Source of the DNA: Oscillospiraceae bacterium | GTDB lineage: Bacteria > Bacillota > Clostridia > Oscillospirales > Oscillospiraceae | DNA length: 33,551 bases | Assembly (NCBI GenBank): GCA_017455685.1 | Contig: JAFSZH010000074.1 | Span: 1-33,551 of the forward strand | Direction of reading: 5' to 3' | Shown: positions 1 to 33,551 of the stretch, in pieces | Numbering within the stretch: the stretch's first letter is position 1 | Layout: the number at the start of each line of letters is the position of its first letter | Position numbers and translations under genes: made by a program | Notes under the pieces: model-generated | What the model was told of the DNA's origin: nothing | Databases searched by the model: none | What the model saw: only the letters and a program-made list of their open reading frames with translations

Positions 1-530
1 AAGTCCTGGCCGCAGCCGATGGGCCAGTTCATGGGATAGGTGCCGATACCAAACTCGTTTTCCAGCTCCTCCATCAGATCGTAGGGGCTGCGGGCCTCCC
101 GGTCCAGCTTGTTGATGAAAGTGAAGATGGGGATATGACGCATGGCGCAGACCTTGAACAGCTTTCGGGTCTGGGGCTCGATGCCCTTGGCCGCGTCTAT
201 GACCATGACGGCGCTGTCCGCCGCCATCAGCGTCCGGTAAGTGTCCTCGGAAAAGTCCTGGTGGCCGGGGGTGTCCAGAATATTGATGCAGTAGCCGTTG
301 TACTCAAACTGCAGCACGCTGGATGTGATGGAGATGCCTCTCTGCTTTTCCAGCTCCATCCAGTCGGAGACCGCGTGGCGGGCGGCGGCCTTGCCCTTCA
401 CGGAGCCGGCCAGCTGAATGGCCCCTCCGTAGAGCAGCAGTTTTTCGGTCAGAGTCGTTTTGCCCGCGTCCGGGTGGGAGATGATGGCGAAGGTCCTCCG
501 CCGGGAGATCTCCCGATGCAGATCAATCAT
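1..530 (-). CDS. prfC: Peptide chain release factor 3 (RF3), N-terminal part, cut by window edge
   Basis: Translational GTPase that recycles RF1/RF2 from the ribosome after peptide release. About 176 residues are visible; the rest lies beyond base 1. The minus-strand reading gives the G1 loop [10 protein letters not shown] near residue 16, switch [10 protein letters not shown], the G3 motif DTPGHQDF followed by SEDTYRTL, and the G4 motif NKLD. The [21 protein letters not shown] opening and the [12 protein letters not shown] continuation are diagnostic of RF3 rather than EF-G. The start is the ATG at 528-530, with AAGG and an A-rich stretch about 12 bases upstream. A TTGATT-N18-TATAAT promoter lies about 45 bases further upstream. 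It is alone in its transcription unit within the window. Identification is firm; only the 3' end is unknown. Confidence 0.95.
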
Positions 531-573
531 GGGTCGTTTTTTCCTTATTACCAATAAAAATCTCGTAAATTTA

Positions 574-603
574 ATTATAAGCATAAATATGAGGAAAAAT
601 CAA
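574..603 (-). promoter_or_regulatory. Sigma-A promoter of prfC
   Basis: On the minus strand the -35 TTGATT (598-603) is separated by 18 bases from a perfect -10 TATAAT (574-579). It sits in an AT-rich gap just upstream of the prfC start. Confidence 0.65.
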
Positions 604-622
604 TTGAAAATCTGCTTTTCCC

Positions 623-657
623 AAGGAAAATAGGCCGAAAGCACCCGCTTCCGGCCT
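623..657 (-). terminator. Rho-independent terminator of the lysR unit
   Basis: An 11-bp stem with one G-U pair (632-642 with 647-657, loop of four) is followed on the minus strand by a T-rich run. It lies 31 bases after the lysR stop and before the prfC promoter. Confidence 0.75.
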
Positions 658-687
658 GTTTGAATATTTACCATGAAAGCAGTCGCT

Positions 688-1638
688 TTACAGGTCATCG
701 TGCCACTGGACGATGCTCACGGTTTCATAGGAACGGATCTTGTCGATCCGCTTCCGCATGAGATCCGAGATAAAGCGCAGTACGCTGGCACGTACCGGAT
801 CCGTCAGGCACTTTTCCGTGTATAGCAGCCCCTCTACCCAATCGAAGTTATCCTCCTCCAACGGGATCTTTTTCACACCATCCGAATTCAGGAACGCATT
901 GAACCCAAGGAAAACGCATTCTCCGGAGGCCACATAATACACCGCGGTCGAGGCGTCTGTGCACTCGATCCGTATTTTGGGCCGAAAACCGGCGTCAAGG
1001 CATTTTTGGATCGTGTAATCATAAAACTGCATGTTCCGCGTCATCATTACGAAGTTTTCATATCTGAGTTCCTCTAAACGGATCGATCTTCTGTTCGAAA
1101 GGGAATGCGTTTCCGGCAGCAGGGCCATGATGGGGATGGTGAGCAGCGGATTGAAAAGCAGGTCCTTTTTTTGGTATGGCTTCAGGGTCAGGGCCATATC
1201 GATGTTCCCCGCGCTCACCTTCTCCTCGATCAAAAGGTCCGGCCACTCGGAAAAGATGAACTGCCACTCCGGGAACTCCCGCTGCAGAGCGTTTTGCATC
1301 TCGATGCAGTTATCATATCCCAGTGAATACATTACGCCGAGCCCGAACGCGATATGGATCTCATCTTTCACAGGCGCTTGATAAAAGCGTTCCAGGCGGC
1401 TTTGCGTAGTCCCATACTCATTGAGCAAGGGCTGTATGATGCCAAGCAGTCTTTCCCCTTCCTGTGTCAGAAACACGCCTTTACGGCTGCGGATAAAAAG
1501 CGGCCTTCCGCATTCTTCCTCCGCCTCCCGGATCGTTTTACTTAAGGCCTGCTGTGTCAGATGCAGTTTTTCTGCAGCTATTGAAAAGCTGTGGCAGGTC
1601 GCAATGGCTGAAATTGCTGTAAAATGACGCATATTCAT
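688..1638 (-). CDS. LysR family transcriptional regulator
   Basis: DNA-binding regulator of 316 aa, the usual LTTR size. The N-terminal winged helix-turn-helix covers about residues 1-60, with the typical pattern SFSIAAEKLHLTQQALSKTI and then PLFIRSRKGVFLTQEGERLL. A periplasmic-binding-like effector domain follows from about residue 90 to the end. I chose the ATG at 1638 because GGAGAG ends seven bases before it; a TTG 15 bases further upstream would place that Shine-Dalgarno inside the gene. The gene follows a small ORF and a URO-D-family gene on the same strand and may control them, which is inference from position. Two palindromes (1657-1687 and 1693-1706) precede it. Base composition is more AT-rich than in most of the window. 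The effector is unknown. Confidence 0.9.
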   Translation of the reverse strand: MNMRHFTAISAIATCHSFSIAAEKLHLTQQALSKTIREAEEECGRPLFIRSRKGVFLTQEGERLLGIIQPLLNEYGTTQSRLERFYQAPVKDEIHIAFGLGVMYSLGYDNCIEMQNALQREFPEWQFIFSEWPDLLIEEKVSAGNIDMALTLKPYQKKDLLFNPLLTIPIMALLPETHSLSNRRSIRLEELRYENFVMMTRNMQFYDYTIQKCLDAGFRPKIRIECTDASTAVYYVASGECVFLGFNAFLNSDGVKKIPLEEDNFDWVEGLLYTEKCLTDPVRASVLRFISDLMRKRIDKIRSYETVSIVQWHDDL

Positions 1639-1656
1639 GACTGTTCTCTCCAATAA

Positions 1657-1687
1657 AAAATGGGTTTATTGTTAATAAACCCATTTT
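1657..1687. promoter_or_regulatory. Perfect 14-bp inverted repeat upstream of lysR (candidate operator)
   Basis: The arms AAAATGGGTTTATT (1657-1670) and its exact complement (1674-1687) flank a 3-base centre. The repeat lies seven bases upstream of the lysR Shine-Dalgarno. It could be an autoregulatory LTTR site or an mRNA hairpin that hinders or ends read-through from the upstream genes. Confidence 0.6.
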
Positions 1688-1692
1688 ATCAT

Positions 1693-1706
1693 ATTATTCG
1701 AATAAT
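1693..1706. promoter_or_regulatory. 14-bp palindrome in the lysR promoter region
   Basis: ATTATTCGAATAAT is fully self-complementary and lies directly beside a TATGAT element on the minus strand, so it may overlap the lysR promoter. Its role as an operator is inferred. Confidence 0.4.
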
Positions 1707-1709
1707 TGC

Positions 1710-1850
1710 TCAAAATAGCCCAAAACTTGATTGATTGAAAAAAGTACGGATTATCACAGCTCTGACATCCTCAGGCAAAAACGATAAGACGCTTGCTACC
1801 TCCTGGAGATCTTCAGGATATCTCAACACATTGACTTTATCATTATCCAT
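1710..1850 (-). CDS. Small ORF, 46 aa, between URO-D-family gene and lysR
   Basis: The ATG at 1848-1850 is preceded by a good Shine-Dalgarno (GAAAGGA, about ten bases upstream) and opens a 46-codon frame ending at TGA 1710-1712. It starts 17 bases after the stop of the URO-D-family gene, so it is probably cotranscribed with it. The product is a soluble-looking peptide beginning MDNDKVNVLRYPEDLQEV with a hydrophobic second half. I recognise no family. It could be a genuine small protein or a leftover fragment of a longer gene. Confidence 0.45.
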   Translation of the reverse strand: MDNDKVNVLRYPEDLQEVASVLSFLPEDVRAVIIRTFFNQSSFGLF

Positions 1851-1867
1851 GTCGATTCATTCCTTTC

Positions 1868-3007
1868 TTACTTGTAATACCCGGTCAAAAAGTCAGTAAC
1901 GGCTTTTATGTTTTCTCTGCGGCAGTCGCTTGCAAAGGATATCATTTTATCCGTTGTGACGACAAATCCGCCTCCGACGCCGAGCTCATCAACAGCACGC
2001 TTGGCTTCTTCTATGCACAACTCCGGAGTTCCGGTTCCCAGCGTTGTTGCTTTCAGACCGCCGGCCAATGCGATAGTATCACCGATAGCTTTTTTGGCTT
2101 CATATATGTCATCGTTTTCCATGCATACCATGAACATGCCCTTCGGCAAATCTTTTAGACAATCCCAAAGTCGGGTGTTGTCTCCTTCCATGAACAGGAA
2201 GCCTGTTTTGTCATATGCCTCCAGGTATGCTGCGAGCTCCTTGATAAAAGGCATATAAAACCGCTCAAAGGTTTTTGTGTTCATAAGGGTATGCGAAAGC
2301 ATAACGGCCTGTGCTCCGACGACGGTAGAGCCCATACCGGGCTTTGTGGTCGCATACAAGCTTTTGATGGGTGCAGTATAATGATTCAAGGCTTCAACAG
2401 CGGCCTCAACTTTGTCGGGACGCCGCCTGATATCAATGGAAAACTCTTTAAGCCCTCTCATGCCGCAGCCCAGATTTTCCAATGGGCAAAATAATCCATT
2501 TTCTGCGAAAACGGGAACATCATATTTTTCTGCAAGCGTCTGCGGGCCTTTACCAAAGAAATCAAGAAACTGCATGAATAAAAGAAGCGTATTCTTGATA
2601 TCATCAATGCTTGCATTTGGGTATTTTCTCGGGATATATGAAGTCCAGTAATATTTCTCGGGATTATCTATCAAAGCGTCATAATCAGAGGCGTCCATCA
2701 ATGTCTGATCCAGATAAGAAATGGAATTGTTGATATCATCAATGATATAGTTGACTGAACCCATGGATCTTGAAAGAAACAGGGGATTGCGCCAGTTCGT
2801 TTCGTAATAAGTGTCGAAATTATACCTTTCCTGAAACACACACAGAGATTTCATTAAAATATCTGTATCATACAGAGCTTCACTAAGCTTGTAGCCACTG
2901 TCAAGGATCTTCCATGACCAAAAATTGCTGAGCAAGGGGATGCGGTTTGTTTCTTTATGGGCTATCTGCGTGTGGAACAGCTGTAAGCGTTCTTCGAGTT
3001 TATTCAT
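1868..3007 (-). CDS. Uroporphyrinogen decarboxylase (URO-D) superfamily protein
   Basis: A 379-aa protein of the URO-D fold. In anaerobes such proteins are more often corrinoid or other methyltransferases than haem enzymes. The C-terminal pattern GDTIALAGGLKATTLGTGTPE, then a GGGFVVTT strand and a final REN-K-V helix, is characteristic of this superfamily. At the place where MtaA/MtbA-type enzymes carry zinc ligands (H-x-C), this protein reads FMEGDNT, so canonical zinc-thiol chemistry is doubtful. The true decarboxylase arginine-rich N-terminus is also not evident. The start ATG follows AAGGGG at seven-base spacing, and a TTGACC-N18-TATAAT promoter lies upstream. It appears to head a unit with the 46-aa ORF and lysR. 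No corrinoid protein gene is nearby. The substrate is unknown. Confidence 0.8.
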   Translation of the reverse strand: MNKLEERLQLFHTQIAHKETNRIPLLSNFWSWKILDSGYKLSEALYDTDILMKSLCVFQERYNFDTYYETNWRNPLFLSRSMGSVNYIIDDINNSISYLDQTLMDASDYDALIDNPEKYYWTSYIPRKYPNASIDDIKNTLLLFMQFLDFFGKGPQTLAEKYDVPVFAENGLFCPLENLGCGMRGLKEFSIDIRRRPDKVEAAVEALNHYTAPIKSLYATTKPGMGSTVVGAQAVMLSHTLMNTKTFERFYMPFIKELAAYLEAYDKTGFLFMEGDNTRLWDCLKDLPKGMFMVCMENDDIYEAKKAIGDTIALAGGLKATTLGTGTPELCIEEAKRAVDELGVGGGFVVTTDKMISFASDCRRENIKAVTDFLTGYYK

Positions 3008-3048
3008 GTTTTGACCCCTTTTTCATTGATTTCAGGTACCTTGGCCAT

Positions 3049-3078
3049 ATTATATAAGGCGGTTTACTTCAGGGTCAA
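3049..3078 (-). promoter_or_regulatory. Promoter of the URO-D-family gene
   Basis: Minus-strand -35 TTGACC (3073-3078), 18-base spacer and perfect -10 TATAAT (3049-3054), about 42 bases upstream of the start codon. Confidence 0.65.
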
Positions 3079-3094
3079 ACAGTTAGTTTTTTCA

Positions 3095-3119
3095 CTTGCA
3101 CAACCTGAAGTTGTGTAAG
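3095..3119. repeat. Hairpin/inverted repeat in the divergent intergenic region
   Basis: Two 10-base arms (CTTGCACAAC and GTTGTGTAAG, one G-U pair) flank a 5-base loop. The repeat lies between the divergent promoters of the URO-D gene and the EIIC gene. It has no T-run and may be an operator. Confidence 0.4.
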
Positions 3120-3173
3120 CAAGGCGGAACAAACGGTCCTAATCGTACGTCATAAGCCCGGCAAAAGAAAAAG

Positions 3174-3202
3174 TTGCATTTCCGCTGCGATTGCGGTATC
3201 CT
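3174..3202 (+). promoter_or_regulatory. Probable promoter of the EIIC gene
   Basis: TTGCAT (3174-3179), a 17-base spacer and TATCCT (3197-3202), 30 bases before the start codon. Confidence 0.45.
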
Positions 3203-3232
3203 TTGTGACAAATCATCTTCCGGGAGGTTGGC

Positions 3233-4435
3233 ATGATGAGCAAAATGACCCGCGCCGAAAAGTGGCGTGCCTACTGCGCGCAGCAGAATATTTCCATCAC
3301 CGGCAAACGGATCTTTATCGACGGGCTCAGCGGCATGGCCCACGGGCTTTTCGCCTCCCTGCTCATCGGCTGCATCATCAACACCCTGGGGCTGTACGTA
3401 CCGGGGCTGAAGGGACTGGTGGTGAACCCCTGGTCCAACTTTTCCTGGGCCGCGGCCAACGCCGCCAAGCTGGACGACGCCGCGGTGGTCAACCTCTTCA
3501 CCTCTTCCAAGGTGGCGGCCTACGCCGTCCAGGGGACGGCCATGGCCTGCGCCATCGCCTACAGCATGAAGGCCCCGCCCTTCGTGATCTACTCCTGTCT
3601 GGCGGTGGGCTACGCCGGGAACGTGCTGGGCGGCGGCGGCGGACCGCTGGCGGTGTTCTTCGTCACCGTCGTGGCCGTGTTCGCCGGGAAGCTGGTGAGC
3701 AAGCGCACCCCGCTGGATATCATCGTCACTCCGCTGGTCACCATCATCGCGGGCGTGCTGGCGGCCTACCTGATCGCCCCGCCGGTGGGCGCTTTGGCCA
3801 ACCTGCTGGGTTCCCTGGTCATGAAGGCCACCGCTCTGGCTCCCCTGCCCATGGGGATCCTGGTGGCGGCGCTGATGGGGATCATCCTCACCCTGCCCAT
3901 TTCCTCGGCGGCCATCTGCGCAGCGCTGGGTCTGGTGGGTCTGGCGGGCGGCGCCTGCGTGGCGGGCTGCGCGGCTCACATGGTGGGCTTCGCCGTGGCC
4001 TCCTATCGGGAAAACAAGCTCCACGGGCTGCTGAGCCAGGGGCTGGGCACCTCCATGCTGCAGATGCCGAATCTGCTCCGCAAGCCGGTGCTGTGGGTCC
4101 CCCCGGTTGTCGCCTCCGTCGTCAACGGCCCCATCGCCACCTGCGTGTTCAGGCTGCAGATGAACGGCGCGCCCATCAACTCCGGCATGGGCACCTCCGG
4201 ACTGTGCGGGCTCATCGGCTGCATCACCGGCTGGTTCGCCCCCTCCGAGCGGGCGCTGACCGTGGGCGAGAGCATGGGCGTGGATCTGGCCGCGGCCTAC
4301 GCCAACCCGGCCGTCCAGTGGGCGGGGCTGATCCTGATCTGCTTCGTCATTCCCGCCGCGGTGAGCTTCCTCGTCAGCGAGCTCATGCGCAGGAAGGGCT
4401 GGATCAAAGACGGCGACTACAAGCTGGAACTCTGA
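3233..4435 (+). CDS. PTS sugar transporter subunit IIC-type membrane protein (EIIC_2 family)
   Basis: A 400-aa, strongly hydrophobic polytopic membrane protein. The opening (RAYCAQQNISITGKRIFIDGLSGMAHGLFASL) and the later glycine-rich segment GYAGNVLGGGGGPLAVF fit the stand-alone PTS_EIIC_2 family of Firmicutes, a predicted sugar-translocating membrane component. About nine to ten membrane segments are visible. The two ATGs at 3233 and 3236 share a GGGAGG Shine-Dalgarno; the second has the better spacing, so the true start may be two-residues-or-one shorter. No EIIA or EIIB domain is fused or adjacent, so any phosphotransfer partners are elsewhere or absent. It ends at a hairpin terminator shared with the convergent DUF1836 gene. 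The substrate cannot be deduced. Confidence 0.85.
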   Translation: MMSKMTRAEKWRAYCAQQNISITGKRIFIDGLSGMAHGLFASLLIGCIINTLGLYVPGLKGLVVNPWSNFSWAAANAAKLDDAAVVNLFTSSKVAAYAVQGTAMACAIAYSMKAPPFVIYSCLAVGYAGNVLGGGGGPLAVFFVTVVAVFAGKLVSKRTPLDIIVTPLVTIIAGVLAAYLIAPPVGALANLLGSLVMKATALAPLPMGILVAALMGIILTLPISSAAICAALGLVGLAGGACVAGCAAHMVGFAVASYRENKLHGLLSQGLGTSMLQMPNLLRKPVLWVPPVVASVVNGPIATCVFRLQMNGAPINSGMGTSGLCGLIGCITGWFAPSERALTVGESMGVDLAAAYANPAVQWAGLILICFVIPAAVSFLVSELMRRKGWIKDGDYKLEL

Positions 4436-4444
4436 AAGACGATA

Positions 4445-4500
4445 AAACGGCCCCCGCTCTCGCACCGGCGAACAGCGGGGGCCGTTTCATGTTCTCTTTA
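4445..4500 (+). terminator. Terminator after EIIC, overlapping the 3' end of the convergent gene
   Basis: A 14-bp perfect stem (4445-4458 with 4474-4487) is followed by a T-rich stretch on the plus strand. The right arm touches the stop codon of the minus-strand DUF1836 gene. Confidence 0.8.
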
Positions 4501-5113
4501 TCTTTTTGGGGGGGCGCCCGATGCTGCCGCCGTCAGTCAGATCCTGACCGTCCAGCAGCAGGAGCTTCTCCGTGAAGAGCCTGGAAAACCCGGCCAGCAC
4601 GCCGGAGGTGATCACCAGCGCCTCCGGGTTGGGGGCGGCCAGCTCGAAATCATCCGGCTCGTGGCCCAGGATGGGGCCCGCCATCAGCCGGGTCTGGTCG
4701 ATGAAATACCGGGCCGTCTTCCGGTGCCAGGCGGCGTAGACGGTATACACCTGCTCCACCTCCCGCTCAGTGAGACCGATGGGGACGATCTTCTGGATCA
4801 GGGCGATGCTCAGTGACTGCTTCAGCGTCAGGATGATGATGAGATAGGCGATGTGTGTGCGGTAGTACCGGCGTTTGACCGGCTCGGGCATCACCCTGGT
4901 GCGCACGTAGTTGTTGATGGTGGACGCGGTGATGAACTGCTCTTCCTTCAGCTCCGAGGGAAGATAATCCAGATACTTCTGCAGCAGCGCCGTCACCTGC
5001 TCCATATACAGTCCGAAATCGGGGATCTCCTCCCAGGCGGGCAGACGGAAATTCTCCAGATAGGACTCCCAGCGGCGAAGCTTTCCCGCCACCAGCGAAT
5101 TGTCGAAAGCCAC
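4487..5113 (-). CDS. DUF1836 domain-containing protein (putative HTH regulator)
   Basis: A 208-aa protein matching the DUF1836 family. The central segment FITASTINNYVRTRVMPEPVKRRYYRTHIAYL (residues about 60-95) resembles a MerR-like winged helix and is the family hallmark. The helix-rich remainder includes TLKQSLSIALIQKIV. The start is a GTG at 5113 with GGGAGG seven to eight bases upstream; no better ATG precedes it. The tail ends in a basic PPKKIKRT stretch. It stands alone, with a weak TTGTGT-N17-TATGAT promoter upstream. The family is widespread in Firmicutes and its function is not established; a transcription-factor role is inferred from the HTH-like part. Confidence 0.88.
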   Translation of the reverse strand: MAFDNSLVAGKLRRWESYLENFRLPAWEEIPDFGLYMEQVTALLQKYLDYLPSELKEEQFITASTINNYVRTRVMPEPVKRRYYRTHIAYLIIILTLKQSLSIALIQKIVPIGLTEREVEQVYTVYAAWHRKTARYFIDQTRLMAGPILGHEPDDFELAAPNPEALVITSGVLAGFSRLFTEKLLLLDGQDLTDGGSIGRPPKKIKRT

Positions 5114-5145
5114 GGCCTGACCTCCCTTGCAATAGGTATATGGGC

Positions 5146-5174
5146 ATCATACCATTTTTCAATACAAAACACAA
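5146..5174 (-). promoter_or_regulatory. Probable promoter of the DUF1836 gene
   Basis: Minus-strand TTGTGT (5169-5174), 17-base spacer and TATGAT (5146-5151). Confidence 0.4.
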
Positions 5175-5197
5175 GGAGATTTTGAAATAAATATTAG

Positions 5198-5226
5198 TTG
5201 ACTTAATCTTGCCTGTGAGCTATAAT
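5198..5226 (+). promoter_or_regulatory. Strong promoter of the degV operon
   Basis: TTGACT (5198-5203), a 17-base spacer and perfect TATAAT (5221-5226), 33 bases before the first degV start codon. Confidence 0.8.
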
Positions 5227-5259
5227 AATATTCAACATTAGATATCTGGGGATGATCCA

Positions 5260-6165
5260 ATGAGCTTTGCCATAATCACCGACACTTCCGCCAACCTCCC
5301 CACCCCCCTGCTGAAAAAGTACGGCATCCCCGTGGTGCCTTTCTCCTATTTCATCGACGGACAGGCTTTCTCCTGTCTGGACACCGAGGCCTTTGACAGT
5401 CACGGCTTTTACGAGGCGATCCGCCAGGGCACCAGGGTTAGCACCTCCCAGATCAACCCAGGTCTGTTTCTTGAGGCGTTCCGGGGACCTCTGGAAAAGG
5501 GACTGGACGTGCTCTTCGTGAGCATGTCCTCCGGCATCAGCGGGTCCTGCGGCAGCGCCCGGATAGCGGCCGAGCAGCTCTCCGGGGAGTTTCCGGAGCG
5601 GAAGATCCGCATCGTGGACACCATCGGCGCCTCTCTGGGCGAGGGCTTCCTGGCTCTCCGGGCCGTGGAGCTCCGGGACGAGGGCAAGGACGCGGAAGAG
5701 ACCTTCGCCATTCTGGAAGAGCTCAAGCAGCGCATGTGTCAGGTGTTCACCGTGGACGATCTGATGCACCTGCGCTCCACAGGCCGGCTCTCCAACGCCG
5801 CCGCCGTGATCGGCACGGTGCTGAACATCAAGCCCCTGCTGAAGGGCAACGAGCACGGACAGATCGTCTCCTTTGCAAAGATCCGCGGCCGCCGCCGTTC
5901 CATCGAGGCCATCGCCCAGAACTATGACCGGCTGGTGGAAAACGCCGCCGATCAGGTCATCGGCATCGCCCACGCCGACTGCCCGGAGGATATGGAGTAT
6001 CTCTGCTCCCTGCTGCGGAAGAACAACCCGCCCAAGGACATCATGGTAGTGGACTATGAGCCCGTCACCGGCTCTCACGTGGGCCCGGGCGCTCTGGCCC
6101 TGTTCTTCTTCGGCAGCGCCCAGTTCCGCGCAGAAAAGGAAAAACTGCTGAATAAGCTGAAATAA
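5260..6165 (+). CDS. DegV family (FakB-like) fatty acid-binding protein, first copy
   Basis: A 301-aa DegV-fold protein. DegV/FakB proteins bind a fatty acid and present its carboxylate to the kinase FakA, giving acyl-phosphate for phospholipid synthesis. Family signatures are present in order: ITDTSANLP at the N-terminus, the V-S-T-S-Q motif (residues about 63-67), SSGISGSC, VDTIGAS, the FTVDDLMHLRSTGRLS segment, and HVGPGALALFFFG near the C-terminus. The start ATG follows GGGGATG at short spacing. A second degV and a small FakA-like ORF follow on the same strand with gaps under 30 bases, so all three probably form one operon driven by the promoter at 5198. The preferred fatty acid cannot be read from sequence. 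Confidence 0.93.
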   Translation: MSFAIITDTSANLPTPLLKKYGIPVVPFSYFIDGQAFSCLDTEAFDSHGFYEAIRQGTRVSTSQINPGLFLEAFRGPLEKGLDVLFVSMSSGISGSCGSARIAAEQLSGEFPERKIRIVDTIGASLGEGFLALRAVELRDEGKDAEETFAILEELKQRMCQVFTVDDLMHLRSTGRLSNAAAVIGTVLNIKPLLKGNEHGQIVSFAKIRGRRRSIEAIAQNYDRLVENAADQVIGIAHADCPEDMEYLCSLLRKNNPPKDIMVVDYEPVTGSHVGPGALALFFFGSAQFRAEKEKLLNKLK

Positions 6166-6188
6166 ATGAACTTGTACGAGGAAACGCC

Positions 6189-7055
6189 ATGAACGACTAC
6201 GTGATCTTTACCGATTCCGCCTGCGATATCCCCGAGGAAACTCTGCGGGAATGGGGTGTGGGCTACCAGTCTCTCACTTACACCTTTGAGGGCGACCCCA
6301 GGGAATACTCCAACTATGAGCTCCCCTACCCGGAGTTTTACGACCGGGTCCGCAAAGGCGGCGTGGCCAGGACGGCCGCCGTCAGTGCAGGCGTATTTAA
6401 GGACGCGTTTGAAGAGGTGCTTCGCCAGGGGCAGGACATTCTGTACATCGGCTTTTCCAGCGGTCTCAGCACCACCTGCAACTCCGCGGAGATCGCCGCC
6501 GAAGAGCTTCTGGAGAAATATCCTGACAGGAAGATCCGCTGCGTGGATACCCGGGGCGCTTCCGCCGGGTTCGGCCTACTGGTCTACATGGCCGTGGAGA
6601 AAAAGAAAACCGGCGCCTCCCTGGAAGAGGTGGAGCAGCTGATGTTGGACAGCCGCTTCCATCTGTGCCACTGGTTCACCGTGGAGGATCTGGTGTACCT
6701 CAAGCGGGGCGGGCGGATCAGCGCCGCCACCGCCTTTGTGGGGAACATGCTCAGCTTCAAGCCCGTGCTGCACATGGACGATCCCGGTCATCTGATCAAT
6801 ATGTTCAAGGTGCGGGGCCGCAAAGCCTCTCTGGAGGCTCTTGCGGACAAGTACGGCGAGCTGGCTCTGGACAAGGCCAACGGTACGGTATTCATCTCCC
6901 ACGGCGACTGCCGGGCGGACGCCGAAAAGCTCGCCGGCATGCTCAAGGACCGTTACGGCGCGGACGTGGACAGGATCGTATACGTAGGGCCGGTGATCGG
7001 AGCCCACTCCGGGCCGGGCACGCTGGCGCTGTTCTTCCTGGGAAAAGAAAGATAA
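6189..7055 (+). CDS. DegV family (FakB-like) fatty acid-binding protein, second copy
   Basis: A 288-aa paralogue of the preceding gene, from an old duplication judging by the modest identity. It shows FTDSACDIPEETL at the N-terminus, SSGLSTTCNSA, VDTRGASAGFG, FTVEDLVYLKRGGRIS, FKVRGRKASLEAL and HSGPGTLALFFLG. Where the first copy has V-S-T-S-Q, this one reads A-R-T-A-A-V-S, so the lipid-binding rim differs and the two may prefer different acyl chains (inference; S. aureus FakB1 and FakB2 are the known precedent). The start has GAGGAAA eight bases upstream. It lies 23 bases after the first degV and 28 bases before the 87-aa FakA-like ORF. Confidence 0.93.
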   Translation: MNDYVIFTDSACDIPEETLREWGVGYQSLTYTFEGDPREYSNYELPYPEFYDRVRKGGVARTAAVSAGVFKDAFEEVLRQGQDILYIGFSSGLSTTCNSAEIAAEELLEKYPDRKIRCVDTRGASAGFGLLVYMAVEKKKTGASLEEVEQLMLDSRFHLCHWFTVEDLVYLKRGGRISAATAFVGNMLSFKPVLHMDDPGHLINMFKVRGRKASLEALADKYGELALDKANGTVFISHGDCRADAEKLAGMLKDRYGADVDRIVYVGPVIGAHSGPGTLALFFLGKER

Positions 7056-7083
7056 CAAACGTACATAGAAAGGAACCGTAAAC

Positions 7084-7347
7084 ATGGATATGGACGTAGG
7101 CGATTACCGCTATGATACCCAACTGCTCATCGAGGGCGAGGGGCTGGACGAGGACGCGATCAACGATTATTTCCTGGAACACTTCCAGGGGGACTGCCTG
7201 CTGGCCGTGGGCGGAGACGATCTGATCAAGATCCACTATCACACCAACGAGCCCTGGAAGGTGCTGGAATACTGCCGCTCCCTGGGCGAGATCTTCGACA
7301 TCGTGGTGGAGGACATGTTCCGCCAGGCGCGGGGAGAAAAGGGCTGA
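7084..7347 (+). CDS. Stand-alone FakA middle (linker)-domain-like small protein
   Basis: An 87-aa protein that aligns by eye to only one part of the fatty acid kinase FakA, the segment between the N-terminal DhaL/ATP domain and the C-terminal FakB-binding domain. Matching features are Y-x-Y-[C]-T-[E] (here YRYDTQ), GDCLLAVGGDDLIKIHYHTNEP, VLEYCRSLGEI, and the final M-x-x-Q. In FakA this region holds a metal site of one Cys and two His. Here both histidines remain (H51, H53) but the Cys position is Asp11. No ATP-binding DhaL domain is present, so it cannot be a kinase alone. It is third in the degV operon and has a good AAGGAA Shine-Dalgarno. It may be an accessory or regulatory partner of FakB-like proteins, or a decayed remnant; its intact frame, start and terminator favour function. 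Confidence 0.85.
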   Translation: MDMDVGDYRYDTQLLIEGEGLDEDAINDYFLEHFQGDCLLAVGGDDLIKIHYHTNEPWKVLEYCRSLGEIFDIVVEDMFRQARGEKG

Positions 7348-7360
7348 TCGTCCCCATAGC

Positions 7361-7410
7361 GAACCGGGCCGGAAGCGAATGCTTCCGGCCCGGTTCCATT
7401 TGGCTTTTTC
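7361..7410 (+). terminator. Strong terminator of the degV operon
   Basis: A perfect 16-bp stem (7361-7376 with 7381-7396) with a GAAT loop is followed by a T-rich tail ending in five Ts. It lies 13 bases after the operon stop and also faces the convergent permease gene. Confidence 0.9.
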
Positions 7411-8026
7411 AGAATTCTTTTTTCTGATAGAGGCGGATGGACAGCAGCCAGCTGAGGCCGTAAACCACCGTGGCGCCCAGAGCCATGGCGGCAAAGGGAA
7501 CCGAGGAAACGCTCTGAATGCTCTCCAAAGTTTTTGTGCGCATCACCGCGGCGCCTGCTCCGGCGATGAGGGCGATCATGAACATGTAGACAATGCGGCC
7601 CTTCTCCGTACCCAGCCACAGCACCACCGGCATCAGGATGCTGGGGGTGACAAGTCCCACGAACCACAGGATCGCCCCTAAAGTCAGCAGCGATCCCGCC
7701 GCTCCGCTGCTCCCGGAGGCAACGGCGGTCGCCGTCAGGGAGACGGCCAGGACGACGACCTCGATCATCAGTCCCAGCAGATACTTGGCCGAAACGATCT
7801 GGACCCGGGAGCAGGGCAGCGCGGCGCTGTACTGATTCCAGCCGGTGCGCTCATCATAGCTCAGCAGCGTCATGGGCAGGACCCCGCAGATCATGGCGGG
7901 ATACAGCGAGAAAAACAGATTCTCCGGGCTCACAAAGGAAACGCCCAGAAACACCACGACGATCAGCAGAAACGTGCGGCAGTACTTCCAGAGCTGATAC
8001 AGATCCTTCAACAGCAGACCTTTCAT
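7409..8026 (-). CDS. ABC-2 type transporter permease (ABC2_membrane_5-like)
   Basis: A 205-aa permease subunit with six apparent membrane segments. The N-terminal amphipathic start MKGLLLKDLYQLWKY and the cytoplasmic motif SYDERTGWNQYSAALPCSR (about residues 55-73) are typical of the short ABC-2 permeases that pair with YtrA-type regulators. It begins two bases after the upstream ATPase stop, with GGAGG inside the ATPase tail, so the two are translationally coupled. The trio gntR-ATPase-permease forms one unit under the promoter at 9284-9311. Export of an antimicrobial or envelope stress compound is plausible by analogy; no substrate evidence is present. Confidence 0.88.
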   Translation of the reverse strand: MKGLLLKDLYQLWKYCRTFLLIVVVFLGVSFVSPENLFFSLYPAMICGVLPMTLLSYDERTGWNQYSAALPCSRVQIVSAKYLLGLMIEVVVLAVSLTATAVASGSSGAAGSLLTLGAILWFVGLVTPSILMPVVLWLGTEKGRIVYMFMIALIAGAGAAVMRTKTLESIQSVSSVPFAAMALGATVVYGLSWLLSIRLYQKKEF

Positions 8027-8027
8027 G

Positions 8028-8873
8028 TCACCGGTCCTCCTTTACCATGTGGATGAACAGTTCTTCGATGCTCACCGGGCCCACCGGCACGCCCGCGGGA
8101 ACGGCCTCCCGACGAACGATGGCCTCCGCGCCCCAGTGGCCGTCCTTACGATGGAGCACGGCTTCGGGCGCAATGGCGTCCAGCTCCTCCGCCGTGCAGC
8201 GGAGAATGCCGTATTCGTCCAGGAGCCGGTCCTTTTCCTCGTTGAGCATCAGCTTTCCCTTGTGCAGGAACGCGATGTAGTCGCAGATCTTCTCCATATC
8301 GCTGACGATGTGAGAGGAAAGCAGCACCGTGTGATCCTCCTGTCTGGTAAAATCCAGCAGAAGATCGGTCACGTCGTCCCGTACCACAGGGTCCAGACCG
8401 CTGGTGGCTTCGTCCAGAAGCAGCAGCCGCGCCCCGTGAGACAGCGCCACGGCGATGCCCATTTTCATTTTGTTCCCCCGGGACATATCCCCGAAGGGCT
8501 TGTCGGCGGGGATGGCGAGCCGCCGGGCCAAAGCATCGTAAGTCTCCTGCTCCCAGTGGCGGAAGATCCCCGCCATGATCTTTCCCGTCTGGCGGACAGT
8601 CACGCAGGTGGGCAGCCCGACCTCGTCCAGCACCACGCCCAGGTCTTCCCGTACGGGCGCGCCGCTCCGGAGGGGATCCTGCCCCAGCACCAGGGCGTTT
8701 CCCCCGTCCGGCCGGAGCATGCCCAGCAGCAGCTTGATGGTGGTGCTCTTGCCCGCGCCGTTCTCCCCTACCAGACCCATGATGCAGCCGCCGGGCAGCG
8801 TCAGATCCACCGGTCCCAGCTGAAAGCCGGGATATGTTTTTGTCAGTCCTTTGATCTCGATCGCGTTGTTCAT
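8028..8873 (-). CDS. ABC transporter ATP-binding protein (YtrB-like)
   Basis: A 281-aa ATPase subunit. Walker A GENGAGKS is at residues 37-44, Walker B LLLLDEATSGLD near 150-161, and the H-loop SSH at 186-188. The signature is the divergent MSRGNKMKM seen in YtrB-type exporters rather than LSGGQ. A tail of about 70 residues follows the H-loop region. The open frame extends 52 codons further upstream, but the ATG at 8873 is chosen because GGAGGAG sits directly before it and it overlaps the gntR stop as ATGA, the usual translational coupling. It works with the permease at 7409-8026 as a membrane exporter, probably as a dimer. Confidence 0.93.
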   Translation of the reverse strand: MNNAIEIKGLTKTYPGFQLGPVDLTLPGGCIMGLVGENGAGKSTTIKLLLGMLRPDGGNALVLGQDPLRSGAPVREDLGVVLDEVGLPTCVTVRQTGKIMAGIFRHWEQETYDALARRLAIPADKPFGDMSRGNKMKMGIAVALSHGARLLLLDEATSGLDPVVRDDVTDLLLDFTRQEDHTVLLSSHIVSDMEKICDYIAFLHKGKLMLNEEKDRLLDEYGILRCTAEELDAIAPEAVLHRKDGHWGAEAIVRREAVPAGVPVGPVSIEELFIHMVKEDR

Positions 8874-9247
8874 TGATACTCCTCCATACCGAATTCCACC
8901 ATGGAGAGCAGCTCCTCTCTGGTCAAGTGGCACATGGTGGCCAGATGCACGATCTGGTCTAAGTGTTCTTCGATCTTCTTCAGGTTTTCTTCCCGGAGCA
9001 GCTGGGTGTTCTTTTCTGCCACGAAGCATCCCTTGCCCGGGATCGTGTAGATCAGCCCTTCCGATTCCAGCTCGTCGTAGGCCCGCTTGGTGGTGATGAA
9101 GCTGATGCGCAAGTCCTTGGCCAGGCCTCGGATGGAGGGCAGCATTTCATCCGCCGGCAGATCGCCCCCGATGATCTGCGTTTTTATCTGGTTATAGATC
9201 TGGTCGTAGATGGGCGCTCCGCTCTTGTTGTCGATGAAAATATGCAA
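8870..9247 (-). CDS. GntR family regulator, YtrA subfamily
   Basis: A 125-aa repressor with an N-terminal GntR winged helix. It shows APIYDQIYNQIKTQIIGGDLPADEMLPSIRGLAKDLRIS, TTKRAYDELESEGLIYTIPGKGCFVA, and then a short helical C-terminal tail characteristic of YtrA rather than a ligand-binding FadR or HutC domain. Translation starts at a TTG (9247) with GGGAGG seven bases upstream; no ATG is available in frame. The gene is first in the operon and overlaps the ATPase start by four bases. An inverted repeat overlaps its promoter, so autorepression is likely (inference from the family and the site). Confidence 0.92.
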   Translation of the reverse strand: MHIFIDNKSGAPIYDQIYNQIKTQIIGGDLPADEMLPSIRGLAKDLRISFITTKRAYDELESEGLIYTIPGKGCFVAEKNTQLLREENLKKIEEHLDQIVHLATMCHLTREELLSMVEFGMEEYQ

Positions 9248-9270
9248 GTGACCGCCTCCCGTCTGTGCTT

Positions 9271-9305
9271 ACTGTATATTTACATTATATACAGTTTATA
9301 CAGTC
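9271..9305. promoter_or_regulatory. Candidate YtrA-type operator over the gntR promoter
   Basis: ACTGTATA (9271-9278) and TATACAGT (9288-9295) form a 25-bp inverted repeat covering the -10 element. A third half-site, TATACAGT on the plus strand, lies at 9298-9305, between the -35 and -10. The arrangement suits repression by the GntR protein encoded next to it. Confidence 0.7.
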
Positions 9306-9311
9306 TGTCAA
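9284..9311 (-). promoter_or_regulatory. Promoter of the first gntR-ABC operon
   Basis: Minus strand: perfect -35 TTGACA (9306-9311), 16-base spacer and perfect -10 TATAAT (9284-9289). Confidence 0.85.
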
Positions 9312-9363
9312 GGGGGTTTTTCACATTTTTTCCGGCGGGCCGGGGCGGGGAAACGGCGGCTTC

Positions 9364-9392
9364 TTGACAGACCAGGGACGGGCAATTATGAT
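9364..9392 (+). promoter_or_regulatory. Promoter of the hydrolase-nitroreductase operon
   Basis: Perfect TTGACA (9364-9369), 17-base spacer and TATGAT (9387-9392), 37 bases before the first start codon. Confidence 0.8.
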
Positions 9393-9429
9393 TGTATCAA
9401 AGTAAATTTGTCAGAAGGGGGAACGGCGT

Positions 9430-10089
9430 ATGATCGTTCACGTGAACGGCGTCGATCTGTATTATGAAAAGACCGGGACCGGGCGGCCGCTGGTGATGGT
9501 CCACGGCAACGGCGAGGACCATACCATCTTCCGTGAAGCCGTGGATTTGCTGAAGGACCGGTTCACCTGCTACTGCGTGGACAGCCGGGGTCACGGCTAC
9601 AGCAGCAAAGTCAGCGAGCTGCACTATGACGACATGGCCGGGGATATGATCGGATTCCTGGAAAAGCTGGATCTCCGGGACGCCGTGTTCTACGGCTTCA
9701 GCGACGGCGGGATCATCGGCCTGCTGGCCGCGGCCCGGTGCAGCCGGATCACCACGCTGATCGTCAGCGGCGCTAATCTGACTCCCGACGGAGTGAAGGG
9801 ATCGCTGAAGCTGCTGGTCCGGGTTCTGTACGCCTTCAAAAAGGATCCCAAGCTCTCCATGATGCTCAATGAGCCGCACATTTCCGACGAGCTGCTTCGC
9901 TCCATCAAGGCCCGGACGCTGGTGCTGGCGGGAAGCAGGGATCTGGTCACGGAGGCGGAGACCCGTCAGATCGCCGCCGGGATCCCCGGGGCCGAGCTGC
10001 GCATCCTCCCCGGCGAGGGGCACGGTTCGTATATCGTACACAAGGAAACGATCGGCAGGATCATCCGGGATTTTGCCGCCGAGGAATAA
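9430..10089 (+). CDS. Alpha/beta hydrolase, 219 aa
   Basis: A small cytosolic alpha/beta hydrolase. The oxyanion motif VHGNGED is at about residues 24-30. The nucleophile elbow GFSDGG puts Ser91 as the catalytic serine, Asp171 (AGSRD) as the probable acid and His198 (GEGHG) as the base, so the triad is complete. There is no signal peptide and the lid is minimal. The start follows AAGGGGG. It is the first gene of a three-gene operon with another hydrolase and a nitroreductase, 20 bases before the next start. Ester or amide substrate specificity cannot be inferred. Confidence 0.92.
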   Translation: MIVHVNGVDLYYEKTGTGRPLVMVHGNGEDHTIFREAVDLLKDRFTCYCVDSRGHGYSSKVSELHYDDMAGDMIGFLEKLDLRDAVFYGFSDGGIIGLLAAARCSRITTLIVSGANLTPDGVKGSLKLLVRVLYAFKKDPKLSMMLNEPHISDELLRSIKARTLVLAGSRDLVTEAETRQIAAGIPGAELRILPGEGHGSYIVHKETIGRIIRDFAAEE

Positions 10090-10109
10090 GACCGATCGGA
10101 GGGATCCTT

Positions 10110-10925
10110 ATGACAGAACGCACGTACGAGACGCCCTGCGGCGTCATCCATTACTGGCTCGGTGACGCGGCGGAGCGCACAGCGCCCCAGTTGGTTTTCC
10201 TGCCCGGCCTGACGGCGGACCACCGGCTGTTTGAAAAGCAGGTCGACTGCTTTGAAGGGCAGTATCCGCTGCTGGTGTGGGACGCCCCGGGCCACGCGGC
10301 CTCCCGTCCCTTTGAGCTGACCTTCACGCTGATGGACAAGGCCGGGTGGCTGGAGGAGATCCTGCAGCGGGAGGGCTTCACCGATCCCGTCATTATCGGT
10401 CAGTCCATGGGCGGCTACGTGGGCCAGGCTTACGCCCAGCTGTTCCCGGAGCGGTTGAAGGGCTTTATCTCCGTCGACTCCGCGCCCCTGCAGAGGGAAT
10501 ACGTGACGGGGGCGGAGATCTGGCTGCTCAAGCGGATGGAGCCGGTGTACCGGTATTATCCGTGGAAGTCGCTGCTGCGTACCGGCACCAACGGTGTGGC
10601 CACCTCGGAGTACGGCCGGAAGCTCATGCGGGAGATCATGATGACCTACGACGGGGATCAGGCCTGGTATGCCAAGCTCTCCGGCCACGGATTCCGGATG
10701 CTGGCCGAAGCCATGGAGGCCGATCTCCCCTACCGCATCCCCTGCCCGGCCATGCTGATCTGCGGAGAAAAGGACAGGGCCGGATCCTGCATCCGCTACA
10801 CCAGAGCCTGGCATAAAAAAACCGGTATTCCCGTTCACTGGATCAAGGGCGCCGGGCACAACTCCAACACCGACGCGCCGGAGGAGGTCAACACGCTGAT
10901 CCGGGAGCTGGCGGAGTCGTTATGA
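10110..10925 (+). CDS. Alpha/beta hydrolase, 271 aa
   Basis: A second alpha/beta hydrolase, not closely similar to its neighbour. Its motifs are LPGLTAD (oxyanion region), WDAPGHAAS, GQSMGG with nucleophile Ser99, CGEKD with Asp222, and GAGHNSN with His250, giving a complete triad. A helical cap lies between residues about 125 and 205. The start ATG has GGAGGGATCCTT directly before it. The stop overlaps the nitroreductase start as ATGA, so the two are coupled. The sequence resembles 3-oxoadipate enol-lactonase/epoxide-hydrolase-like members only at the fold level. Confidence 0.92.
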   Translation: MTERTYETPCGVIHYWLGDAAERTAPQLVFLPGLTADHRLFEKQVDCFEGQYPLLVWDAPGHAASRPFELTFTLMDKAGWLEEILQREGFTDPVIIGQSMGGYVGQAYAQLFPERLKGFISVDSAPLQREYVTGAEIWLLKRMEPVYRYYPWKSLLRTGTNGVATSEYGRKLMREIMMTYDGDQAWYAKLSGHGFRMLAEAMEADLPYRIPCPAMLICGEKDRAGSCIRYTRAWHKKTGIPVHWIKGAGHNSNTDAPEEVNTLIRELAESL

Positions 10926-11653
10926 ATCCGATCGTTGAATATCTGTTCAGCCGGAAGTCCGTCCGGGCCTATACGGACTGGGAGATTCCGGAAGAGGCGG
11001 TACGGACCATTCTGACCGCGGCGACCCAGGCGCCCACGGCGGGCAACCAGCAGCTCTACACCATCCTGCGCGTCACCGACCCGGAGCGGAAGCACCGGCT
11101 GAGCGTTTCCTGCGATAACCAGCCCTTTATCGAAAATGCGAAGCTGGTGCTGGTGTTCTGCGCGGACTGCCTGAAATGGTACGACGCCTATATCGAGGCC
11201 GGCTGCTCTCCCCGGAAGCCGGACGTGGGCGATTTCCTGCTGGCGGTGTGCGACGCGAACATCGCGGCACAAAACGCCGTCACGGCGGCGGAGTCCCTGG
11301 GCATCGGCTCCTGCTACATTGGGGATATTCTGGAAAACGTCGAGATCCAGCGGGAGATCCTGGGCCTGCCGGAGTACGTCTTCCCGGCGGCCATGCTGGT
11401 GTTCGGCTATCCCACGGAACAGCAGAAGGCCCGCCCGAAGCCGGAGCGGTTCGATCTTAAGTACGTCGTCCAGGAAAACTCCTACCGCGAACTGACCGGC
11501 GCGGAGCTGCGGGAGATGTTCGCCGGGCGGACCGGCGGACGTTCCTTCGAGGACTGGATCGCCGCCTTCTGCGCACGCAAGTATGAGTCCGGTTTTTCCC
11601 GGGAGATGTCCCGCTCTGTGCGAAAAGCTCTGGAAAGCTTTCAGCAGGAATAA
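10922..11653 (+). CDS. Nitroreductase family FMN-dependent oxidoreductase
   Basis: A 243-aa flavoprotein of the nitroreductase superfamily, which uses NAD(P)H to reduce nitro, quinone or related groups. The N-terminal FSRKSVRAYTDWEIPEEAVRTIL and APTAGNQQ motifs bind FMN phosphate and isoalloxazine. GIGSCYIGDI, then PEYVFPAAMLVFGYPTE, is the characteristic C-terminal FMN segment. An extra tail of about 60 residues contains FAGRTGGRSFEDWIAAF, common in clostridial members. It is translationally coupled to the preceding hydrolase (ATGA). The physiological substrate is unknown. Confidence 0.93.
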   Translation: MNPIVEYLFSRKSVRAYTDWEIPEEAVRTILTAATQAPTAGNQQLYTILRVTDPERKHRLSVSCDNQPFIENAKLVLVFCADCLKWYDAYIEAGCSPRKPDVGDFLLAVCDANIAAQNAVTAAESLGIGSCYIGDILENVEIQREILGLPEYVFPAAMLVFGYPTEQQKARPKPERFDLKYVVQENSYRELTGAELREMFAGRTGGRSFEDWIAAFCARKYESGFSREMSRSVRKALESFQQE

Positions 11654-11657
11654 TAAA

Positions 11658-11690
11658 CCGCCCCCCGGCTGTCTCAAAGCCGGGGGGCGG
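11658..11690. terminator. Hairpin between convergent nitroreductase and proC
   Basis: A perfect 13-bp GC stem (11658-11670 with 11678-11690) with a 7-base loop. Only the minus direction has a T-rich tail, so it best serves proC, though it may also slow polymerase from the other side. Confidence 0.65.
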
Positions 11691-11707
11691 CGCGTATTTC
11701 AAGCGTT

Positions 11708-12478
11708 TTATACAGCGCGGCCGGCCGCTATCACGGCCTCCATCACCGCGGAGCGGAAGCCCTTTTCCTCCAGCTTGCGAACGCCCTGGATGGTGGAGCC
11801 GCCGGGGGAGCATACGGCGTCCTTCAGCTCGCCGGGATGCTGCCCGCTCTCCAGAATCAGCTTTGCCGAGCCCAGCACCGTCTGGGCTGCCAGCAGCATG
11901 GCGTCCCGGCGGTAGAGCCCCTCGGCCACGCCCGCGTCCGCCATGGCTTCCACGAACAGATCCACGAAGGCCGGGCCGCAGCCGGACACCGCCATGCCCG
12001 CGTTCATGAGCCGTTCCTCCACGGGGAGGAACTTTCCCGCGAAGCGCATGGCATGGAGAAAGGCAGTTGGGTCGACGCCCTCGCCCGGGGTATACAGGGT
12101 CATCCCCTCCCCCACCGCTGCCGGCGTGTTGGGCATGATCCGCAGGATGGAGCAATCACCCAGCATCTCCCGCAGCCGGGCAAGAGTGACGCCCGCCGCC
12201 ATGGAGACCACGGTATACGGTGCGCTTTTCTCCGCCAGCAGGGGCCGGACGTTTTCGCACAGGCCCGGGAGCATCACCGGCTTGACCCCCAGAACGATGC
12301 AGTCCGCCGCCGACACGGCGGAAGCCAGGTCCGTCACCGTGCCGCCGATCTCCCGCTGCAGCTTCTCCGCCTTTTCCGGGTGTCGGTTCACCAGATAAAG
12401 CTCGTTCTCTTTTTCTCTGGCCGCGTCCCGCGCCATGGCCCCGCCCATGTTCCCCGTTCCGATAAATGCGATCTTCAC
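11708..12478 (-). CDS. proC: Pyrroline-5-carboxylate reductase
   Basis: Catalyses the last step of proline synthesis, NAD(P)H-dependent reduction of pyrroline-5-carboxylate. The 256-aa length is normal. It shows the N-terminal Rossmann motif FIGTGNMGGAMA, VLGVKPVML, SMAAGVTL, RIMPNTPAAVGEGM, the GCGPAFVDLFVEAMADAGV helix and the C-terminal ELKDAVCSPGGSTIQG signature. The start is a GTG (12478) with GAGGACGG upstream. It is monocistronic here, with its own TTGAAT-N17-TAATAT promoter overlapping an inverted repeat. proA/proB are not in the window. Confidence 0.96.
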   Translation of the reverse strand: MKIAFIGTGNMGGAMARDAAREKENELYLVNRHPEKAEKLQREIGGTVTDLASAVSAADCIVLGVKPVMLPGLCENVRPLLAEKSAPYTVVSMAAGVTLARLREMLGDCSILRIMPNTPAAVGEGMTLYTPGEGVDPTAFLHAMRFAGKFLPVEERLMNAGMAVSGCGPAFVDLFVEAMADAGVAEGLYRRDAMLLAAQTVLGSAKLILESGQHPGELKDAVCSPGGSTIQGVRKLEEKGFRSAVMEAVIAAGRAV

Positions 12479-12509
12479 AAAATCCGTCCTCGCTTTCCGG
12501 CTCGCGCCT

Positions 12510-12528
12510 TATTGGATCGTATCCAATA
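12510..12528. promoter_or_regulatory. Inverted repeat at the proC start region (candidate operator)
   Basis: TATTGGAT and ATCCAATA flank CGT (19 bp). The repeat begins at the -10 element and extends downstream of it, a common position for a repressor site. Confidence 0.45.
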
Positions 12529-12554
12529 TTATCATGGTCTGCGAACAAATTCAA
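12526..12554 (-). promoter_or_regulatory. Promoter of proC
   Basis: Minus strand: TTGAAT (12549-12554), 17-base spacer and TAATAT (12526-12531). Confidence 0.55.
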
Positions 12555-12589
12555 TGGACGCGCAGAGGGAACCGTCCTGCGGGAACCGC

Positions 12590-12618
12590 TTGCAGACAGG
12601 GAACGGAGATGCTATAAT
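12590..12618 (+). promoter_or_regulatory. Promoter of the GT-C-like membrane protein gene
   Basis: TTGCAG (12590-12595), 17-base spacer and perfect TATAAT (12613-12618), leaving an untranslated leader of about 80 bases. Confidence 0.7.
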
Positions 12619-12704
12619 CAGTCAATCGAATCCCCGAATGAAAAGCCATGCTTTGGTTGGAAACGCGTCCCTGTAAATCTTTTATAATGGCAAGGTAGTA
12701 TTCC

Positions 12705-14385
12705 ATGAATCATACTGTTGAGCCGCGAAAGCGGAAACTGCTGGCGGGCTTGTATGCCGCGTCTTTTCTGGCATGTTTTGTTTTTCTGCTTTGGAAGTGC
12801 CGTTTCGGTTACGCCAACATCGACGAGGCCTTTTACCTGACGATCCCCTATCGCATGTGCCGGGGCGACAGCCTTCTGACCCATGAATGGCACCTTTCGC
12901 AGCTTTCCGGTTTTCTTCTCTATCCGGCAACGACGCTCTATCTTCGGTTGTTTGGCGGCACGGAAGGGATCTTTCTTCATTTTCGATATCTGTTTACTGT
13001 AGTATGGGCTCTCAGTGCCCTCTTTATTTTTTCTGCGGCTCAGATCCATATCCCTCTGGGGCGCCATGATCTCCTCCATCGCCTACATGATCTTTACTCC
13101 CTACGGCATCATGGCCCTCAGCTACAATTCCATGGGAATCATGCTGCTTCTGAGCGCCTGTGTGATCCTGGCCACGGCGAAAAAGCACTCCGGGCTCCAG
13201 TGGTTTGCCGCGGGCATTCTTTTTGCCGGGGCAGTGCTTTGCTGTCCATACCTTGTGGTGCTGTACGCCGCATTCACCCTTGCCGCCATCCTGCTCCGGA
13301 GGAAGTACAAACGTCTGCCGCAGATCTGGCTGATGGTCACGGCAGGCTGCGGGATCCTTCTGCTCGTTTTTTGCTGGGTGCTGTTCAGCCGGACGTCTCT
13401 GAGAGACGTTATCCGGGTCTTTCCCGAGCTGTTCAATGATCCGGACCATCCCAATATCCCTCTATGGAAAAAAACGCTGGGCTATTTCTCCTCGATCCTG
13501 TTCAGCAGCAAGGCATTCCTGCCTTGTTTTCTTACCGCCGTGATCGTCACGGTCTATTCAAAGCTGCGGAAGAAACCGGAGTTGGGTCTCGTTATTATGT
13601 GCGCGCTCATCGCTGTAATGATGCTATCTTCCCTGCTGGAGACCCATTATCTCAACCACGTCATGTTTCCGATCAACTTGATCGCCCCATACTGCGCTCT
13701 GCACTCCCGGAAGCGGGAGATCCGGCTTCCTTTCTGGTCCATCTGGATCCCCGGGGCGATATATTCCTACTGCATTTGTCTCTCGTCCAACCAGGCGTTT
13801 TACGCTATTTCCTCCGCCGGGACGGTGATGACGGTTGCCAGCATCGTGATGCTGGCAGGCTTCCTGCCCACGCTGGATCCGGCCAGATCGAAAACGCTGC
13901 TTAGGCGCACGGTCTGCGCAGCCGCCGCGCTTCTGCTGGGACTGCAGATCCTGTCCGAGCTGGCGCTGCGGTATTACTCCGTATACTGGGAGCGAATGGG
14001 GCTCCAGTATGAAACGGTTCTGGCGGAAAGCGGGCCGGATAAAGGGATCCTGATGACGCCGGAGCGGTTTGCCGATTATACGACCTGGGAGGCGGATATG
14101 GCCCGGATCCGGGACGATGATGAGATCCGGCAACTTCTGGTCATCTCCGACAACACCCACCTGTATTTGAGCGCGCAGAAAGATATGTCTACCTATTCCG
14201 CATGGCTTTCCAGTATGAGCGACGCCAGCCTCAGCCGCCTTGACGCGTATTTTTCCCTATTCCCTGAAAAGGCCCCGGATGCGATCTATATCGAAGCTCC
14301 GTTTGTGAGGTACGCAGAGCACTATATGTCTCAAGGATATCGCTGCGAGCAGCTGGACTCCGGCGGCTGTCTGCTGAAAAAATAA
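12705..14385 (+). pseudogene. GT-C-like polytopic membrane glycosyltransferase, split by a one-base frameshift
   Basis: Read in one frame from 12705, the N-terminus has a membrane segment (residues 12-30), then YANIDEAFYLTIPYRM, an Asp-Glu loop motif like that of GT-C enzymes, and further hydrophobic helices to about residue 110. The frame then turns hydrophilic and arginine/histidine-rich, while the adjacent frame continues with SISLWGAMISSIAYMIFTPYGIMALSYNSM, more membrane helices and an extracytoplasmic C-terminal domain to 14385. A composite of about 560 aa is the size of a lipid-linked sugar transferase. The total length is 3n+1, so one extra base sits near 13027-13040; the six-T run at 13027-13032 is the likeliest place. 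It may be a true mutation, a phase-variable tract, programmed shifting or an assembly error. Family assignment rests on topology and the DE motif only. Confidence 0.65.
13015..14385 (+). CDS. Downstream open frame of the split membrane protein
   Basis: The longest uninterrupted frame of the locus: 456 codons from a GTG at 13015, or from an internal ATG at 13066. It encodes roughly eight to nine membrane helices. From about residue 315 to the end comes a soluble extracytoplasmic region (WERMGLQYETVLAESGPDKG through SMSDASLSRLDAYF). Neither start has a convincing Shine-Dalgarno, which supports the view that it is the 3' part of the gene starting at 12705 rather than an independent protein. An automatic gene finder would probably report this frame. 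Confidence 0.6.
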   Translation: MPSLFFLRLRSISLWGAMISSIAYMIFTPYGIMALSYNSMGIMLLLSACVILATAKKHSGLQWFAAGILFAGAVLCCPYLVVLYAAFTLAAILLRRKYKRLPQIWLMVTAGCGILLLVFCWVLFSRTSLRDVIRVFPELFNDPDHPNIPLWKKTLGYFSSILFSSKAFLPCFLTAVIVTVYSKLRKKPELGLVIMCALIAVMMLSSLLETHYLNHVMFPINLIAPYCALHSRKREIRLPFWSIWIPGAIYSYCICLSSNQAFYAISSAGTVMTVASIVMLAGFLPTLDPARSKTLLRRTVCAAAALLLGLQILSELALRYYSVYWERMGLQYETVLAESGPDKGILMTPERFADYTTWEADMARIRDDDEIRQLLVISDNTHLYLSAQKDMSTYSAWLSSMSDASLSRLDAYFSLFPEKAPDAIYIEAPFVRYAEHYMSQGYRCEQLDSGGCLLKK

Positions 14386-14386
14386 G

Positions 14387-14424
14387 AAAGAACGGGACGT
14401 CCCTTCGGATGTCCCGTTCTTTTT
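14387..14424. terminator. Bidirectional terminator shared by the membrane protein gene and tRNA-Arg
   Basis: A stem of about 16 bp including AAAGAACGGGAC (14387-14398) with its complement (14411-14422), loop CTTC. Ts follow on both strands: TT on plus, and a longer T-rich run on minus immediately after the tRNA 3' CCA. Confidence 0.85.
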
Positions 14425-14500
14425 GGCACCCACGGGAGGATTCGAACCTCTGGCCTGCCGCTTAGGAGGCGGCCGCTCTATCCTGCTGAGCTACGTGGGC
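14424..14500 (-). tRNA. tRNA-Arg (anticodon CCT)
   Basis: A 74-base cloverleaf plus encoded CCA (14424-14426). It has acceptor GCCCACG/CGTGGGT (G-U first pair), D-stem GCTC/GAGC, anticodon stem GCCGC/GCGGC with loop CTCCTAA (anticodon CCT, reads AGG), a 5-base variable loop and T-loop TTCGAAT. The outermost T-stem pair is an A-C mismatch. The bidirectional hairpin follows directly. Confidence 0.96.
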
Positions 14501-14559
14501 ATATAAGCGCCGGAACTGCGTCCGGCGCGCTTTGATTGTATATATTCCGGCGGAGGATG

Positions 14560-15345
14560 TCAAGCGCCGCGGTGATCCCGGCGATTCTTCTCCCAGAGCA
14601 CCGCCAGACCCTTGAGCAGCAGGTCGGGCTCGTAGAAGATCTCCCGCTTGCAATAGGGGATCACGCTGCCCGCCAGACCGCCGGTGGCGATGACGGCGGC
14701 CTTTTTGCCCAGCTCCTCCTCCATCCGCTCGATCATGCCGTCCAGCATGGCGGCGGAGCCCAGGATGGCGCCGGACTGCATGCAGGTGACCGTGTTGGTG
14801 GCGATGCACTTGTCCGGCGGCTCCAGAGAGATCTGGGGCAGTTGGCTGGTGCCGCTGGCCAGCGCGTTCATGCTCAGCCGGAGACCGGGGAGGATGGCGC
14901 CGCCCAGGAACCGGGCGTTCTCGTCCACCACGGTGATGGTGGTGGCGGTTCCCATGTCGATGACGATCACCGGACCCGGCGTAATGGCCAGAGCCGCCAC
15001 GGCTCCCACCACCAGGTCAGCGCCCACCTGGCCGGGATCGTCGATGCAGATGTTTACGCCGGTCTTCAGGCCCTTGCCCACCACCAGCGCGTCCTTGCCG
15101 GTGAGGAGCTTGATGGCCTTCTGGAGCGTGTTGGTCAGCGGCCAGACCACGCTGGAGAGGATGGCTCCCTCCACCTCGGTAGCGTCCACGCCCACGAAAT
15201 CCAGCACCGTCTCGATGGCGACGGCGTATTCATACTCGGTCTTGTGCACGTCGGTAGCCATGCGGGGGGCTACGGAGCCCACCTCTCCGTTCTCGATCAG
15301 CCCGAGAACGATGTTGGTATTGCCGACGTCGATGGCGAGGATCAT
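14560..15345 (-). CDS. coaX: Type III pantothenate kinase
   Basis: Phosphorylates pantothenate, the first step of coenzyme A synthesis. The 261-aa protein has the ASKHA-fold motifs of CoaX: AIDVGNTNIVLGL at the N-terminus, DPGQVGADLVVGAVAA (the catalytic-Asp segment, about residues 102-117), VIDMGTATTITVVD, GGAILPGLRLSMNALASGTSQLP and ATGGLAGSVIPYC. Its ATG overlaps the stop of the upstream ECF S-component gene as ATGA, so vitamin uptake and phosphorylation are coupled. The gene is followed by tRNA-Arg on the same strand. Confidence 0.96.
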   Translation of the reverse strand: MILAIDVGNTNIVLGLIENGEVGSVAPRMATDVHKTEYEYAVAIETVLDFVGVDATEVEGAILSSVVWPLTNTLQKAIKLLTGKDALVVGKGLKTGVNICIDDPGQVGADLVVGAVAALAITPGPVIVIDMGTATTITVVDENARFLGGAILPGLRLSMNALASGTSQLPQISLEPPDKCIATNTVTCMQSGAILGSAAMLDGMIERMEEELGKKAAVIATGGLAGSVIPYCKREIFYEPDLLLKGLAVLWEKNRRDHRGA

Positions 15346-15926
15346 GCTTTTTCCTTTCTGCCGTAGCGGATCAGCCGCAGGATCACCGGGCTGAGCACGA
15401 TGTTGGAGAGCACCTCAAACAGGAAGTTGGCGCCCACCAGACCAAGGATCATGTACTTTCCCACGCTCTCAAAGCCCATGGCGGCGCCCCAGCCGGCAAC
15501 GGTCTCCAGGAAAAAGAGCCAGCAGCCCACCAGGAAAAGGCCGGTGTTCACCACCGGGCAGACGATGGCCGCGCAGATCACCGCGAGCCACATGTTCACC
15601 TTCTGCAGCGCCCGGAACACCAGTCCGGCGGCATAGCCCGCCAGAGTGCCCTTGGCGATCACGGTGATCACGGTGCCGATGGCGTTCACCACCAGAAACG
15701 CGCCCGCGTCGCCGGAGGCGAACACCGCCACGCTGAACACGAAGCCCAGCCAGGCGCCCGCTCCGGGTCCGTACAGCGCCGCGCCCACCACGATGGGGAT
15801 CAGCGTCAGCGAGATGGAAAAGGGCCCGAAACGGATAAACGCGCCCAGCATCTGCAGCACAAATACGATGGCTGTGAAGATGCCAAGGCCCGTCAGAGTG
15901 TGGATGTCCATGGTTTTCTTATTCAT
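15342..15926 (-). CDS. ECF transporter S component, probably for pantothenate
   Basis: A 194-aa membrane protein with six predicted helices (beginning TLTGLGIFTAIVFVLQMLGAF and FSISLTLIPIVVGAALYGPGAGAWLGFVF), matching the ECF substrate-binding S-subunit family. S components capture a vitamin and dock with a shared EcfAAT energising module, which is not in the window. Coupling to coaX by ATGA overlap strongly suggests pantothenate as ligand (inference). The open frame extends 39 codons upstream, but the ATG at 15926 has an excellent GGAGGG eight bases away. A near-consensus promoter lies at 15996-16024. Confidence 0.9.
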   Translation of the reverse strand: MNKKTMDIHTLTGLGIFTAIVFVLQMLGAFIRFGPFSISLTLIPIVVGAALYGPGAGAWLGFVFSVAVFASGDAGAFLVVNAIGTVITVIAKGTLAGYAAGLVFRALQKVNMWLAVICAAIVCPVVNTGLFLVGCWLFFLETVAGWGAAMGFESVGKYMILGLVGANFLFEVLSNIVLSPVILRLIRYGRKEKA

Positions 15927-15995
15927 TTTTAACCCTCCTGCTGTCGCCCTCCCCTGTTTGCCTCGCGGCGAGAGGTGCGGCGCAAATTCGCTTGC

Positions 15996-16024
15996 ATTAT
16001 ACCGTAGGAGCACAGCTCCGTCAA
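15996..16024 (-). promoter_or_regulatory. Promoter of the ECF S-component/coaX operon
   Basis: Minus strand: TTGACG (16019-16024), 17-base spacer and perfect TATAAT (15996-16001), about 70 bases upstream of the start codon. Confidence 0.8.
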
Positions 16025-16079
16025 GCCCGGTTTTTCGCTGCATGGATAAGACGATCTCCGGGCGTTTTTGTTCCCGAAA

Positions 16080-16122
16080 GCAAAAACCGGAGAGGGGCCC
16101 CCGCGGGCCGGTCCTCTCCGGT
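16080..16122 (-). terminator. Terminator of the repeat lipoprotein gene
   Basis: Ten-base arms (16086-16095 with 16113-16122) with a GC-rich inner stem are followed by TTTTTG on the minus strand, 16 bases after the lipoprotein stop. Confidence 0.85.
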
Positions 16123-16138
16123 GCTGCTGTGGCCGACG

Positions 16139-16474
16139 TTATCTCCGGGCGTTGGCGGCGCTGGCATAATACCAGGCGTCGCCGTCGCTGGCGTAGTACC
16201 AGGCATCGCCGGTACTGGCGTAAAACCAGGAGTCGCCGCTGCTGGCGTAAAACCAGGAGTCGCCGCCGCTGGCGTAATACCAGGTGTTGCCGTTGCTGGC
16301 GTAGTACCAGGCGTCGCCGTTGCTGGCGTAGTACCAGGCGTCGCCGTCGCTGGTGTAATACCAGGCGTCGCCGCCGCTGGCGTTTTTGAAAGAGGCGTCG
16401 TTTTTCGCCCCGCAGGCGGCGAGCATGCCGACGAGCAGCAGCGCCGCAAAAAATACGTACAATTTTCTCTTCAT
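16139..16474 (-). CDS. Small lipoprotein with tandem GDAWYYAS repeats
   Basis: A 111-aa exported lipoprotein. It has a lysine/arginine start (MKRK), a hydrophobic core and a lipobox LAAC with Cys21 as the lipidated residue. After a short linker the rest is about eight copies of a 9-residue unit, consensus GD(A/S)W(Y/F)YAS(D/N/S/G), ending with AANARR. The Trp-Tyr-Tyr cluster after a Gly-Asp turn recalls the core of choline- or glucan-binding repeats, but the unit is half their usual length; I know of no named family. The ATG at 16474 has GGAAG about nine bases upstream; an in-frame GTG at 16504 lacks a site and would spoil the signal peptide. It stands alone with its own terminator. A role at the cell surface is inferred. 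Confidence 0.85.
   Translation of the reverse strand: MKRKLYVFFAALLLVGMLAACGAKNDASFKNASGGDAWYYTSDGDAWYYASNGDAWYYASNGNTWYYASGGDSWFYASSGDSWFYASTGDAWYYASDGDAWYYASAANARR
16148..16383. repeat. 27-bp tandem repeat array (about 8.7 units)
   Basis: Contiguous 27-base units begin at 16148, 16175, 16202, 16229, 16256, 16283, 16310 and 16337, with a partial unit at 16364-16383. Each is about GGCGTCGCCGTCGCTGGCG plus TAGTACCA on the plus strand. Units differ at a few mostly third-position or Ser/Ala and Tyr/Phe-changing bases. The array lies wholly inside the lipoprotein gene. Confidence 0.95.
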
Positions 16475-16543
16475 TGGCTCAACTTCCGATAGTATTTTAT
16501 TCACGTCCCGGCGAGCCGCCGGGAAAAACAGATCTGCGTCGGG

Positions 16544-18844
16544 TCAGTAGTCGTTCCGCTCCGCCGCGGCCAGACCGGCGGCGATGGCGTCAAACACCTC
16601 GCCGACCATATCCTCCGTCCAGGCGCCGGTGTTCCGGCCCCGGTCCTGGACCAGCCCGGCGCTGCCGGTCGTCAGCCGGATCCCGGCGGTGCGGAGCTGT
16701 TCCATCCGCTGGCGGAACTCGCCCGCCTCGGCGTCATAGGTCCGGGCGAAGAGCTTGGCTTCCTCATAGACCCGGAAGGGGTCCTCCCCGTTGGCGCTGT
16801 ACCACTCCAGCATGGACCGGGTCCAGCGGAGTGCGCCCACGGTGCCCGCCGCGGCGGGGTCATATTCCAGATAGACCTTTTCCAGCAGCCCGGCCAGTCC
16901 CGGCAGCACGACGGTCACCGACTCGGAAATGATCTCGCTGGGCTCCGGCTCGGCTCTGACCGTGCCGGTGACGGCAAAGCCCCGCTCCACCAGCCAGGCC
17001 ACGGTGCGCGCCGCCTCGGGCCGAACCATGAAGTAGATGTAGTCTGCCATGGCGTCGTCCCCGTAGCCGATGGAAAAGGGAATGAAGAGCTCGGTAAAGG
17101 TCCCCCGGGACTCTCCGGGATCGTCGGCGGGACAGAGCCGGGTCGTGGCCACGGTGCCCTCTTCCGCGTCGGGCAGGACGCACTGGTTATAGAGCTCCCA
17201 GGTCTCGGCGGCGGTGAACTGCAGATCCTCCACCGTCACGTAATCCTCCATGCGGTAAACGTAGCCCGCCTGGATGGTGTAGGGCGAGACGGCGATATAC
17301 CGGGGAAGGATGCGCTTTCGAATGGCCTCCGGGGTGTTCATCAGCCGCTCCAGCTCCGGCAGCACCGGGTTGGCGCTGCCGAAGGCGTTGCCGTCGGTGG
17401 CATAGGCGTTGCCCGCCGAGGACCAGGCCATGGCTCCGATAGGGGCCACGTAGGCACGGGAGAGAAGCGTCCGGCCGTTTTCGTCACAATAGACCAGCGA
17501 CAGTGCACCGCCCTGGGCGCTCAGGTCCATACCCGCGGCGTTTTCAAAAAGCTCTTTGCTCTCAAGGACGTGCCGCTGGATCTCCAGAACGGAGCGGATG
17601 TTCTCCGGCTCCTCGAAAACGGTCGCCGGAGCGCCGGCGTACGTATCCCATACGCTGACGGAGGCCACGCGCTCTGCGTCGGGCAGGCGTTTTTCCGAGC
17701 CCGTCACGTCCAGCTCCGTGCCCAGCACCAGCGCGCAGAGCACCGCGCAGAACACGGCGAAGCCGCCCCAGCTCCGGTCAAAGACCCGGAGGGTCTTGCG
17801 GAGCAGGCCCTGGGCGCCGAACCAGCCTGTGAAAGCGCCCAGGATCATCGCCAGCAGCAGGAGCATCACCTTGGAAAAGCTGCCGGTGACGTTGAGATAG
17901 CCGGAAAACCGGAAGATCTGTTTGAGCGTCAGCAGGCCCAGGGTCAGCGCCCCGGCCAGAGCCGCGCCCCAGGGGAACAGCCGCCGCAGCCCGGGCAGGG
18001 CCACCACGTTCCCGGCGTTCTCCATGGGCCGGCGGCGGATCAGCGCCGTGCCCAGTGCGGCGAACAGCACCCCCGCCGCGCCGTAGCACAGCAGCAGCGG
18101 CCAGCCGCGAAAGGCCGCGAGCGACAGCACGTTGGAGGTGGCGTACCCCCGGTATACCTCCTGCCAGTTGGTTTCCAGCAGGAAGTCCGCCTGTCCGGCG
18201 TTGCGGAGATAATACACCGGGGACAGGATGGTGAAAAGCCACCGCTGCCCGGAAAGGCCGAACACCAGGAACTGGGCGATCCACCGGGCGCTGGCTTCCA
18301 GCGCCACGGCGGCGTAGGCAAACACGGCGTACACCGCCGGGAGGATAAGGATATTGCCCGTCAGCACGGCGCAGAGAGACGCCGGGCCGAAAAACAGCAC
18401 GTTCAGCAGCGTGATCACCGCCACGACCCGGAGCAGGCCCGCCGGGGCGGCGCCGCGCAGACCGCCCGTCAGGGCGAAGAGGAGCAGGGCCATCAGCGCC
18501 GCCGCCTCCAGCAGGACGAAGCCTGCGGCCATGTGAGAGAGGTACTGTGCCTCCCGCCGCACCGGCAGGGCGGCGGCGTAGGCGGTGCTGCGCTGGAAGA
18601 AGAGCCAGCTGTACACTGCCATGGCCATGACCCCGGCGGCGATGAAGATCAGCCGGGACCCGGAGGAAAGCGTGGAGCGCAGCAGCGACAGATCGGCCGT
18701 TTCCATGATCCCGTACCAGGAAGAGCCCCGGCGGGTCAGCATATCGTAGAGGTAGACGCCCGCGGCGGCCGGGTAAACCGGCCAGTACCGGCGGAGGGCA
18801 TTGCCGAAGATCCGGATATCAAAGCAGGAGTTCTTTGACCGCAT
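16544..18844 (-). CDS. ABC-2 type permease with large extracytoplasmic domain
   Basis: A 766-aa permease. Residues about 20-400 hold many hydrophobic helices (for example SGSRLIFIAAGVMAMAVYSWLFF and VMLLLLAMILGAFTGWFG). After the last helix (FAVFCAVLCALVLGTEL) about 370 residues form a soluble, probably external domain that starts DVTGSEKRLPDAERV and is rich in Glu and Tyr; it resembles DUF6449-type C-termini of such permeases. I place the start at the ATG at 18844, which has GGGAGG eight bases upstream and overlaps the ATPase gene by 26 bases; an in-frame ATG 21 bases earlier has no site. It is the third gene of the gntR-ATPase-permease operon. The substrate is unknown. Confidence 0.85.
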   Translation of the reverse strand: MRSKNSCFDIRIFGNALRRYWPVYPAAAGVYLYDMLTRRGSSWYGIMETADLSLLRSTLSSGSRLIFIAAGVMAMAVYSWLFFQRSTAYAAALPVRREAQYLSHMAAGFVLLEAAALMALLLFALTGGLRGAAPAGLLRVVAVITLLNVLFFGPASLCAVLTGNILILPAVYAVFAYAAVALEASARWIAQFLVFGLSGQRWLFTILSPVYYLRNAGQADFLLETNWQEVYRGYATSNVLSLAAFRGWPLLLCYGAAGVLFAALGTALIRRRPMENAGNVVALPGLRRLFPWGAALAGALTLGLLTLKQIFRFSGYLNVTGSFSKVMLLLLAMILGAFTGWFGAQGLLRKTLRVFDRSWGGFAVFCAVLCALVLGTELDVTGSEKRLPDAERVASVSVWDTYAGAPATVFEEPENIRSVLEIQRHVLESKELFENAAGMDLSAQGGALSLVYCDENGRTLLSRAYVAPIGAMAWSSAGNAYATDGNAFGSANPVLPELERLMNTPEAIRKRILPRYIAVSPYTIQAGYVYRMEDYVTVEDLQFTAAETWELYNQCVLPDAEEGTVATTRLCPADDPGESRGTFTELFIPFSIGYGDDAMADYIYFMVRPEAARTVAWLVERGFAVTGTVRAEPEPSEIISESVTVVLPGLAGLLEKVYLEYDPAAAGTVGALRWTRSMLEWYSANGEDPFRVYEEAKLFARTYDAEAGEFRQRMEQLRTAGIRLTTGSAGLVQDRGRNTGAWTEDMVGEVFDAIAAGLAAAERNDY

Positions 18845-19718
18845 AGTCCACACCTCCCAGCTCATAAATAAAGATCTCTTCCAGCGTCAGCGGCTGGGTC
18901 TCCAGAAACACGGGCCCGGCGGGGCGCAGCAGCGCCGCCGCCTCCGCTTCCGTACCCCGGAGGATCAGCGTCTGCAGTCTGCCCGCCTCGGAGCGGTGCA
19001 GGATCGGCAGGCCGTCCGGCAGGGCGGCGCCCTCGGGCAGGGCCAGCACCACCTTCACGGTGGATCCCTGCAGCTCCGCCACGCTCTTCTCCAGAATACA
19101 TCTGCCTTTCTGGAGGATGCCCACGTGGTCGCACACGTCTTCCAGCTCCCGCAGGTTGTGGGAGGACACCAGCACGGTCATCTCGTCCTCCGCCACGTCC
19201 TCCATGATGAGGCTCCACACCTGCCGGCGCATCACCGGGTCCAGGCCGTCCACCGGCTCGTCCAGCACCAGCACCTCCGGCCGGGCGCTCAGCGCCAGCC
19301 AGAATGCCGCCTGTTTCTTCTGTCCCCGGCTCAGCCGGCGCAGGGGACGGTTCTCGTCCAGAACGAAGGCGTCCCGGAGCCGCTTGTAGCGCAGAGCGTC
19401 GAACCGGGGATACATCCGGCCGGTGAACTCCATCATGTCCCGAGTGGTGGCCATGGGGAAATACCAGGGCTCGTCGGGGATGCAGTAGATCCGCTCCTTT
19501 ACCGGCACGTTCTCGAAAATGGGCTCGCCAGAGAGCAGCACCTCCCCCGCGTCGGGCCGGAGCATGCCGGTGACGTGGCGGATGGCGGTGGTCTTCCCCG
19601 CCCCGTTGGGGCCGATGAGGGCGTATACGGCGCCCTGGGGCACCGTCAGATCCAGCGCGTCCAGCGCCGTGGCTTTTCCAAAACGTTTGGTGACGGCCTT
19701 CAGCTCAATCATGTTCAT
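18819..19718 (-). CDS. ABC transporter ATP-binding protein
   Basis: A 299-aa ATPase with Walker A GPNGAGKTT (residues 36-44), signature LSRGQKKQ (129-136), Walker B VLVLDEPVDGLD (149-160) and H-loop SSH (185-187). The C-terminal extension of about 90 residues resembles that of YtrB/bacitracin-type exporters and ends in LTLEEIFIYELGG. The start ATG at 19718 lies inside the gntR gene's last codons (14-base overlap), with GGAGGG eight bases before it. It pairs with the 766-aa permease whose start it overlaps. Confidence 0.93.
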   Translation of the reverse strand: MNMIELKAVTKRFGKATALDALDLTVPQGAVYALIGPNGAGKTTAIRHVTGMLRPDAGEVLLSGEPIFENVPVKERIYCIPDEPWYFPMATTRDMMEFTGRMYPRFDALRYKRLRDAFVLDENRPLRRLSRGQKKQAAFWLALSARPEVLVLDEPVDGLDPVMRRQVWSLIMEDVAEDEMTVLVSSHNLRELEDVCDHVGILQKGRCILEKSVAELQGSTVKVVLALPEGAALPDGLPILHRSEAGRLQTLILRGTEAEAAALLRPAGPVFLETQPLTLEEIFIYELGGVDYAVKELLL

Positions 19719-20073
19719 CCGTCATCCCTCCGATCTCGGCGCAGATCTCCTCCGGGGTCATGCCCAGCCAGGTCAGTTCCCGCGCCGTTTCTTTCAATCT
19801 TGTCAGAAGCTCCTCCCGGCGGGGGTCGTTCTCCTGCTCCCGGGGCGCGGCAAAGCTGCCCCGGCCCGGCACGGAGATGATATACCCCTCCGCCTCCAGC
19901 TCCCGGTATGCCCGCTGGATGGTGTTGGGATTGATGGCCAGCTGCCCGGCCAGCTCCCGCACCGACGGCAGCTTTTCCCCGGGCCAGATGGTCCCCGTCA
20001 CTACCAGCCGGCGAAGATCGTCCTTCACCTGCTCGTAAAAGGGGCGGCCGTCTCTGTAATTGATCGTGACCAT
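19705..20073 (-). CDS. GntR family regulator, YtrA subfamily
   Basis: A 122-aa regulator with the GntR winged helix RPFYEQVKDDLRRLVVTGTIWPGEKLPSVRELAGQLAINPNTIQRAYRELEAEGYI, the wing SVPGRGSFAA, and the short helical YtrA-type tail (residues about 80-122). It is the first gene of the second GntR/ABC-2 cassette and is only moderately similar to the GntR at 8870-9247. The start ATG has AAAGGCG upstream. A promoter with an overlapping inverted repeat of a related half-site (CTGTATTAA) lies directly upstream, implying autorepression. Confidence 0.93.
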   Translation of the reverse strand: MVTINYRDGRPFYEQVKDDLRRLVVTGTIWPGEKLPSVRELAGQLAINPNTIQRAYRELEAEGYIISVPGRGSFAAPREQENDPRREELLTRLKETARELTWLGMTPEEICAEIGGMTDEHD

Positions 20074-20095
20074 AGGCGTCGCCTTTCCGTGTTAA

Positions 20096-20127
20096 CTGTA
20101 TTAATATATCTAACACAGTTAATACAG
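20096..20127. promoter_or_regulatory. Candidate YtrA-type operator over the second gntR promoter
   Basis: CTGTATTAA (20096-20104) and TTAATACAG (20119-20127) form an inverted repeat with a 14-base centre that spans the -10 element. Confidence 0.6.
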
Positions 20128-20135
20128 CTTGTCAA
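20107..20135 (-). promoter_or_regulatory. Promoter of the second gntR-ABC operon
   Basis: Minus strand: perfect -35 TTGACA (20130-20135), 17-base spacer and TAGATA (20107-20112). Confidence 0.7.
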
Positions 20136-20188
20136 CGGTTTTTTGTCTGTTGGGGGCGGGAAACGGTGGAAAACGGCGGAAAAGCTGT

Positions 20189-20196
20189 GGTATAAT
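20189..20196 (+). promoter_or_regulatory. Extended -10 promoter element
   Basis: TGGTATAAT (TG-N-TATAAT, with TATAAT at 20191-20196) lies 29 bases before the start codon at 20226. No good -35 is visible, as expected for an extended -10 promoter. Confidence 0.5.
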
Positions 20197-20225
20197 GCCA
20201 TGTGATCTCATTTTGGAGGCCCGTT

Positions 20226-20912
20226 ATGGATGGTTTTGACTTCATCGTGCGCACAAAGCAGGACCTGATCGACGCCGTGGAGAAATACGGCATCGTGCCC
20301 TTTTTCCGGAACTCCCTGCCCGGCTTCTCCCTGGAGGAGCATGCCGACCCCTCCACCTGGTACGATACCTCGGAGGATTTCTGGCCCTGCTGGGAGTGGA
20401 AGGGAGACGTGATCCGCACCCTGCGCTGCGGCTACGGCAAGTTTTTTGAGAAGAAGGCGGCTTACGTCAGCGTGGAGTGGTTCTGCCACCTGGCCAACTA
20501 TCGCCGGGACGGCTATGATTTCGACGCCCGGTACGACGACGGTCTGGCCTCCTTCCGGGATAAAACGCTCTTTGAGCTGGTGGACCGGAACGCTCCCGTG
20601 GTCTCCCGGCGGCTGAAGGAGCTGGGAAACTACGGCAAGGGCGGGCAGAAGGGCTTTGATACACTCATGAACCGGCTGCAGGAGCAGTGCTACGTGATCA
20701 TCGACGACTTCGTCTACCTGCAGGACCGGAAGGGCCGGCCCTACGGCTGGGGGGTGGCGGAGTACTCCACCCCGGAGCGGTTCATGGGCGCGGCCTTCAC
20801 CGACGGCGTCTACCGCTGCAAGCCCCGGGAGAGCTATGAGCGGCTCTTCGAACACCTGCGGGCGCTGAATCCGTCGGCGGAGGAAAAGGCCCTCCGGAAG
20901 TTCCTGCGATAA
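20226..20912 (+). CDS. AlkZ-related winged-helix protein (tentative)
   Basis: A 228-aa cytosolic protein rich in aromatic residues. Segments such as SEDFWPCWEWKGDVI, GYGKFFEKKAAYVSVEWFCHLANYRRDGYDF and GWGVAEYSTPERF recall, from memory, a family of Clostridia proteins named AlkZ-related after the crosslink-repair DNA glycosylase YcaQ/AlkZ. The length is only about half that of AlkZ itself and I cannot confirm a catalytic Q-x-D-type motif, so glycosylase activity is not claimed. I chose the ATG at 20226 because GGAGG precedes it by six bases; an in-frame ATG 24 bases earlier has no site. It stands alone between the gntR promoter and a strong terminator. Confidence 0.6.
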   Translation: MDGFDFIVRTKQDLIDAVEKYGIVPFFRNSLPGFSLEEHADPSTWYDTSEDFWPCWEWKGDVIRTLRCGYGKFFEKKAAYVSVEWFCHLANYRRDGYDFDARYDDGLASFRDKTLFELVDRNAPVVSRRLKELGNYGKGGQKGFDTLMNRLQEQCYVIIDDFVYLQDRKGRPYGWGVAEYSTPERFMGAAFTDGVYRCKPRESYERLFEHLRALNPSAEEKALRKFLR

Positions 20913-20935
20913 CAACAGAAGCATATAGGACCGGA

Positions 20936-20975
20936 AAGCCGGGACGTCATCCGTGACGTCCCGGCTTCTTTTTTT
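20936..20975 (+). terminator. Rho-independent terminator
   Basis: A perfect 14-bp stem (20936-20949 with 20954-20967), TCCG loop, then C and seven Ts (20969-20975). Confidence 0.93.
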
Positions 20976-21067
20976 GTTCCCCCGCCCCGGGGGTCGTAAT
21001 TTTTACAGCCCTTACCATAGAGCGTCCGGCTCCGGCCGGGCGCATCACAACGGAAAGGGTGAAGCAA

Positions 21068-21526
21068 ATGAACACATGGGAAGAAGCCGACGAGCTCATG
21101 GCGGCGCTGGAGCAGGCGGGGCCGGAGGAGCTGCCCGGCGTGCTCCGGGACCTGGCGGCGGCGTTTCTGCCAGAGGGCCGGCCCTTCGCGGCCTACGTGC
21201 GCCGGAAGTTCCGGGAAAAGGGGATCCTGCAGCAGAATGTATTTCTCGCCGCGGACCTCTCGGAAAACTACGGCTACAAGCTGATCGCGGAGGAAAAGCA
21301 CACCGTCCGGCGGGACGTGATACTGCGGCTGTGCTTGGCCGGGGCGTTCGACGAGGAGGAGACGGACACGGCGCTGATCCTCTACGGCATGGCGCCGCTC
21401 TACCCCCGGCTGCCCCGGGACGCGGTGCTTCTCCGGGCGATCCGCCGGGGAGAGCGCGACGTACACCGGCTCAACGAGCTGCTGCTCTCCTGCGGTCTGC
21501 CGCCGCTTCTCACCGAGAGCGAATAA
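21068..21526 (+). CDS. Hypothetical protein, 152 aa
   Basis: An acidic, helix-rich soluble protein starting MNTWEEADELMAAL. Its second half includes NYGYKLIAEEKHTVRRDVILRLC, DEEETDTALILYGMAPLYP and RDAVLLRAI. This pattern reads like a helix-turn-helix-type domain I have seen in uncharacterised Clostridia proteins, sometimes near Ser/Thr kinases; that memory is weak and no function is claimed. The ATG at 21068 has AAAGGG eight bases upstream; a GTG nine bases earlier would overlap that site. The next gene, a zinc-ribbon membrane protein, starts 80 bases downstream after an inverted repeat without a T-run, so the two may be cotranscribed. Confidence 0.75.
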   Translation: MNTWEEADELMAALEQAGPEELPGVLRDLAAAFLPEGRPFAAYVRRKFREKGILQQNVFLAADLSENYGYKLIAEEKHTVRRDVILRLCLAGAFDEEETDTALILYGMAPLYPRLPRDAVLLRAIRRGERDVHRLNELLLSCGLPPLLTESE

Positions 21527-21530
21527 GCGG

Positions 21531-21559
21531 GGCGTTCCCACCGATCTGGTGGGAACGCC
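21531..21559. repeat. Perfect 12-bp inverted repeat between two genes
   Basis: GGCGTTCCCACC (21531-21542) and its exact complement (21548-21559) flank a 5-base loop. The next plus-strand bases are GGGGAAAAATA, not Ts, so intrinsic termination on plus is unlikely. It may attenuate, protect the mRNA end or bind a protein. Confidence 0.6.
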
Positions 21560-21606
21560 GGGGAAAAATACCTGTTATACTGGATGAAAAAAGGAGGAAA
21601 TCGCCT

Positions 21607-22206
21607 ATGTCATATTGCAGCAAATGCGGCGCGGAGCTGCCCGAGGGAGCCCTGTTCTGCCAGACGTGCGGCGCGCCGACACAGGCCGGTCTGCCCCCGG
21701 AGCGGTCTTCGCCGGCCCCGGAGATCCCGGAAAAGAAAAAGAGAAAGTCCGTCTTCCGGCGGTGGTGGTTCTGGGTGCTGGTGCTGGCTATACTCGCCGC
21801 GCCCCTGCGCTCCGGCTTCGCCCCGTCCGTCCGGACCGCCTCGCCGCAGCGGACCGCCGTCACCGCCGCTCCAGCCGTCCGGGCCACCGCGGCGCCCTCT
21901 CCCACCAGAGCCCCAGCGACCGCCGCCCCCGCGGAAACGGAGATCCGTCCCGAGGTGAAGGAGTTTCTGGACTCTTATGAGAGCTTCATGGACGAATACG
22001 TGGAATTCATGAAGAAGTACATGTCCGCCGGGACGGACAGCATGATGTCCATGATGGGGGATTATTACAGCATCCTCAGCCGCTACGCCGATTTCTCCGC
22101 GAAGATCGACGCCATGGATGAATCGCAGCTGACCAACGCGGAGCTCTCCTATTACATCGAGGTCACCGGCCGGGTCAGCCAGAAGCTGCTGGCCGTCGCC
22201 GGCTGA
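21607..22206 (+). CDS. Zinc-ribbon membrane protein with DUF6591-like C-terminal domain
   Basis: A 199-aa protein. Residues 3-22 form a zinc ribbon with two Cys pairs (SYCSKCGAELPEGALFCQTCG). A basic stretch KKKRK precedes one membrane helix (about residues 52-65, WWFWVLVLAILAAPL). A Pro/Ala/Thr-rich linker then leads to an acidic helical domain from about residue 115 (PEVKEFLDSYESFMDEYVEF) that resembles DUF6591. Topology predicts a cytosolic ribbon and an extracytoplasmic helical domain, suggesting a sensor or envelope role (inference). The ATG has a strong AAGGAGGAAA. A terminator follows at 22227. Confidence 0.85.
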   Translation: MSYCSKCGAELPEGALFCQTCGAPTQAGLPPERSSPAPEIPEKKKRKSVFRRWWFWVLVLAILAAPLRSGFAPSVRTASPQRTAVTAAPAVRATAAPSPTRAPATAAPAETEIRPEVKEFLDSYESFMDEYVEFMKKYMSAGTDSMMSMMGDYYSILSRYADFSAKIDAMDESQLTNAELSYYIEVTGRVSQKLLAVAG

Positions 22207-22226
22207 CGCGGCTCTCAAACGCGGAT

Positions 22227-22260
22227 CCGCCCCGAACCGATCGGTTCGGGGCGGGTTTTC
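22227..22260 (+). terminator. Terminator after the zinc-ribbon gene
   Basis: A perfect 12-bp stem (22227-22238 with 22243-22254), GATC loop, followed by GTTTTC. It abuts the convergent DHHW gene end. Confidence 0.8.
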
Positions 22261-23656
22261 ATTGCAGGTTCCTCGGCAGAAGGGTCTGGGCGGCCAGGCT
22301 CTGGGATACGCTGATGTCCTGACACAATATCACGTCGGCGGCTCCGTGCTCCCGGGCGAAGCGGGCCACGGAGTCCCGGTAGTGCCGGTAGTCCAGCACG
22401 TACACGTTATGGTAGTGCTGGGTCAGATAGATCACGAAGGGGTTGGCGAAGGAGTCCTTGAGCACCACACAGTCGGGGGCGTCCGGCAGGTCGTGGTTGG
22501 TCAGGGTGGTGACGGCGTTGTCCCCGTTGATGAAGCAGAGATACTTCATGTTGTTTTCTTCCCGGGATTTGTCCACCACCGGGCCCCACGTGCCGTTTCT
22601 GGGGTTGGAGTCGTTCCGGATGTCCATGGTCACGTTTCCCGGCGGGATATAGGCCATCACCCGGTCAATGCGGATGGAGCTGTCCATGCCCATGGTGTAA
22701 AACAGCGGGCCCACGTACTCGCCCATGCTCACCCCGCCGTACTCGGTCAGCGGCACGGGCATGAACCCGGCGCTGCGGCAGAAGGCCTCGTAAGCGTAGT
22801 AGGCTCCCAGGGCCGTCCAGTGGTAGTCGGAAGAGAAATACAGGTATTCGTCGTTGTGCGCCACCAGGTCGTTGAAGGCGTTGACCTTGATGACGTTGTC
22901 GTTCTCCCGCTGGAACATGTAGGTCAGCACCTTGCCCTGGTCGGCGGCGCGGAGCTGCTGCAGCAGCTCTGGGGAGAGCAGGACACCCGCGCTGGTGGGA
23001 GCGGGCAGGTCGAAAAACCGGATGCCGTCGGCGGCAAGCAGATCGGCGAACCTGTTCACCAGGGCCGCGTGGTTGTCCGAGGCGTTCTGATTGAAGCTCA
23101 TGAGCGTGACCACCGTGCCGTCGATGAGCAGCGCGGCGCCGTGGAGCTTCCGCTCCTCCTCCGGGCCGTAGCCCTCCCAGTCGGAGACGGATTCGGCGGG
23201 GTCACCGGGGGGCTCCGGGGTTGGCTCGGGGGTGCTCGTCGGCTCCGGCGTGGGCTCCTCCCGGGGTTCGGGCGTGGGTTCCTCCGTGGGAGCGGGCGAA
23301 GGCTCCGGCGAGGACCGGGAGAGCAGCGCATCCAGATCGTCCTCTTCCGTCCGGCCGCCCAGCTGGGACAGGCTCACCCGGGTGGAGGTGAGGCCCCGGA
23401 GCGTTTCCATCCGGCCCGCCGCCGCCAGCCAGCTCTCCCGGCCGGGGAAGGTGTCGGAAAACCAGAGGCCGATCTCCTCAAAGTACTCCCCCCGGAGAAA
23501 GCTCTCCGCGGAGAAGGCGGGAAAGTGCGTCAGCTCCCGCTTTTCCGCGCCGGATACCTCCGGCCGCAGGAACAGGCAGAAGCCCGCCGCCGTCAGCAGC
23601 GCCAGCACCGTGAAGAACGGCGCGGCGATCTTTTTTTCTCGTTTATTCCCGTCCAC
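22259..23656 (-). CDS. DHHW/AlgX-like SGNH-type surface protein partner of MBOAT
   Basis: A 465-aa protein with a single N-terminal membrane anchor (residues about 12-30) and an external domain. The first part contains FSAESFLRGEYFEEIGLWFSDTFPGRE, common to AlgJ/AlgX/DHHW proteins. SSDYHWTALGAYYAY carries the Asp277/His279/Trp280 motif and VLKDSFANPF the predicted nucleophile Ser402, the expected acetyl-transfer triad. Residues about 116-152 are a Pro/Glu/Thr spacer. It starts at a GTG only six bases after the MBOAT stop with no clear Shine-Dalgarno, so translation probably depends on coupling. Together the pair is expected to O-acylate an extracellular polymer; which one is unknown. Confidence 0.88.
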   Translation of the reverse strand: MDGNKREKKIAAPFFTVLALLTAAGFCLFLRPEVSGAEKRELTHFPAFSAESFLRGEYFEEIGLWFSDTFPGRESWLAAAGRMETLRGLTSTRVSLSQLGGRTEEDDLDALLSRSSPEPSPAPTEEPTPEPREEPTPEPTSTPEPTPEPPGDPAESVSDWEGYGPEEERKLHGAALLIDGTVVTLMSFNQNASDNHAALVNRFADLLAADGIRFFDLPAPTSAGVLLSPELLQQLRAADQGKVLTYMFQRENDNVIKVNAFNDLVAHNDEYLYFSSDYHWTALGAYYAYEAFCRSAGFMPVPLTEYGGVSMGEYVGPLFYTMGMDSSIRIDRVMAYIPPGNVTMDIRNDSNPRNGTWGPVVDKSREENNMKYLCFINGDNAVTTLTNHDLPDAPDCVVLKDSFANPFVIYLTQHYHNVYVLDYRHYRDSVARFAREHGAADVILCQDISVSQSLAAQTLLPRNLQ

Positions 23657-23661
23657 GGCTG

Positions 23662-25089
23662 TTAAAAGCGGAAGTAGATGAAGGGGTTATAGCTGTCGCC
23701 CACCAGCGAGCAGGTGGCCAGCAGCAGCAGCGCGATGGGCACCGCGCAGCTGTGCCAGATCTCCCAGGCACCGGCCGCGAAGCCGCCCCGGGCGTTTGCC
23801 CGGGCGTTGAGCTTTTCGGTGACGAACCTGACTAGCGGCGTGCAGGCGACGGCGGCGGCCAGCAGCAGGAACATATGGTTTTTCAGCGTGGTCACGGTGT
23901 AGAAGTCCGTAAGGGCGTTGCCGAAGCGGCCCGCCATGCTCCCCAGCAGGGCAAGGACGCAGGAGAGATCGGTAAAGTAAAAGAGCACCCATCCGATCAC
24001 CACCGCCAGCAGCAGGTAGATCCGGGAGAGCACGTGGAGCTTCTCCAGCACCCGACCCAGGAACAGCCGCTCCAGGATCAAAAAAACGAAGTAGTAAAGT
24101 CCCCACAGCACGAAGTTCCAGCTGGCCCCGTGCCACAGGCCCGTCAGCGTCCAGACCACCAGCAGGTTGAAAAACCGGCGGGCAGGGCCGCAGCGGTTGC
24201 CGCCCAGGGGGATATACAGGTAGTCCCGGAAAAAGCGGCTCAGGGTCATGTGCCAGCGCCGCCAGAATTCCGTGACGGACCGGGAGGTGTAGGGATAGTC
24301 GAAGTTTTCCGGGTAGTGCAGGCCCAGCATCCGGCCCAGGCCGATGGCCATATCGGAGTAGGCGCTGAAATCCAGATAGATCTGCAAAGTGAAGGCCAGG
24401 ATGCCCAGCCAGGCCCCCAGCACGCTCAGGCTCTGCAGCTCCGCGGTGCCGCCCTTCAGCAGGGCCTCCGCCAGCGCCCCGCAGGGGTTGGCCAGCAGGG
24501 TCTTTTTGGCAAGTCCCGTGGTGAAGCGGCGGATACCGGGCAGCAGGCCGCCCGTGCCGCTCCGGCTGCCGTAGAGCTCGTCGGCGATGCTGTTGTAGCG
24601 CACGATGGGCCCGGCGATGCACTGGTGGAACAGCGAGGCATACAGCAGCACCCGCCAGTAGCTCTTCTGCGCCGCCGCCCGGCCGTGGTACACGTCGATG
24701 ACGTAGGTCATCAGCTGGAAGGTGTAGAACGAGATGCCGATGGGCAGGGCGATGGCGGCGATCTTCTCCGGCACCGGGCCGAAGAGGGAGCAGAAAAAGC
24801 CCGCGTACTTGAAAAAGCCCAGCAGCGCCAGATCGAACACGATGGCGGCGGCCAGCCAGCCCTTTTTCCCGCCCTTCGTTCCGGCGCGTTCGATCCCCAG
24901 GGCGCAGATCCAGTCCGCCATGCACATGAGCATCAGCAGCAGCACGTAGACCGGGCCGCCCCAGGCGTAAAAGATCAGGGACGAGATCAGCAGGGACGCG
25001 TTTTTCGCCTTCTGGCTCCGGCACAGGGCGTAAGCCGCCAGAGACAGGGGTAGGAAAGCATATAGAAAAATCAGACTTGAAAAGACCAT
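23662..25089 (-). CDS. MBOAT family membrane-bound O-acyltransferase (AlgI/PatA-like)
   Basis: A 475-aa polytopic membrane acyltransferase that moves acyl groups across the membrane to an external partner. Diagnostic motifs are GISFYTFQLMTYVIDVY, the LDFSAYSDMAIGLGRMLG segment, FWRRWHMTLSRFFRDYLYIPLGGNR (His280), and GLWHGASWNFVLWG with catalytic His320. About eleven membrane segments are visible and length is normal for AlgI. The ATG has GGAGGATCCTT before it. It is the first gene of a pair with the DHHW protein at 22259, six bases apart. No dedicated polymer synthase is adjacent. Confidence 0.95.
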   Translation of the reverse strand: MVFSSLIFLYAFLPLSLAAYALCRSQKAKNASLLISSLIFYAWGGPVYVLLLMLMCMADWICALGIERAGTKGGKKGWLAAAIVFDLALLGFFKYAGFFCSLFGPVPEKIAAIALPIGISFYTFQLMTYVIDVYHGRAAAQKSYWRVLLYASLFHQCIAGPIVRYNSIADELYGSRSGTGGLLPGIRRFTTGLAKKTLLANPCGALAEALLKGGTAELQSLSVLGAWLGILAFTLQIYLDFSAYSDMAIGLGRMLGLHYPENFDYPYTSRSVTEFWRRWHMTLSRFFRDYLYIPLGGNRCGPARRFFNLLVVWTLTGLWHGASWNFVLWGLYYFVFLILERLFLGRVLEKLHVLSRIYLLLAVVIGWVLFYFTDLSCVLALLGSMAGRFGNALTDFYTVTTLKNHMFLLLAAAVACTPLVRFVTEKLNARANARGGFAAGAWEIWHSCAVPIALLLLATCSLVGDSYNPFIYFRF

Positions 25090-25159
25090 AAGGATCCTCC
25101 GCAGGCCGGTTTTGCCGTGAATTTACCGACATAGTACCACGCTTTGCCCCAAACGGCAA

Positions 25160-25198
25160 CAAAAAAGAAACCGCCGTCCGGCACCGGGCGGGACGGCG
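25160..25198 (-). terminator. Terminator of the MFS transporter gene
   Basis: Eight-base arms CGCCGTCC (25172-25179) and GGACGGCG (25191-25198) are followed on the minus strand by TTTCTTTTTT, 12 bases after the MFS stop. Confidence 0.85.
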
Positions 25199-25209
25199 TA
25201 AAACGCATT

Positions 25210-26571
25210 TCAAGGATCGTCGTCGGTCAGGGCGTCCTCCACGGCGGAGGCCAGCGCGGGCTTTACGTCTCCGTGCCGGGCCAGCAGGCAGCACAGGAAG
25301 GCCAGCAGGTTGAAAAAACCGCCGTAAACGCCGATCACCCGGTAGCCCCCGGCGTTGATGAACAGGCTGGCCAGGGTGGGGATGATGATCTGGGCAGCGG
25401 TGGTGGCGACGTAATAATAGCTCATGAACCGGCCAGAATCCCGGTCTTTGCCCAGCTCCAGCACCATGGGCCCCAGATTGATGCCGATCAGCGGGAAGCC
25501 TACCGCGGCGATGACGAACCAGAGGTACAGCAGCTGCGGCCACCGGGGCGTCACCAGCGAAGCGCCGCTGTATCCCAGCACGCACAGGGCCGAGCCCACC
25601 AGCGAGCTCTTTTTCCGGCCCAGCCGGGAGGTGACGAACGCTGCCGGAAGCATCATCAGCGTGGCCAGGATCACCTCCAGCAGGTAAGGTCCCATCCAGG
25701 AGGCGGGCTGACGCAGATACCGGACAAGGTAGTTGGTGTAGTGGGTGTTGAAGCCGTTGTAGGCCGTGTAGACGCAGAAGGTCGCCAGCAGGATGCAGGC
25801 CAGGCTCTTCCTCTCCCCGCCCGTCAGCCTGGTCCGGGTCCTGTCCGAAGGGTCCGTTTTCTCGTCGATAAGACCCAGAGCGCGGTTGAGCTCCTCCGCT
25901 TCGGACACGCAGCGGTTTTCCCGCACCAGCGCCAGATACGCCAGCACCGCCGCCGCCACGCCCACGGCCACGAACAGCATGCAGTCGGTGAAGAGCGTCA
26001 CGCCGTACCGCTCCCGGATCAGCTTCCGCCCTACCAGCCCGAAGACCACGCTGGCCAGCGCCCCCATCAGGTTGAGGATGGCGTTGGCCCGGGTGCGCTG
26101 GGGCCGGACGAAGCAGTCGGCGATCAGCGCGGCGCTGGGCGCCCGGAACAGGTTCATGAAGAACACCGTGAACAGCAGCGCCAGGAAGAAGCCGAAGAAC
26201 GCGCTCTCCCCCGCCGCGGTCCGGCCGTCAAAAAGCCGCATGAAAAGAAGGCCGATGACGCCTCCCGCCGTGCCCAGCAAAATCAGCGGCGTGCGCCGCC
26301 CCAGCCGTCCGCCGAGCCGGTCGGAGAGGATGCCGAACAGCGGAAGAAAGATCAGCGCGATCACGTTGTCCACGGACATGACCGCCGCGTACCGGATGGT
26401 GCCCAGCTTGAAATGCTCCGAGAGCATCAGCGGCACGGTGTAGTCGTAGGACTGCCAGAACAGCGTCAGGGCGAAAAAGGGCAGAGAGACCCGCACCGCC
26501 CTGCTCCAGGAAAACGGAGCCGGGTCGGCGGGGTCATTTTTCGGCAGTATTCCGGCAAGAAGGTCTTTCAT
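25210..26571 (-). CDS. MFS transporter (GPH/SLC45-like)
   Basis: A 453-aa secondary carrier with twelve predicted helices. The loop 2-3 motif DRLGGRLGRRTPLILLGTAGG is typical of the glycoside-pentoside-hexuronide/SLC45 branch. A central cytoplasmic loop (EAEELNRALGLIDEKTDPSDRTRTRL) divides the two six-helix halves, and the second loop motif TSRLGRKKSS repeats in the C half. The open frame extends 24 codons upstream, but the ATG at 26571 is closer to family length and has GAGAAAG upstream (weak), while upstream codons overlap the promoter at 26617-26645. It is monocistronic. A sugar or glycoside substrate is inferred from the family only. Confidence 0.88.
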   Translation of the reverse strand: MKDLLAGILPKNDPADPAPFSWSRAVRVSLPFFALTLFWQSYDYTVPLMLSEHFKLGTIRYAAVMSVDNVIALIFLPLFGILSDRLGGRLGRRTPLILLGTAGGVIGLLFMRLFDGRTAAGESAFFGFFLALLFTVFFMNLFRAPSAALIADCFVRPQRTRANAILNLMGALASVVFGLVGRKLIRERYGVTLFTDCMLFVAVGVAAAVLAYLALVRENRCVSEAEELNRALGLIDEKTDPSDRTRTRLTGGERKSLACILLATFCVYTAYNGFNTHYTNYLVRYLRQPASWMGPYLLEVILATLMMLPAAFVTSRLGRKKSSLVGSALCVLGYSGASLVTPRWPQLLYLWFVIAAVGFPLIGINLGPMVLELGKDRDSGRFMSYYYVATTAAQIIIPTLASLFINAGGYRVIGVYGGFFNLLAFLCCLLARHGDVKPALASAVEDALTDDDP

Positions 26572-26616
26572 CGTGGTCTTTCTCTTATCCCGAACGGATC
26601 TCTCTTTCTGTGGAAA

Positions 26617-26645
26617 AGTATACCATGCCGGGGCGTCGGACACAA
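26617..26645 (-). promoter_or_regulatory. Promoter of the MFS gene
   Basis: Minus strand: TTGTGT (26640-26645), 17-base spacer and TATACT (26617-26622) preceded by TGG (extended -10). Confidence 0.65.
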
Positions 26646-26673
26646 GGACGGCCGCGCCCGATTTATTCGTGTT

Positions 26674-28269
26674 TTACAGTTCGGCGAACGCTTTTTCGCC
26701 CTTCGTGTTCAGCCAGCGCAGGAGCAGCAGCGACGCCGCATCGAAAGCCAAAGTCCAAAGCAACAGGTAGGCCGCCGCGCCCAGCCTGTAGCCGAAGAGA
26801 ACGTACAGTGCGCCCAGCAGCATGCTCACGACCCAGCCGCCGAACAGACAGATGATCACCGCGCCGCTCTGCTTGATGGGGGCCATCTCGCTGGTCCAGT
26901 GGAGGATGGGCATTTTCAGCCCGATAAAGGTGCCGAACAGCGCGGAAAACGCCGTATAGGACACTGACGCGGCCACGATCATCAGCTTCACCGGCAGCGA
27001 TGAGCCGGCGGCCGCCGCCATGCAGACCGAGGCGAAAAGCATGGGCACGCCGCTGAGGAGCAGCTGCAGCGCCGCCTTGGCCCGGAGCACCAGTCCCCCG
27101 TTCACCGGCAGGGACTGGGGGATCCACAGACTCTTCCCCTCCAGAGAGACCGACGGGGCCGCCGTGTCGATCATGGCGGAAAGCATGAAGAGTCCGGTGC
27201 AGAGGATGACGGCGGAGCAGTCCGGCCGGCCGGCCAGAAGCGCATTGAAGGTCTCCGCCACCTCCTGCCCCTTCAGCAGGATCAGCACGCCGCAGATCGG
27301 GATCAGCAGGATACCCAGACCGCAGTTGAGGATGTAGTTGGGGCTGGAGGCAAAGCGGCCCAGCTCCTTGTGGAGCAGCGCGCCGAAAGGGCTCTTCACC
27401 CTGACGGGCTTTTCCACGTAGCGCACCCTGGCCGCGGCCCCACCGGAGGCCACGGACAGGAAGCTGCGGGAGAGCAGCCGCCAGATCAGCGCCGTAAGCA
27501 GCGCCGTGGCTGCGGCAAAGACCGCCGCGGCCAGCCAGTCCCCCGTGCCGATGCGCCCGAAGAGATAGAGACCGTAGGCGGCGCCCCGGATCCTGGCGCC
27601 GTAGGTGTCGGCGCGGGTGATGATATCGGTGATGAATTCATTGGCCTTGAAATAGAAGAAATAATACCCGCCGATGAACGCCAGGGAGATCAGCACGGTG
27701 ATCATGCTCTTGTTTTTCAGCTTCACGCTGATCTTTGCCACCACCCAGCCCAGCAGACAGGAGAGCAGCAGCACGATGAACGTGACGATCAGGTACAGCA
27801 GAAGACCGCAGATCACTCTCGCGGCGGTGGCGCCCACCGTGACCCAGTAGACGATCAGCATGGGGATCAGCACGGTGGAGGAATACATGGTGCTCATGAG
27901 GTATACGTTGACCAGCCGGGCCGCCACGATGGTCCTGACAGGGATGGGCAAAGACAGCAGCTGGTCGTTGTCCTTGGCCAGATACAGGCTGGAAAAGGTG
28001 TTGAACACGCTGCCGAAGGCGCCCAGGAGTACGGCGATGACGCCCATGAGCAGGAAGTACAGCCAGTCCATGCCCGCCTCCGTCAGGCCGCCGCACATGG
28101 TAAACGCCAGAGCCAGGAACACACCGCCCAGAAAGACCACCATGATCAGGAAAAAGAACACGAACCATGCGGCGATGGATAGTTTAGAGCGCATCCTGTT
28201 CTTTTTCGCGTCGTAAAAGTAGCTCCGGAAAACCTCTCCGAGCTGCTTTTTCACAAGCACTTTCAGCAT
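26674..28269 (-). CDS. ABC-2 type exporter permease (ABC_tran_2-like)
   Basis: A 531-aa permease with about twelve membrane helices. The N-terminal cytoplasmic part (VKKQLGEVFRSYFYDAKKNRMRSKLS), followed by KDNDQLLSLPIPVRTIVAARLVNVY, is characteristic of the large Firmicutes ABC-2 permeases of the PF16949-type family. Its ATG lies immediately after the ATPase stop, with GGAGG inside the ATPase's last codons, so the two are coupled. No GntR gene accompanies this system, unlike the other two exporters in the window. The substrate is unknown. Confidence 0.88.
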   Translation of the reverse strand: MLKVLVKKQLGEVFRSYFYDAKKNRMRSKLSIAAWFVFFFLIMVVFLGGVFLALAFTMCGGLTEAGMDWLYFLLMGVIAVLLGAFGSVFNTFSSLYLAKDNDQLLSLPIPVRTIVAARLVNVYLMSTMYSSTVLIPMLIVYWVTVGATAARVICGLLLYLIVTFIVLLLSCLLGWVVAKISVKLKNKSMITVLISLAFIGGYYFFYFKANEFITDIITRADTYGARIRGAAYGLYLFGRIGTGDWLAAAVFAAATALLTALIWRLLSRSFLSVASGGAAARVRYVEKPVRVKSPFGALLHKELGRFASSPNYILNCGLGILLIPICGVLILLKGQEVAETFNALLAGRPDCSAVILCTGLFMLSAMIDTAAPSVSLEGKSLWIPQSLPVNGGLVLRAKAALQLLLSGVPMLFASVCMAAAAGSSLPVKLMIVAASVSYTAFSALFGTFIGLKMPILHWTSEMAPIKQSGAVIICLFGGWVVSMLLGALYVLFGYRLGAAAYLLLWTLAFDAASLLLLRWLNTKGEKAFAEL

Positions 28270-28977
28270 TTATTCCGCCTCCAGCTCCAGGAAGACCTCT
28301 TCCAGGCTGTCGTCGCCCTTGACCTCCTCCATGGTGCCGGCCTTGACGAGCCTGCCCTGCTTGATGATGGCCACCTTGTCGCAGAGCTTTTCCGCCACCT
28401 CCAGCACGTGGGTGGAGAAGAAGATGGCGCCGCCCGCGTCGCAGTGCTCGCGCATCATCTCCTTGAGCAGATGGGCCGCCCTGGGGTCCAGGCCTACGAA
28501 GGGCTCGTCCATGATGATGAGCTTCGGGTCGTGTATCCAGGCGGCGATGACCGCCAGCTTCTGCTTCATGCCGTGGGAGTAGGCGCTGATGGGCTGGGCC
28601 AGGTCCCCGGTGAGCTCAAAGGTGTCGGCGTACCGGCGGATGCGCTCCTGCCGCACGTCGGCGGGGATGCCGAAAACATCCCCGATGAAGTTCAGGTACT
28701 TGATGCCGCTCATGAAGTCGTAGAGGTCCGGGTTGTCCGGGATGTAGGCCAGGTCCCGCTTGCACGCCACCGGGTCCTCCCGGATGTTTTTTCCGTTGAC
28801 GGTGACGACGCCCTCGTCAAAGGACAGGATGCCCACGACGCATTTCAGCGTGGTGGTCTTGCCCGCGCCGTTGTGGCCGATGAAGCCGTAGATCTCCCCC
28901 GGGTAAATGTGCAGCGAGAGGTCGTCCACCGCGATCTTCTCCCCGTAGCGCTTGGTCAGATGTTCGATGTTCAGCAT
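28270..28977 (-). CDS. ABC transporter ATP-binding protein
   Basis: A 235-aa ATPase with Walker A GHNGAGKTT (residues 34-42), signature YSHGMKQKL (133-141), Walker B LIIMDEPFVGLD (153-164) and H-loop STH (188-190). The YSHGMKQK signature is typical of ABC-2 exporter ATPases such as EcsA or YthP types. The start follows GGAGAG. It is coupled to the 531-aa permease. The acyltransferase gene ends 104 bases upstream on the same strand with no clear terminator or promoter between them, so they may share a transcript. Confidence 0.95.
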   Translation of the reverse strand: MLNIEHLTKRYGEKIAVDDLSLHIYPGEIYGFIGHNGAGKTTTLKCVVGILSFDEGVVTVNGKNIREDPVACKRDLAYIPDNPDLYDFMSGIKYLNFIGDVFGIPADVRQERIRRYADTFELTGDLAQPISAYSHGMKQKLAVIAAWIHDPKLIIMDEPFVGLDPRAAHLLKEMMREHCDAGGAIFFSTHVLEVAEKLCDKVAIIKQGRLVKAGTMEEVKGDDSLEEVFLELEAE

Positions 28978-29081
28978 TTTTCTTTCTCTCCTGTCAGAAA
29001 AATGATCCCTATTCCCGCGGGCCGGCAGCCTGCTTCGGGCCCGGCCGTTTCGTTCCCGCGCTTTCTCTCTCCGGCGCGGCG

Positions 29082-30128
29082 TTACAGCAATCTGCGGAGC
29101 CCCTTTTCGATCTGCCCGATCCCCCTGTCCAGCAGCGGCGCCAGCAGCCGCACCGCCGCGGACAGCAGCGCGGTATAGACGATAAAGCCGACAGGCTTAT
29201 ACAGCGGCGCGCCCAGCGCCTGCTCCAGGGCAAGATACAGCGGGACCGACAGCTTGAAGAATTCCGACGCCATGAAATGCAGGGTGCTCTTCCCCGCAAA
29301 GGCCAGATACCGCCGGAGGAACGCGGCGCCTTTTCCCGCCAGCACGGAGAGCGCCAGGATCATCGCAGTACCGCAGCATCCGGTGAAGATATCCAGCAGG
29401 AACGGGCCGTTTTCCAGCAGGTGATAATCGATCATCTTCCCTTTCACGAAGGGGAGCAGGCACAGGAAGGAAACGGCTGCCGCGCCTGCGCAGAGCGGCA
29501 CGCTGCCCCGGCATTTTTCCAGAAAGGCGAACACGCTCTTCCGGAAAAAGCAGCCCAGCCAGACGAAAACCAGTACGACGCCGGTCCGGACGGCCGACCA
29601 GGAGAAAAGCCGCAGGAGCTTCATGGGCATGGATTCGTACCGCAGCGAGAGCAGCAGACGGCTTGCAAAAAAGCAGACGGCGTATACGCCGAACACCACG
29701 ACGGCCTGGACGGCCGCATCCCGCTTTTTCAGCAGCCGGACGGCAAGCTTTGCAAGAAACAGGCTTCCCAGGAACCACAGGATGTCGATGCCGAAAAAGG
29801 AGACGGTCGACGCCAGCCCCTCCAGCAGCGTGAGCGCCTTGAGGCTGCGGATACAGCGGAAGAGCAGGAAGACCGCGGAATAAAAGACGTACGCGGCCAG
29901 CAGCTTCGCGTCTTTCCCCGGCGCCTTCCGGAGAGAAAGCTCCTCGTCCCGGATGAGCAGTCCGGACAGTACGAAAAACAGCGGCATGTGGAAGAGATAG
30001 AGAAACGCCATGACAGCGCCCTCCGAACGATGGCCCAGCAGGACGCAGAGGATGCCCAGGCCCTTCGCAATGTCGATCTCTTCTATCCTTCCCTTTGGCG
30101 GGAGGGCGGTTTTGGCAGCAGCTTCCAT
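29082..30128 (-). CDS. Acyltransferase family 3 membrane protein
   Basis: A 348-aa integral membrane protein with about ten helices. The opening RIEEIDIAKGLGILCVLLGHRS places the conserved His of acyltransferase-3 proteins at the end of helix 1. LYLFHMPLFFVLSGLLIRDEE follows, as in the family of sugar/peptidoglycan O-acetylases. The open frame runs 64 codons further upstream, but the ATG at 30128 is chosen for its AAGGG site and because the extra residues are not hydrophobic in the family pattern and cover the promoter. Expected reaction is acetyl transfer to a cell-surface glycan; the acceptor is unknown. It is divergent from the dehydratase operon. Confidence 0.88.
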   Translation of the reverse strand: MEAAAKTALPPKGRIEEIDIAKGLGILCVLLGHRSEGAVMAFLYLFHMPLFFVLSGLLIRDEELSLRKAPGKDAKLLAAYVFYSAVFLLFRCIRSLKALTLLEGLASTVSFFGIDILWFLGSLFLAKLAVRLLKKRDAAVQAVVVFGVYAVCFFASRLLLSLRYESMPMKLLRLFSWSAVRTGVVLVFVWLGCFFRKSVFAFLEKCRGSVPLCAGAAAVSFLCLLPFVKGKMIDYHLLENGPFLLDIFTGCCGTAMILALSVLAGKGAAFLRRYLAFAGKSTLHFMASEFFKLSVPLYLALEQALGAPLYKPVGFIVYTALLSAAVRLLAPLLDRGIGQIEKGLRRLL

Positions 30129-30189
30129 GTGATTATCCCTTTTGTTCCGTGTTTTCGCCGGACTTGACTCCGGTCTGCTCTCTGTTCGG

Positions 30190-30218
30190 ATTATACCTGT
30201 TCCGCAGCCGGAATGCAA
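30190..30218 (-). promoter_or_regulatory. Promoter of the acyltransferase gene
   Basis: Minus strand: TTGCAT (30213-30218), 17-base spacer and perfect TATAAT (30190-30195). Confidence 0.75.
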
Positions 30219-30274
30219 CCGCCGGCCGGCGCCGAAAAAAGCCGCAGAGAAGTTGTTAATATAGCCAAAACAGA

Positions 30275-30303
30275 TTGACAAAAAGCTCCGTTTTTCGTAT
30301 AAT
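30275..30303 (+). promoter_or_regulatory. Perfect-consensus promoter of the dehydratase operon
   Basis: TTGACA (30275-30280), exactly 17 bases, TATAAT (30298-30303), about 45 bases before the first start codon. A fully consensus sigma-A promoter implies high expression unless repressed. Confidence 0.93.
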
Positions 30304-30315
30304 TCTTCATACGAA
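30294..30315. promoter_or_regulatory. Inverted repeat over the -10 of the dehydratase promoter
   Basis: TTCGTAT (30294-30300) and ATACGAA (30309-30315) are perfect complements with an 8-base centre. They cover the -10 and the expected transcription start, an ideal repressor position. Confidence 0.55.
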
Positions 30316-30349
30316 CTCATACAAAGAATTCTGCTCGGAGGGAACGCCT

Positions 30350-31543
30350 ATGAGAGATCTGAAACACCTGATCTTTTTTGAGAACCTGCTCCAGGAGGCA
30401 AACAACGATCTGGTGAAGCAGGCCAAAAACGAGGGGAAAAGGGCCCTGGGTTATACCTGTTACTTCATGCCGGAGGTACTGCTGGATCTGCCCGGCTGTT
30501 TTTCTGTCCGGCTGCGGGCGCCCCGGTGCACTTCCCCGGAGATCGCCACCTACTACATGTCCAGCCGCACCTGCCATTACGGACGCAGTCTGATGGAGCG
30601 GGCGCTGGAGGGCGGCTTCAACTTCCTGGACGCCCAGATGGCCACGGAGACATGCACCGTGACCTGCCGGTTCCAGGAGCATCTCAAGCAGATGGACATC
30701 ATCCAGAACCCGGACTTCTTCTGCGAGTTCACGGACGTGCCCTTCAAGAAAAACGAAAACAGCATGGCGCATTACCGGAAGCAGCTGCGCGCCCACGTGC
30801 TGGACCCCCTGCGGGACAAGTTCGGCATCGACACCTCCGACGAAGCCATTCTTGCCGCCATCGAGGAGCACAACGAGGTCTGCCGGCTGATCACCGAGAT
30901 CGGCAATTACCGCAAGCTGGACAATCCCCCCATCACCGGCTATGAGTTCCACGTGATCCAGCTGGTGAGCCTCACCTGCCCCAAGTACCTGATCCTGCCC
31001 TATCTGCGGGAGACGGCGGAGGAGCTGAAGACCCGGGAGCCGGAGAGCAAATTCCCCTACCGCATCCGGGTGGCCCTGGCCGGCGCGGAGAACGACGACC
31101 CCGGCTTCACACAGCTCATCGAGAGCTGCGGCGCCATGGTGGTGGCAGACCGCTACTGCTACGGCTCCATTCCCGGCCGGGAGGAGATCCGCGTGGCGGA
31201 GGGCCAGGACCCGCTGGACGCGGTGGCCCGGCACTATCTGGAAACCAGCGTCTGCCCCCGGTTCATGCCCCAGGAGCAGATGCGCAGCCGGAAAAGATTT
31301 CTCGCCGACGTGGTGCGCGAATACAAGGCCGACGGCCTCATCGTGGCCAGCAACAAGTTCTGCGAATACTGGAGCTACGAGCGGATGATGGACGCGCTGA
31401 TCCTGCCCCGGGATTTCGGCATCCCCACCTGCTCCATCGAAAAGGAGTACATCAACGCCGCCTCCGGTCAGCTTCGCACCCGGTTCCAGGCCTTTATTGA
31501 GAGCGTGGAGATCAAAAAGATCCAGGAGGGCGCCGGAAAATGA
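30350..31543 (+). CDS. 2-hydroxyacyl-CoA dehydratase family protein, HgdB-like subunit
   Basis: A 397-aa protein of the 2-hydroxyacyl-CoA dehydratase/benzoyl-CoA reductase family, oxygen-sensitive enzymes that use a [4Fe-4S] cluster and one-electron activation to remove water from 2-hydroxyacyl-CoA. The N-terminal GYTCYFMPEVLLDLPG, the YYMSSRTCHYGRS segment, and TETCTVTCRF supply the expected cysteines (Cys37, Cys75, Cys102). The C-terminal NKFCEYWSYE, then SIEKEYINAASGQLRTRFQAFIE, is the family ending. The open frame begins 25 codons earlier, but those overlap the promoter; the ATG at 30350 has GGAGGG. The stop overlaps the next gene's start as ATGA, so the two subunits are made together. 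Substrate unknown. Confidence 0.9.
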   Translation: MRDLKHLIFFENLLQEANNDLVKQAKNEGKRALGYTCYFMPEVLLDLPGCFSVRLRAPRCTSPEIATYYMSSRTCHYGRSLMERALEGGFNFLDAQMATETCTVTCRFQEHLKQMDIIQNPDFFCEFTDVPFKKNENSMAHYRKQLRAHVLDPLRDKFGIDTSDEAILAAIEEHNEVCRLITEIGNYRKLDNPPITGYEFHVIQLVSLTCPKYLILPYLRETAEELKTREPESKFPYRIRVALAGAENDDPGFTQLIESCGAMVVADRYCYGSIPGREEIRVAEGQDPLDAVARHYLETSVCPRFMPQEQMRSRKRFLADVVREYKADGLIVASNKFCEYWSYERMMDALILPRDFGIPTCSIEKEYINAASGQLRTRFQAFIESVEIKKIQEGAGK

Positions 31544-33168
31544 AAAAACCTGATCTGAAAAAGCTGAAAAACCTGGACGTGAAAAAGCTCGCCAAAGACT
31601 TCTGGTACGGCAAGCCTCCCGAGGAGCGTCGTCTGGGCGATCTGTACATGGACAAGACCGGCCTCTACAAGCACCGCGAGTGGCGCGGCTTCAAGGACAC
31701 CATGTACTACTTCAACAACATCTGGCTGTATAACTACGGCATGATGATCGCCGACATCATGAAGAACGGCGGCCCCATCCTGTTCGCCAAGGGCCTCTGG
31801 CGCTACCGCTGGCTGGGCCAGACCTATCTGCCGGTGCTGCACTGGTTCGACCGGGGTCTGGAAGGTCTCCGGGGCCCCGCCCTGCGGGCCAGCGCCTGGC
31901 ACTACCGGGCCATGGTGTGCGTGACCATCGAGCAGTTTATGAGCATGTTCAAGGCTGACGGCAACCTGCGCGGCGGAGAGCACAACGACGAGTGGCACCA
32001 CAACATCGCCCATAAGGAGACGGTCTGGGGCGGCGTGTTCTACCCCTGGATGGATAAATTCAAGCACATCCCTCTGGAAATGATCCCCTATTTCGTCACC
32101 TGCCACGTGAACAACCACACCGTGCTCAACTATATCGACGCGGTGCAGTCCATCGGTCTGCCGGGCGATCCCTGCCCCATGTGCCAGGCGGAGGCGGGAC
32201 TGTTCGTGCTGGACGACGTGCCGGATTACGCTCCCTTCCTGGTCACCTCCAACGAAGCCTGCGACGGCAGCGTGGCCAGCACGGCGGTGCAGGACTGGTT
32301 TTTGAACATCCCCCTGTTCGCTCTGCCCCAGCCCATGCAGTTCGACGATCCCCTGGTCCAGGAGCACTGCGCCAACGAGATCCGGGAGCTGTGGAAGTTC
32401 GTGGAGGAGCAGACCGGCGTTCCCTTCAACTGGGAGCTGCTGAAGGAGTATCTGGAGCGCCAGAACGAGCTGCAGCGCTTCGAGTGGGAGAAGTGGGACG
32501 TGGCCGCCAACACCCCCAGTTACCCCATCAACGGCGTGGCCCAGGCCCTGTACCGGATCTATCAGTCCCAGTACGGCGACCACTACATCTGGCATGAGAC
32601 TGACGCAAAAGTCCGGAAGATCCTGGAAAAATGCGTGGAGGACAAGATCGACACCTTCCCGCTGACCCGGCACCGGGTCATCGCCTGGTCCTGCGCGCCG
32701 CTGTATTACTCCCACTGGTGCACCTGGGCGTATAACTGCTGGGGTCTCAACTGCGTGATCAATATGGACTCGCTGATGTTCGACATGACCATCCGCACGG
32801 ACGATCTGGAAAATACCTTGATGGATATGGCCCGTTACCACGAGTGGGCGCCCATGCGGCGCATGGCCGTGGGCGGCATGCACCACATCTTCGAGCTTTG
32901 GGAGAACATGGAGAAATTCCATTGCGACATGGTCATGATGTACGACCAGCTCCAGTGCAAGGGCATGCAGGGCGTTGTGGGCCTCTTCGAGGACGAATTC
33001 CGGGCCCGCAACATCCACGCCATCTGGATGCCCCACGCTCTGCCCGACAAGCGCACCGTGTCCCGCTCGGAGATCCGCCGCATCATCAACGACTATATGA
33101 CCACCGTCATGCAGGAGGAACCCATCGACCCGTCTCTGCTGGACTTCGATGATTCCGAGAGCTGGTAA
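31540..33168 (+). CDS. 2-hydroxyacyl-CoA dehydratase family protein, large divergent HgdA-like subunit
   Basis: A 542-aa partner subunit, longer than the 400-480 aa usual for HgdA/FldB-type chains. Residues 1-110 form an unusual lysine- and aromatic-rich extension (KKLKNLDVKKLAKDFWYG to LGQTYLPVLHWFDRG). The family core then follows: LPGDPCPMCQAEAG (Cys212, Cys215, in place of the usual cysteine at this strand), VTSNEACDGS (Cys241), FLNIPLFALPQPM, a helical arm, and the C-terminal KFHCDMVMMYDQLQCKGMQG segment. Many Cys and Trp residues suggest a metal cluster, but the ligand set cannot be assigned by eye. It is coupled to the HgdB-like gene (ATGA) and followed by a small membrane protein and an activase. 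Confidence 0.85.
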   Translation: MKKPDLKKLKNLDVKKLAKDFWYGKPPEERRLGDLYMDKTGLYKHREWRGFKDTMYYFNNIWLYNYGMMIADIMKNGGPILFAKGLWRYRWLGQTYLPVLHWFDRGLEGLRGPALRASAWHYRAMVCVTIEQFMSMFKADGNLRGGEHNDEWHHNIAHKETVWGGVFYPWMDKFKHIPLEMIPYFVTCHVNNHTVLNYIDAVQSIGLPGDPCPMCQAEAGLFVLDDVPDYAPFLVTSNEACDGSVASTAVQDWFLNIPLFALPQPMQFDDPLVQEHCANEIRELWKFVEEQTGVPFNWELLKEYLERQNELQRFEWEKWDVAANTPSYPINGVAQALYRIYQSQYGDHYIWHETDAKVRKILEKCVEDKIDTFPLTRHRVIAWSCAPLYYSHWCTWAYNCWGLNCVINMDSLMFDMTIRTDDLENTLMDMARYHEWAPMRRMAVGGMHHIFELWENMEKFHCDMVMMYDQLQCKGMQGVVGLFEDEFRARNIHAIWMPHALPDKRTVSRSEIRRIINDYMTTVMQEEPIDPSLLDFDDSESW

Positions 33169-33189
33169 GAGGTGCAAGGAGGAAAGACC

Positions 33190-33384
33190 ATGAGGAAACT
33201 GAAAAAGATCCTTGGAAAGATCCTGCTGATCGCGGCAGGGATCTACGCGGGACTGTTCGTCGTGTTTTATTTCGATCTGGACGGCAAGCTGCTGTTCCGC
33301 TTCGTGGAGCCGCTTCTGGTCCGCCACTATGACGGCATGAAACGGCGGGATCCCCTCAGCGTAGGCTACGACACAGGCAAATAA
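33190..33384 (+). CDS. Small single-pass membrane protein in the dehydratase operon
   Basis: A 64-aa protein with a basic start (MRKLKKILGK), one hydrophobic helix (residues about 11-28, ILLIAAGIYAGLFVVFYF) and a soluble tail of about 35 residues containing FRFVEPLLVRHYDGMKRRDP. The ATG at 33190 has a strong GGAGG; an in-frame ATG 18 bases earlier lacks spacing. It sits 21 bases after the large subunit and 26 bases before the activase start, so it is certainly in the operon. I know no named family; membrane attachment of the dehydratase complex is a guess. Confidence 0.8.
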   Translation: MRKLKKILGKILLIAAGIYAGLFVVFYFDLDGKLLFRFVEPLLVRHYDGMKRRDPLSVGYDTGK

Positions 33385-33410
33385 CAGTTTAAAAGGAGAA
33401 GAAAGAAACG

Positions 33411-33551
33411 ATGAAATATTTTGGCGGCTGCGACGTGGGTTCCACCTACACCAAAGCGTTGATCCTGGACGAGAACGGGAAGATCTGCGCGGATACCACC
33501 ATCCGGAGCAAGATCAATTCCGAGGTCAGCGCGAAGCTGGCGATGGAAGAG
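33411..33551 (+). CDS. 2-hydroxyacyl-CoA dehydratase activase (BadF/BadG/BcrA/BcrD ATPase family), 5' part
   Basis: The first 47 codons of an ASKHA-fold ATPase that delivers an electron to the dehydratase at the cost of ATP. KYFGGCDVGSTYTKALILDENGK is the phosphate-1 loop of HgdC/FldI-type activators (DVGST-x-[TS]-K). The ATG follows AAAGGAG by about ten bases. The gene continues beyond the window end, so the CxxC-type cluster ligands expected downstream are not visible. Confidence 0.9.
   Translation, partial: MKYFGGCDVGSTYTKALILDENGKICADTTIRSKINSEVSAKLAMEE

Follow-up and report, generated by a model that had tools for sequence, protein, structure and literature searches.

The fatty acid kinase Fak is described as a system of two components, FakA and FakB. 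FakA (VfrB/YloV) combines a Dak2 kinase domain, a middle domain (FakA_L, PF21645) and a FakB-binding C-terminal domain, and two reports deal with the middle domain. According to PMC11617999 it binds zinc and holds the dimer, and its metal triad is 100% conserved among the homologues that this one group examined. In PMC9136124, the Staphylococcus aureus substitutions C240A, H282A and H284A each carry a cost of ∼100-fold; FakA_N by itself shows low activity, and the addition of separate FakA_L restores activity in vitro; and helix alpha14 is needed for a tight FakA dimer.

Here we describe an 87-aa protein (hereafter the orphan) encoded in a contig of 33,551 nucleotides from an Oscillospiraceae bacterium (JAFSZH010000074.1, assembly GCA_017455685.1; the window). 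As in the S. aureus reconstitution from FakA_N and FakA_L (PMC9136124), the middle domain is a separate polypeptide; that reconstitution is a laboratory construct, whereas the gene of the orphan occurs naturally, is conserved and encodes a variant site of its own. In contrast to FakA_L as part of FakA, it is free-standing, with neither Dak2 nor FakB-binding domain, ends before alpha14, has Asp in place of Cys240, and carries an invariant Gln13 and near-invariant Trp58 and Cys64. Small proteins encoded on Paraclostridium bifermentans plasmids and named ‘dihydroxyacetone kinase’ or ‘kinase to dihydroxyacetone kinase’ belong to the same family (about 72% identical); their name implies a kinase, whereas a kinase domain is absent from the member in the window, and in the open-access literature we found no function described for them. 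Nor was there a paper on a free-standing FakA middle domain among the open-access matches listed, judged by titles and the starts of abstracts in a collection that lies mostly outside subscription journals and does not extend to preprints.

A free-standing FakA middle domain

Rather than a FakA, the orphan is the middle domain of one, standing alone. A Pfam search at E values up to 1 returned PF21645 (FakA-like_M) alone, at residues 8-83 (E 3e-17; 62.6 bits against a curated cut-off of 24.9), as expected from the preliminary description, which had recognized only the middle segment of FakA and no ATP domain. Neither the Dak2 domain (PF02734) nor the FakB-binding C-terminal domain (PF13684) was matched; the DegV fold (PF02645) was likewise absent from the orphan, although the two ORFs upstream do match it. 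NCBIfam gave weak matches to the middle of YloV/FakA, all far under cut-off. A sequence search of the PDB returned FakA (7w7h, profile E 4.2e-8), and hhalign against FakA middle domains gave a probability of 99.1 (E 1.3e-18). The preliminary description had named two outcomes that would speak against it: lack of a structural match to the FakA linker domain, and relatives that look like random remnants. The fold does match that of the FakA middle domain, and relatives keep both frame and His.

At the positions of Cys240, His282 and His284, both His are present in 128 of 128 aligned rows (127 distinct orphan sequences plus the window's) and Cys is replaced by Asp in every one, in agreement with the H51-x-H53 and Asp11 first noted in the window. 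Identical throughout the 128 rows are D11, Q13, H51, H53, T54, D72, E76, M78 and Q81; Trp58 is found in 127, Cys64 in 121 and Cys38 in 107. Across 47 orphans that are 54-95% identical to the window's, 25 of the 87 positions are invariant. Such conservation among relatives rules out a degenerate remnant.

Details of the locus are given in Table 1. The ribosome site and the two adjacent degV genes are as first described. Promoter-like and terminator-like sites stand on either side of the three genes; the scan gave 1 promoter-like site against 0.9 in shuffled sequence, and 6 terminator-like sites against 2.1. The argument thus rests on position and strength and not on number. An Rfam scan of 4900-7600 found no element at gathering scores.

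Table 1. Features of the orphan locus (positions in the window)
Feature	Position	Strand	Evidence
Putative sigma-70-like promoter for the operon, TTGACT-17-TATAAT	5198..5226	+	consensus scan, 11/12
degV-1 (FakB-like), 301 aa	5260..6165	+	Pfam PF02645, E 8.6e-68
degV-2 (FakB-like), 288 aa	6189..7055	+	Pfam PF02645, E 2.7e-67
AAGGAA, ribosome-binding-site-like, 8 nt 5′ of the orphan ATG	7070..7075	+	read from sequence
Orphan, ATG start, 87 aa; Asp11, His51, His53; fold beta-alpha-beta-beta-alpha-beta	7084..7347	+	
Intrinsic-terminator-like hairpin, 16 pairs, 12 G-C	7361..7396	+	sequence scan

The product of degV-1 scores 159.8 bits on the NCBIfam FakB1 model, under its cut-off of 350. The stretch VSTSQINPG of degV-1 corresponds to RTAAVSAG in degV-2 and to RTSAVNA in three copies from the genus; the fatty-acid-binding motif of degV-2 may thus be altered.

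Distribution and neighbourhoods

A scan of genome_contigs confirmed at least 590 related stretches; a subset of 80 was retained and viewed (some of the other 510 may be full FakAs). The 80 are 74-95% identical, and in all of them the domain ends a short ORF (82-215 aa, with mechanical choice of start); given this, and the number of related stretches, the orphan ORF is not a product of chance. The sources of the 80 include Oscillospiraceae, Lachnospiraceae, Peptoniphilaceae and Erysipelotrichales. The family is real, and among gut-type Firmicutes it is both widespread and highly conserved. Within the window's class the orphan occurs in 30 of 293 sampled genomes (its own included), with one match each, and in 23 of 181 genera; within its genus, in six of nine genomes.

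When 31 orphans and 45 FakA domains are placed in one tree, all orphans fall on the same side of a branch with an SH-aLRT of 100 (with 84 columns, little else is resolved). Repeated splitting of the orphan from each genome's own FakA is not favoured, as the sampled orphans group together. Copies are present on plasmid records of P. bifermentans (3), Subdoligranulum variabile (1) and Lachnospira/[Eubacterium] eligens (2), and on two phage-labelled records (75-80% identity), which fits mobility of the orphan.

Neighbourhoods vary. A same-strand ORF lies ≤150 bp upstream at 65 of 103 flanked loci, with varied functions; in the 62 of these neighbours scanned (L048, L074 and L232 were left out) the commonest family, ThrE_2, accounts for five, and a conserved neighbour function was rejected on these numbers. 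Mechanical ORF calling did miss some neighbours in this survey, for example degV at L150, L230 and L231. It is tempting to see in the patchy occurrence, the plasmid and phage-labelled copies and the lack of a fixed neighbourhood a mobile passenger that spreads with no function in fatty acid activation. High conservation across families argues against this, as do the tie to FakA-bearing genomes and the decay of FakA in carriers set out below; we regard a passenger as highly improbable.

The link between orphan and degV is local to the genus and not general. A degV pair lies directly upstream in five of the six genus carriers (the window, G374, G412, G413 and G415), but not in the sixth (G416). 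Among the 80 kept genome_contigs loci the pair is seen in L002 only, which, with a contig equal in length to that of G415's copy, probably represents the same genome; the 79 others have no adjacent pair within flanks of up to 5 kb, the nearest approach being a lone degV at L071, 2.7 kb away on the opposite strand. No such pair was found at 14 other family carriers, nor at 29 class loci (1.5-kb flanks). A general degV–orphan partnership is thus rejected, as the loci examined show no case beyond the genus; conservation of the small ORF beside degV pairs, a check proposed in the preliminary description, is confined to the genus there. These results bear on the proposal that the orphan is a FakA-independent adaptor of DegV/FakB proteins. 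The degV-degV-orphan order in the five genus carriers suits an adaptor; the absence of adjacent degV elsewhere does not, and neither does isolated S. aureus FakA_L, for which PMC9136124 gives no detectable FakB1 binding. An adaptor of this kind is very unlikely.

Occurrence with FakA

A FakA-length Dak2 frame was found in 28 of 29 class carriers other than the window's own genome, and in 47 of 50 genomes behind genome_contigs loci (chosen by locus number modulo 8 from the 79 loci other than L002). The orphan is present with no FakA-length kinase detected in the draft genomes G286, G419, G437 and G457, and L252-L256 show short Dak2 frames and no FakA. In the window's own genome, which is 72% complete, no Dak2 domain was seen when a full-length fakA was sought. 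Of 78 class genomes with no PF21645 match none has a FakA: 12 encode Dak2 proteins, which reach at most 30.1 bits on the FakA profile. Over the 293 class genomes the orphan occurs in 28 of 213 with FakA and 1 of 79 without (Fisher p 0.0015; p 0.005 if the window's genome is counted as FakA-less, giving 2 of 80), where a PF21645 match, rather than a search for Dak2, is the ground for taking 185 non-carriers as FakA-bearing. By this tally the orphan is associated with FakA-bearing genomes.

Loss of the FakA metal site in carriers

In an alignment of 147 FakAs we looked at the columns that correspond to Cys240, His282 and His284. The HxH, which is essential in S. aureus, is missing in 21 of 93 FakAs from orphan-carrying genomes and retained in 72; the latter indicate that the orphan is not always needed. 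By sample, losses number 3 of 28 in the class, 1 of 18 in family plus genus, and 17 of 47 in genome_contigs, the strongest sample, which is made up of the orphans closest to that of the window and comes without matched non-carriers. No loss was seen in 96 FakAs from orphan-free genomes of the family (27 + 69), nor in the 27 class non-carriers read. The 27 class and first 25 family non-carriers were top-scoring and hence biased to intact sites; the further 69 family rows remove this bias for the family only, and complete its 120-genome sample except for G396, cut by a contig end. The reading leaves out a FakA of G412, one of two long Dak2 frames in G465, and the additional copy that G356 and G378 each have. 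For most class non-carriers the judgement was based on the PF21645 score, and in three of the 185 (G052, G083 and G169) this is close to the lowest that a lost FakA can have. Among the FakAs read, then, the HxH of FakA's own metal site is lost only in orphan carriers, an observation that is new here.

Most of the middle domain is deleted in two of the lost FakAs (L220 and L282, 502 and 504 aa); others are full length with ligands missing. In L277, L279 and L294 the loss is partial, the first His being kept. Losses in genome_contigs fall in Peptoniphilaceae, other Tissierellia, Lachnospiraceae, other Clostridia and Erysipelotrichaceae, and G374, in the window's own genus, also has a FakA without HxH, as does the orphan carrier Pseudobutyrivibrio xylanivorans DSM 14809. 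To judge by sequence, kinase and C-terminal domains otherwise look mostly intact: GARGNSG is found in all 21, GGQTMNPS in 20 and the full DGDTGTNM block in 18. In a Pfam scan of 20 of the 21 (L287 left out) the FakA-C profile matched at full length in every case and Dak2 scored 130.6-153.5 bits, as against 129.7-159.7 in other FakA-length frames (a range that omits one second frame at 117.8 bits). PF21645 gave no match in eight, 20.8-45.4 bits in 11 and 62.1 bits in L294.

The association between HxH loss and orphan is likely real, but not proven. Pooled counts (21/93 against 0/96) give p 9e-8, a figure that takes no account of ancestry and combines different samples. When the exact test is confined to comparisons within families, for the three loss-holding families of the class and family samples, p is 0.0055, with most non-carriers in two of the three judged by score alone. 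For the class sample (3/28 against 0/185) p is 0.002, or 0.03 if the three low scorers are losses; the family alone (1/18 against 0/96) is not significant (p 0.16). On a FastTree phylogeny of FakA columns without the middle domain (143 rows of ≥480 aa, all different; the four shorter of the 147 omitted) the losses need 11 changes, 10 of them forced by starred branches, loss and regain not being distinguishable in such a count. An independent sister-pair test gave no support for the link (median p 1): over 10 loss-differing pairs the orphan differed in the same way 0.7 times on average, never in the opposite way, and not at all in 9.3. The orphan rarely differs within pairs and informative pairs are too few, which accounts for this outcome; it lowered slightly our confidence in the explanation favoured below. 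Orphans beside lost FakAs are not better conserved, with a mean identity to consensus of 0.866 (17 lost) and 0.889 (30 intact).

A decoy was among the roles first proposed for the orphan. As we would picture it, the orphan binds the FakA middle domain at its dimer face, breaks the homodimer and so tunes the kinase. FakA dimerizes through its middle domain (PMC11617999, PMC9136124), and FakA is intact in most carriers examined; both points speak for a decoy. A decoy leaves unexplained both the decay of FakA's ligands in carriers and the orphan's unbroken retention of Asp/His/His. Because FakA loses its own ligands where the orphan is present, regulation by decoy is less favoured than replacement in trans, and we consider it quite unlikely.

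The Asp variant

The Asp is a natural variant that extends beyond the homologues reported as fully conserved, since it is also built into 46 of the 96 family non-carrier FakAs. Full-length FakAs with Asp for Cys240 (FDTV...HVHT) include L368, L378, L382-L386, L390, L392 and others in the family; in a published alignment this Cys is described as invariant.

Cys-less copies of zinc ribosomal proteins offer an analogy for a further alternative, by which the orphan is a backup of Asp type for another metal or for zinc shortage. The replacement of Cys by Asp in all orphan rows is in keeping with this, and Asp/His/His (DHH) domains are found in none of the 18 family carrier FakAs (17 CHH, one lost) as against the 46 non-carriers (p 4e-5). 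In the sampled tree, however, a single branch sets off the DHH FakAs, so that this split may reflect ancestry alone, and one genome_contigs carrier does have a DHH FakA. Moreover, the 200 nt before 79 orphans hold no Zur-box within 6 mismatches (1.5 expected from shuffling); at 7 mismatches there are 10 against 5.5 expected. A metal-variant backup is, on this evidence, unlikely.

A possible third Fak subunit

The explanation that we favour, and hold to be on balance probable, is that the orphan serves as a FakA_L in its own right, acting in trans with the FakA of the chromosome and probably required where the site of FakA has decayed. It would dock on FakA and supply an Asp/His/His module, presumed to bind metal, to the kinase domain, which, with activity so restored, would phosphorylate FakB-bound fatty acid. 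This is the simplest reading, and it has a precedent in vitro in separate FakA_L, which restores the activity of S. aureus FakA_N. Points against it are the HxH retained in 72 carrier FakAs, the outcome of the sister-pair test, the carriers in which no FakA-length kinase was detected, and the end of the orphan before alpha14; given this end, it may pair with the remaining sheet of FakA and not with itself. Most carriers have a built-in Cys/His/His domain that is intact, and to this the orphan, with Asp for Cys, would be an alternative; in several lineages, which correspond to some ten changes on the tree that we read as losses and not regains, the site of FakA would have decayed and the orphan is probably a required third Fak subunit. 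Redundancy first and decay later would explain the intact FakA of most carriers.

Possible but rather doubtful is a broader version, in which the orphan is a mobile, interchangeable catalytic and dimer module of Asp type that repeatedly replaces the Cys type of FakA and, where both coexist, lets Fak switch between metal or regulatory states.

The observation in the preliminary description is thus confirmed and its interpretation partly supported: it was right about a detached middle domain with a conserved Asp/His/His site, whereas the tie to degV is not general. The role that we prefer is replacement in trans; the metal switch that was also named there is a possible one. If that role is correct, many gut Firmicutes use a third, separable Fak component, and the triad-less FakAs are natural test cases in the dispute between a catalytic role for the triad (PMC9136124) and a structural one (PMC11617999). 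Public names for the orphan are ‘dihydroxyacetone kinase’, ‘kinase to dihydroxyacetone kinase’ and ‘hypothetical protein’; family members annotated as ‘dihydroxyacetone kinase’ are, by domain content, not kinases.
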